NCBI RefSeq assembly: GCF_009389715.1
Contig: NC_052394.1
Location: 23,562,899 to 23,626,898, forward strand
Source: Phoenix dactylifera
Taxonomy: Eukaryota > Streptophyta > Magnoliopsida > Arecales > Arecaceae
Reading direction: 5' to 3'
Length of the DNA: 64,000 nucleotides
Every line of letters starts with the position of its first letter. Position 1 is the first letter of the stretch. Below are positions 1-64,000 of the stretch, in pieces. The notes under the pieces are model-generated. The model had not been told where the DNA came from, did not search any database, and saw only the letters and a list, made by a program, of their open reading frames with translations. Position numbers and translations under genes: made by a program.

Positions 1-70
<70 letters not shown>
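1..70. repeat. (TA)n microsatellite
   Basis: An uninterrupted TA dinucleotide run of 35 units starts at the window edge, so its true length is unknown. It grades into a TG/CA/TA-rich stretch to about position 160 with repeated ATGTA and GTGCACATA motifs. This is simple-sequence DNA; the short open frame across it is low-complexity and not a gene. Confidence 0.97.
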
Positions 71-76
<6 letters not shown>

Positions 77-161
77 TGTACATGTATGTGCACATGCATG
101 TACGTCTATGTATGTGCACATACATGCATGTCTATGTATACATGTATGTATGTGCACATAT

Positions 162-1290
162 AAATGTAACAATATTCTCTCTATCCCAACATACATTAAT
201 CTCAATTTCAGTATGCCAGACTAATAAACATGCAGATACATATCGATATAGATGCATTTTGTACCCATTTTCTTCATATATTTTACCAATCAAAGACATC
301 ATTAATTAATGTAGATCATTACCTCAAAGAAAATCTTAGTATATAGAAAATCATATGAATTCTTATAGCTTTTACCGTAGAACTTGAGTGCAACATTTCG
401 TTGATACTTTCAGTGTTCTTCAGATAGCTTACTACAGGATTTAAGGCATGCTTTGTCAATAATGCCTTCAAATGCTAAAGTTGGCAATATATAATTAAAT
501 AGGATGTTCAGAGGTTCAAAACATCTCTATTTTTGCAAGAAAAAAAAAAGCTATATCTCAAAAAGGAAAATTGTTCCTTAACATGTCTTAGAGTCATATA
601 TCGTTTTAGCGATATTTTGTTTTTTTTGTTTGGAACCAATATAAGCCTGCCATCAATATGGTACAATACAATACCTACACACCCTTGGACCCTTACAGGG
701 AATGGTGAATACATAAATGCTAAATTGTTGTGCTCAATTTCAATTTGATATCAATTATGTCATGCCTCTAAGAAGGTAACAAACTCTGAAACCACAAAAG
801 TTTCCCACAATCCCACCCAAGTACATTAGTAGGATGACTTTAAAAAAATGATTTAAAGTTTAAAACTTGCAACCAACCACCTAGCCCAGTTGAAGCACAC
901 TCAAGAAAAGGGGGGAAAAAAGAAACACATAGTTAAGCAAAATGCATTATTGTCCTTGTTAAGCCTTAATTGTATTGTGACCTGTGACTTAGACATGCAC
1001 TATCTGTGTGCCTAAATATGAAGATGTTCTTCGATACTTTGTTTTACAGAAAATCATAATGGTTTTTCTTGACAAAATTAGTCCTAAACATTCTAAATAC
1101 TTACCCAAAATGAAGCTAAACAATGTTCCCTGATATTGATCGTACAACGAAAATTAGGAACTAAAATCTTTCTCAACTTAATGATTGGTACAAAATTCAT
1201 CTATAGACATAGTTTCACTTTGGTAATTACTCAAAAAACATGACATTTTGCATCAAGAAACTATAACAGGTGGTCAAATTTGCATGCACA
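162..1290. other. AT-rich intergenic or intronic DNA without recognised genes
   Basis: This stretch is AT-rich with only short chance open frames. It could belong to a downstream intron of the minus-strand carrier gene that starts near 2607. No carrier exon could be recognised in it by eye. Confidence 0.5.
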
Positions 1291-1294
1291 AATT

Positions 1295-2130
1295 TTGGCC
1301 CGTACTTAGAGAAGTGCTTACCCATGTCTTCTCAATTTGATTTAGTCATTCCTTATGGTAGAATATGAACCGTTGAGTGTACGTGAAGATTTGACCTACG
1401 AGGAGCTTTCGATCCAAATTGTGGACAGAAAAAATCATGTATTACGGTACCGAATCATTCCTTTTGTCAAAGTACAATGGAATAATCATTCAAAAACAGA
1501 GGTTGCATGGGAGCTTGAGGAAGAAATGAAGGTCAAACATTCACAGCTTTTTGAATCTTCAGGTATATTAATTTCGAGGACCAAATTATTTTAAGAGGGA
1601 GAATGCAATAACCAGATATTTTGGGATCGTGGGCCGGCTCGAAGTGGCCAGGCCCAGCTCGACTCCAACTAGCCCAACTTGTGGGCCGGCTCGAATAGGC
1701 CAGACCCAACCCGATCCGGCATGTGAGGGGGTTGGGGAAGAAGACCCCGGCTGGGAGTCTTCTTCCTCTTCGATTTCGGCGAAGTCAGCGACTCACCGAG
1801 GGCAATCCAAGTTTGATCCGAACTTTAGGATCTTGCCTATTTAACTCTCCACCCCCTTTGATTTCCTCCACCCCAATTGCCGAGAATCACCGCAATTTCA
1901 AGCTCTTCTTCTCCGAGTCTCCTCCTCACAATTCGTTGTCGGAAAGGGCTGCCAAAACCTCGCCAGACCGAGGTAAATGTTCCTCATCTTATTCCCCTTC
2001 CTTTCCTAGTGTTTGAGTAGACTTTTGCTTAGGTTTGAGCCAGCAAATCGCCGGAAATTTCATCCGAAACAGGGTATTTCGGTCTTCATCGCTCCTGTTC
2101 CACCACCTTGCTTCAAATTTGCGCACTTTA
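1295..2130 (+). mobile_element. Broken Ty3/gypsy chromovirus (Tekay/Del-like) 3' end with LTR remnant
   Basis: Positions about 1340-1594 encode residues typical of the end of a chromovirus integrase and chromodomain region, including IVDRK, RIIPFVKVQWNNH and AWELEEEMK. This is followed by a purine tract (AAGAGGGAGAATG) and LTR-like sequence from about 1604. The putative LTR has two imperfect copies of a GTGGGCCGGCTCGAA-type unit about 52 bp apart near 1629 and 1681. Only the 3' end of the element is present, so it is an old broken copy. The far end of the LTR is uncertain. It lies beside, and perhaps inside intron 1 of, the carrier gene. Confidence 0.6.
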
Positions 2131-2187
2131 AAACTTTTCTTGGTACAAAACGAACAACAAAACCACGGAAAATAAACATGGAACCAC

Positions 2188-2284
2188 CGCTTTCAAGAAT
2201 TTGTAGGAATTCAAATTTCACCGAAAAGAAAAGAACCGCCGCCTTCAAGAATTTGTAAGAATTCAAATTCCACCGAAAAATAAG
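2188..2284. repeat. Two-copy tandem repeat, ~52 bp unit
   Basis: Two adjacent near-identical copies share TTCAAGAATTTGTA, a GAATTCAAATT core and CACCGAAAA, with a period of about 52 bp. The repeat lies within the putative first intron of the carrier gene, about 70 bp beyond its donor site. Confidence 0.8.
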
Positions 2285-2352
2285 AGCAGTTTCACATGGT
2301 TCAAAGACGCTCCTTCCAACAAGTGGAAAGAGAGGGCAAGAGAGGGACCGAC

Positions 2353-2607
2353 CTGAAATAGAATAGTGAGACGAGAAAGTGGGGCCGTGCAGGTCTTGCT
2401 GAACGCTCCGGCGACGCCTCCGGCCAGGAGGTTCGCCACCGGCGCCATCTGCGGCTGAAGCTGAGGGGCCTGCTGCCCACTCTGCTGGTTGGGGTGCGAG
2501 GCCGAGTACCGCCGGATCCCGCCCTCCACGGCGACTCCGTGGGCGGCGGCGAGGGCCCTCTGCCCTCCGCCTTCCACCACCGCCCTCATCCGCGCGTCCG
2601 TCTGCAT
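2353..2607 (-). CDS. Mitochondrial carrier family protein, exon 1 (partial gene)
   Basis: Exon 1 runs from the ATG at 2607 to 2353 (85 codons, phase 0), followed by a GT donor at 2352-2351. It encodes an Ala/Gly/Gln-rich N-terminus and then the first membrane helix of an SLC25-type inner-membrane carrier, with the fingerprint NLLAGGVAGAFSKTCTAPL followed by SRLTILFQ. By memory this resembles the plant group of Arabidopsis At3g55640 (SLC25A42-like); the transported substrate is not deducible. The remaining exons should lie to the left on the minus strand, but none was recognised before the window edge. The gene therefore has a long first intron containing retroelement debris, or is truncated. 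A larger overlapping frame on this strand is out of frame with the helix and was rejected. Confidence 0.8.
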
Positions 2608-2641
2608 CTGCGATCTCGTCCTCCTCCCGCTGTGACCTCGG

Positions 2642-2787
2642 AAACCCTAGAAACGAGGCGGAGCGGCTCCAGATTTGGATTGGACTCGCCCCCTGGAATC
2701 GCCGAAATGGAAGTGGAAATCCTAGAGAAACCCTAGAAAGGTGTCCGGCGCGTCTGGCGTCGTCGTCTTCGTTTGCTTCATATATAG
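2642..2787 (-). promoter_or_regulatory. Carrier gene 5' region: TATA box and telo-box-like motifs
   Basis: Read on the minus strand, a TATATATGA box lies at about 2786-2778, some 170 bp upstream of the ATG at 2607. Two AAACCCTAG telo-box-like motifs, written on the plus strand, sit at 2642-2650 and 2728-2736 in the presumed 5' UTR. Telo-boxes are common in plant promoters of growth- and organelle-related genes. Assignment to this gene is inference. Confidence 0.45.
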
Positions 2788-3462
2788 GTTTTTGGGCGAG
2801 GAATTCGAAGCTGGAAAGGATGCAGCGTCCGAGTGGGACTCTTCCCTTCCCTTCCCAATTATTATAATTATTATTTTCCTTTTCAGTTAGCGTTTTTGTT
2901 TGGGTGTGTTGCCTATCGTGATCACGCTCCCCGGATTGCACGGTCAGGATGAAGAGTATCCCTGAAGACCGGAAGATGCGGTGTTCCATCTCGGGGGCAG
3001 TCTCTTTTCTGAGCCGCATGACGTGGAAGATTACGATTCGTGGACGGGACTGTTGGTCTTTTGATGTGACCGTCAGCGAGCACTCGGGGTCTCGGGCCCA
3101 GGGTGAACTGTGGGAGTCGGAAATATGGGAGTGGGGCAGGTTGACCGGTGGGCCAGTTACCATGGATGGTGGATGGGTTTCAAACACTTTTGGAACAATA
3201 GTCCCGATTTAACATGGTTGGGTCATAAACTTGGAAAGCAACCAGAAGTTTACCAAGATTGTGATTCATCCATAGAAACTATGGAGACTTAATGAAGTAG
3301 GAAACTTGGAACAAACGGAGGAGGACTAGTATGGGAAAAGTCAAAATTAAATGGCACCGGTATAATTTTGTTTTTTGTTGAACCAAATCTACTGGAGCAA
3401 CATGTACGAAATGCATGTGTGTTGCTCCATGGTTGGATTGGTGCATCAGGTAAATAGTGAAT

Positions 3463-3635
3463 CTAGTCTAACCAATAATCACTTCTGGAGCAAAACGGCA
3501 GGCAAAAATTAGGGATGCACATGTCAGCAAGAGTCGCTAGCTCATCCTCAGAGAGGAGTGTGATGTCTCCATCTTCCTCGTTCAGGCGCATCTCCGAATG
3601 GATCCCAGCCTCCAACCATGGGCAAGCATCATAGA
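3463..3635 (-). other. Unidentified exon-like open frame fragment
   Basis: A minus-strand frame contains an acidic, non-repetitive stretch (HSEMRLNEEDGDITLL then SEDELATLADMC) ending close to a stop. It reads like real protein rather than chance sequence. It has no convincing start, and its upstream side runs straight into the MITE-like repeat at 3637. It may be a captured or degenerate exon. The family is not recognised. Confidence 0.25.
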
Positions 3636-3636
3636 C

Positions 3637-3835
3637 AGAGCCGGCCCAACTCTTAGGCAATTGAGGTGGTCGTCTAAGGCCCCGGCCCAAAGAAGGCCCA
3701 CCGCAGGAAAGGGCTCAAAGACAAAATGAAAAGGAAAAAGGTTCCTGTGTGAGTTAGCTTTAGATTGGCCCACTGCAGAAATGCCTCAAAGACAAAACAA
3801 CCTTAGGCCCCCAAATACATTGGGCCTCTCCTGGT
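3637..3835. mobile_element. hAT-like MITE
   Basis: The left end begins CAGAGCCGGCCCAA and the right end, inverted, begins CAGGAGAGGCCCAA. These resemble the CAGRGCCGGCYC termini common in plant hAT elements. The flanks ATCATAGA and GTTATAGT could be a diverged 8-bp target duplication. Inside are two copies of a GCCCACYGCAG...CTCAAAGACAAAA unit. No transposase is encoded, so the element would be non-autonomous. Confidence 0.4.
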
Positions 3836-3839
3836 TATA

Positions 3840-6800
3840 GTCTCTTATTTGAAGCTGCAGGAGACGGTTCTTGGCAAAGCTAAAACAAAGTTCATACGAA
3901 GGATGATCGGGAGTTCAAGTTCACACCAACGAGAAGGAAGATGCTTTATAAGGCCAGGAGATATCTTCCCATCCTTCTTCTGAGGCAGCAAAGATTGACG
4001 AGGGGCAATCTTTTGAGGCAGGCACTCAAGTGGTTGAAGGAATTGCCGAGGAATTTGTTGTTATTTCTTCTTTATGAATGTTATAGTTTAGAATTGCCGA
4101 GTGCAGCAAAACCTTCTTCGCCGGCAAATTTTGGGAGACTCTGTGCTATTCATAATGTTGATTTGGGAGTTTGACAGCCTGGGCTGTCTAATTTAGGCAA
4201 TCTAACCGGTCAAACTATAAACCAAGAGTCATGCTAGGGTAGAGATAGCTCAATAGAGATTGTTGATGGAGTCTAGTGGTGGCTGGCAAGGGCACCATTA
4301 GGACTGTTCAGAACCTCTTCATTGAGGGTTGACCAGAGGTCCACAGAGGAGGTTAGGACTCTTTAGTAGGGTCCGTAGATTCCTATAGAGAGAGAAATAG
4401 AAAGAAGAGAGGGGAGAGAAAAGAAGAAAAAAAAATGTGCCCTTAAAAAAATTAGAGGAAGAGGTGCAGTGGCTCGATAGTGGTGGCGGTGAGCTATTAG
4501 TCAAAGTTTGGCTTCTGGTGAATGTTGCATGGTGACGGTGGCAACGACTAGCGTAAAACAAGCATGGAATCGGTCTAAGAAAAAGGACTGAATAGAGTCA
4601 AATGATTTGGCTAAGAATCAGAAAAAGAAGGAGAAACCTAGGCTTGGATGGTGGTGAAGACCAAAGGCCGCAAGCAATCGGTGTGAAAAACTAAGAAAAT
4701 AGGATCTAAAGTGTGGCAAAAAATAAGGGTCTAGTGCTCAGCTTAATTTCAGTGATTGTTTGCCGGAAACCTTATAGATGGTGGATGAAAGAAGAGTAGG
4801 GGCACTTACCTCATCTTCATCAAGCTTTTGTGATCGGGTTGGCAAGAAGATCGCCGATGAAATCGAGGGATTTCCACCATGAAATCTATTATGGCTAGTA
4901 GTGATTCGATGGTGAGACTTGAAGGAGGGAGTGAGGCCGTTAAATAGAGGTGGGAGCTAGGTTTTTCCTAGCGTTCGACTGCCTCTAAGATTTTGAGTCT
5001 AATTAAGAGTCAATCAGGGAAGAAGTCTCCCATTAGGAGTCTTCCTCTAGCTAGGCACATTCTAGCTAGGTATGCACTCAACTGAGTTCTTTTTCTTTTT
5101 CTCTTCCTCTAGGGGCTTGGGTCGTCTCAAAAATAGACCATTTATGGACTTGGTCCGCCAAGAGTTGGGCCTCACAAATATTGCTGTTGTATATGATTGT
5201 ATAACAAACACTCTCTTTTCACAAATAACTTGTCACCATAAAAAGCTTGTATTATGTATTAAAAAACTTTACTGATTTATGATAAATGATCTACTTGACT
5301 CACCGATTAGAGTATTGTTTCATGCGGCAAATCGAATAGCTGTTTGAGTGATGTCTAATAAGTTTTCTCGTTTTTCCTTTTTTTTTTCCTTATATCAAGT
5401 TAGTCTCGACCATGTTCAATTGGCACAATCCAAAATATGGCGTATAATAATACATATCTAAAGAGCTTCTTTTCATTCAATGCCACTATCTATGTGATTT
5501 TCTTTCGTACTGCAATTCTATGAAGTACATGGTTTGATGATCCCTTCCTAAAATTTTTGGAATCCAAAATCTCTTGACGGTGAGGTCTTCCAACCACCAA
5601 TAAATGCAATTTTAATTTCGTCGAAGATTCAACATACACTCACATAAATATCAAGAGACTCATAATGAAGGTCTAATCTATTTTAGCAAAAACACCAAGG
5701 AAACCATAAATTAATGGTTCAACTTATTTGCTGTCGTCAAGCTCGGATGATCAGTGAAGTTGATAATGAATATTTTTTTATTGTAAAGAAAGCGAGCAGA
5801 AATGACTTATGATTCTAACCCTCTCTTGTCATTTGATTCATTCTTTTACCACATTGTATCAACATCGTTCTTGACCAAATTACATAAATCGCATCCTTCA
5901 TTTCTTTTTATAATTTCATTCCTATAAATCACTCAACAAATTTAAAATTCTCGGCATGAAAAAGAATCTAGCTACTTTTTGATCAATCTAAACCATGATC
6001 AAATACAAAAAAAAAGTATTTAAAAAAAAATGAGAGCATGTCGTACCAAGCAAGCATAACATGGTCTATAACGTTAATTCGCAGTATAACTAAAGCAGAA
6101 GGTAACGACTGTACATCTAATTCCACACTTGAAAAACCTCTCCACCAATCTCAAAACACATACTTCTACATTGGATTAACCGTGGCAGACTACCAGCCCT
6201 GCTTCTGCTTACGATCAAAAGTCTTGCCACGAGTGAGAGAAGCCAGTGGCGAATTTAGGTACAGATGGACTCCTCCATCTGCCCCGAGCGCGGATACCCC
6301 GTTGGATACGAGTGAAATTCTCATTTTCTAAATACGTCCATTTACAAAGTACAAACTAGTTATAACGCTCATTATCCTTTTCTTTTTCCAATTATTATTA
6401 TAACCATATTATAGCAGTTCTTATTCTAAATCTTGGTGGCTGCAGTCTGTCGCCTAACTGTAACGAGGACTAAAAGTGCCAGATAAATATAGGCCGCGGT
6501 GGAAGCGCTGACAGCGTCCGGAAAAAGCCATGGGCACAATGAGAGAGGATTGAAAAAAAAAAAAAAAAAAAGCTACATCTATGAGTCCCATTCCTTAGTT
6601 ACATCACGAACAGTGCTGTCATTTCCAAGAAAGGCACCCGTTCCTCACGGAGCATGTCATTTCCGAGACGGCTACACGTTGGCCACGAAATTGTCCAAAA
6701 TATTTGCTCTTGGCGCAACTCAGAAGCCAGGATCCGCTGCATCTACCTTCTCCCACACCAATTTGCCCCATTATCCCCATTAAATAACACTGACGTCGAC

Positions 6801-7430
6801 GCAGCCCTGCCGCAGATTAATAATATCAAACAGGGCTTAGAGTAATGGATTTTTTTCCATACAACTTAGCGATTAAAGGACTTTAAATGCTCGCCCCACG
6901 GAGTATTAAATTCCGACTGCTCGGAAGAACTAAATTAAAAGAGACACCAATATCAACGATAGATCCGTTTGACATGGGTTTCAGTGAAGACTACAACTTA
7001 GCTCCTATAATCCATCCGAGATCCGTCTTGGCTGGACACAAGCACGAAACTCCATTTCACAGCCTAGCCTGCATCCCCTAGATGGGGCAAATGGGCTCCT
7101 ACGTTCCAATCCATAATTCTAGCCAGCTAAACACAAGCATTTGTTAAAATGATTTACTTGCAGCCTAAGCTAGCAGGTCAATTAATGTACACAGCTCATG
7201 CTCTACAATCAAGGTAGACCATCATTGTTTTCTGTATTCCAATCAGCAACTATTCCCAGCCATCTCAAACGGCAACTTGGCCAACTTGCACTGTCGTTCT
7301 GTACATAAAAATAAAGTTGGCGAGTGTCTATAGAAGAATATATATAACACGTAGGGAAAAACAAATAGATCTACATACCTCGACACTTCATGAAGAACCA
7401 CCTTCCAAATTTCTGATTGGAAATTCATGT
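3840..7430. other. Intergenic DNA without recognised genes
   Basis: This 3.6-kb stretch separates the carrier gene region from the 3' end of the homeobox gene. It holds only short, low-complexity frames, an 18-base A run near 6554-6571 and GA-rich stretches near 4390-4430. Sequence around 4930-5290 looks repeat-derived but has no identifiable ends. Confidence 0.45.
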
Positions 7431-7534
7431 CACACAGAGTCCGGATGAGATGTTGGGTACATTGATGTTAACATGATAGCTCATCATCAGCTGCTTCAGT
7501 TTTTGTAAACTTCGTGAGCACTTCATCCGACAAA

Positions 7535-10500
7535 TCATGAAGGAAGTGCCCGCCAGGTATCCTTTCCGAAGTGTCGATCTTGTCCCTCAAATGCACCCAT
7601 GACATAAGGATCACTGTAGTCTTCAAGGCCAAAACGGCGAACGACATTCATAGGAAGCGGCTCTGCTAAGCAAACACCATTGTTTTGGTGGAGGCCCAGA
7701 GTGAGAGAAACATCACCCTTCGCACCACCAGCGACATCCATTCCGTGCTGATGGCCGGATAAATCATCATAGACAAAGTTCCAGGATTCTCGGATGTGGC
7801 TGGATATGTGGGTGAGGTCATCTTGAAAGAGTTCCGTGGATGGATTTTGATTCTTTTGGCTGCTGCTGGCATAGAGAGGTTGAGAACTGGACGGAGGTGC
7901 AACAGATGCTGATGGAACCTGAGTTTGCTCTTCGGTTTTACGGTTTCTATCAGCTGCTGGGGCTCTATGCAGTTGTCGCATGTCGAGAGTGTGTATTTCT
8001 TCGATCATTGGCTTCCAAAGTCTTACTCTTGCATTGATAAACCAGTTTGAGACCTGTTTGAATCAAATATGTGATTGGTACAAGATATTGTAAAACTGTA
8101 AGGATGAACAAGCGTAAAGGCAGTCCATTCAAGGCAAATTGGGGTATATCAGGCAAAAAAAGGGGGCATATCATCCATGTAAGAGGAGAGAAAAGTTTGG
8201 TGCTATTAAAAATGTCGGTTTTTTCCCCTCGTAGGAGTCAATCGGGTCCTACTTTTTAGTCATATCGTGATTATAGGGTAATATGCAACAGCCATACTGC
8301 CAGTGGCAATTTCTCCAACAAAAAGTCCTCATTCAATCAGACAAGAAGAGCCATGCTCGAGTATTTGAACAACATCGATTCACAATGAAGTAAATTTAGC
8401 ATGAATGTAGATTTTACGTACCTGGTTTCTTGTTAGACCTGTTTGTTTAGCCAACATTTGCTTGTCGGTGTCGGTCGGATACCTAGAAAACAGTAATGGA
8501 ACATATCAATGGATGCATGCTTATATCTCGAAAAGACAAGCACAGAACGAAAGTTTTGAGCAAAATAAATCTAACCATTTATTTGCCGCTCATTTTATTG
8601 CCTTGTGGTTCAGAAGCAAGGCACTGGATTTTTGAAGAAAAAATATGGAAGGCGAGCATGGTTACATCAGCAAAGCAAATAAGCTAATATGTTTTTTTCT
8701 TTTTTATTGATAATATAAAACAACCCAAAACATAGATACTCCCACTGATTTTTCGCAATATCTACTAAACAATGCCTTATCATATTGTCATACTCAAAGA
8801 TACTATACTATATTCACATGATCGCATCTATAGCACATAATAAGTGAAAAATCCTCCATCGGACTGTATCTCAATAAAAATGTTGACGCAAGAAGAATGT
8901 GTCCTCTCCAAATGTTGATATCATAAATATATTCAACCATGACGAGCAAAAAATTTTCAAACCATAAACCAACGAAGAAGGAAGAAGCCCACCTCTAAGG
9001 TGTTGCTCTCAGCTATATTTCAGAACCAGTTCCAGGAGTTTAGAAACTTACGGGTGCAAGAAGTGTTCAAATAGCCATGCACGAAGGACGGACACCGCAC
9101 GTTCAGGAAGTCCTCGTTGAGGCCGCCAAATATTTGCCGGACCAAAAGTGCCAGAGTCGTTTGGTGCTCTTTGGAGACCAACACCACAACTAATGAGGCC
9201 AAAGCTTGAGCTCTCTTCTCTACTGAGGCCTTCTGTCGACCTAAGAACCTTGTTTGCGTAACTTAGTTGATTAGATATTTTTTTTTTGAGGCACCTGAAG
9301 TGCTTCAACATGGTTCTGAGGGCCATGGAGGCATACGGAGCTGCAATCCTCAAGCCCGCCACAGATTCAAATGATGTGATGACAGCTTGCACCTGTTGAT
9401 AATATTGCTTGTATTTTCTATAGACCTACAATAGAATCAATGGGGTAAATTACAAAAGGAAACAAAGAAATGACAGTAGGACCACAAAATAGCTTGCATG
9501 AACTATTTTAATACAGTAAACTGCTTCTTGAGTTGTAATCAAATCCAATAGAGCTGCAATTTAATAAAGAATTAATATAATTCTGAATGCAAGTCTAGTT
9601 AACTCAACAAGGAAAAAAGAACCCACATGATGATTATTTCCAGAAAATAGATAACCTGGGAAGGACCAAAGAAATGAACAAATTTAAAGAAATCATTTAA
9701 GATCCACTAAGGATGTGCAGCAGATTGCATTTCAATAAGACATTTTGGCTTACAATTGTTCCCTGGAGACATAGATTTATCAAATTTTTGTTATCTTTCT
9801 ACCTTATTGTAGACTTTTCAAATTATAGATAAGTTCAGATCTTTCATCTCTCAGTTGCATGATCTTCGACTACAAAGAATAATGGAAGTACCCTTAGCTG
9901 CAAAATAGGGTTATTGATTTTATGGCAGACTGCTCTATAGCTTAAAATTGCATCAAGCAAATATTCTGCAAGAAATCTGGGTGAGTTGCTATCAAATTTA
10001 CTTGAGACTGCGTTCCGCAGCTGACAGTATGAAGAACCGCCAAGTTTCTAGATGTTTTCATGATAACAGATGAAAAGCATATCACAAAATCCTTGAAGTT
10101 TGCCCTTCCAATGCAGATCAGCCATACAGTCAGTCTACCGTTTATGTTAGCGAAAATGTTAAATACCATGATGATACCCACACCACAAGTTAAAGGTCAT
10201 ACAGTTGTAACATAAACATGAGAAGCTTATGAAATTTGGAATGCTTGCTAAGCAATTCAAAGGTCATCAAACGCAAAAGAATAAGCTTCTGCACAGGTGC
10301 ATGAAGAATTCCCGCAGCTCGCGAGGTCAAATACTATGTCATTCTTCATATTAAAAGAGCAAAGCTAATTATATGAACAAACTAACTCAATTAATGATAA
10401 TTGCCGAACGCAATTCATTGATGAGTAGAGCATTAAAAAGGTAGAATCATCTCAGAAATAAATGAGTCGCAGAAAACACTTTGGTAACTGCAATATATAT

Positions 10501-12090
10501 GTCAAAGTCTACCTCATGAAGCAACATTTAAGCCTGTGAAAAAATTGAGTAAATTAAATGCACTTCTCTCAACTTTTTTAGACACTTCACATCACAAATT
10601 CAACCCGAATTTTCCAGATGTGGCACAATTATGAGTGGAGTTTTTTTGACGATATAAAAACTGTCGCTGAAATTTCGCCCATGACATGATACTCATTCCA
10701 TAATGAGTAGCAAACACGTTCATCTCAATTTGTTTTCTCTTACAAAACAAGCTGGACATATTCCTTCTAATCATATGGGAATATCATAATATCAAGCTCC
10801 TGGTAAAGATTACCACCACTAATCTAACAAAGAAAAAGATTATCACGACTAATGCTAGCTAATTAACAAGAGCATTCTTTTTCAAGAAAAATAACCTAAA
10901 GCTACTGACCAGCATTTACAGGTTCTCGCAAAATCATGGCCTGATTTCAGGAATATCAAATCAGCCCTAGCTTAAACAAATCAAAAGTAGGAGAACAGGA
11001 GTAAGACAAACAGTCACAGATAAGAAATACTTCATTGATCTGAAAGAACTATGCTTGGGCTGAGCAGTAGCATCACCGACACCATAAAAGATAAAAATCT
11101 TCCATCTTCAAAATAAGCAAGCAAAGATTATATCAAGTAATGATAGCTATAACCATGCCATAAGTTCACGACATGACCATGATCTCTTAACAGTAACAAG
11201 ATTCCACGAGTTGCAACCAAAATCTTCTGACATGAAAGAACACAGCCATTGTTTATGAATATATGCAACGCCTCGAGAAGATGGCATAAATGGATGAGAG
11301 AACTGAGACAAAGCAAGTCCTTTCATATGAATAGAGAACAGAAAAATAAAAGAACAAAAATCCAAGAAAGCAGGCGAAGTTGTTTCAAGAGCTAGACTCC
11401 CACCTCGTCAAGCATGGACACGAGTCTCGTTTTCTTCCACTGCTGCTCGGTCCCCGAGATCCGGCCCTCTACCTCTCCTCCAGCCAACCCCTCCATCTTA
11501 TGATGATCCAACGACGAAAGCTCCGGCGGATCGGCATCGAGGAGCATTCCCCCGCCACCACCACTTAGTCCTTGTCGACGTCCTGCGTCGCAAATCTCCT
11601 CTAGAATTTGCCGGGCGGGCTCGAGGAACCGGGACCGGTTCAGGACGGCGGCGTAGCCAGTGAAGGGCCCCGCCGGCCTCGGCGCGGGCCCGGCGGTGAA
11701 CTGGAGGTGGGGCAAAGAAGGCGGAGGAGGCTTGGAAGAAGAAGGGGAGGAGGCAAGGGACAAGGAGAAGCCCTGATGGCCCGAAAATTGGGTGGTTGGA
11801 GAGAAAGTATCGCTAGGGTTTGGAGAGTAGTAGGACAAGGAGGAGGAGGAGGAGGAGGATGGGAGGAAGGTGGTGAGAGAGTTGGGATCGTGGTGGAAGA
11901 AGAAGGAGGTAGGCGGCGGGGATTCCTCCGGTGGGAACCGGAGCTTCTCTCGCCGGCTGTATTGAGGCACGTGGTACGTCTGATGGTGGTAGTGGTAGAG
12001 CAGCTGCTCCGCTTCTCCGTCACCGCCGCCGTAGCCCTTCGCCGCCGACGACATCTTGTTGTTTCTTCGTTTTGGGTCGTATTCGTCCAC
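7535..12090 (-). CDS. BEL1-like TALE homeodomain transcription factor
   Basis: There are four exons: 12090-11404, 9425-9052, 8482-8422 (61 bp, typical of this family) and 8053-7535. All have GT-AG introns and matching phases, giving about 546 aa. BEL1-like proteins pair with KNOX proteins and regulate meristem and organ patterning. In order, the product has an N-terminal ZIBEL-like GFSLSLASS, a SKY-type segment ([13 protein letters not shown]), a BELL domain (about 218-283) split at [11 protein letters not shown], a TALE homeodomain (about 329-391, with PYP loop and WFINAR helix) and a C-terminal ZIBEL motif VSLTLGL. The usual last motif, GGxxLHD, is present in the DNA but one frame off: the read frame ends DTWRALPS, whereas the +1 frame continues [16 protein letters not shown] to a stop near 7437. 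This means either a real frameshift or a base-call error. A second in-frame ATG lies at 12054. The exact BLH orthologue is unknown. Confidence 0.9.
9426..11403 (-). other. Intron 1 of the BEL1-like gene
   Basis: This is a 1978-bp AT-rich intron between GAG|GTGGGA and TGTAG|GTCTATAG. No coding sequence or recognisable transposon was seen in it. Long first introns in BEL1-like genes can carry regulatory elements, but none could be identified here. Confidence 0.8.
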
Positions 12091-12099
12091 TCCTCTTTC

Positions 12100-14330
12100 T
12101 CTGCTTTAAAACGCTGGAGAGAGTGAAGGTGGAGAGAAGGGCTGTCCGTCACTTCCGCTTCTTTTTCTTTCGCTCTTCCTTTCTGCAAAGGGGGCAAGAA
12201 AGTGAGGGGGAAGCGTGAGCAGTGAAAGCGATAGGGGTATGGGGATTGGGGGAATCAGGTTATGATAAGAATTTAAAGTGGAGAAAGTTGATGGACGGAG
12301 AAAAGGGGTTGGGGTGGAGCATTGTTTTTTTTGGAAGGAACAGTCCTGGCGGTGGCTAACTTGTGCCGGTTGCTAGATTCTCTCAGTTACAGTGCATTTC
12401 ATGGTTTCTGCTCCTAGTTAGTTAAGATATTGTTTAATTATAAATGATGCTACAAAGAGCCGAGTAATGCAACGGTAACTCAGAAAAATTACTTGAAAAA
12501 AAGTCGTAAGTGCCGTGCACCATTCTCTTTGCTTCTCTAATTTCACACTCAGGCATTTTCCTGTTAATTTAATAAAAAATATTTAATTTATAAAAAAAAG
12601 TTATCAAAACATTTTTTTTGAGAAGCTAAAGCGGCATACTATAAAATATTTGTTAAGCTTTTAATAAAAAAAGAAAGAAATTCTATCCCATTTAAAAGTT
12701 TAAAAATATTTTTCAAAAAAAATTCTATAATTTCCAACCAATGAAAATAAATGTTTTTCATAATTTTTCTTTGCTATATATTTTTTATATAAAAAACTAT
12801 TTTTATTTTTAAAATAAATAATTAAATATAAAATATATTTTTTATTCTAAAAGAAAGGCGGTTAGAAATCCTTACGGTCATGGACCTGCTATTGGAAGGC
12901 AATGACGCTGACGCCTGAAACGCTGGTGCAGTAGAACACCGATACAGCGATTCGCACACGTTACTTGCACCGTTGGAGGATCACAGCCTTTGGCTGCTTA
13001 ATAATTAAGGTGGCCAGCCGGGTACCTTTACTGATTGTGCTGGTGGGACCTGGTACGAACGAAACGTTACATCAGACCGTAGCTACGCCGGGACCCACAT
13101 CAAATTTTTTTTACTATTTAACATGCATCAGATGGAAATAGACCAACGGTAGGGAATAAAGAGATGGACATGTTCCATCGTTGCGTGTACGTCTACAGAT
13201 TGTGATGATTACGGCCAGATTTGGGGAACGGAGACGGCTCGTTCATATTACAGAGAGGTCTATTAAATTGTCATAAGGCATCATTATCCACGTGTCGAGA
13301 TCCAATACAGGAAATCGGCACTGGGTTTTACTGAGGAATAATTAGATCTAGCCTTTGTCCACTGTGGAAAAGGGAGTCCGGTGACGTCGCCTTTTGCCCC
13401 TTTACGTCCGGAGCTCATCAGAAGCCTGGCTTTGCTTGCTTTCAAGAGAGACAGGAAGAATACCGTAGATGGAGATGCCTTCGTTTTAGGTTTACACTTG
13501 TTTTTTTTTAGTCTTTTAATTGGGGTTTGATTGCTATGTTGGTGTAAAAGAATAGCAACTCTCCAACGCCTGCGGATCTTTTGCTTGAGATGGAGGACGA
13601 CGGCCGGCCGAGTTCCAGTACATGCACGAATATCAAAGCAGCGGCTCATTTGGTTGCTGTGCGTCTCCTGGGTGTCCGGGTGTCAGCTTTACAGGATGTA
13701 GGACGGATTCTTCTTTATAATTTCGGACAAACTTGAGTATACATATAATATGCTAATGGATTGTGGATTTTTTTTTGAAATTTGACTTGAATCCTGATGA
13801 ATCTTTGGCTAGTCCAAACATCATTTCCATAGCAGAAATTTTATTTATATAATGTATAAAGGAAAACTAATAATGAAACTTTTTTACTTTAGATTCCTTC
13901 TATTATCTTCTTTTTCACACTTTATTTTGACACTTGGTTAACAATGCCCTCTTTTTATCTGTATTTCATTTTCATTTTTCAGACTACATGACAATGAGGA
14001 ATCAGCTACTATTGCCCCTGGATTTCGAATCCTATTATGTCATGTATATCTATTACCTTATAATAACTTTTACATAATTAAAATAGAAGTTAGTATTTGA
14101 CATTTTGCATACCTTAAAAAGATGATTTTAATTGAAACCTATATACCTACAGAAAAAAAAAGTTTTGTGAACAAGGATAAAATCTATTATTGGTTGATAT
14201 AATGGATTTTTTGTTGCTAGTGTTTTAGTCTTGAAAATACCATTAAAACATATACCTCGGTGGTCAAAGCCTCTTGGTTCCAAAATGAGAGGGCTTATGA
14301 TTTTGGGCTTAAGTGCTATTGATCCACAAT
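12100..14330. other. Promoter-side intergenic region of the BEL1-like gene
   Basis: The region begins as a CT/GA-rich presumed 5' UTR and then becomes strongly AT-rich (about 12540-12860, with long A and T runs). Beyond this there is ordinary mixed-composition DNA. No gene, tRNA or clear transposon was recognised. Confidence 0.45.
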
Positions 14331-14339
14331 ATTGAGTTT

Positions 14340-14520
14340 CAAATCAAGGTTTGCCGATTCGGTACTGGTACCATGCTATAACCATGTCGGTGCGATATGG
14401 AGCCTTTTCAGCTTACCGAATGTCTGGTACACCATCTGTACCAAGTACTTGTACAGTATGGTACACCTCATACTGCTTCGTTCGGACTGGTATAATGAAC
14501 CATGCTTTAAATACTTATAA
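14340..14520. repeat. Dispersed 'CGGTAC' repeat, copy 1
   Basis: The sequence is dense in TTCGGTACTGGTACC-like, GGTACACC and CTGGTACA motifs built on a CGGTAC/TGGTAC core. A second locus of the same character lies at about 57545-57790. The element type is unknown; no terminal repeats or coding capacity are visible. Confidence 0.45.
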
Positions 14521-15116
14521 TTGGTGGGTAAGAAATGGGGGTTGCCGGCTTCCTTGGGTAATTACACAAAGGTGGGAATAAACTTAGCTCAGACCGGCTT
14601 GGGCTAAGAGTATGGTACTCAGCCAGGCCAGTCAAACACTAGCCCATGGAAGTAGGTTGGGTCCAACATGAACGATTTGATGATCCAATGCAGCGTGGAG
14701 CCTTGTATCATGCATGATGCACGTGACCAGAACATGGGAAACCATATTTCGTGCACATCTCGAATCAAACCCTATACATCAATTTATCAAATGGGTGTGA
14801 TGTGCCTCAAGCCCAACACTTTTTCCGCTGCTATATTGTGAGAAGTTAGTACAAATTATGGCCCTTATTTCACATGATAGCCTTGGCAAAAGCAATGGCT
14901 GCAGGATCCTGGGATCAGCAATCTCCGTAGTTCTCAAAGTTACTATTATTTTTACCATATAACAAGGTCTTGCACCCACAAGAATTATTACGGAGACAAA
15001 AATCTAAAATTAATTCACTCTTTTCTATCTTGGCCTTTCCATTTCTTCCCATTTATTTCAACTATTTCTTTTGATAAAAATTAAAAAATAACTCCCACAC
15101 TTGAACAAGAAAACAT

Positions 15117-15142
15117 CTTGATGATGATGATGATGATGATGA
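15117..15142. repeat. (GAT)n microsatellite
   Basis: A short trinucleotide run of about eight TGA/GAT units lies in non-coding DNA. Confidence 0.9.
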
Positions 15143-15364
15143 AGAATATTAGAATTGCCTGCATGGTTCGATCTGATGGGAATGTGATTGAGAAATGGAA
15201 TTTGGACCTTCGACATTGCAATTCTGAGTTCCCTTCAATTCCAGAAGAAGTATCTGATGCTTAATTGAGTTATTATGATGAAAGTCATAGCGGGGGAATA
15301 GAATTGGTGGCGTGTAGTATGGATAATGATAGGGCATCTGAGTTAGGTGGACTCTAGCCAAGGT

Positions 15365-15895
15365 TCTTCAAATTCGTTTGGTCCCTGACCAAAAATAATG
15401 CAGTGGAGGATGTGAAGGAGTTCTTCTCAAGTAGGAATATGCTCAGTGCCTCGAAAGCAACTTTTGTCACCTTAATTTCAAAAAAGAATCACTCAGGACA
15501 ATGCAAGGATTACAGACCAATCAGCTTATGTAATTAAGTATATGAAATTGTGGCCAACATGTTGCTGGTTTGAATGAAGGATTTGTTGCCTAAACTGGTT
15601 TCTGAAGAGCAAGGAACATTCATTCAAGATGGGAAAATCTCTGACAATTCTCCGGGGGCACAGAAATTTATGCATTCAGCTGTAAATGCTTCAAAAAAAA
15701 CCCTCATGGTTATTAAAGCTGATATGGAATGGCCTTACAATCATCAAATAACCCTATATATCTATCTATGGTCCTTCATCGCTATGGGTTTCATGAACTG
15801 TTCATAAGATGGATGGTAGACTTGATCCTGTTTTCTCTATTCTAATTAAAGATATTTTCCATGGATCTCTGAATGAGGTCAAAATTACAAGCTAG
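15365..15895 (+). mobile_element. LINE (L1-type) reverse transcriptase fragment
   Basis: Across several plus-strand frames the sequence encodes the start of a plant LINE reverse transcriptase: EFFSSRNML, KATFVTLISKK, DYRPISLCN, then LPKLVSEEQGTFIQ, KISDN, QKFMHS and LMVIKADME, followed by GFHELFIRW-like residues. The order matches ORF2 of plant L1-type elements. In-frame stops and frame changes show that it is dead. The catalytic YxDD region and both ends are missing, so this is an internal fragment. Confidence 0.75.
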
Positions 15896-15899
15896 GGAA

Positions 15900-16160
15900 A
15901 ATTGATGAGTCAAACTCATGACTTGGCCTAGTGGAGTCAAAAACCTTATTGAGCCAAAAAAGTCAAGATGACTCAATTAGTATTAAAAATAAGAGCAAGA
16001 CTTGGCCGAGTTTAGCTGATTCCGATTTAGTTGAATCAATGAGATAAAAAAGTTGGCGGAGTCATGAATCTAATTTTTTTGTTTATCCAAGTTCTAAACT
16101 CAACCAAGTTAGCCCGAGTCATTGCCAAGTTGGACCAAATTGTTGTAGAGTTTGGCCGAG
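15900..16160. repeat. Degenerate repeat of a GACTTGGCCGAGT-like unit
   Basis: Variants of TTGGCCGAGT, GAGTCATG and CCAAGTT recur irregularly, suggesting decayed tandem sequence. There is no clean period and no coding potential. Confidence 0.35.
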
Positions 16161-16590
16161 TCATTCCTAAGTTTGTGGGAGTTGGAGGCCAATAAAGTTT
16201 CATGGAAGCATGATTTTATATCTCCATTGATGATGATTAGAGATTAATAGGTTGTTGTGATGATTTTGTGTGCATGAAAGACTAATTATCACAAGTAATA
16301 AAGGAGAAGATCATGAAACTTTTGCGTTTCTCTTTTTTTGTTTTTTTTTAATGCATTTGTCTTTTTTTGTATTAATGTCAAACATAAGAAAGTCGGAGCC
16401 AGGCTTCTATATCAATTAGCACTAAATAAAAGATGCGCCAACATAATCATATATGTATATATATATTATATTAGTTTAATCAGGTAGTTGTTATGTTTTC
16501 CCTAATTAGCCAGTAATATATTATGATCTAACTTATGAAGAAAATAGGAAGAAAACTGGGATTTCTAATCATTCTCAAGGCTCATTCTAG

Positions 16591-16669
16591 GGATGCTTTC
16601 CAAATTCCAGTGGAGGCTCTAAAAGTAGTCCTTCCCTCATGATCAACAGATGGAGATCATTGACCCATA
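16591..16669 (-). pseudogene. NPF transporter exon-1 fragment (pseudogene copy)
   Basis: About 79 bp align, with roughly 75-80% identity by eye, to exon 1 of the NPF gene at 19985-20135. Shared landmarks are GGATGCTTTCCAA, GAGGCTCT, TGATCAAC and GACCCAT. On the minus strand the intact gene encodes VDHKGRRPLRASTGVWKAS here; the copy keeps a recognisable RASTGIWKAS but has lost the continuous frame. It has the same orientation as the parent, about 3.4 kb away, and the small tandem repeat at 16665 begins at its edge. It is probably a partial local duplicate. Confidence 0.7.
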
Positions 16670-16880
16670 CAAAATTAGGGCTAAGTATGAATATAGATTC
16701 GTATAGAATGAAGTACGAGGCCCCATACAAAATTAGGGCTAAGTATGAAAATAGATTCATATAGATTTGTACGAGGCCCCATACAAAATTAGGGCTAAGT
16801 ATATCTAGATGACTATAACCCCATACAAAATTAGGGCTAAGTATGAAAATAGATTTGTATAAAATGAAGTACGAGGCCAG
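16665..16880. repeat. Four-copy tandem repeat
   Basis: The phrase CCATACAAAATTAGGGCTAA recurs exactly at 16665, 16733, 16779 and 16821. The fuller unit continues GTATGAAAATAGATTCGTAT and ends GTACGAGGCC. Spacings of 68, 46 and 42 bp show partial deletions in the later copies. It abuts the NPF pseudogene fragment. Confidence 0.92.
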
Positions 16881-17199
16881 CTAGATGACAATGCCCAATT
16901 ATTCGAGTTAGCACAATGCAACTCAATTCATCTGATCAAAAATAATATATCCAATCAAGATAAAGGTAATAGATCAGGGATTATCAATTATGGGTTCAAT
17001 GGTAACCAATAAAAGTCAAAGTGAAGGAAAGATAGGATTGACTAGGTAGCAGCATCCGACGATCTAGGTTAGTTTACTTTGGCTAATATGCATATTTATA
17101 GCTTTAAATATAAAATTAAATCTGCTAATATAGATTCACCTATTTGTAGTATCCGAAAATGTCAATATCAAATATAATCCAGATTGACCTTAAATTTAT

Positions 17200-17328
17200 G
17201 CTTTGATACCACATGTAACAACTTAGGACCTCACCCAAAAAGGCTAGCATAAAGATATTTTTTGAATTTTTTAGTCCTATATAAATATTCAAGATCTCTC
17301 TGGTGAAAAATCGATGTGGGACTAAACA
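17200..17328 (-). mobile_element. TRIM-like short LTR relic with primer-binding site
   Basis: On the minus strand a ~115-bp LTR-like unit (17328-17214) begins TGTTTAGTCCCACATCG and ends GTTGTTACA. Two bases later comes TGGTATCAAAGC, close to the initiator-Met tRNA primer site TGGTATCAGAGC. A second copy of the unit occurs at 36761-36873. No coding region is attached. It is an old short-LTR (TRIM-like) remnant. Confidence 0.6.
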
Positions 17329-17628
17329 CATGCCAGCATGTAGGAGACAAACAATTATTTCTTGCTCTTCTTCATAGAATCAACTAAGATTATTTAGAAT
17401 GTCATCACCACTTTATTGTAACTCATTCCATTCCCCTTTGCCCTGGCTGCTATTATCCGTACGTTGTAGAGGATTTTTCTTCTTCCTTTTTTTTAATGTA
17501 AAATATTGCACATCCATGTAATAGTTCTGGTTGCCCTTTCCTTTTGACAAATGATGCATCATATAAATAGAATATGCATGGTATTTATTTGCTTTCCGTA
17601 TATACGTACCCAACCAGCTACAATTATG

Positions 17629-20135
17629 CTATACAGTGGAGACATCTGAAGACATCCCAGATTCCCCGTCCATCTTCTTCAGGGAAGTTAGGGCCTTAGG
17701 GGAGCCATTTTTTCTCTGCACAGTCTTGTAAGAGTACCTGCAAGCTAAGTATACGTAGCCACAGAGGCTTACTGCATCTATTACAGCAAGCAACCAATAG
17801 AAAAGATCGAGGCGACTCTTGTTCAAGTCCTTGGCAAACCAGCCTGCCCTCCCTCCCTTCTCAGTCAAATGGTCCGCAGCAGTGATCAAGAGACTGCTGA
17901 GGAAGTTGGAGGCCCCTATCACGCTCAAATAGAAGGCTATTCCCAGACTCCTCATGTTGTCAGGCACTTGATCGTAGAAATATTCTTGCAAGCCCACGAG
18001 AGCGAACCCATCACCCACGCCCAGGATCGTAAACTGAGGGGCTAACCAGAAGACGCTCATGGAGACTGCATTGGCTTGCTCCCCCTGGGCCGCCTTCAGC
18101 CTCTTGCTTTCCACGATGGCTGCAACGATCATCGCCAAGACCGAGAACACCATGCCAATTCCGATCCTTCGAAGGATGCTGATGCCCCTCTCATCCCCTG
18201 TGGCTCGTCTCAGGAAGGGTACGAGGATTTTCTCATAGAAGCAAACGGAGATGATCATGCCCATGGCACCGAGGGAATATATAGAGGCTGGAGGGATTTC
18301 GAAGCTGCTGCCGCCTAGTCTTCGGTCCATTATGCTTCCTTGTTTGATGAAGAAGGTAGGGGCTTGTGCCACGCACATGCCAAACGGTAAGGAGACAAGC
18401 CAGATAGGGACCATGGAAAGGACCAATTTCGCCTCCTCGACTTGAGTTACCGTCGCTAGTCGCCATTGATTTAGCTCCTCGGCTGCCAAGGCCGACTCGT
18501 CCTCTGTGTGCTCGATTATGGCAGCTTTATCGAGAAATCTGAAATTTAATACTACCACCATAAATCCAAGTGAAAAATGATGATGGATAGATTTGCATAA
18601 ATGTCTAGAAGCCTTATGAGAAGTTATATAGAGTGGCAAAATAATCTGGTGTGCATGCGCTAAAAGAATAATTAATTAGTGAAACATCTGCAATCGATAT
18701 ATCAGGGACCTTACCTGAGCTGATTAGTGTGGGACAGAAGCCTCTTGTCGCTCTTTTGTGACTTAGGAACCTCGTGCAGTTCCCCAGCATCCGAAGGATG
18801 TGGAAGGTGTCTCTTGGCCACGGCTGCCACCAACACTCGTAACATGGGAGTCAGTGGGCTACCACTTGGTACTTGGTACCGATAGAATGGCTTCCCCAGG
18901 TAGAAGATCACCAGGCTGACGCCCATTACCGAGGTTAGCAAGATGTCAGCCGCACCCCAGCTCACCTTATCCTGGATATACACAACAACAGTGACCCCCA
19001 GCAGCAGCCCACAGCACAGCCCAAAGTTCCACCAGTTGAAGTAGGACATCTTCTTCTTCCTCTCCTCCGCATCATCGTCGTCAAATTGGTCCGCTCCGAA
19101 GCTCTCGAGCGATGGCTTATGCCCCCCTGTGCCTACAGAGATCAAATACATGGCCACAAGGAAGACGAGCTCATGAAGTCGCAACGATCTGTGGCAGGTC
19201 TCCGGGTTGCAGGGTTTCAAGCTCGGGACCAGTTGCGACAAAGTCAAGAGGATCAGGCCCTGGGAAAAAAGACATATTCCGATAGATTATCGTAGAATAA
19301 ATGCTTATATTCCAATAGATACTTCTTGACTAATGTGAAGTTTTATTTGCATTCGATATGTCTTGGTCTGCATCCAATGGTATTAGCAATGCAAATGCCG
19401 GGCCTGAACCAGCCCATGGTAAGCGTGAAGCGCATGGGGGTGGTTGAGAATTTCGGAATAGTGGGGGCTCATCATGGCTATCCACAACCACTCATGGTTG
19501 CTTTCTTTTCTTTGCGAAAGGAGGATCGGTTTCCGAATTCGCTTTTGTTTGCAACGTGGAAGTTGGAATATATCCCTGGTGCCTGACCACGCTACTACTG
19601 GCTGCCTTAGATGAATGGAAGCAGAAAAGGTTGCAGTCTCACCGCGAGATAGATGAGGGAGGAGAAGAGGACGGTGGAGAACCTCCCCAGGTAGGCGTCG
19701 GCGATGAACCCGCCGAGGAGCGGCATCATGGTGGTGACCCCTGACCAGTAGTTGACGTTCTTGGCCGCCGTCTTCACCTCCTGGTGCAGCACCTTGGTCA
19801 GGTATATGATGAGGTTGCTGTCCAGCCCAAAGTAGCTCAGCCTCTCGCTGAACTCTATCGCTGCATGAGAGAAACCGCACACACCTCAAAGGAATAGAAT
19901 AGAGCATCAAAGGAAAACTCAGGTGGTAATTAAGGACACTTCCTCTCGCGACCATCTGCGGGGCTTATGAATGATCGCTGTTACCTATGATGAAGAAGGA
20001 TGCTTTCCAAACACCAGTTGAGGCTCTGAGAGGCCGCCTCCCCTTGTGATCAACGGATGAGTCATGGACCCATTTCTTGTCGTCGACTTCTGACTCCAGT
20101 ACTCGCGCCTTCTTGTCAAGCCTACCTGGTTCCAT
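17629..20135 (-). CDS. NPF (NRT1/PTR family) proton-coupled transporter, NPF5-like
   Basis: There are four exons: 20135-19985, 19860-19643 (218 bp, the classic NPF exon 2), 19259-18715 and 18538-17629. All have GT-AG sites and consistent phases, giving 1824 nt or 607 aa, a normal NPF length. The product is a 12-helix MFS transporter importing nitrate, peptides or other small solutes with protons. The proton-coupling ExxER motif is EFSER at residues 53-57. Other family landmarks are YWSGVTTMMPLLGGFIAD, GTGGHKPSLESFGADQFD, the FNWWNFG helix, then LPFGMCVAQAPTFFIKQG and the late GVGDGFALVGLQEYFYDQVP. The sequence resembles NPF5.x, but the substrate is unknown. An in-frame ATG at 20276 would add 47 residues that do not look conserved, so 20135 was chosen. 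The gene appears intact. Confidence 0.93.
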
Positions 20136-20415
20136 GGATGAAAGCAGGACTGTAGCTGAAGGAGATAGAGATGCAGAGTTAAAAAGATACCGAGGGAAAG
20201 AGTTTAAGAATAGAATGAGGCCGGTGCAGAGGCCGAGTGTAAAAGGAGCTATGTGGCTTCTTTGTATAACATCCATTCAAGCGACATATTCTCCCTTTTT
20301 TTCGCAATCATGGCCTTTGCTTTCATCTCCGAATTGAAGAATGCCCGGTCGCTGTAGAGACGAGAATCCGAGTACTCCATGGGAATATGAATGGAACAAG
20401 TTAAGATGGTGGATG

Positions 20416-20430
20416 GTGTATATATATAGC
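20416..20430 (-). promoter_or_regulatory. Putative TATA box of the NPF gene
   Basis: On the minus strand CTATATATATACACC lies about 285 bp upstream of the chosen ATG. The distance implies a long 5' UTR or a leader intron: a pyrimidine-rich stretch ending CAG occurs just before the ATG. Confidence 0.35.
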
Positions 20431-20479
20431 CATGTATGGTAAAGTTAGCTAGCTTTAACCAGACCATATCCACATAAAA

Positions 20480-21290
20480 TATAGAGGTATGATCTTGTGC
20501 TTGCGAAAGATGGGTACTGTGGGAGATGAAAATAATTATTTCTCACCTTGTCCGTAATATTATAATCATTAAGAACTCTGAAGCTATGCTTTCAAAAATA
20601 AAAAATAAAACTCTGAGGGTACATCTTTATCCCATGTTCCCCACCTCGAGCAGGCCATTTGCATGCATCACACATGGTAAATCCAAGTCACATATAACAT
20701 GACAGTAATGCATTATCATGCTATTGCCAAAAAAAATTTTAAAAAAAAGAAGCAAAAAACAGAGAGAGGGAGAGGGAGAAAGAGAAGCTTCCCTGACTTA
20801 TCCTTTTTCTAGACTCCAACCTTTCCCACCAGCTATTTTAAAGAGTGATGAACCATGAGATACATATTTCAGAAAGCCTGAGTCACTCTTTAGCGATTTC
20901 CCTTCTTGGCTGGATTTAATGTGGCAGCAGAAGGCATCAGTCATCATACCTTGTCTTAGTTCTCTACTAAACCAACTAGGTTTGGGAGCATAATTGCATG
21001 CTCTCATTCCTGTGGGCCCATTGATGAATGAGGTCCATAGGAACGAGGGCATGTGATAGGCATGGTACACGGCTATACGGTCTATACAGTCTATATGCTG
21101 TAGGACATAATTTCTTGTAGATAATATTATATTTAGGTTATTCGGTGCATGTCCCATCATTTGAAGTCATTTTCACACATGCAAATTGCAACCAATATAC
21201 AAACAAGATAACCATTCTTCAACTTCTGACAGCAATATATGATGAAAGTGAAATGAGGAATCCGCTCCTCTTTGATATTTCTTTTGAGAT
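20480..21290. other. Intergenic DNA upstream of the NPF gene
   Basis: This is AT-rich spacer with a short GA-rich tract (about 20760-20785). No gene or transposon was recognised. Confidence 0.4.
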
Positions 21291-21294
21291 GAAG

Positions 21295-21800
21295 GACGAG
21301 AGACTTACACGCACTATAACCATCCAATCTTAAATTTTTGAAAATATGCTATTCAGGATTTGAACGCTGAACATTTTATTGCTTAGCAAATAGTTTATTC
21401 AAAAAGGTCTGCGATTTCGGAGAGTGATGCCCTTGTTGACCCACCCCACCTTTAGCTAGTTCACTTTTTCTTGGTGGTCGTTGCAAGCATAAGAGAACCA
21501 CTACGTGTAAGAGCACTCGAAAAGAATAAAGAGAACAGAAGAGCTCTTTTAAGTATCCAGGACAATTTTCTGGACCCTTATGATTATTGTTTCGAATTTA
21601 TATACTGAGCAACGACGAAGTGATTTAACTTGCATTAAAATCCATAAGAATATATGTGAAATCCGAAGTTCTGACGAGACTTATCCATGTACGCCATAAT
21701 TATCCAGTCTGAAATTTTTGAAAATTTATCATTGAAGATTTGAATGCAGACTTTTTGTTGCTGAGCGAAGAGAGTGCTCAAGAGTGAGTACTTGGAGAGC
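21295..21800. repeat. Tandem duplication (~380-bp unit), first copy and start of second
   Basis: Sequence at about 21311-21420 recurs at 21691-21800 (shared AATTTTTGAAAAT, then GATTTGAA and TTGCT...AGC). The next part of copy 1 (21420-21680: TCTGGACCCTT, then a GTGATTTAACTT segment and TGAAATC) recurs not here but at 29248-29480, on the far side of the retroelement. The unit is about 380 bp, diverged and non-coding. The chromovirus sits inside the second copy. Confidence 0.75.
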
Positions 21801-21805
21801 GACGT

Positions 21806-22175
21806 TGGTGCGGACACGAATACTGGACTGATTATTGTGCGGGATTATGGTCGTCGCAGGAAGACGGTCCAGCCACTTTCATTGTGGCTGGATTGATTGA
21901 TGTTTTCTTTTATTATTATTTATTTTGATAGGATTAGTTTGCATATTGTCTTGTGAGGACCTATTTCGAATTGTTTTTTTTTATGAGGACTTATTTGTTA
22001 TTTGGTGGCCCTATATATATATAGGGCATGCATTTGTTATTTTTTTTTTTAATGAATTATTGAATGAAAATTGGTCTTCTTCTTCCTCCTCCTTTTCTCC
22101 TCCTCCTTCTTCTTCTTCCCCTCTTCCCCTCTTTTTTTTTCTCTGTATTTCAATCCGTACTTCCGTCCTGCATCA
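21806..22175 (+). repeat. 5' LTR of the chromovirus
   Basis: The LTR has TG...CA ends, a TATA-like CTATATATATATAG at about 22011-22024, T runs and a CT-rich tract (about 22075-22145) before the 3' end. It matches the 3' LTR without substitutions. Confidence 0.96.
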
Positions 22176-22179
22176 GCTT

Positions 22180-22191
22180 TGGTATCAGAGC
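22180..22191 (+). other. Primer-binding site (initiator Met tRNA type)
   Basis: TGGTATCAGAGC lies four bases after the 5' LTR end and matches the usual plant LTR-retrotransposon primer site complementary to initiator Met tRNA. Confidence 0.93.
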
Positions 22192-24008
22192 AGGGCTGAC
22201 TTTACCTCTGTTGCTGAAGTCAAAGGATCCAGTTTATGGACGGACCCCCGCCGATTCCTTTTCGGCCTTTTCCTCATCTATATTTTGCTGGAGTAGTTGC
22301 ACCGCGGACACCGGATCGTACAGAGGGTTCCTGCACAACACGCATTCCGAAGAAGAAGGGACGTTCCCTTTCTTCTTTGTTTTCTTCCCTCTCCTTGATC
22401 TCATCTCCCGTGACGGCCGTGAGGAAAAAAGGGGCAAAGCCCTCCCGTCGGCCGCTTACCGCCTGTCGCCATTCCACCAAGCCTCCTCGCCATACGCCGT
22501 CATCGCCTTCGTCCCCCACCACCACCGTCTCCTTTCCCTCTCCCTTCCCTCTCGGTCCCTGCACAGAAGGGAAGACCCCGTCGCCAGCTACCCCACAGTG
22601 ACCCGAGCGGCGAATAAGCCGCCTTCTCCCTCTTTTTCCCCCCCCCCCCCCCTCTCACCGTTTCCCTTCCGGCCGCCGCTACACAGGCGCCAACCACTGC
22701 CTTCACCCTGCAGCGCCGCCGAATCGCCATTGGAAGCCACCGCGTTGCCGTGGAAGTTTCGGCCGCACCCTACAGCCACCGCCCGTGGCCGAAGCTCGAA
22801 GAAGGACGCCACCTCTTCACGAGACGCCGCCCCAGCACTTTCCTCCGCCGGTGCAACGCCCCCCCGCACCCACCGCCGCAAAATCCGGCGAGATCCGGCG
22901 GAAGCGAACGGGCGATTGAAGGTTGAAGGTGATCTACAGTACGGGTAAGCCGTCACCACTCCTCCTCCGCCACCCACTCTGCCGTCCACTGCTCTCTGCG
23001 CTCCCGCCCGTTTCCACAGCCGCTGCTATCTCTGCCGCGTGCACCACCGCGCCGCGCGCCGCCCCCGCTCTTCCGTGCCGCCGCTCGCCGCTGTTCGTCG
23101 CCGCCTGCTGCCGCACTGCCGCGCCGCCGGGTTGCTCTCACCGCCGCGCCGCCGCGTTGCCGTCGCCGCCGTCGACTGCTGGACCGCCACTGTCGCTTCC
23201 CCTGCCAACAGTTGCTCCCACCTCCACCACCGTATCCCGCCCTCCCACCACCGCAACTTTCTGCCTTCCACTGCTGACAGCGCTCCCCGCTCGCTCCCCA
23301 CCGCCGCTGCCACGCCTGCTGCTGCACCACAGCGCTGCGCGCCGCCCCTGCCCTTCTTTACTGCCGCTCGCCGCTGCTAAGTCGCCGCCGCGCTGCTGCT
23401 ACATTTCGCCATCGCCGGTCACCGCGCCATCAGCCATCACGAACTGTCCCGACCAAAGCCGCCATCAGTTTTTCTGATCACCTTTCACGGAGGTCTCCGT
23501 GACCCCTTCTCTGCCACCGGTCGTCATCGAGCTCCTGTTCTACATCTCTGTAGACCACGTCTCTTCTGCGAGCCTCTCTCCAGACCAGGTCAGCGCTGTT
23601 CTCCCATTTCCTGCAGATTCAATTTGCTCAATTAAGTTGGCATTAATTTTCTTAATTTGTGCGTGGTACTGCGTCTACAAATCCAAAATACACGCGTTCA
23701 CACACGTTCACAAGACAAACAGAAACCCTAGTAGCAGCACTTTTAATATTAACTGTGGAGCTAGATCAATTCGGGGAAACATACGTGGCTCCGTACCCTC
23801 TTGCATAGTCCGAAAACTTAGTACTACTGGACTGCATTACTTGTTGGCCTGCGCTTCATAGTAATTTACAGTTTGCTATGACTATTTGCTAGAGAGTAGT
23901 TTTAGTTTATATTGAGCATCTACTTTGCAATTGTGAATTCATTTCATGCATTAGGTCTACTTAGGAACCTTTATAGTTGGTCGGCTAATACATTTTGTTA
24001 TTCATTTT
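22192..24008 (+). other. C-rich untranslated leader of the chromovirus
   Basis: This is about 1.8 kb of leader. From 22370 to 23500 it is dominated by CCG/CCT-rich sequence, including a 15-C run at 22638-22652. The many overlapping open frames on both strands are compositional artefacts. A short perfect inverted repeat (TCACGGAG and CTCCGTGA, two bases apart) lies at 23485-23502. Confidence 0.8.
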
Positions 24009-27000
24009 ATGCATCTACGTAGTGGTCGTGTCGCATCTCATCTTGAGTCCCCCCTAGACATGGATTCCAAAATTGAAGCCCTATTAAAAGCTATCCATGA
24101 CACTAATACCCAAGTCCAAGCAAACAACGCCCAAATTCATGACCTAACCACAATGTCCACCCAGGTTAATACTCGACTCGATTCAATTGAGGCTTCAATT
24201 CAAAGGGTTATTGAATCCCAAAAGGTTAGTACTCCCCATTTACCGGGTCTTGATGAGGATGATACCCTAGAACAACTCCTAGAACAACACGGTTCGGTTC
24301 GGCAGGGCAACTTTGATCATAGGTCTGTTCCAGGTCACCATTATGCCTACCCTCGCCCTAGAGGACCTGGTCCCATTCCTCCTGTTGATAGAGGTCACCG
24401 ACATACCGTAGAATCTAGAGAGCCTCGTGACCCTGATGACGATGTAATGCGAGGCATTAGGGTTGAAGCCCCTACTTTCGATGGTCGTCTTGATCCGAAG
24501 GTCTTCTCCGATTGGCTACACGAAATGGATCATTTCTTTGAGTGGTACAATCTGTCGGAGGAGAAAAAGGTCCGATTCGCTAGAATGAAACTCCTTGGTC
24601 GAGCCAAATTGTTTTGGCAAAACACCGAACAACTGCTAGCCAGGAGACATCAACCTGCTATTACCGATTGGGTTGAGATGAAAGAAAAATTAAAAGAAAA
24701 ATACCTTCCATTAAGTTATCAATCTGACCTCTTAGATCGATGGAACAATTTAAGACAAGGTAGTCGCACAGCTACTGAATACATCGCCCAATTTGATGAA
24801 TTTATGATGCGTAGTAATGTAGCTGAAGATGAACGTATGATCTTGAGCCGATTTCGACGAGGCCTAAATGATGAGCTTAGGAAAGAACTTATCCTTCGTG
24901 AAGTGTCCACCTTAGACCAAGCCTATACATTTGTGCAAAATTATGAACAATTCTCCAAATCTATGTTTGCTAGGCGCCCTGACACCAGGCGGGTCCCCAC
25001 TAGTGCCCAACCATCTGGACCCAGACCCCCAGTCGGTTCTGTCCCTCCTAAACCCTTTTCTTCTCCACCTATCCAAAACCGGGATATTAAAGGCAAAGGA
25101 ATTTTAGGTGAACCTCCAAAACCAAGCTCACGAATTCAGTGCTTTAAATGCCAAGGGTTTGGTCATGTTGCCTCCCAATGTGCAAATCCGACTCTAGTTA
25201 TTGACACACATGAACAGAAGGATGACATAGATAATTTGGAGGAACAAATTTATGAGCCTAATTTAGATGATATTCACGATGTCGAAGACGAAACTGAGGA
25301 AGAATCACACACTTTAGGTTGTATCCGACCTACTCCCCGGATAATTGCCCACGAACCTGACCGATCCACTGTGAATGTAGTAAGGTGTGCAATTACCCAG
25401 CCTAAAGAGACTGATGACTGGAGACGAACCTCAATTTTCCACACTTACATTAAATGCGGCGAAAAAGACTGTAAAGTTATCATTGATAGCGGGAGCTGCA
25501 TTAATGCGATATCTTCCAGCATTGTCGCACGCTTGGGTCTGACTCCTGTGTCCCAACCTCACCCTTATAAGGTCTCCTGGATCGACACGTCGTCCATTCA
25601 CATTAAGGAACGGTGTCTTGTACCTATTCAAATCCTCTCTTATAAAGACACTGTCTGGTGTGACGTACTCCCAATGGACGTAGGTCATCTGATATTAGGT
25701 AGGCCTTGGTTGTTCGATCTCGATGTCACCATCTACGGTCGAACTAACTCTTGCTCCTTTGTATTCCAGGGTAAAAAGATTACGCTTAATCCTTTACGGC
25801 CCAAAACGCTAAATAAGAGTACAGACAAGAGTACATCAAAGGGGAAGGAACTGCATATCCTTAACCCCACGGAATTTGAGAGGAACGTCTTTAAGGACTC
25901 TCCGGTGTTTGCCCTGCTAGTTAAAGAATTTCAGCCACATCTTCAAAGCACATTATCGGCAGAATCCCTCGCTATTCTCGAGGAGTTCAAAGAAGTTTTT
26001 CCGGAAGACCTTCCAGATCATTTACCCCCTTTGCGTGATATTCAACACGCCATTGACCTAGTCCCGGGAGCTACCCTTCCTAACCTGCCCCATTATCGGA
26101 TGAACCCCTCTGATCATGCAGAGCTCCTAAAGCAAATTAACGAGCTCCTACAAAAGGGATTTATTCGGGAGAGTCTAAGTCCTTGTGCCGTACCTGCCCT
26201 TCTTACTCCAAAAAAAGATGGGACTTGGCGAATGTGTGTAGACAGTCGGGCTATTAATAGAATCACGGTCAAATACCGTTTTCCTATTCCCCGGCTCGAC
26301 GATATGCTGGATATGATGGCAGGTGCCTCGATTTTCTCCGAGATTGACTTAAAAAGTGGCTACCATCAAATCCGGATTCGTCCAGGAGATGAATGGAAGA
26401 CAGCCTTCAAGACAAAAGATGGCCTCTATGAGTGGCTGGTAATGCCTTTCGGCCTCTCAAACGCTCCAAGTACATTTATGCGAGTGATGACTCAAGTACT
26501 CCGACCTTTTATGGGCAAATTTTTAGTCGTGTACTTTGACGATATCCTTATTTATAGTCAAACTAAGGAGCAACATTTAGGCCATTTAAGGCAAGTTTGT
26601 ACGACTTTACGCAACGAGAGCCTCTATGCTAACCTTAAGAAGTGTTCATTTTTCACTACTCACGTAAACTTCTTAGGGTATATAGTCTCCTCTGAAGGTT
26701 TATCTGCTGATCCTGCGAAAATCACCGCAATTGTTGAATGGCCTGAACCTAAGAATATTACTGACATCCGTAGTTTTCACGGCCTGGCCACATTTTACCG
26801 TCGTTTCATTAAGGGCTTCAGTACACTTATGTCACCTATCACTGATTGTCTTAAACGAGGTGATTTTCGGTGGACACGCGCAGCCGCTAAAGCATTTAAT
26901 GACATTAAGACAAAAATGACGGAAGCGCCAGTTATGCGACTCCCTGATTTTAACAAAGTTTTTGAGGTGGAATGTGATGCATCTGGCTTAGGAATAGGTG

Positions 27001-28964
27001 GTGTGCTTAGTCAAGAACGTCATCCTATAGCCTATTTTAGTGAAAAGCTGAATGAGGCTAGACAAAGATATTCCACCTATGACAAGGAATTTTATGCCAT
27101 AGTCCAGGCCCTACGGTATTGGCGACATTATCTCCTTCCTAATGAATTTGTTCTCTATTCTGACCATGAAGCACTTCGTTTTCTTAATTCCCAGAAAAAA
27201 CTTAATCATCGACATGCCAAGTGGGTTCAGTTCCTCCAGGATTACACTTTTGTTCTCAAGCATATGTCCGGTGCTGCGAACAAAGCTGCTGATGCGTTAA
27301 GTCGTCGAGTAACTCTGTTGTCCGCCATGTCTGTTTCCCTCACCGGTTTTGATAGACTTAAGCTCGATTACTTGTCTTGCCCAGATTTTGGCCAACTCTA
27401 TAATGCCCTTGCTGATGGACAAGGACCTTTGATTGATGGTGTTTATCTACAAGACGGGTACTTGTTCAAAGCTTCCAAGCTCTGCATTCCGCGCACTTCT
27501 GTGCGCGATTTCTTGATATGGGAAGTACATGCCGGTGGTCTCTCTGGACATTTTGGCCGTGATAAGACCATAGAAGAAGTTGAACGTCAATTTTTTTGGC
27601 CAAGTTTAAAACGGGATGTTGCTAAAATTGTGGGACAGTGTCGCACGTGTCAACTAGCTAAGCACAAAAAACAAAATACTGGCCTATACACTCCATTACC
27701 TGTCCCAGATCGCCCTTGGCTTGACCTTAGTATCGACTTCGTACTCGGCCTTCCTCGCACATTTCGGAAACATGACTCCATTTTTGTGGTTGTGGATCGT
27801 TTTTCTAAAATGGCCCACTTCCTTCCTTGTTCCAAAACTTCTGATGCCTCTCGAGTAGCCAAGATATTTTTTGATGAGATTGTTAAGTTATACGGGTTAC
27901 CAAAAACCATTGTCTCTGATAGGGATGTCCGTTTCATGAGCTATTTTTGGAAAACCTTGTGGCATCTGGTTGGCACCAAACTTAAATTTTCTACGGCCTA
28001 TCATCCTCAAACCGATGGCCAAACCGAAGTCGTCAACCGAAGTCTAGGTAACCTTCTGCGTAGTCTAGTCGGGGATCACAATCGTAACTGGGATTCTATT
28101 CTGCCTGTCGCCCAATTTGCATATAATTCATCAGTCAATCGATCTATCGGGATGAGTCCATTCGAAGTGGTCCATGGTTATAAAGCTCGCAAACCTGTAG
28201 ATCTCCTACCTATGTCCCCCCATATTCGCATTTCTGAGTCTGCACATGCATTTGCACAGCACATTCATAATCTGCATCAGGAAATTAGCAAGCGCATTCA
28301 TATGAGTAATGCTCAATATAAGCTACAAGCTGATTCTCATAAGCGAGATAAATCATTTCAAACTGGGGATTATGTGATGATACGTATTCGGCCTGAGCGG
28401 TTTCCATCTGGAACCGTCAAGAAACTGCAGGCTCGTAGTGCTGGGCCCTTTCGGGTATTGCAACGCGTGGGTACTAATGCTTACGTTCTTGATCTTCCCT
28501 CTGATTTTGGTATTAGCTCCACTTTTAATATTGAGGATTTGGTTGCTTACAAGGGCCCCCTTTCTATTCCTACTGATCCTTTCGCTCCGCCATCACTTGA
28601 GCTTGATGATAATCCTCTTCTTGATTCCATCCCATCTCCGACCAATCTAACTTTACCACCAGCACAAAAAGAACAAATTGATGCCATTTTAGATGAGCAG
28701 ACTGTTTCTACCAGTGATGGGGGTGTTCAGCGTTTTCTGGTTCGTTGGCGAGGACGCCCGGAGTCTGATACTACATGGATTACCCGTGCGGAGTTACAGC
28801 GCATTGACCCAGATCTTTTGGAGTACTACCAGAGTCATTCGTCGGGGTCGACTTCTTCTTACCCGGGGGGAGTTGGTGCGGACACGAATACTGGACTGAT
28901 TATTGTGCGGGATTATGGTCGTCGCAGGAAGACGGTCCAGCCACTTTCATTGTGGCTGGATTGA
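24009..28964 (+). CDS. Chromovirus gag-pol polyprotein, 1651 aa
   Basis: One uninterrupted frame encodes, in order: Gag (core about residues 150-300), a CCHC zinc knuckle at about 378-391 (CFKCQGFGHVASQC), an aspartic protease with DSGS near 492, a reverse transcriptase with YFDDIL near 843, an RNase H with ECDAS near 987, an integrase with an HHCC finger (about 1175-1225) and D-D-E core (about 1242, 1303, 1340), and a C-terminal chromodomain-like segment (FLVRWRGRPESD) near 1575-1610. The last 30 residues are encoded by the 3' LTR. Gag and Pol are in one frame, so the proteins would be released by the element's own protease. The start ATG lies about 1.8 kb inside the element. Confidence 0.95.
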   Translation: MHLRSGRVASHLESPLDMDSKIEALLKAIHDTNTQVQANNAQIHDLTTMSTQVNTRLDSIEASIQRVIESQKVSTPHLPGLDEDDTLEQLLEQHGSVRQGNFDHRSVPGHHYAYPRPRGPGPIPPVDRGHRHTVESREPRDPDDDVMRGIRVEAPTFDGRLDPKVFSDWLHEMDHFFEWYNLSEEKKVRFARMKLLGRAKLFWQNTEQLLARRHQPAITDWVEMKEKLKEKYLPLSYQSDLLDRWNNLRQGSRTATEYIAQFDEFMMRSNVAEDERMILSRFRRGLNDELRKELILREVSTLDQAYTFVQNYEQFSKSMFARRPDTRRVPTSAQPSGPRPPVGSVPPKPFSSPPIQNRDIKGKGILGEPPKPSSRIQCFKCQGFGHVASQCANPTLVIDTHEQKDDIDNLEEQIYEPNLDDIHDVEDETEEESHTLGCIRPTPRIIAHEPDRSTVNVVRCAITQPKETDDWRRTSIFHTYIKCGEKDCKVIIDSGSCINAISSSIVARLGLTPVSQPHPYKVSWIDTSSIHIKERCLVPIQILSYKDTVWCDVLPMDVGHLILGRPWLFDLDVTIYGRTNSCSFVFQGKKITLNPLRPKTLNKSTDKSTSKGKELHILNPTEFERNVFKDSPVFALLVKEFQPHLQSTLSAESLAILEEFKEVFPEDLPDHLPPLRDIQHAIDLVPGATLPNLPHYRMNPSDHAELLKQINELLQKGFIRESLSPCAVPALLTPKKDGTWRMCVDSRAINRITVKYRFPIPRLDDMLDMMAGASIFSEIDLKSGYHQIRIRPGDEWKTAFKTKDGLYEWLVMPFGLSNAPSTFMRVMTQVLRPFMGKFLVVYFDDILIYSQTKEQHLGHLRQVCTTLRNESLYANLKKCSFFTTHVNFLGYIVSSEGLSADPAKITAIVEWPEPKNITDIRSFHGLATFYRRFIKGFSTLMSPITDCLKRGDFRWTRAAAKAFNDIKTKMTEAPVMRLPDFNKVFEVECDASGLGIGGVLSQERHPIAYFSEKLNEARQRYSTYDKEFYAIVQALRYWRHYLLPNEFVLYSDHEALRFLNSQKKLNHRHAKWVQFLQDYTFVLKHMSGAANKAADALSRRVTLLSAMSVSLTGFDRLKLDYLSCPDFGQLYNALADGQGPLIDGVYLQDGYLFKASKLCIPRTSVRDFLIWEVHAGGLSGHFGRDKTIEEVERQFFWPSLKRDVAKIVGQCRTCQLAKHKKQNTGLYTPLPVPDRPWLDLSIDFVLGLPRTFRKHDSIFVVVDRFSKMAHFLPCSKTSDASRVAKIFFDEIVKLYGLPKTIVSDRDVRFMSYFWKTLWHLVGTKLKFSTAYHPQTDGQTEVVNRSLGNLLRSLVGDHNRNWDSILPVAQFAYNSSVNRSIGMSPFEVVHGYKARKPVDLLPMSPHIRISESAHAFAQHIHNLHQEISKRIHMSNAQYKLQADSHKRDKSFQTGDYVMIRIRPERFPSGTVKKLQARSAGPFRVLQRVGTNAYVLDLPSDFGISSTFNIEDLVAYKGPLSIPTDPFAPPSLELDDNPLLDSIPSPTNLTLPPAQKEQIDAILDEQTVSTSDGGVQRFLVRWRGRPESDTTWITRAELQRIDPDLLEYYQSHSSGSTSSYPGGVGADTNTGLIIVRDYGRRRKTVQPLSLWLD
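28864..28872 (+). other. Polypurine tract of the chromovirus
   Basis: A GGGGGGAG purine run lies immediately before the 3' LTR and is embedded in the coding frame near its end. Confidence 0.85.
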
Positions 28965-29242
28965 TTGATGTTTTCTTTTATTATTATTTATTTTGATAGG
29001 ATTAGTTTGCATATTGTCTTGTGAGGACCTATTTCGAATTGTTTTTTTTTATGAGGACTTATTTGTTATTTGGTGGCCCTATATATATATAGGGCATGCA
29101 TTTGTTATTTTTTTTTTTAATGAATTATTGAATGAAAATTGGTCTTCTTCTTCCTCCTCCTTTTCTCCTCCTCCTTCTTCTTCTTCCCCTCTTCCCCTCT
29201 TTTTTTTCTCTGTATTTCAATCCGTACTTCCGTCCTGCATCA
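28874..29242 (+). repeat. 3' LTR of the chromovirus
   Basis: This is 369 bp with the same ends as the 5' LTR; the only difference is one T fewer in a T run. The gag-pol frame continues 91 bp into it before stopping at 28964. Confidence 0.96.
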
Positions 29243-29247
29243 GACGT

Positions 29248-29480
29248 CCTTCCTGATCCTCTCCCTGGTTCACTTTCTTCATTTAATGTGAGCCACAAGA
29301 ATGCCACCACCTACAAGAGCACTTGGGACCAACCCAAAGAAAAAGAGCTCATAAGAATCCAGGTCAACTTTTCTGGACCCTTGCAATTATATTGTCTTGA
29401 ATTCATATAGCAATGATAATGTGATTTAACTTACACCAAATCACATAGAGAGTACATCTGAAATCTGAATTGTTTTTACT
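29248..29480. repeat. Rest of the second ~380-bp tandem copy
   Basis: This continues the duplication interrupted by the chromovirus. GTTCACTTTCTT, CAAGAGCACT, TTCTGGACCCTT and GTGATTTAACTT parallel the same landmarks at 21450-21640. Divergence between copies is far larger than between the LTRs, so the duplication is much older. Confidence 0.72.
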
Positions 29481-29990
29481 TTAGTGATTTTTTACAAAAG
29501 ATTCGATGGGGTATCGCTTTGTCGTAAACTTTTTCTCTTTTTTGACCAAAAAAATCTTTTTTCTTCTTTTTTGAGTGAAATGTAGCGACCTTTTTCCTTG
29601 CAAAATATTTTTTTTTCTTTTGCGCAAAATAAAGGAGACTAACGGGCAATAAGCCACATTAGTCACTAGAAGTTTTATTAAAGAAGAAGAAAAGTTTCAA
29701 ATACATCCAGGATGACTGAAAAGGGAATTTATATGAGAAAAGAGGAAGGAAGAGACCCAATGAGGTTACAGAACTGTTGCCGCTAGAGCTTGAAGCAACA
29801 AACATGGTAAAGAGTAGAAGTGGAAAAAGAACTAAGAAGATAGAGAAGTCTGACAAAGTAGCTCATACATCACAGAAGATCCAGGGATCATCATTTTGCT
29901 TGAGATTCTATCATAGTCTCCTTTAGAGGGAACCGAACAAAAGAAAAAGCAGAATAGCAGGGCTTCCTCTCATTCAGAGAGTCACATAGC
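29481..29990. other. Intergenic DNA without recognised genes
   Basis: T-rich and A-rich low-complexity sequence, then purine-rich spacer. No gene was seen. Confidence 0.4.
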
Positions 29991-29999
29991 CAGACACCA

Positions 30000-30790
30000 G
30001 TAGCAGCAGAAAGAAGGCATCATCTATATGCTCATCTGAAGAGGAAACACCCGCTCCTCTAAGCTTCCTTATACAATCCCACAATTTGCCAAAACCAAGA
30101 AGGGACTTATGATCATGGATATTAACTGGCTATTAACCAAGCTAATAGCAAAGAAGACAATAATTAAGGATAGGAAACTTCAATTCAGAAAGATTCGATT
30201 GTTATATTCCTTCCAGCTGCACCAAAGAAAAGCCACAATTAGCATGAGCATTGCAGAATGGGTGTCTCTTGAGAAGTAAGCTGATACCTATTTGGTACAT
30301 AAGTCCTCTAGATCACCATTTGGACAAGGGACATTTAGGTGCAAGCAAAGGATGCTCCACATTTCAAAGGCAAAGCGGCAACATAGGAAGAGATGACTGT
30401 TTGTTTCTAGAGGATCAGAGCAATAGGGTCAGCCACCATGGGACTTACCCATTCTTTTCAAGATGTTTCCCCTGATGTTTAAGTTTGTCAAAGAGTGCCA
30501 TCTGGAAGAAACATCTGACTTTCAGAGGACTTTGAGTTTCCAGATAATAGAAGCAAGGTCCCATTTAATTCCGGTTGAGTCAAGAAAGCTACACAGAGAT
30601 GGAGTGGTGAATATACTAGAGACAACAAGGGACCATGAGATATCATCAGGTTGATTTGGATCTAACCAAATTTCATAGAGAAGTCTAGACAGTTGCTGCA
30701 GTTCAGTTGTAGACTCAAGTCGAAAGAGAAGACCCACACCGGAAGTGCCAAGAATTGGATCTTCGATTAAAGAATTGAGCCACATACCTA
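30000..30790 (-). mobile_element. 5'-truncated LINE, ORF2 C-terminal part
   Basis: On the minus strand, from high to low coordinates, broken frames give PDDISWSLV, then IIWKLKVL, a cysteine-containing stretch near FEMWSILCLHLN, and a WKEYNNRIF-like segment. This is the order seen in the zinc-finger-like reverse-transcriptase tail (zf-RVT) and end of plant LINE ORF2. Frame changes and stops mark it as dead. The sequence upstream to about 31189 could belong to the same insertion but was not recognised. Confidence 0.55.
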
Positions 30791-31189
30791 GATTTGAGTC
30801 TAGAAGCTTGATAGAGGTTGCGAAATTAGGCCCTCAAAAGTAGATTCAGGATCTATTTGTACTTCCAAAAGAGAACTTTCAACCCATTTCCAACAACAAA
30901 AGAAGATTTATTCTAAAAGGGTTGCAAAGAGGAGAGAGTATACCATTGAGGATAGCGGAGCATTTCCGCTTTGGCTTCCAACAATCAGAAGGTTTACACC
31001 TTTTAAAATAGAAGCAAGATCACAGCTTTTTCCAAGGGGCTCGATCATCATGAAGGTATCTCCATCCCCATTTAGCTCACAAAACAAATTGAATGCATCC
31101 AAATTAAATGAAAATGTCCAACTCCCCCATATTGAATGCCTAAGACATTCTCCATTCAGAAATACACACTGATTTACAAAAAATAACAT

Positions 31190-31750
31190 GCAGTTATGTT
31201 TAAGTGATCATTAATTCGGTTACAATTTTACATTACTTAAAACAAAAATGTACCAGGAAACCAGTAGGTGCTCCTCAAGGATATCAAAGTGCATCATCAA
31301 CCTCACTTTAGAACACATAGTTCGTCATTTGGACCATGTAATCCTAATAAGCCACAGATGGCCTCTTGTTGAAGATTCAAGAACATCTTATTTTCTCACG
31401 AAAAGATTAGTCAATGCCTAATTGCTTTCATTTAGCAAATCAAAAGTTTAGGATTAAATAACAGTAATCCTTCTTTTGGGATCACTACTATGAAATGTCA
31501 CCTTCTGTTCTGAACCCAAATTTTTCCCAGTAAAAGCACTGAGAGGTGTGCCAACTGGCACAGACCCAAGTCCTCTAGCTATAACAAGTACTAGTTAATA
31601 GCTAAACGGTGCACAATTTGGTGACAGCTTTAGAGCTATAATATGACTTTTTCATTCCATGTCAACTGATATAAGTACATATTCCTTTTTTAGATGCAGC
31701 TCCCCATGCTAGATTGCTCTAACAGATATATAAAAAGCTAGTTTAATGCT
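31190..31750. other. Intergenic DNA without recognised genes
   Basis: AT-rich spacer with short chance frames only. Confidence 0.4.
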
Positions 31751-31754
31751 ATAA

Positions 31755-32097
31755 ACAGGGTCCACAGGATGGGTATTTTGGCAATTCAAACCTATTGCAT
31801 GACACAGAACACCATTATACTCAATATAAATGATCAGGTGGAAAGAAGTGCAGGAATCTGCAGAAAAGCAGCATGGTGCATAAAATCAGAATCAGAGCCA
31901 AAGCTAACAAGATGCAAAGGCAGTTTAATGTTAAATGCGTCCACAGGGTCAGTTTCCCACTAGAAAATAAAGCCATTATCCTTACACATTCTATATGAAC
32001 AGGTGGAAAGAAGCGCAAGAATCTACAAATAAATAAGCAAAGAATCAGCATCATATATCAAATTGGAAGCAAAGCAAAAGGTAGAAAGATGCAAAGG
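31755..32097. repeat. Two-copy imperfect tandem duplication (~163-bp unit)
   Basis: Landmarks recur with similar spacing: GTCCACAGG at about 31760 and 31939, CAGGTGGAAAGAAG at about 31835 and 31999, and AGATGCAAAGG at about 31911 and 32089. The duplication lies in non-coding DNA. Confidence 0.7.
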
Positions 32098-32099
32098 AC

Positions 32100-33535
32100 G
32101 CGACCTTTGACCGTCATTTGGTCGCCAAAATCACCTATGATTATGAAGCACCTCCATGGCTCCACTTGATTGGCTGGCTAGGGCCTCTTCTAGGGTGAGG
32201 TGGTGCAACATCCAATAAAATTACCCTGCTCTTAAGGCATGCAGGTGAACCAGCGTACCATATTGTGGGAAGAAGAAATGAAGTTATGGTGGATTGGAAG
32301 GACATTGAGACTATCTGGACTGAGAGCAACAGAAGAGAGAACCCTCAACTTTTAAAGCCTGAAGCAAAATGTGGTAATTAAGGGGCATATTTAGTGCAGA
32401 AAAGGGCCAGTTCTAGAAAAAATGTTGATGCTTATGCACTGGACGACCATGATTTGCTAAGTCACTTGTGCTGTTTGTCGAAAGACAGCTTCATATCCAG
32501 TGTTTCTACAAAAGCTATCACTCCAAGAGCTGTTTTCCAAGCTTATGCTGGTCGACACAACATTTGGGTTTGTTGCCCACTTTAATTAGGCGGTCTGAGC
32601 TGATCATGACCACTTAATGTAACTATGTTCAGGATGCCACCCATGGAAGCTAAAATACCCATTCAAGAAGAAAAAAAATTAGTAGATGTATCTCCTGAGT
32701 AACTATAAAATGAACATATGCTACTGTCGGAATTTAGTATCCTCAAGACTTCTGTCAAGTTGGACGCAAACCAGGTCAAAAGCCACAAGCACTAGCACTG
32801 TCCATGCAAACATTAAATCCCAGGGAGCATATTGCCTGTGATCATTAGTGGATCAACCATGTGAAAATATTGAACTGCTTGAGCTAACTTGTATTCTTCT
32901 ACCACATGCCGTTGCTAAACTCAGTTCTCCTTAATCCCTCACCCAATCAAAAAGAATCTACCAAGTATTTTCTTTTCAAATCAACCAAGCAGCAAGCTAG
33001 GCATGCATCTCTTGCATTTGCAATAATTAAGCATTGATTACTCATTAAAATTTTAAATTCCTCTTGCATACTGAAAAGGGAAAAATAAAAGGATTTTACA
33101 TACCTCTTGATAAACACCTCTTGTAAAATTGCTAAGCAGAGTAGCTGCTATGGTAATGGACCAACCAATTGATGATGACTTAATCTGCTGATAGACTCAT
33201 GTGATGCAAAAGGAACTTCATTATAAAAAGTTAGAATCAAATCAAAAATATAAAACAGGCACCACATTCTCAAAAGTGCTCAATTCAGTGCTCAACTGTT
33301 CTACCATGCTTCCATGCCATGACAAACAGAAGCACAAAAGAACTCAACAACCTAAACTGCACAGGTCATCAATCTCTTAATGGAAAATTTTCTTCTCAAA
33401 AAGAGGAATCTAACTTCCAGAGTCTGCAGAATGAAGCATAAGGAAAAGTAGAAAAGTAATCTACACATGGGTTGATTTCTTATGAAGCCTTTAAGGCTGA
33501 TCCACTTTGATGTCGCACTCCTTTTTGGAACTTAA
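32100..33535. other. Intergenic DNA downstream of the Rab gene
   Basis: No gene was recognised. The part next to 33540 is the likely 3' UTR and terminator of the minus-strand Rab gene. Confidence 0.4.
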
Positions 33536-33539
33536 TCAA

Positions 33540-35659
33540 CTAAGTAGAACAGCAAGCTCGCTTTACATTCCCTGAAGAATCAGCAACGTTGATAGTTGTT
33601 CCTTGAATGGGTGGTCCTGCTGTCCCTGCTGCCTCTTGAGCAGCAAGTGCCTTCTTGCTTATTATTTGGTAAATCTCTGTCAAAATATGCTGGAATGCCT
33701 TCTCAATGTTGAATGCTTCCAATGCTGAGGTCTCTAGAAAGGAAAGCCCCTCCTTCTCAGCCAATAGCCGGGCATCATCCTCTGAAACTGCTCGTAGGTG
33801 CTTCAAGTCGGACTTATTACCAGCCATCATAATGACAATGTTGGAATCGGCATGGTCTCTAAGTTCACGAAGCCATCTCTGTACATTGTCAAATGTTTGC
33901 CTCTTTGTTATGTCATAGACTAGGAGTGCTCCCACTGCACCTCTGTAATATGCACTGGTGATCGCACGGTACCTCTCTTGACCAGCAGTGTCCCATATCT
34001 GTGCCTTGATGGTTTTCCCTTCTATCTGTTCAGAATATCAAATTATTGCAGCACTGACAACTGCATCAATAAAGCAAGAAGTAGAAACTAAAGTATGATG
34101 GTTAAATAATCAGTTAACAGGGGAATTAATACCACTTTGAATTTAGGTTAAGAGACCCATTTCGTTGATGATGCATACTACAAAAGTAGTGAAAAACATA
34201 TTAACATGTAATTTAAAAAGAAGCATGCATCATGGCATTCCTTTAGGGAATACATACTCGTGTTACCATCCACAAGCATCAATTGCAACATAATTCACTA
34301 AAGGAAAAAGAAAAACATATTTCTTTTTATAAAATCTTTCAGGAAGATGGTTAGTATGAACTGAACAATGAAGATGTAAGAGGAGAATATGTTAGGTAGA
34401 AACATTAAGGTGACTCAGCAAACAATTAATGTTTAGCAGATTCATCCATCAGAAGAACAATTCTATTTATGGAGCAACTTGCACTTACAGAATAAACAAG
34501 TAAACAGAAACTTCTCCCTAGGCTATATGCCGAAAGTAAGGAAGTGGCTGGAATTGCCATTCTAATATGTTTTTAAACTCATAAGACCCTGAGTATTCTG
34601 AAAAAAAGGGAAAAACAAAGAGGCCATGACGCCATCCATCATTAAGTACTAACCTATAGAAACTAGTTTAAACTTTAGTTCGCCCCTTAAGGACTAGCAA
34701 AATGGCTCAAAGGACAGAAAACTAAATAAATCAGCAGGATACATATTTAGGAAACTTTGGTTCACTTCTTGACTAACTAATCAGCAAGATGTACAAGAAG
34801 AAAACTCACTTGAAATAATTGTTGGATTGGAAGAGAGAAGTGTTATTTTTGTTTCACCTAGGAAAAGTTCGAGCATCATTCTTTTCCCAGTCCTCAGATG
34901 TTCACAGCTACATCTACATATGTCTTATAGATTCATTGTCCTCCTACATGACTTGTGAATTCATCGCTGCTCCTCTGAATGACATGAATTGTGGATTTAG
35001 ACACATAAGGTAGACAAACTTAATCTTCTGTTATCCATGATAATTCTTACATAAATCGCAGAACCAATTCTTTACAATATGAATCTATTGGTGCAAAATT
35101 TACATGCAAAACACACGATGAAATACAACCTTCGATCTTGTAATGAGATTTACCATAGTAAAGAAACAAACCAAATGAAGTTGATAAATCACAGTACTGG
35201 ACGATCAAGAAGGACATAAACTTGATAAGCGTATTCAAATTTGAGATCGTGGCCGTGCTTATTCCTGTTGCATAACCAATAGAACGGAATTTTGCTTTTG
35301 CGCCTATAACAGATTCCTTCCCCTCGAATTCTTTATATATCCGAAGAAACCGAGAACGATCATTTCACCACAAAAAATAAACAGACCGACAAACAAATAA
35401 ACAAAATGAAGCAATAAAACCGAGTATACGCTGAAAAGGGCAAATAAATGAAATAAAGCAAGAACCCGAACAGAGATCGGAAACAGGTGCTGACCTGAAG
35501 AGTCCTGGTCGCGAATTCGACGCCGATGGTCGATTTAGACTCCAGACAAAACTCATTCCTGGTGAATCTCGACAGGATGTTCGATTTCCCCACGCCAGAA
35601 TCACCGATCAGCACGATCTTGAACAGGTAATCATACTCATGATCCACTCGATGCGCCAT
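33540..35659 (-). CDS. RABA2: RABA2-type (Rab11 class) small GTPase
   Basis: There are two exons: 35659-35495 (55 codons) and 34025-33540, separated by a 1469-bp GT-AG intron in phase 0, giving 216 aa, normal for the family. The product is a membrane-anchored GTPase of trans-Golgi and recycling endosome traffic, active in polar secretion and cell-plate formation in plants. The P-loop GDSGVGKS is at residues 19-26. Also present are the switch I segment STIGVEF, DTAGQE, NKSD, the ETSALE loop and a C-terminal CCST with two cysteines for geranylgeranylation. The start [19 protein letters not shown] and the [18 protein letters not shown] tail resemble Arabidopsis RABA2c/d from memory. The intron position, just after RTLQ, is usual for plant RABA genes. 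All key residues are present, so the gene looks functional. Confidence 0.95.
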
Positions 35660-35669
35660 AACTTTTTCC

Positions 35670-36755
35670 TCCTCCTATCTGCCCTCCGATCTGAGCCCGA
35701 TCCATACCATAAAAAAATGGCCACCAAGTCAAACCGGCATCAAAAAAAAAAAAGGAATCAAAATAGTCGAAATCAGATCGAAGAAAATCCTACCTCCGAT
35801 CGAAGGAGGGTGCAGAGAGCGGAAAATTCGATGGTTTCAGGAGGTGGGGGGATCAGAGAGACAGAAGGGGAAGGCAGGTGCCAATGCCAACGGCGAGAAA
35901 CGGAAAACCGAAAAAAAGGGCGTTTTGATTTGAAATGGCCCAACCATTATTTTATTTTATTTTATTCTATTCTATTATTATGCGTTACTAAATCCCGGAT
36001 TTTTTTTTTCACTCTTTAAATTTCTGTTCACTCTATTAATCCAGTGAGCGCACGTTAGCATCGAAGTAGGCGGCAAGGAAGAATAAAATAAAGATCGACC
36101 GTCCACGTTGACATTCGATGTAGGGGCGGCCGCATATGATTTTCAGTACGAAAATAAAGATCTACCGTCCACGTCCTTTGGTGGGTATGAAGTCGTTTAT
36201 GCCCGATCTGGTAAATCCTTAGTGTTTATGTATTTGTTAAGAAAGCTTCAAATATCTAAAGTCCTTGAGTCTGGCACTATGAATTAATTGTTTAATGGAT
36301 TGTAAATTCATACAATATTGAATTGGTTGATATAATTACCTTTTACAGTTTGGTCTTTAATGACATTTTTACCCAAAAATAATCTTGACTTTGCATAAAA
36401 TTTTTGACCTCATTCAAAGATGGAGTAATGTGATTCACATAAATCCCAAGGGACCTCTATCTTTGTCTAAGGAACAATTACAGTTACTGTATCAAGGCCA
36501 CTTTTTGCTCATAGGCAACCATATTGATGAAGCTAAACTAGGCACAAGTTAGACCTGATTAACACTTGGTTTAGGGTGCATTCCAAGCTGATGTAACCTA
36601 GGGACCGTAATGGCATGCTCATAAATCTTCCTCGGTTCCCCTTCCAAACCACCATCTGGTAGCGTTGTTCTAAGTTGGAGGCATGATTAGATCGCGTAGT
36701 TCGAGCCTTCGCTATTGACTTGAAATGGGCAAGATATCTATGAAGATTCATACGA
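35670..36755. other. Bidirectional promoter region between RABA2-like and Elongin-C genes (left part)
   Basis: Purine-rich presumed 5' UTR and promoter of the Rab gene (35670-35930), a TTTTA-rich run (about 35946-35980), then spacer. No gene was recognised. Confidence 0.4.
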
Positions 36756-36760
36756 ATATA

Positions 36761-37101
36761 TGTTTAGCATCACATCAATTATTCGCCGAGAAGAACTTGG
36801 GTACTTATACATAATAAGAAACCCAAAATATATCTTTCGGCTAGTTTTTTTGATGAGGTTTTGAGTTGTTACAAATAATATCAGGACAAATCCGATTCAT
36901 AACTTATGTAGACTAGGGAACACTGTAGTACGAATTTATTGAGTCCGACTATAGTTAGATTTGAATGGATTTGAATTCTTATCTTGACGAGAACGTCGAG
37001 AGTTAAACGAAAAAAAGTATGTGAGCATATGTTGGATAGAACAAAAAATCTAAATAATATTTTTTGATTAATTATTTTAGATGAGGTTCTAAGTTGTTAC
37101 A
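36761..37101 (+). mobile_element. Candidate TRIM element or pair of short LTR relics
   Basis: A unit at 36761-36873 starts TGTTTAGCATCACATC and ends GAGTTGTTACA, matching the short LTR at 17214-17328. It is followed by an ATATCAGGA stretch reminiscent of a decayed primer site. A second similar end, GATGAGGTTCTAAGTTGTTACA, occurs at about 37080-37101. Two ~113-bp LTRs around ~115 bp would make a ~340-bp TRIM. It is decayed and non-coding, and sits about 270 bp before the Elongin-C start codon. Confidence 0.45.
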
Positions 37102-37367
37102 CCACTTTGAAATCCGACACAACTCGGAGTAATATGGATTGCGTTTGGGCTATGCCTTCCAATAGACTATATAAATCTTGCTCCGCAAGCCTGGTCATCC
37201 ATTTGTTGATCAATGCACACGGATCGGATGCGCCGCATCCATTTCGCATGACAAAGAAGCACCGACCACGGCAATCCAACGCGGAGACGCAAATATTTGG
37301 AACCGGTCGAAACGGGAGATAAAGGTCCGGGCGGCGAGGGGTGGGGGGGAGGAGGCAACGAGGAGGG

Positions 37368-40300
37368 ATGAAGAAGGAGGAGACGGTGAAGCTGATAAGC
37401 GCGGAGGGGTTCGAGTTCGTGATCGACAAGAAGGCCGCCATGGTCTCCCACACCATCCGCAACATGCTCACCTCCCCTGGTCTACCATCTCGTTTCTCGC
37501 TTCCATCTTGCTTTCCTTTTAGGTTTTCTCATTAAACGTCTAGTATATGGCAGGTGGCTTCGCGGAGACGCAGCTCGGAGAGGTGACGTTTCCGGAGATA
37601 AGCACCCCCATTCTGGAGAAGGTCTGCCAGTATTTCTACTGGTCCCTTCAATACGCCAGGTTCCTCTTCTCCCTCTTCCTTATCTTGATCGACACTTACT
37701 CCTTACCAAGTTGTGATTCGTTCCTTTTCTGGTGGATCTTTAAGGTCATCACACTAGACGTACCAGTCCGATTCCAAAATATTTGAATCAAGGAGGGCCA
37801 AATGTGTCTGTGCTTATCAGTTGTTGCAATCTGTCTTATCGGGGCATACATGTTAGCAATTTTAGAGATTATCCTTAGTGCAGGGACAGCTGGATAGAGA
37901 ATTGGTTTTGGATTCTTAGTGGCAATCCTTGTATGATCAGTTTCGCATCTAATTTTTGCTGAGAACCACCAGAACTTTTGTAGCATCTACTCCTCAAGAA
38001 ACAATGAGCTAAAATTTACAATAAAGTTGATTTTTTTTTTTTTTGATGATAAGTAACTTGAAGAATTACCTACATGTAATGTGCATTTTCCAGTTTCCTA
38101 ATCCAGTAGTTATATGGATAGGTTGTTGTTCTCATGCTGTTAGTATGCTGCTTGTAGAAACTTTCAGTGCTTGATTCTAAACTGTTAAAATTGTATGCCA
38201 TGGTTTGTTTGACAAGGCATGGGCTTTCTTTCCGGTAAGCCGGGAAGGCGATTGTGTTGATGACAAGTCGGGTATTGTATGAATAACCAATTCCAGTACG
38301 TTCTGGAGTCTCTAATTTCGGAATCCATGTTGTATTTCTCAGTTTTTGTGCATATGCCTTTATATTGGCCCTCCCAAAAGAAAAACCCTTTATAATGAAA
38401 AAGAAGGGTAGATGCAGGAGGATTGTCAGACAAGTCTAATAAGTAGAAAACCTTTACCCAAGACAAGATGTGCTTTGTAAGAACATCATTCAGTCATTTG
38501 CGTTCATTTTAAGTTTTGTGAATATATTGCATGTGGATCCTACTATAGAGAAGCTATCAGTTTCCAACGTAGTAGCTTGCGAGGTTTGGGCATTTGGCAA
38601 TAAAGCATCTGCAATGGATTAGTTAATATCCATCTTGTCAACCTTGATTTCCCATTCAAACTAAGGACATGTACAAATAATGAACTACAACCAGTGACAG
38701 AAGAGATCACAAATAGACTAATTTAAATTATTTGTTGAATCTACGGTTGTTCTGACTACTAAGCAGCATTCTCTTAATTAGGGTGAGGATGTGATTTATC
38801 AAATATAAGACAGAATCTTTCCCGTTGAACTTAAGGATTTTGTTAGCTTGAAGCTAACAAAGAAAATCCCCTCATGCTGAATGGCATCAGGAACAGGGTT
38901 AATCAATTTGTCCAGCATTGCATTCCAAAAGAGGAAAGGAGACAACTATCTGCTTCAGCAACTGATCTAAAGAGGGTTAGCATCTTGATGTTGTCAAATA
39001 CTGTTCAGAACTGATGGATAACATCCTAAGACCACCATCTCACATGACTACCTTGTTGATTGCTAATGTATCCAGGTTATTGTTCTGTCCTCTATTATTT
39101 ATCTCGAACAATGAGAGAATATTTGAAGATTGAGGTGTTATGCAGCTATTATTTTTCAAAACATTTTAGAATTCAGGCTCACACATGTTATATATCAAGA
39201 GCCTACTAGCTTCACTTCAGTTTCTTAAGGACTTCAGAGCTATAGGATTTGCCTAGTATGGATTTCAAGTGATGCTAGCTCCCATCAATGTAGTTAGGCA
39301 TTCCATCTTATGTGTTCTGTAAATATTTTTGAGGGGTAGATCTTATCAATAAAGAAATATGTAAGAAACTGTTTGATGGGGTTCAGTTCCCTAGCACTGG
39401 TATGACTGCATCAGGTATTTGCAAAAGTTATACATGAATCATGATGTTTAATTAAGGAAGCTATATAATCTATAAAAAGTATAATATATGACTTTTGATC
39501 AAAGTTTTTAAGGCAAGGAAGGATCTTGAAGAAATGATTGAGAAAAGCTTGAATGCTATTTAGAAAAAAAGTAAAAATTGTAACAATACGAGTCTTCACT
39601 TCATCGACGAATGATGGTATCTTGTATTTCTTCTACCTGAGAAGATAATCATCAAGGCTTATTATATGATGAGATATTACTTTTGTGTTAATAATTTGAT
39701 GCCACACTTGATGTGTTGGTTCAGATTGAATTTCGTGCTAGTTAATGCCCGGTTATTATAAGAAGTTTGACTCATTAATATTATATTTTGGTTTTGGATG
39801 AGTTCAAATTGATACTGTTGTATTATTGCCAAGATTAATGGCTCTTAAATTAGTTTTAGTGTAAGCTAGGTCGAAATCTCTTCCTGCAAGGCCCATACAG
39901 CCATTCAATACACAATGCTTTTCAAGATGAAACACCAAAAACAAAAGCTAACAAAGCCTTCCTTTCATGTATATTCTTGTTGCTGATATGTTTATAGACT
40001 AGACTTTATTGTTACAATTTGAATGCAACATACTTTTGTCGTCAGTTATGTTATTCTCCACCTCTTACACTTATTCATGCCTTTGAGGTGGAGAAAGACT
40101 GGTGGGTTAATCAATGTTTGCAATCCAAAGTGGGGAATTTCCACATTGTGGGACCATGTCTAGATCACTGGACTTTGCAGTTTTATATATTTAAAAGTAT
40201 GTATGTTTATGATGTAGTTTTGGTGCTTGTAGCTAGCAACCCTCGAGTGGATTATAAGGAGCGCTTTGTACACACATAAGCCACGTATACCTGTGCCAGA

Positions 40301-41349
40301 TATGCCACACCCAATGCTGTGGCTCCTATAGGGCTTGGGCACTATGTCTTTGTGTGACGTATGGTTTGTTTAGATGGTTTTCACCTACATATTAGGGTGT
40401 AAAGGGCAATGCTTAAAAAAAAAGAAACTGACCATGTGAAAGGATTCCCACCACCCCCTTCGCGTGCCCTGCACCCAGATATAATTAAAAAATTGAACTA
40501 TTTGAATTTCTCAGTGCTTGGAGGAACTCACAACTTATATCCTCTTAACTTTTCACCTCACAAGAGGCTTCAGAAAAATCTTAGTTCATTATTACTCTAA
40601 TAAAACTCGAATCTGCAAATAGTAGTGCGAGATGAGCAAATGCTTTATTCATGTATACAATGCACTTAAATCTGCTGTAGTTTCTGTGTTTGTCAGATTG
40701 TGCAGCATCTTGTTTATATTGCAAGAGAGTGATTTTTTAATATGCTCTGGCAAATAATGCTCATGCCTGATTTATGCACTTGTTTTTCTATCCATTCAAG
40801 CCGGTCATGCATGTTGAAAATCTTGTTAGAAATAGGAAAGGATAAATGAAGTTGGACGGTGAAAGGACAGACGGAATTGTGAATAAGAGCTTGTGACTTT
40901 ATTTATTGACTAAAGTGGACATCTAGCTAGATTATGTGTTCATCACAGAGATAATTTCCTCTCTTATCAATGGATGTGTTGGTTTTCCAAATTTACCACA
41001 TAAGTGGTGTACTGTATGTATGATTTCGGGTCTGTTTGTGCCAGAATTCTTGATTGTTTGTGTTACTGTAAAGGTTTAAACTGAATAAGAATTCAATGAA
41101 CTTCACTTTTTAAACTGGTATGACAAACGAGCAATGTCCTTGATCTTTATGCTTTGCCTCACACGCTTCTTCTCAGCTTAAAAAGCGACTAATTTTAAAG
41201 CCTTCTGTGCTTTCTTACTATTTCTGTTAAAATTATTCCTTAACCTCTTTTTTGTCTATGTTGTTGGCAGTGGAATGGAGACAGAGTTTCATATTGAACC
41301 TGAAATAACTTTGGAGTTGATGATGGCAGCTAATTATCTCCACACCTGA
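37368..41349 (+). CDS. ELC: Elongin-C (SKP1-like ubiquitin ligase adaptor)
   Basis: There are three exons: 37368-37479, 37554-37659 and 41271-41349, with GT-AG introns of 74 bp and about 3.6 kb, giving 297 nt or 98 aa, the usual plant length. Elongin-C has the SKP1/BTB fold and links substrate receptors to cullin ligases; in animals it also forms the Elongin transcription factor. Visible features are VKLISAEGFEFVIDKKAA, IRNMLTSPGG, EVTFPEIS, VCQYFYWSLQYASG, and then HIEPEITLELMMAANYLHT at the C-terminus. The ATG at 37368 begins MKKEETVKLIS, as in plant orthologues. An upstream GTG-initiated extension was ignored. The next gene on the same strand is RPN11, 983 bp beyond the stop codon. Confidence 0.94.
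37660..41270 (+). other. Long intron 2 of Elongin-C
   Basis: 3.6 kb of AT-rich intron with a 14-base T run near 38030. No internal gene or clear transposon was recognised. Confidence 0.75.
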
Positions 41350-42331
41350 GAGATCTCTATGGGTCTGCTATCTTGGGGCTCGTCTCTTGTTTGCACTGTT
41401 AGTCAATGTGCTCATGTATGTATACAGAGTCATTATGAAGTGGATTATGCGTTCTTTTGAGAAATGAAATTATAGTTTCGTGTAACAAACACTTATAGAT
41501 GGACGACTGTCTCAAGATTGGCTAGTTGTTTTGGTTGCGTTGCTTTTACATTTTGGAACATGGTGCCTTGGATCTGGACTTCAGCTTTTGATCAAGCTGC
41601 ATCATATTGTTCAACTTGTTATGAAGGATGGACAGAAACAAAAGATGCTATTTACTTCTGTGTTGTGGTGTGTGATGAAATCAATCATAACTCATCACGT
41701 TAAATGTATCATGCTGGACATGTTGGAGAAGGTCGAAACAAGGGGAAAATGCTAAATTTGTATACTTTGTATATGTCTGAAAGAAGAATGATCAGGTGTA
41801 AGACAGATCAAATCTTTATCATGGAACACATATAATGATTTCTCGATTTGGCCACATAAACTAGATTGTGCCATTTTGAAGAGAATCGTAGTCTCGAAGA
41901 AAAGAAAATCACAATCGACTTTTATTTATTTTTTATAACTTACTTTTATTTATATTTTTTATTATAATTAGGATTATGCCTTTTCTTTATGGTCAAGACA
42001 TCTTTCTCATGTTGGCTACGGAGGCAAGCGGTCAATGTGATCGATTTAATAAAACCAGTAAAAAAAAAAAAAACTTTTGGAGGCTTCGTTTCCGTCGATG
42101 AAATCAAATATCTCTTTTTTTCTAGTTAGTTCTCTATTATTCTTTTATATTAATTTGCTAGAAATATTTTGACCGTGGATCAAGAGGCGCGGGCCCAACC
42201 TTTAAGACTGGTACGGGTTGGACCGGGACGAGAAGAAGGCTTGGTGCTCGGAGCTGGAAGGCGGAGTTTCTTGCTTGGCGAGAGAAACCCAAAGCGGAGA
42301 GGAGAGGAACGCAAGGGAGAGGAAGGGCGGG
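41350..42331 (+). other. Elongin-C 3' UTR and RPN11 promoter region
   Basis: The first ~400 bp are the probable Elongin-C 3' UTR. The rest is AT-rich promoter turning purine- and GC-rich just before the RPN11 start. An A run lies at about 42059-42073. Confidence 0.45.
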
Positions 42332-45538
<3,207 letters not shown>

Positions 45539-46335
45539 GAATGTCTGCATTTCAGAAAAACATGCATGGCTTTCTGTCCTATTTGAACTTATTCCATCAT
45601 TTATTTGCTCAAAATGAATCTTGTGCAGACTAATGTTCCAGTTGGATGATATGATTGTTCGAGTTATATTATATTATTGTTAATGCCACGAGCATATTTC
45701 ATGACCAATCAGGGCCATACTTGGAAGTAAGCTCGTATCCTCTATTCCATATCCTCAAGCTTCATAATAGTTGTGTTATGACTCAGTCCTCATACCAAGT
45801 CCAAGCATGGCAGCCATCTACCTGGTACAAATTCCGGGCTTGGTCCGTGTCTGTAAATTTATAATGGAGAGAGCAGTGTCTGCCTAAGATCTCTCACACA
45901 GAAGATTAGCACAGCTGATGTGAACTTCAAAATTGAGCTGGCCTAGCCATTCACAACTGGATGAGAGTGAGATGCAGGGTATGTTCTTTCCACGCAAAAA
46001 TGTCAGCTCTCTGCTGCATCCTTGTCTGAAACAGATATAGCGTGTTACATGGACTTCACAGGAAGTCGAACTTGGCGTTCACCATTATTCTTTTCACAGC
46101 ACAGTGTACTGCGACTTGTAGTTTTGTGTGGGTTCACTTTAACAAACAATTAACCCAGTTCCTTGTGGCCTCCGATATGGCGTGCTTATTATAGATTTGG
46201 GGAAAAATATCATGACACGTTAGTGAACTCCGAGGTACGTGATTTATTTTTTAAAAAATGGAGCATTTGATGAACGCCTGTGATTTTGTACATCTCAAGA
46301 GCCTCATATTATATTATACTTTTATATTCTAAATA
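45539..46335 (+). other. RPN11 3' UTR and downstream spacer
   Basis: Probable 3' UTR followed by non-coding spacer. No gene was recognised. Confidence 0.45.
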
Positions 46336-46344
46336 TATTGTTAG

Positions 46345-46600
46345 TATGAAGGCTGTGTTTGGCTGCGTGTTGGATGAAAACTAAATGGAATAAACATTTT
46401 TTTTTACTCATTTAGAAAATCAAATACAGAAAAGTAGTTTATTTATTCTGAAAATAAAATAAATATTTTAAAGAGTAAGGTCAGATTTTTTTCCCATTTA
46501 ATCCGAATTCTGAAAGAAATAATTCCATAAAATATTTTTCAAAATAAAAAGAACCAGGAATCCAACCCGTTCGTTGGTAGCATCTGGGCCGTACTTCTAA
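46345..46600. mobile_element. AT-rich MITE-like element
   Basis: The left side reads TGTTTGGCTGCGTGTTGGATGA; the inverted right side reads TACCAACGAACGGGTTGGAT. The region between is very AT-rich. 'TGTTTGG' ends around an AT-rich core are typical of plant MITEs, but the terminal match is weak and no clear target duplication was found. Confidence 0.3.
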
Positions 46601-46888
46601 AAAAAATACTAACGAAATCTTAAGAGTCCATTATATGAGGTAATCGTATTGTTGAAATATTGTCTAGCTTTTTTCGATCACGAAGTATATGAATTACTAA
46701 TTTGGTTTTACTAATACTTGCATCAAGTTTGATATATAGGCTTTTTTTTATTTTTTATTGAAAATTTCAAGAAAAAATTGAGACAAATTCCCTGCCGTAT
46801 CATCAATAAGCCATGTGACTAAGAAATAATAAATATTTTTTATATTTATTATTTTTTTTACCTCTTCCGCATCGCGAGGGTATTTTGC

Positions 46889-47260
46889 TTGTACTTTTAT
46901 AGGGGACGAGGACAGGGAGCAGGAGTAGTAGTAGGATGCTCGCAGAACTACCCAGTTTTTCACGGGTCTGGTTCCAGGTGCTTTATCTTTTCATCGAAAA
47001 GCATCAGAGAAGCGCTTGGCCCTCGCGTCCAGCCGCAATATGGGATTCGGGGCCCGTCGGAGATCTGGGCCGCCCGGGTCGATGAAGATAGAAGACCGCT
47101 TAGATTCGAGGTGGCCCCGGGAACCAAGATTCCTGCCCGGAAGGCGTTCGATGAAATCTCTCACCCAGAGGCGGCGCCTGCTGCTGATCGCCTCCGTCTC
47201 CTCCGTGTGACTGCATTGACGGGGATCTTTGCTCCGCTAATGATTCCACGCCATGTCTAG
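46889..47260 (+). other. GC-rich island with overlapping open frames
   Basis: A sharp rise in GC content occurs within AT-rich DNA. One frame (46889-47260) and another (47016-47210, ending RSMKSLTQRRRLLLIASVSSV) are both open; the second would place a basic stretch before a short hydrophobic segment. No family is recognised. It could be the first exon of a lost or fragmentary gene, a captured exon or a CpG-like promoter remnant. Confidence 0.3.
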
Positions 47261-47420
47261 GATGGAAGTATAGTTAGTCACTGTGTTTCTGGAGCTGCTA
47301 TTCCTGTGATAAAAGAGGCAACGATTTCTACTTTTATACATGATTTGGAAACTCACCCAACGGTATGGAACCCTCTTCTCAACCTTTGCTATCCATTTCC
47401 GCTCGAACAACCCCAACCTT

Positions 47421-47447
47421 CCCCCCCCCCCCCCCCCCCCCCCCCCC
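47421..47447. repeat. 27-C homopolymer
   Basis: An uninterrupted run of 27 C residues, the longest of three C runs in the window. Its complement could form G-quadruplex structures. The length is prone to assembly error. Confidence 0.92.
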
Positions 47448-47459
47448 GGCGTTATTGTC

Positions 47460-48640
47460 CATATTCCTTATGTATTTTTCTTACTCCTCTATTGATTAAC
47501 CATTCTTAAAAACAAAAAAAAGTTCATATCCTTGATTTTTTAAGTGGGTGCATTCGCCTGTTTGCAGATCCAATTTGCTTGGGCAGTAAAGTTGCCTTTT
47601 AAGTGTCTCTAATAGCAGATGATTGCATATTTATTATTTATCTAAATCTTGGTGCTGAATGTATTGTTTCCTACTTATGTTAGAAACTAATTATGTTATG
47701 GCTGGATAGCATATCACCATCAATGAATCCAGAGGTGAAAATTACATGGTCTAGATTTTATGGGCATGCTTGCCTTCAATGGATTTGGAGAGCTCGCTGA
47801 AGTCCCAGCATATATCAGATGATCATGTACTTCTTATCTGTGTACATTTTCAAAGGTTGCTATCTGCCATATGCTTTTCCAATGAGTTTTGTCTTAACTT
47901 CGGATATAAATGGAAACAGTGTATCTGAAAACTGAAGAGCCAATGCCTGTGAGAGGTGTTGTTGAGATTGCAGAACTTTATGTACTTACTTTTGACCTTT
48001 CTATACCAGAACTTTATGCAACAAAATTAATATCATTTCCTATTCATCATATTATTGGTAATTATAATAAAAATTCATTTACTCGTTATGTAGATAAATT
48101 TTCAAAAGATTCCTGTAATGTAAAATTGTAAATGGATGTATAAATGTATTAATATTAGCTGACATTTTTATCTTTGAATAATCTGTCCTTTCTCTCCCAG
48201 TTTTTCCTATCTTCTATCTTTTAAAATATAAAGTGATGTACAAATGTTTTTATCAACAGAATTTTCTTTTCCCTAAGATGCATTTATCATGCCCCTGGAT
48301 TACTAAACTACAAACAGGACCGTTAATTTTCGGAGGTAAAAGGGATGTGCCTGATGTAATGCAGGCTCCGAACGGTGCCAAATTAGAATGAATCCTCCTC
48401 GGAGTGATGTGATTAGCCTCCAAATGCTCCTTTACAGAAATGATAAGTCATAGCAAATGGAATGACATGTGTCAAATATGTAATGAGACATCAAAGTGAC
48501 CTACTATTCTTTGTCACTCCTGCCACCACCATAAGGAATAAAATCTACCTAGTTAACCAGAATAGGTCATATCTTGGTTTGTTTGTAAAGTATTCATGAG
48601 TCGTTGGGTATATTCCAAATATGAAGGATGACAGTATCTA
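47460..48640. other. Intergenic DNA without recognised genes
   Basis: AT-rich spacer. One short open frame (47910-48131) has no recognisable motif. Confidence 0.4.
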
Positions 48641-48651
48641 TCACATAGTAA

Positions 48652-48946
48652 GGGTCTTCTTGGGAAATCCAGCAAGATTAGGTTGGATTTCTTGTTGGAT
48701 CATGGATTACATAGTCTATTTAGGTAAGGTCCATATCAACCCAATCTCTCTCCAGCCCAAATCCCATGGGATAAAAAAAAAGACCTCCATAGTTTTTTTT
48801 TTCTCAACATGCTGTCCAACAGGCCTATAGATGGAATTTAGGCCAAGACTAGGACGGCCCTTTAGAAAAAAAGGGACTGAGCAGGCTAACAAGCCCGATT
48901 CCTATAGAAATTCAGCCCAATCCTGTTGGATTTTCCAAACATGCCC
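48652..48946. mobile_element. Tourist-like (PIF/Harbinger) MITE
   Basis: A 295-bp element has ~47-bp imperfect terminal inverted repeats: GGGTCTTCTTGGGAAATCCA at the left and, inverted, GGGCATGTTTGGAAAATCCA at the right, with further matches inward. It is flanked by TAA on both sides (48649-48651 and 48947-48949), the target duplication expected for PIF/Harbinger elements. It is non-coding and lies just upstream of the subtilase pseudogene. Confidence 0.75.
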
Positions 48947-49149
48947 TAAGTGTGCCAAGTGATTCTCGATACATGGTGCCATATATCACTAGAGAGAGGC
49001 GGGATGTATGAAATAGTGACTGTTTCATAGGGCAAATGAATAACACAGAGCTTATTATCTTCTAATAACTTATTTGCACTTTTGCCTAAGCAAATTGAAA
49101 GATTGCTGTGATTGCTTTCTCATTTATGCTGTAATTGCTTTCTCATTTA

Positions 49150-51640
49150 CTGCATGGATATTGCTCCTTCATCTCACCACCATTCTCACCATCTCTCCTT
49201 CCAATTTCCATTTGTGCCGATGCAGACAAACAGGTGAGCATTAATCTATGATAAGAACTGTGTATGCAGAAGGTCGTTGGTACTTGCTATTATTTGATGC
49301 TACAAAGCAAATAAGCTTTGAGATGGATTGATGGGTTGGAAATCATTTGATGTGACAGGTTTACATTAGTGTACTTGGGGGAGAAGCTGCATGATGAGTA
49401 CTTAACTGAGTCTATCCACCATAGTCTATTGGAGCAAGTGCTTGGGGACAGGTAAGCTCCCAATCTAAGCCAACTAGATTTTGTATATCACAAAGAAATG
49501 GAAATGATATGGTTGCTTGGTAGGTTTTGAACAGAATTGGTTTTGGAATGGCATAGTTTTGTTAAAACCAACATGCAATCTTAAGGACAAGGACACGTCT
49601 TGCATCAAATTTGAGCTGTCTGTCAGTACCTTCTGTAATTGGCCTGTTGTAGGGCTTTTATTCTTTGGGCCACTGGTCAAGCTGGAGCACTGTTTTTGTG
49701 TCTAATGACCAATTGGTACAAATATCCTGATAACACCCTCTTTAGGTGAGCATTAATAAAGAAATTAAAGCAACATTGCCAGCTGGTGCTGTTGGTAAAT
49801 TAACTGGTGGGTTTGAGTTCCACCCTCACCTGATTTTCAGCTGGGCTTCCTCCCATCCTAGTTCTCAAAAAAATAAAAAGCAATTAAAGAAAAAAAAATC
49901 ACATGTGATTCTGTTAAAAATGTTGGTGCAATACATGGATGATGGAGAAATGTTTTTGCTAGGTAATGTCATTCCTTCATTTTTTTGGTAATAAATCTGT
50001 GAAATTTTTTATACTCATAGAACTACTACCATATCCGAATGTTCCCAGTGAACTAGCTAATGATGCTTCGCATTTGATCCCTTAAGCTAATTGATCTAAA
50101 TTATCATACTAGTTCTCGTGAATGTCATTTATTTGATTTATCAAGGTACATTACATGACAGTGTAGCCTCTTTCTAACAAAGTAATGGCACCTTCCATAT
50201 ACTATGTTAGCATCTTTCAGTTGGATACGGGGGCAAATTTCTTTTGGGATGTTAGAACTTTCTCTTTTAACAATGATCGTAGAATAAGATGTTTATGAGA
50301 AGAAAACCTTTAATAAGATGTAGTTTTAAGGAGCAGTCCATAAAATTTGAAAATCCAGACTCAATGCATTGCCATGTTTGATCGCTAGATTTCCATACTC
50401 TCATAGCATCAATCAGAGTGTGCCCAAAAGCTGAATTGTGAATTCTTTGACCAACTTGTTCGCTAGGCCCAGAAGAGCACATCCGTATGCATAAAAGATC
50501 CTACGAGAAAAATTTGATCATAGTCTGAGCACATTGTATTGAGTTGGTGCAGCACATAAAAGAAGCTTCAGTGATTTTGCAGCCAAGCTAACTCAAAGAA
50601 TATGAAAAGTTTGCCAATAAGAGCCTAGGGTAGAACCCCTGTGACAATATCATCTACATCTGTGATATTTTGACGTTTTCGCTGGCATGGAAGAAATAGT
50701 TTCTGTGTTTCCAAGCAAAACGCTGAAGCTCCACACCACAAATTCATGGCATTTTCTAGGTCTCTACAGCACTACACCATGAAATTGAAGCAGAGAGCAA
50801 CAACATAATTGGCATGCTTGACACTGGACTTTGGCCAGAACATGAGAGCTTTTGAGGTGATGCTCACAGTGCACCACCAGGTAAATGAAGGGGAGTTTGC
50901 ATCAACATTACATGTAACTAATGAGGGTTTTTTCTCGTATTTTAATGTCCATGAAGTTGGTCTAATTTTTTATTCCCTCTTCACTGAGATCATACTGCTG
51001 GTGCTACTTGCATGCATGTATTCAAAAAGTTTTGTTGGAGATCTGTTGTTCCCTTGTCATCCAATGCAGTGTTTTTACTAATGGACCATGATATTCGCAT
51101 TTTACTACTAGACTTTATTCATCATTTGCATCTGCTTAACAATGTCATTCTTGTTGGATGACAACATTTCCCACAGAGTACGTGTCCTATTATATATGCA
51201 GGCAATGCGCAAAACAAGTTTTCTGCTGGCAAATCAAGGTAATGTTTTCAATTTGTCAGATGATCCCATTTGATGATTTGCCTCTTGGGCTTCACTCTTT
51301 TATATATACATAGTTTTCTCTTCTTTCTTTTCCTTCTTTGGTCTATCGGAGAGGTACTGCGAACCAGGCTCCGTGGATAGTGATCTGGTAAAGGGTAGGA
51401 TGTTTTTATGGGAAGCAATTCATGCAGATAATGGACCTGTCGTTGATGCATCTCAGGGGACTGATATATATCAAGCAATTACCATCCTGAAGTATAAACT
51501 ACACAAGCAATTAACATCTTTTATATATTGGCAAATGAAAGCAGATTTTCGATTACCATACTCAAGAGCATTGGCAAATGAAAGCAGAGTCAAAACCGGA
51601 CAAGTAATCAACATCTTCCTCTTCTATTATATGTAACCAT
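49150..51640 (+). pseudogene. Subtilisin-like protease (subtilase) pseudogene
   Basis: Scattered exon remnants appear in the correct order. At 49361-49452 is an I9 propeptide exon reading VYLGEKLHDEYLTES and then HHSLLEQVLGDR, preceded by one extra base that disrupts VYIVYLG and followed by a GT donor. Near 50806-50855 is the catalytic-Asp region IIGMLDTGLWPEHESF, followed directly by a stop. Near 51356-51470 is a protease-associated-domain stretch CEPGSVDSDLVKGRM continuing to DNGPVV. A first exon ending near 49231 (MQTNR) is possible. The parts with the catalytic His, Asn and Ser were not found. This is a decayed cucumisin-type serine protease gene, not a working one. Confidence 0.68.
49766..49900 (+). 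mobile_element. tRNA-derived SINE
   Basis: Sequence with a plausible A box (GCTGGTGCTGTTGGTAAATT) and B box (GGTTTGAGTTCCACC) of RNA polymerase III is followed, about 60 bp later, by an A-rich tail (about 49867-49899). Short length, internal promoter and A-rich tail fit a plant SINE. It lies inside the subtilase pseudogene. The family is unknown. Confidence 0.5.
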
Positions 51641-51935
51641 TCTCTCCTCTGACATTTTGCTCTCGTTACTTCATTATTTGTTTTCTTTGAACAAGCCCAT
51701 GGCTCTAATTAACTTCTGTGATGTCAATTTGTAATGTTTGTGTATGATCATGCTGATTTTGCCCAACAATTGCACCATTCCAAAGTTCCTAGTCAAGTGC
51801 AATTCACAGAGGTCACCATATCCTATTGAGACTAGCTATTATGGAAGGCATTTGCATGGCTTTGCTTGATGCTTCAAGTACCAACTCTTCAGAAGTTATT
51901 TACAAGGCCAGAAAACCAAAATTGAGATGCCAAAA

Positions 51936-52304
51936 TCACAAAGATTTCCAGGGACGGCAGTCGAGTTTGGTGCAGGTGGATTCCCAGGCGCTCCTGCACT
52001 CCCCTCCCACTCCGTCGCAGCACCGGCAGAGGAGGCCCAGCGACTCCAGCACCTTGACATGCCCTGAACCACGCCATGATTGAAAGACTCATTAGACTTT
52101 CATACCCATCCCTTCAAATACACATAATTAGACGGACACAGCATAAACAGGTAAAATTCTTCAGTAACTTTCAGAGAAGCTCTTACTCTCTTGTTTCCCC
52201 GAGGGCAGCGGCAGTGGCCTGGCTTCTGCAAACCCGGAGAGGTGAAGATATTGGATTGAAACCAGGAGCAGCAGGAAGAAGAAGGGAGCCCTTCGTGATT
52301 CCAT
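51936..52304 (-). CDS. Small secreted six-cysteine peptide, 81 aa
   Basis: There are two exons, 52304-52187 and 52063-51936, joined across a 123-bp GT-AG intron in phase 1 (A|GG), giving 246 nt and a stop. The N-terminus is a classic signal peptide (MESRRA followed by PFFFLLLLVSIQYLHLSGF, probable cleavage near AEA). A proline-rich linker (ARPLPLPSGK) follows, then a mature tail KVLESLGLLCRCCDG continuing GGECRSAWESTCTKLDCRPW. Six cysteines are spaced C-x-CC-x6-C-x7-C-x4-C, allowing three disulfides. I half-recall similar uncharacterised plant peptides with a CRCCDG...GGEC core but cannot name a family. It is probably extracellular; no function is assigned. The gene is convergent with the subtilase pseudogene on the plus strand. 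The individual exons are short and separate frames. Confidence 0.72.
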
Positions 52305-52342
52305 GTCTATTTTTCTTGGCCAGAGGATTGCAACTTGGAAGG

Positions 52343-52349
52343 CTTTATA
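52343..52349 (-). promoter_or_regulatory. Putative TATA box of the small peptide gene
   Basis: On the minus strand TATAAAG lies 39 bp upstream of the ATG at 52304, implying a very short 5' UTR. GC-rich promoter sequence with GTGGGGCCCACC-like TCP-type sites lies further upstream (52540-52880). Confidence 0.5.
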
Positions 52350-52879
52350 CACTAGACGTGGACTCCATCTAGGTCTTGGTCCTCTTGGAGTTATTCTAAT
52401 TTCTGCACGATGTGAAATGATATCCGTATAAAATCTCAAGAAATTCGCAACCATCCTCCTTTTCCATGAACCGAGTCACCAACTTTATGGGTCTTTTCTA
52501 GATCGATGAGACAGAGGAGAGACAGCTCGCAAGGGAAGGATATCATTGGTCGTTTGATTGCTTAATGATGAAAACATGTTCCTGTCCCTTCTGAACTAAG
52601 TGGGGTCCTGTGGGGCTTCCGGAAGGGGTCCAGCCGGCGTTGCACGCGTCTACGCTTCTTTTAGGTCTCCCCCGTGAAGCAATGGGACCCACGCTCGTGG
52701 ACCAGGGCCGGGCCAGCTGTAATTGCAGGGAAATTTCCTGGTGCCTGTCGCTTGTGATTCGGTCCATTTCAGGGGGCGTATGGAAGGGTAGAGCTCAGCT
52801 GAGTCTTGGCCGGCAGCAAACAGCCTCCTTGTCCTTGGTGATATAATGTTCGACGAAACTAAAGTGGGGCCCACCGAAC

Positions 52880-55700
52880 TTGTGAGTGTAAGTAGGACAC
52901 GTCGGCGTGGAGGGCTGGTTGCTGTTCTTGTTGTTTTAGGAGATTGCCTATTTATCAGCTTATATTTTGGGTTGGTTCAGGCTGACGTTGACTGCGCTGG
53001 ATGATCCATTCTTGCGTGAGCGTAGGTAGGGTGATAAGACCAAGTTTAATGTTGCATTATATAGGGTTTTTTTTTTCATAAATATCCTACTAAAAATTTA
53101 AACTTGCATAAATATTCTCTTAAATTGTATATTTATTTTTTATTCTCATAATATACTATTCTTCTTGTACCATCATATCTATATTCTTCTTGTTAATGTT
53201 ATAGTATAGATTTCGGTTTATGACCATCATCTTCTCATGAGCACAGCCGAAACACTAATATAGATTTACTCTCTACCAAGGCCATCCAAGGTCAGGTCAA
53301 CTGTTGCTTATCATAAATTTTAGTAATGAAATATCCCTTGAGTCTTAACTTTTACTCATTATATATAATCCATAATATTCTTCATTGTGAACTTCTTGGA
53401 TTGCTTCTTGAAGTTATGAATGCTGAAACAGCTAGGAATTGCAAAGTATATCTTCTTTTCTTATGTGATGACTTTGTTTTGGTTCAATCTTTAGCAATAG
53501 TTTAACAATAGAGAGTAGTTCATTCATTTGTTTATTGGACGAGTATAATTCACAGAAGGAAGCACCTAGCAACTCATGAGAAAGAGCCGTGGAATAGAAT
53601 AACCGGTTCAAATGAGGGCTAATGACCTAATGAGCTGTTGCTCTGTTAACTTATATATGTCCAAGAAAAGATCATTTATTGATTGGATCGGCGAGGATAA
53701 TTTCTAGGAAGAGTCATTGATAAGATAAATGACGGTTGCACTGGAGGCTATTGACCTAATAATCCATTTTGAATCCGGCTGATCCAAGGCCTTGTAATCT
53801 GACCAACGAATAGGAATCAAAGCCAGATTTGGTCAAGTTTGTCCTTCAATATAATTTGTTGTTGTCTTGCATTCTTAAATTTAAATCTATTGACCAAGTG
53901 CAACAAAATTACTATTTAAAATAGGGAGTAGAGATATTATGCAGGCGTCCACATGATAATAGCGGGTTTGTTAAGGATTTAGGTAACAGTCTTTTTTTTG
54001 GGTATTAATTATGGAGAGATTAGATAAGTCAAGAAAAAAGATTTAAAAGATTCCGGTTGATACTTTTATTTGTTTCAACTAATGCGGCATGAAGAAGAGT
54101 CCTTAACATGGGTATTGAAAATCTTAATAGCTGGTTTTTGCTTTTTAGATTAATATCAATTATTTTTCCTTTTTTGGAAATGATAACAATTAGGATTTTT
54201 AATTGAGTTATTAGGAAGAGTCCCGATTAATCTTTTTTTTTTTTTTTTTGAATTGGTATGCTGATTAAGATTCTTTGGTTTGTTTCAAGTGATGCCTAAG
54301 AGGAAGAGCCTTTACTGTGCGGATTTTTTTTTTTTTTTTGAGCAAATTGGTGGATTTTTTTTACTGATGTAGATGTAGGCTATTTTTTGACGTTGATTAG
54401 GATCTTAACTGATCTTAATTTAGAAGAGTCCAGATCAGTCAAGAAAAAGTATTCTTTGAATTGATGCCGATTAAAATTTTTATTTTCAATTGATGCCTAT
54501 TAAAAGTTAATCTATAAGTGTTATGATAAACTCGTGATCCAGAATTTTAGATTAATGTGGCTCCTCTAATGATGTGATATTGTCAATTTTCTCTAATTTT
54601 GTAGTAGATTTTCTCAAATTCTGAAGGCAGGATTGATTTCTCTGTACATTTAATAGATATGTAGAAAGGTACGGATGTAACTTTATCTTATATATTATTT
54701 TTTCTCTAATGTACATTGACATGCAAGTTACTACTATAAAGAAATTATAGATCAAAAAGTAGATAAACGCAAGGAAATTTATATATAAATGAATAAGATA
54801 TTAGCACCAATTGAGATACTTTTTCCCGATCCAGCTTCAAATTTGAGTTTGGTTTATCCGTTCGACATCATGCCCTCTGTTTAATTATATTTAATTCTAT
54901 CAAATATTAGCATCTTCATTGGCTACACTACTTGTTTAATTATATTTAATTCCCTCTGTTTTATTTCTGTCACACATTAGCAATTCCTAATAATTTTGAA
55001 AGATAATAAAAAATCCTAATAATTCTAACACTAGTCATTTGTTGTGCATGATTATCCACGACGACTGTCAAGAAAATCCCCAATTTGATAGAAATTTTGG
55101 TCCTTTTGCAGCAAAATAATATGAAAAAAGTCAAAAAAGAAAATTATAGAAACACCTCCCCAAGTTTGAACTAGTTAAACTTAGATCCCAAAATTTTAAT
55201 AATTTTTGATTAGCCACCAAAACTTAATTTTTATTGCAATATGACAAAGAAGAATTGAAATACAGAATAATTTTCATGGCCCGAAAGCATGTGCAAGATT
55301 GCAATCCAATAGGTTTAAGTCTTTGCTACCATGGAAATTTGAGATCTCATTGTTTTAGATCTGACCATTAATTTAGGCATTGGGCTGCATCCCATTCTTA
55401 AGGATACTTGGCAGCTCAACAAAGTTAGTGTCTTAAAGCTTGTTCAACGAAGGTTGAAGGGAGATTTGGATTTTGGTGGAGGACATGTTACACATGGCTG
55501 CTGAGATTTCGGGAGGTTGCTTTCTTTTTTTTCTTCCTCTAGATTTCAATCTTCCCACAGTCGTACCCCACATAAGAAAAAAAAAATCTTGGTTGGTCAG
55601 AGTGCAGACTAATATTTTAATAAGCTAATTGCATGCCAAACATTAGCGACATGTTTATCTATAATGATGGATGTTGTAATACAAGTTCGTCCATTCAGAT
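52880..55700. other. AT-rich intergenic DNA with decayed repeats
   Basis: No gene was recognised. T runs occur near 54231-54250 and 54327-54341. Variants of GAAGAGTCC and GATTAA/GATGCC recur irregularly between about 54000 and 54500, suggesting decayed tandem or LINE-derived sequence. Confidence 0.4.
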
Positions 55701-56026
55701 TGTGCCACTTGGAGGAGAAAATCTTGGTTGCTTTATAGCTTCTTAAGACGTAGATGCAAGAGAATGAGATTATCTTCCCCATTAATTAGCAAAAGAAATA
55801 ATCGAATAGAGGAATTGAAATGTTTGCATCAAATCCTAGATTGGGCACTGCCCATCTTGCGACCAGCCATGAGGCTCAATCGCATGCGGCCCAGCCGCAT
55901 CTGGGCTGGGATTGGGCTAATAGCCTCGCGCCGAAGCAAGATTGGAGGAGCTGGAGACACGTTCCGGTTATACGTTACATTGGCGGCCACCGCCATGATA
56001 TGGATTGAGACCAAAATTTTTGGTGG

Positions 56027-56215
56027 GGACTTTTTTTTTTTTTTTTTTTTGGTACGTTGCTCACACTAATTTCATGTGAGTATTGCCATTAAAGTAAAAA
56101 AAAAAAAAAGATACAAGATGAATTTAAAAAAAATCTTCAAACTAGTGGGCGGCAAAATCCAATATGTAGCTATGTTTGTTTTTTTGTAGATATGCACAAT
56201 TTGAAAGACACCAAG
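56027..56215 (-). mobile_element. LINE 3' end with poly(A), copy 1
   Basis: Read on the minus strand the sequence ends in a long A run (plus-strand T run 56031-56051). It carries the same ordered landmarks as copy 2: CTTTCA, GCATAT, GCCGCCCACTA, GAAGATTTTT, CTTGTATC and an ACTCAC...ACGTACC end. It is the 3' tip of a LINE, 5'-truncated and dead. Confidence 0.55.
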
Positions 56216-56440
56216 TTTTTTTTTTTTTTGTACGTTGCCCATACTAATCTTGCGTGAGTATTGCTATTAGAGTTAAAAGAAAAGATACAACTCAAAAATG
56301 AAGAAATAGATACAAGACAAATCTAGAAAAAATCTTCAAAATAGTGGGCGGCAAAGGAGACGATCCAATCAGTAGCTTTATTCGTCTTTTTGTTAATATG
56401 CGCAGTCTGAAACTGAAAGGCACCACACATTTTTAATAAC
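56216..56440 (-). mobile_element. LINE 3' end with poly(A), copy 2
   Basis: On the minus strand a frame reads FQTAHINKKTNKATDWIVSF followed by AAHYFEDFF, like the end of the RNase H domain of plant LINE ORF2 (NxAADW-type motif). A short 3' UTR and an A run (plus-strand T run 56216-56229) follow. It is head-to-tail with copy 1. Confidence 0.58.
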
Positions 56441-56559
56441 CTTCTGATATTCTCTAAAAATGGGTGGTCAGTCTTTCTCAGCTTTTTACTGATAGAGACA
56501 TCAGAGCTGTTCGTTTAGACGATCGAGCCATGAGAGCCACTCGCTCGCGCCTGCACTAG

Positions 56560-57120
56560 AGGATGACATCATTATCGCTACGAGAGGATCCTGAGCTACC
56601 GAATGGAGTTAAGCCTAGATCGGGTCCATTCGAGTTTGCGTTATGTTTCTTTTATTGCCTTATTAGTTGTTTTTGTTTGAATCAATTTGGTTGTGTTTCT
56701 ATTATTTTGAAGTTGATTTGGTTGTTGAGTCAAGTGATTGGATCAATTGATCAATGTAAGACCTAATTATAAAGGTCCGATTTTGGGTGTGATCAATTGG
56801 TTTAATACTTAATGTTAGTAAAGTTTAATTTAGTATGTAATCAATTAAGGGCCCAAATTTAGTTAGTTGTTAATTGTTTGATTTGGTCAATTCATGATGT
56901 AAGGCCTATATAAGGTCATCCCACTTATAAATTAGGGTAATTGAATGATCGGATAAAAAATTTTAGCTTTCTTTTTGATTTTTTTTTATTCTTTTTTTTT
57001 TGTCCCTATAATTTTTTTTTTTTTCTCTCTCTCTCTCTCTTTTTTCCTTGCAGTGGTCCGCCATCATTTACGTAGAAGCCGAATCCGCTCAATTTTCTTA
57101 GATGGGTCTGTCGGCATTTG
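56560..57120 (+). mobile_element. Possible LTR relic
   Basis: Non-coding sequence has an LTR-like layout: a TATA-like CCTATATAAGG (about 56907-56917), AT-rich unique sequence before it, then T runs and a (CT)n tract (about 57023-57040). Neither end nor a target duplication could be defined, so this is weak. Confidence 0.25.
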
Positions 57121-57544
57121 TCTTGTTCTCGCTCTCATGGTATAATTGATACGATCAAATCAAATCGCCATCCTAATTGATATCTGCTCGAGGAATCCAT
57201 CGATTTGGCTCGAGGTATGGACAGCCGGCACACCAATCAAAATGGCCCTTCAAGCGGACGAGGGGCTCTCCATCCCCCGCTCCTTTTGGATAATTGGATG
57301 GAAGTCCACGTCACACCCCGTGGTGGCCTCAGGCTGCAATCGCCATATCTGTCAGTCCCCATTGGACTCGGGACAGCGAAATGACATAAACCGGCGAACC
57401 TCTTGGACCCATTTATTAAATAGGTCAGATTTAGGTTTAAACCTATTTAATTTATTTTAATATTTTAATAATTAGTTTAGATCATGATACAATCCATTTA
57501 ATTCATTTAAATAATATATCTAAATCTACTTATTATTTAACTCA

Positions 57545-57790
57545 AGGCCTATAATTTTGATATTGAATACCACATCAATATTTTATCGGTACGAAAATAG
57601 CTCTTTAACTATTTTTTTCGATTTTTTTATTTCGATACGTCTCGATACAAGTCGGCACGCTTCGGTACAGACTAATACATACCTCAATATACCTCGGTAC
57701 GGATTGGTACCGGATGTATACCAACTTAAAGTGAAGTTTCATATTGATTTTCTTCCGGACGGTACGATACGCCTCGTAACGGACGATGCA
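57545..57790. repeat. Dispersed 'CGGTAC' repeat, copy 2
   Basis: Recurring CGGTACG, TCGGTAC, GATTGGTACCGG and ACGGTACGATACG motifs match the character of the region at 14340-14520. Non-coding. Confidence 0.5.
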
Positions 57791-57799
57791 TGATGGTAC

Positions 57800-58970
57800 A
57801 ATAGACCGAGGTTTAACCCAACTCGCGTAACTTGTTTAACCTATTAAAAAATAACTTAGTATGTTTAACTCATTTAATCCAACTATATATATAATAAAAA
57901 ATTTATGCGGAACGGGTGGAGTTATCCGTTTAATAAACAAGTAGAGTTTAAATTTATTTTTTTTAAGTCATTTAATAAATATGATGAATTTTTGATCCAA
58001 CCACTATTGAATCCGCTGATATATCCTGCATCTGGGGGATATCAAATCTTCCTAAAGGAGCAACCCCAAAGCTCCGAATCACACATTGGAATACCAAGAT
58101 TCTGTGCGGTCCTGAATGGGTAGTGCATCTTTAGACGGCAAATAAAGTCTAGAGATGAGATAAGGATGATATCCAAATGACAAAAAGTAAACACGCTTCC
58201 GTCGAGCCACAAAGTGAAGTGATCTGGGAAAACCTCCATCAGAAAATGGTATACGCCGTCACCATCTCGGATAAATGTATTGGGTCCCACTAACGGCCTC
58301 GCGCCGATGGTGGGTCCATACGGCGTATCTTTCGGGTGAAGGAGCAAATTGTAGCCTAGTATCGTGTTATCCTAGATGCGATATGAAGCATAACTGATTT
58401 AGTTGGCGAGGATATTTGTTACTTTGAAGCCAAGGATCTGATGCGAAGCCGAAGGCAACGTCCTGGACTCGTGTGGTTCACGATAAGAGGAAAAAAGTAT
58501 GGTCCACGAAAGAATAAAAAAATATCTTATGTCTGCTTGAAGTTTTTTTTTAAAAAAATAAAAAAAATAGTTTTTTTATGAAAATAAGATTTTTATATTT
58601 TATGAAAAAAAATCTATGTAGAATATATGAAAATTATATTCCTATGGGCTGAAAATTGGAATGGTTTTCTTTCCAGAATACTCTTAAGGGCATAATAGGT
58701 AATTTTTACAATTAAGAGAGTAGATGCTCAACCAAACATAAGTCATTTTGAAAGTGTACCATTTTTCTATGGTTAACCAAATGTGCAAAAATTATTTTTC
58801 CATATATCATATATCAGATACCAGTTTTTGAAAAAAAATATTTCAGTAAGAAAAATTCTTCCTGCAAACCAAATAAGTCCTAAGTGACAAAAAGAGTAAC
58901 CTCTAGAAAATTTAAATAAGTATGCACAGCTTAAGAATTCAAATTCAAATATAGTTTGGAAATACAACTG
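57800..58970. other. Intergenic AT-rich DNA, partly MITE-like
   Basis: No gene was recognised. At about 58540-58890 very AT-rich sequence ends CAAACCAAATAAGTCCTAAG and includes CAACCAAACATAAG. These are plant-MITE-like phrases, but no matching left end was found. Confidence 0.3.
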
Positions 58971-58974
58971 ATGT

Positions 58975-59640
58975 GAGTAATATTGAACATCTTGACCTCA
59001 GCTTGAACCGACCGACCCTCTTTACTTCGGTCTCAACCAAGATAAATAATCTTGGTGAAAACTGAGGTACCACTCTGCTCGAGCTAAAAAAGATTAGCAG
59101 TTATGACGACACTGTAGCTAATACATGATCGATGTAATTGTCGTCGTATGCTGCTCCCGCGGGACGGTTACCACATCGTTAATGTGCAACCGATCATTAC
59201 CATACAATTAAAGCACGCCACGTCAAATCAAATAACAAATTTGTATTCTACCTTATATAAAGAGGCAGGGTGGAGATCTTTAGGTAAAGTCATTTTGAGA
59301 CTCCTTTCTATACAAATTTTTTTTTTCTTCCACACTGTTACTCTAGTATTCTATCTTAAACATCAAAGAGCCCTCCGCCAAGAACTTTTTGGCAAGTAGA
59401 CTTCTTGCAGATTGGCCTCGGCAAAGCGATCAATTTTTACTCATTTCAGTCTCATCCAACTTTACTTCTCTTCGATTCCACGCAAAACAGCAACCATTCG
59501 AGATCATTTGTATCTCCTGACATCAAAAGGGATGAGATTGCGTTTCTTTAATTTCAAGCTATTCGCTTTTGGTAAAGACCTATTTACTCTTCTTTGAAAG
59601 CAATGCGAGGTCGAGGTTGTCATTGCCAAATTCATTACCA
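58975..59640 (+). mobile_element. Gypsy-type LTR relic
   Basis: LTR-like sequence with a TATA-type CTTATATAAAGAGGCAG (about 59250-59266), and with CTCGG-rich flanks like those of the nearby Tat-type remains. No coding region is joined to it. Ends are approximate and the copy is broken. Confidence 0.4.
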
Positions 59641-59979
59641 GAATTTTTGTAGTTCACATGACATCAATCAATTCCCATTTTTCATTGTCCATGCTACACC
59701 GCAAAAGGTACCAACTTCAGGGTTCATGAACTAGCGGCAAGGATTCATGGATGACATTCTAGCACAACAAATTGTGGTTAAAAAGAAGTGCCCTGTGATA
59801 ACAACCTCACTGCCATAGAAAAATGAAGTAGCCAACCCTGTTACTCGTAGACACAAAATCCCGACGCCTTCATAACCGCACAATTCCAATGGTACATATC
59901 GCCGCTCAAAATCTGATCTGATACGTGGATGAGCTGATGGGCGATATTGCTCTACTCGATGGGGCTAGAGAAGCATGTG

Positions 59980-60930
59980 GGATATAATTTGCAACCAAAG
60001 AAAATGATCCGGAGGTAATCGAAACTTGTTTGGCCGGAAACCCTCCAATGCTTAACTCAGGCAACGTTTCAAAAGTAAACATGAGAGATTGGAGAATGAG
60101 AGAATGACATCCAAATATTTTTATACTTGGGAGATCCCCGTGCCTGGTGTTTATATAGAAGAGGATATTGATCTATGCAGTAAGGATCGCGTGATTTGCG
60201 GACTGACAATTGAGCTTTTTTTTATCCGCTGATTGGAGTAGTTAAAATATTTCTTTTCAGGTGCTCAAAGATTGGACACTTTTCTTATTCGCTGATATGG
60301 TCGGCTACGATATTTCTTTTCGAGCATATTAAAATTGTACCGAGCTATAATCGATCATATTGATTATCTTGAGATTTGGTTGGTTATTGATTCCACGAAA
60401 TATATGCCAGTCGTCCGGTCGATGCACTGAAATGTTGAGAAAGATTTTAGGAATGACGAATTCAAACTACATGGGCCCATAAAAATAAACGTGCAACATA
60501 TCCACTCTGCCTTGAGAAGGGATTGGGATTTGCTCCTCGAATGACAGACACCAATCCAATTGGCATTGAGATACATATGGATCTTAACATCACCCAACAC
60601 TTGAGTGCCAAGTACCATATTATGAGTAGTGTCTCGCATCGGTTGGCACGCGGCGATCCTAGTAGGTGCGGTCGGCAATTGACCTCTTTTGAATGAGGTC
60701 ACTTGGGTCGTTATTGCTCCTCAAGCTCTCCTTTTGGAAGCCATATGATTCTTGTCTTGCACACTTTCATTTTATTTATCTATTTCTATTGTTGCCCCAA
60801 AATTCTGAACCAAGGCTGGGATGATGCTTGGCTCGCCTTGAGGTTGGTGAGAACCGAGCTAAATAAGGTCGGATGAGACCGATGAGAGAAAGATATGGCC
60901 GTATTCGAGGCTAATATTGAGTCACCTCGG
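59980..60930 (-). mobile_element. Gypsy-derived terminal sequence, left side of the Tat-like nest
   Basis: Contains a ~130-bp segment (60790-60920) directly repeated at 63008-63140 and, further left, a minus-strand TATA-like CTATATAAACACC near 60165-60152. It is probably LTR-derived, with rearrangement between LTR and internal sequence. It is old and broken. Confidence 0.4.
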
Positions 60931-62420
60931 ATTTCTCCTATGCTATTTCTTGTAGGGAATCACACGAGCAAATGGTAGATAGATACCACAACTCGGAAAG
61001 CATTGAGACCAGATCGGCCCAAGATTGCATTGTAAGCTGAGGGGATTCAAACTACCAAGAAATTTAACCTCGCACTGTTGTTGCTAGGCACTTGTCCCAT
61101 GGTAACCAGTAAATTAATCACCCCTTCCACGGAGACAGAATCACCTAAGAAACCGACTAGAGGTGTATTGACTTTATACAACCGCTCGGTAGATGCTTTC
61201 ATTCGTTGGAATACATCATAAAATAACACGTCAGTCGAACTTCCATTACCAACTAGAATTCTCTTTACATCATATTTTTTGGTTGTAAGAGAAATAACCA
61301 CTGCATCATTATGAGGAGTCTATACTCCTCCCAGGTCGGCGTCAAAGAAAGAAATAACATCTCTCGTGTGCTGTCTCTTCGGAGTAGCTTCAGCCTTCTG
61401 ACAACCGCGAGAGTACCGTCAGCAATCGTGTTGATAACTCCTACTGTCGGATGGTTGTCGATCAGCTCTGAAGGTGGCTGATCCGAGGCAAACTTTTTTC
61501 GACCACACCGAGTATGCACGTATCGATCCAACCATCCACATCGGATGAGTGCTTCAATTTCGTCCTTGAGTTGGATACACTCCTCGGTATCATATCCGTG
61601 ATCTCAATGAAAACATCAATACTTCTTATCTCTTTTATTCATCGATGCCTTCATTCGATACGGAGGCCGTAGGTAGCCTCAGCCTTCAATCTCCATGAGG
61701 ATCTGAGTCCTTAGTGTAGTGAGAGGAGTATATCTCTCAAACTTTCAAGGAGGACGATTGGGCCGGCGTGGACTCTTTTCGTCATGGGTGAAATACTTCT
61801 CAACGCACCCCGATCTTCATGTCTCCTTTTGCATCCTCAGTTGGGTCTTCCACTAGCCGACTCACAATGTGAGGCCATGGCTTCCTCTACATTAGCATAC
61901 TTTTCAGCATATGCCAATATCTCGGCAAAGTCTACAGAAAAGTACTTTTCCAAAGAAAAGAGGAAATGAGACGGTGTTAAATCGCCTATCATTGCTGATA
62001 TCGCGACCGATTGATCTAGATCGCAGACTTCCAATGTCACCGTATTAAAATAATTGACGTAATCTTTGAGGGACCCTCTTTTCCTCTGCTTGACATTGAG
62101 CAACGCATCAGAACCATGACACTAACTTCGACTGGAGATAAAGTGCATAGTAAAAAGATGTCCGAGCTGCTCGAAAGAATGAATCAATCCGAGCTGAAGC
62201 CTTGAAAACCAAAATCGAGCCGCTATGCGAAGAGTAGCAGAAAAAGATTTGCAAAGCACGGTATCAGTAGCACCATACAACATCATGAGAGTTCTGAAGC
62301 TCTCTAAATGATCCAAACGATCCGAGGTGCCATCGTATGGCTCTACCTGAGGTATTTTGAACTAAGGTGGGATCGATTGCTCCACGATCTTCTAAGAAAG
62401 AGAGGTTTCTTAGAGAATTT
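60930..62420 (-). mobile_element. Broken Tat-type Ty3/gypsy gag-protease region
   Basis: On the minus strand, from high to low coordinates, come Gag segments (HLESFRTLMMLYGATD, FSRLQLGLIHSFEQLG, then RGSLKDYVNYFNTVTLEV and SLEKYFSVDFAEILAYAEKY). A protease segment (VISLTTKKYDVKRILV, GSSTDVLFYDVF, NTPLVGF) and YNAILGR follow. The order and motifs fit Tat/Retand-type non-chromodomain gypsy elements. Reverse transcriptase and integrase are absent. The coding region is in several pieces, with multiple breaks, so this is an old fossil. Confidence 0.72.
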
Positions 62421-63007
62421 GAGTTCATTATTTAACCTTAAAGTCTGCCCCTTAAGGGCCTGAATTTGACGGCTCATCTCCTCAATTTTTTTTTTATTGA
62501 GGTCGGCTTCTCACTGAGGTAGGGGCTCCATATGACGAGGAGATTAGAGACTTGAAGTAGAATTTTTGTCGGAATAGGGGCTTAGAATACGTCACTCTCC
62601 ATCCCGACGAGAACTCCTTAGTCAAGTATGTCGACTTTGGTGAGATCGCTCTGTACTTTGATGTCAAGAATGGTGGCTAACTTGGCGTGTATGGCGCGTT
62701 GGTTATGGGGAGCGGCGGTTAGGCTGAACAGGTTCTAGTTGGATTGGTTCCAGATATGTTGTTATTTGTTGTTAGCCCTGAACTGCCCCAGTTAAGGCCT
62801 GCACCTGTTGTACGAACAGATTAAATTACTCAACGTTCATAGGTGCAGTGGATTGTATTGGCGGGCATGTTTCGAACTCTACAGTGAATCTTGTGAGGAC
62901 AAAGCTCGGTGCTATAAGGCATGGATGCTCCGCGATTTCTTCGTGATCTCATATTGATGATTTTTCCCCTTTTTTAGTGTGGGTACTATAATACGCTTTT
63001 TTTTAGC

Positions 63008-63655
63008 ACCAATCTAGAGCTACGAAATTCTGAACCGAGGTCGGGACGGTGCTCAGCTCGCCTTGAGGTCGGTAAGAACCGAGCTGAATGAAGTCAGATG
63101 AGACTGAAGTGAGGAAGATTTGGTCGCCTTCGAGGCCAACCTGCAAGAAATCCACCTACCAAAAAATTTTTGGTTGAAAATCCTTTGATAGTTAAGTTAG
63201 AATAGTAGAGTAATAATATAGAAGAAAAAACTTCATAGAAAGTAGTCTCTAAAAATGAGTTTACCCAAGGATCCCTAAGCCATCCCTTTATATATGGTAG
63301 CATACTGATCTGTTATTTGATTTAGCGTGGCATACTTTAATTACAAGGTAACGGTTCGTTGTACGTTAACAATATGGAAACCAACCTACATGAGCACGCA
63401 GCGGTAATTATGCCGATCGCGCATTGATTGTAGTATTACCCTAACTAATACGGAGAATAAGAATCTCGGTCTAATCCAAAGTAAAGATATTAAATATTTC
63501 TCCCATCACCTATATTAACCAAAGTTTGAACAAGCCGTAATCCGATAAGTTCTGCGGGGGAGAACGGTTCCTGCTGAGAACTACCTTGGAAAAGTAGATA
63601 AAGTAGATACAGAAGTCGAGAAACTCCCAGTTGGATACGTCGACCGAATTTCTAC
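63008..63655 (-). mobile_element. Likely 5' LTR of the Tat-like fossil
   Basis: On the minus strand the sequence begins TGTAGAAATTCGG at 63655 and carries a TATA-like CCATATATAAAGGG near 63298-63285. It ends near 63010, before a leader-like ATTGGTGCTAAAAA. Its 3' part (63008-63140) is the direct repeat of 60790-60920. Boundaries are approximate. Confidence 0.45.
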
Positions 63656-63659
63656 ATTT

Positions 63660-64000
63660 TGACTGGCCGGTATCCACTGCATATCAAATCAAACGTGCGA
63701 GTAATTAAAACTCGACTACTGCGTAAACGAGACGAGACGACCCGGAGATGGACATCAGCATGGGCGGTGGTGGGCTCGGAGATGAAGAGGTTTGGGGTTG
63801 GCCTCGGACCGACCAAGCTAGAAAAAAAAATGAAAAGATCTACCCACGTTACGTATCTTAAAAATATTAACAAATCACAATAAGATATAGAAAAAAAATG
63901 AAAAGCGAGAAATCGGACGAATATGGGAGTGAGATTTGGGGATGAATCTTGGACGAAAATAGGAGTAAAAAAGTAGACGAAAAAGCAACAGTATGGGAAA
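63660..64000. other. Unassigned DNA at the right window edge
   Basis: Purine-rich sequence with short frames on both strands. Nothing was recognised. Confidence 0.4.

What the first reader, a model, noticed from the sequence alone, without database searches (positions are those of the whole stretch)
51936..52304. Undescribed-looking small secreted six-cysteine peptide gene
Two short exons join cleanly (phase 1, consensus GT-AG, 123-bp intron). The 81-residue product has a strong signal peptide, a Pro-rich linker and a C-x-CC-x6-C-x7-C-x4-C tail. A TATA box sits 39 bp upstream of the ATG. Each exon alone looks like a chance frame, so automatic annotation could easily miss it. Plant cysteine-rich secreted peptides are often signals or antimicrobials, but this spacing does not match EPFL, defensin, LTP or snakin as I know them.
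Basis: partly seen in the sequence, partly recalled or inferred. Interest (0 to 1): 0.72.

Follow-up and report, generated by a model that had tools for sequence, protein, structure and literature searches.

The report
Palm secreted six-cysteine peptide gene
This is a small plant gene, kept intact in three copies of a duplicated chromosome segment, that appears to encode a secreted six-cysteine peptide matching no family we could search, perhaps a cell-to-cell signal.

Summary
In detail: a two-exon gene on the minus strand (52304-52187, 123-bp GT-AG intron, 52063-51936) encodes an 81-residue precursor with a signal-peptide-like N-terminus and the tail C-x-CC-x6-C-x7-C-x4-C. It is not a chance frame. 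The host genome (773 Mb, probably date palm) holds two more copies, at C12:297386-297743 and C3:498970-499317, in syntenic segments beside Ras/Rab GTPase and RPN11 relatives. All three keep ATG, phase-1 intron, splice sites, stop and six cysteines; 49 of 77 ungapped codons keep their residue against 33.0 +/- 2.9 under random placement (0 of 20000). On C12 the neighbouring Rab copy has two stops and 2 of 6 RPN11 pieces give no match, yet the peptide gene is intact.

The window protein matched nothing in Pfam or the PDB, and string searches of open papers found no relative. Mature net charge is 0 to +3, so I favour an extracellular signal over a membrane-active antimicrobial, as inference. Conservation in other plants, expression and secretion could not be tested, so 'undescribed' is provisional.

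The parts
52187..52304 (-). Exon 1 coding part: Met, hydrophobic signal-peptide-like stretch, AEA (probable cleavage) and the start of the RPLPLPSGKQE linker
   Evidence: Read directly; coordinates; hydrophobic core peak KD 2.72 for residues 7-17; frame kept in both paralogues
52064..52186 (-). 123-bp phase-1 intron, GTAAGA...TTCAG
   Evidence: the same intron position and phase in the paralogues (109 and 119 bp)
51936..52063 (-). Exon 2 coding part with stop: VLESLGL segment and the six-cysteine domain ending PWKSL
   Evidence: six Cys codons kept in all three copies; 2 of the 6 codons differ silently, TGC/TGT
52344..52349 (-). TATA-box-like TATAAA, 39 bp before the ATG
   Evidence: TATA-like words start at -45 here, -48 (C12) and -56/-46 (C3). 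A transcription start about 30 bp downstream would leave a very short 5' UTR, so its role is uncertain
52371..52386 (-). Conserved 16-bp upstream block AAGAGGACCAAGACCT
   Evidence: AAGAGGACCWAGACCT occurs 3 times in the whole genome, once upstream of each copy (the backward control pattern has 2 places), starting 82 bp before the window copy's ATG. Chosen from these three copies, so suggestive only

Best explanation
A functional gene for a small secreted cysteine-rich peptide, one of three paralogues kept after segmental or whole-genome duplication in a palm. The precursor enters the secretory pathway, signal peptidase cuts after AEA, three disulfides form, and a roughly 50-residue peptide is released to the apoplast. 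I think it most likely acts as an extracellular signal read by a cell-surface receptor. Shown: gene structure, paralogues, conservation of the protein beyond chance. Inferred: expression, secretion, cleavage site, disulfides, signalling role, receptor.
For: Two more copies in syntenic segments; ATG, GT-AG phase-1 intron, stop and six Cys kept in 3 of 3, with lengths 81, 82 and 77 aa. 49 of 77 codons residue-invariant, 0 of 20000 random placements reach this; random placement leaves all three copies stop-free in 3.8% and stop-free with six Cys in 0.01%. Window vs C3 copy: Ks 0.87, Ka 0.136, ratio 0.16. On C12 the Rab copy has two in-frame stops, 2 of 6 RPN11 pieces give no match and a third has a stop, while the peptide gene is intact. 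Upstream block at near-constant distance in 3 of 3. Low net charge of mature peptides (+3, 0, +1) and conserved non-cysteine residues (CCDGxGGEC, KLDCxPWK) fit a receptor-read ligand better than a membrane-active cationic peptide (inference).
Against: No transcript, protein or phenotype data, and no relative outside this genome was seen. Signalling rests on analogy. Variable sites by codon position (24, 17, 32) are not significantly skewed (p = 0.099). Window vs C12 ratio is 0.40, and 0.62 in the signal peptide; the damaged RPN11 copy gives 0.31 against the window's, so the C12 ratio alone proves little. The single-sequence fold of the 41-residue exon-2 part is only moderately confident (best pLDDT 68.7, worst of five models 38.2) and matches nothing in the PDB at E up to 10.
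Confidence: 0.6

Rival explanations
1. The same secreted peptide is a defence peptide (antimicrobial or inhibitor of foreign proteases or enzymes) and not a signal.
For: Small disulfide-rich secreted plant peptides are often defensive (passages seen in PMC8198727). The C12 paralogue has a weak sub-threshold match to the Toxin_7 model (E 0.04, 14.6 bits, cut-off 27).
Against: Mature net charge 0 to +3; no Pfam match for the window or C3 proteins; several non-cysteine loop residues are kept in all three copies, whereas defence peptides often vary there (recalled); only three copies found in the genome and no tandem expansion.
Confidence: 0.25
2. A structural or metal/redox-related secreted protein (cell-wall linked, or a CxCC metal-binding site) with no receptor.
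For: The C-x-C-C cluster could bind metal; conserved Trp and Pro residues could serve wall contacts. No direct test.
Against: Six cysteines, an even number, in a secreted-type protein favour disulfides (general knowledge); no metallothionein match in Pfam.
Confidence: 0.1
3. Not a functional gene: a chance spliced frame, or three decaying relics of a former gene.
For: No transcript evidence was available; the copies still share non-coding similarity (window-C12 intron 75%, upstream 200 bp 71%), so some likeness is simply recent descent.
Against: Intact frame, splice sites, stop and six Cys in 3 of 3 copies while neighbours on C12 decayed; 0 of 20000 simulations; window-C3 ratio 0.16 while identity in the upstream 200 bp is down to 51%.
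Confidence: 0.04

Closest known systems
Plant small secreted cysteine-rich peptides (CRPs) as a class
   Same: Short precursor, signal-peptide-like N-terminus, cysteine domain at the C-terminus, even number of cysteines
   Different: Cysteine spacing and sequence match no Pfam family for the window protein; six ways of writing parts of the spacing were found in no open paper
EPF/EPFL peptides
   Same: Small secreted plant peptides with six or eight C-terminal cysteines that act on cell-surface receptors (recalled)
   Different: No Pfam match; spacing differs and no C-x-C near the C-terminus (EPFL spacing recalled)
Tomato CRP_6C I and II (PMC10515272, passages)
   Same: Unclassified secreted plant peptides with six cysteines
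   Different: Their spacings, C-x3-C-x5-C-x5-C-x2-C-xn-C and C-x5-C-xn-C-x6-C-x4-6-C-x1-C (the first letter of the first pattern was cut off in the passage and is my reading), differ from C-x-CC-x6-C-x7-C-x4-C
Beta-ginkgotides (PMC11253845, passages)
   Same: Six cysteines with a CC pair followed by x6-C
   Different: Pattern C-x2-CC-x6-C-x2-CC: the first gap and the C-terminal half differ
MEG (maternally expressed gene) family, PF24153
   Same: Small secreted cysteine-rich plant peptides (recalled); one of only two Pfam families seen at E up to 10, and only with the C12 paralogue (E 6.4)
   Different: 7.5 bits against a cut-off of 27; not a match

Membership tests
Plant small secreted cysteine-rich peptide (class) | Short precursor with N-terminal hydrophobic signal peptide | tested here: met
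   81 aa; hydrophobic 11-mer peak 2.72 at residues 7-17, AEA before the mature part. SignalP itself was not available
Plant small secreted cysteine-rich peptide (class) | Conserved even-numbered C-terminal cysteines | tested here: met
   Six cysteines kept in 3 of 3 copies; the C3 copy has a seventh Cys inside its signal peptide
Plant small secreted cysteine-rich peptide (class) | Secreted and disulfide-bonded in the plant | not testable with these tools
   Needs apoplastic proteomics or a reporter fusion
EPF/EPFL | Match to the family profile | tested here: not met
   No Pfam family at E up to 10 for the window protein (HMMER filters drop most matches above about 0.1)
Plant defensin | Eight-cysteine motif CX{4,25}CX{2,12}CX{3,4}CX{3,17}CX{4,32}CXCX{1,6}C (PMC8198727 passage) | tested here: not met
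   Only six cysteines and no C-x-C near the end; no Pfam match
Non-specific lipid-transfer protein | Eight-cysteine motif (PMC8198727 passage) | tested here: not met
   Six cysteines; no Pfam match
Snakin/GASA | Twelve-cysteine GASA domain (recalled) | tested here: not met
   Six cysteines; no Pfam match
MEG (PF24153) | Score at or above the family cut-off | tested here: not met
   C12 paralogue 7.5 bits against 27; window and C3 proteins none
Toxin_7 (PF05980) | Score at or above the family cut-off | tested here: not met
   C12 paralogue 14.6 bits against 27; window and C3 proteins none

The most novel reading that the evidence does not exclude
The founding member of an undescribed plant peptide-hormone family with the signature VLESLGLxCxCCDGxGGEC-x7-C-x-KLDCxPWK and its own promoter element, kept in three copies since ancient duplication in palms, with a dedicated receptor still to be found.
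Probability: 0.3. Interest if true: 0.72.

Novelty: new variant of a known kind. Interest (0 to 1): 0.5.

Why it matters
Secreted peptides of this size are easily missed in genome annotation (said for tomato in PMC10515272, passage), and each true family is a candidate hormone or defence molecule with an unknown receptor. Here one genome gives three intact copies and a conserved upstream block, so RNA-seq of each copy and tests with folded peptide can be designed at once. It also shows that comparing duplicated segments within one genome can make a tiny spliced gene credible without transcripts.

Tried and rejected
Chance frame: rejected by the paralogues and simulation. More family members: a codon-level pattern of the CxCCDG core gave 7 places, of which 3 are the known copies; the frames of the other 4 were read by eye and none keeps the rest of the cysteine tail. 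A protein query gave only the same 3. More diverged members could be missed.

Relatives elsewhere: viral contigs (35 pattern stretches) and genome contigs (81 pattern stretches) hold no relative by tblastn, as expected for a plant gene; no plant collection was on hand, and the metagenome collection, whose cap is 0, was not tried. PDB by sequence: none; by a profile of the three copies: two hits with E 0.51 and 0.77, unrelated by name. Structure: the exon-2 part folded without an alignment gave three short strands at pLDDT 68.7 and no PDB match at E up to 10, so I make no fold claim.

Papers: string and motif searches found nothing relevant (no paper; one paper, whose passage is a lipid-transfer protein; three papers, MAVS/RIG-I by title). 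Topic searches were seen as listings, and passages were read in PMC4526923, PMC8198727, PMC11756074, PMC10515272 and PMC11253845; none of these passages shows this spacing. Sequences shown only in figures or supplements, and papers outside the library, were not searched. The bacterial-type promoter scan does not apply to a plant and is ignored.

Dating: Ks window-C12 is 0.44 for the peptide, 0.34 for Rab, 0.26 for RPN11 pieces against a published palm duplication peak of about 0.32 (PMC10787024 passages); window-C3 gives 0.87, 0.41 and 0.38, so whether the C3 segment is older is not settled.

Full report
What is there. On the minus strand the window holds ATG at 52304, exon 1 to 52187, a 123-bp intron (52186-52064, GTAAGA...TTCAG) and exon 2 from 52063 to the TGA ending at 51936.

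Host. The window lies in a genome of 773,078,369 bases in 2391 contigs. That is close to the 772.3 Mb given for date palm in PMC10673830 (passage); the identification is mine, by size and by recall of that assembly, and is not proven.

It is a gene. A DNA search of the host genome finds two more copies, C12:297386-297743 (77% identity) and C3:498970-499317 (71%). A protein query finds the same three places and no more. Each copy splices to a similar precursor, 82 residues (C12) and 77 (C3), with the same phase-1 intron, splice sites and stop; identity to the window protein is 70% and 75%. All six cysteines of the tail are kept in 3 of 3, with silent TGC/TGT differences at 2 of the 6 codons. 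Of 77 ungapped codons 49 encode one residue in all copies; when the 73 variable columns are placed at random the mean is 33.0 (sd 2.9), and 0 of 20000 trials reach 49. Only 3.8% of trials stay stop-free and 0.01% stay stop-free with six cysteines. Not all tests are strong: variable sites by codon position are 24, 17 and 32 (p = 0.099), and Ka/Ks is 0.40, 0.16 and 0.27 for window-C12, window-C3 and C12-C3.

Synteny and a natural control. Apart from repeat-like matches out of order, open frames of the window match the C12 and C3 segments in the same order: a Ras/Rab-type GTPase (window 33543-34037; Pfam Ras), an RPN11 proteasome gene (about 42.2-45.5 kb; JAB and RPN11_C matches) and the peptide gene; on C12 matches continue past the peptide gene. 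On C12 the Rab exon has two in-frame stops. Of six window pieces that I assign to RPN11 (starting 42206, 42614, 44330, 44680, 44978, 45341; the pieces at 42206 and 44680 by eye, and 44978 on a sub-threshold match), 2 (42206 and 42614) give no match in the 40 kb of C12 examined, 44330 has a stop within the conserved part, and 44978 has a seven-residue gap. Two further pieces (37544 and 41182, Elongin-C-like by eye, no Pfam match) match C3 but not C12. The peptide gene beside them is intact. Two of the C3 alignments (44330 and 44978) also pass through stops, at places that I read as intron or splice-site sequence, so I use only C12 as the control. The RPN11 pieces window-C12 give Ka/Ks 0.31, so a pairwise ratio alone does not separate live from damaged copies here; the intact frames are the stronger argument. 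Ks values window-C12 of 0.26 to 0.44 fit the palm-wide duplication peak near 0.32 reported in PMC10787024 (passages). The C3 segment gives 0.38 to 0.87, and its age is open.

Upstream region. TATA-like words start 45 to 56 bp before the ATG in all three copies. A 16-bp block, AAGAGGACCWAGACCT, occurs three times in the whole genome and each time upstream of one copy (the control, the pattern read backwards, has 2 places). It starts 82 bp before the ATG in the window; from the places I calculate 83 (C12) and 86 bp (C3). Identity of the upstream 200 bp window-C3 is 51%. I picked the block from these copies, and by my own rough reckoning, not from a call, a run of this kind is only mildly unlikely at that background, so it is a lead.

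What it probably does. The N-terminus has a hydrophobic core (peak 2.72 at residues 7-17) followed by AEA, a fitting cleavage site (SignalP not available). The mature part would be about 50 residues with net charge +3, 0 and +1 in the window, C12 and C3 copies (the window value was computed without the uncharged last residue). Low charge, conserved loop residues (CCDGxGGEC, KLDCxPWK) and a small copy number lead me to an extracellular signal read by a receptor; a defence peptide is the main rival. Expression, secretion, cleavage, disulfides and receptor are inferred.

Known or not. The window and C3 proteins match no Pfam family at E up to 10; the C12 paralogue has two sub-threshold matches, Toxin_7 (E 0.04) and MEG (E 6.4). 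By sequence the PDB gives nothing for the window protein and two weak hits, unrelated by name, for a profile, and a moderate-confidence model of the exon-2 part matches no PDB fold at E up to 10. Searches of open-access full text for sequence strings and for the spacing found nothing relevant. The tomato six-cysteine families in PMC10515272 and the ginkgotides and jasmintides in PMC11253845 have other spacings (passages). The review PMC11756074 lists CRP families (passages); I compared with them only through Pfam. Sequences in figures, supplements, papers outside the library and plant proteome databases were out of reach, and relatives annotated only as uncharacterised proteins in other plants would not surprise me.

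Verdict. The finding is right as a gene model. It is a new variant of a known kind, the plant secreted cysteine-rich peptides, with novelty provisional until plant genomes are searched.

Noticed in passing
window 24009-28964 (+): One uninterrupted 1651-residue open frame with Pfam gag, reverse transcriptase, RNase H, integrase zinc-binding and chromodomain matches: a chromodomain Gypsy-type LTR retrotransposon polyprotein, suggesting a fairly recent insertion.
   Followed up: partly
L017 / G000:C12:281721-282215: The syntenic copy of the window's Rab GTPase exon (33543-34037) has two in-frame stops: gene loss after duplication, next to a retained peptide gene.
   Followed up: partly
window 42206-45535 (+): RPN11 proteasome lid gene (JAB and RPN11_C Pfam matches on separate exons), with a well conserved copy on C3 and a partial one on C12.
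   Followed up: partly
window 37544-37783 and 41182-41346 (+): Two exons that look like Elongin C by eye (no Pfam match), conserved on C3 and unmatched in the C12 segment.
   Followed up: partly
window 17629-19247 (-): Peptide/nitrate transporter (PTR2) gene pieces; also a POX-domain (BELL-type) exon at 11395-12105 and a mitochondrial carrier piece at 2266-2607.
   Followed up: no
window 52371-52386 (-): The 16-bp block AAGAGGACCWAGACCT is found only upstream of the three peptide genes in the 773-Mb assembly.
   Followed up: yes
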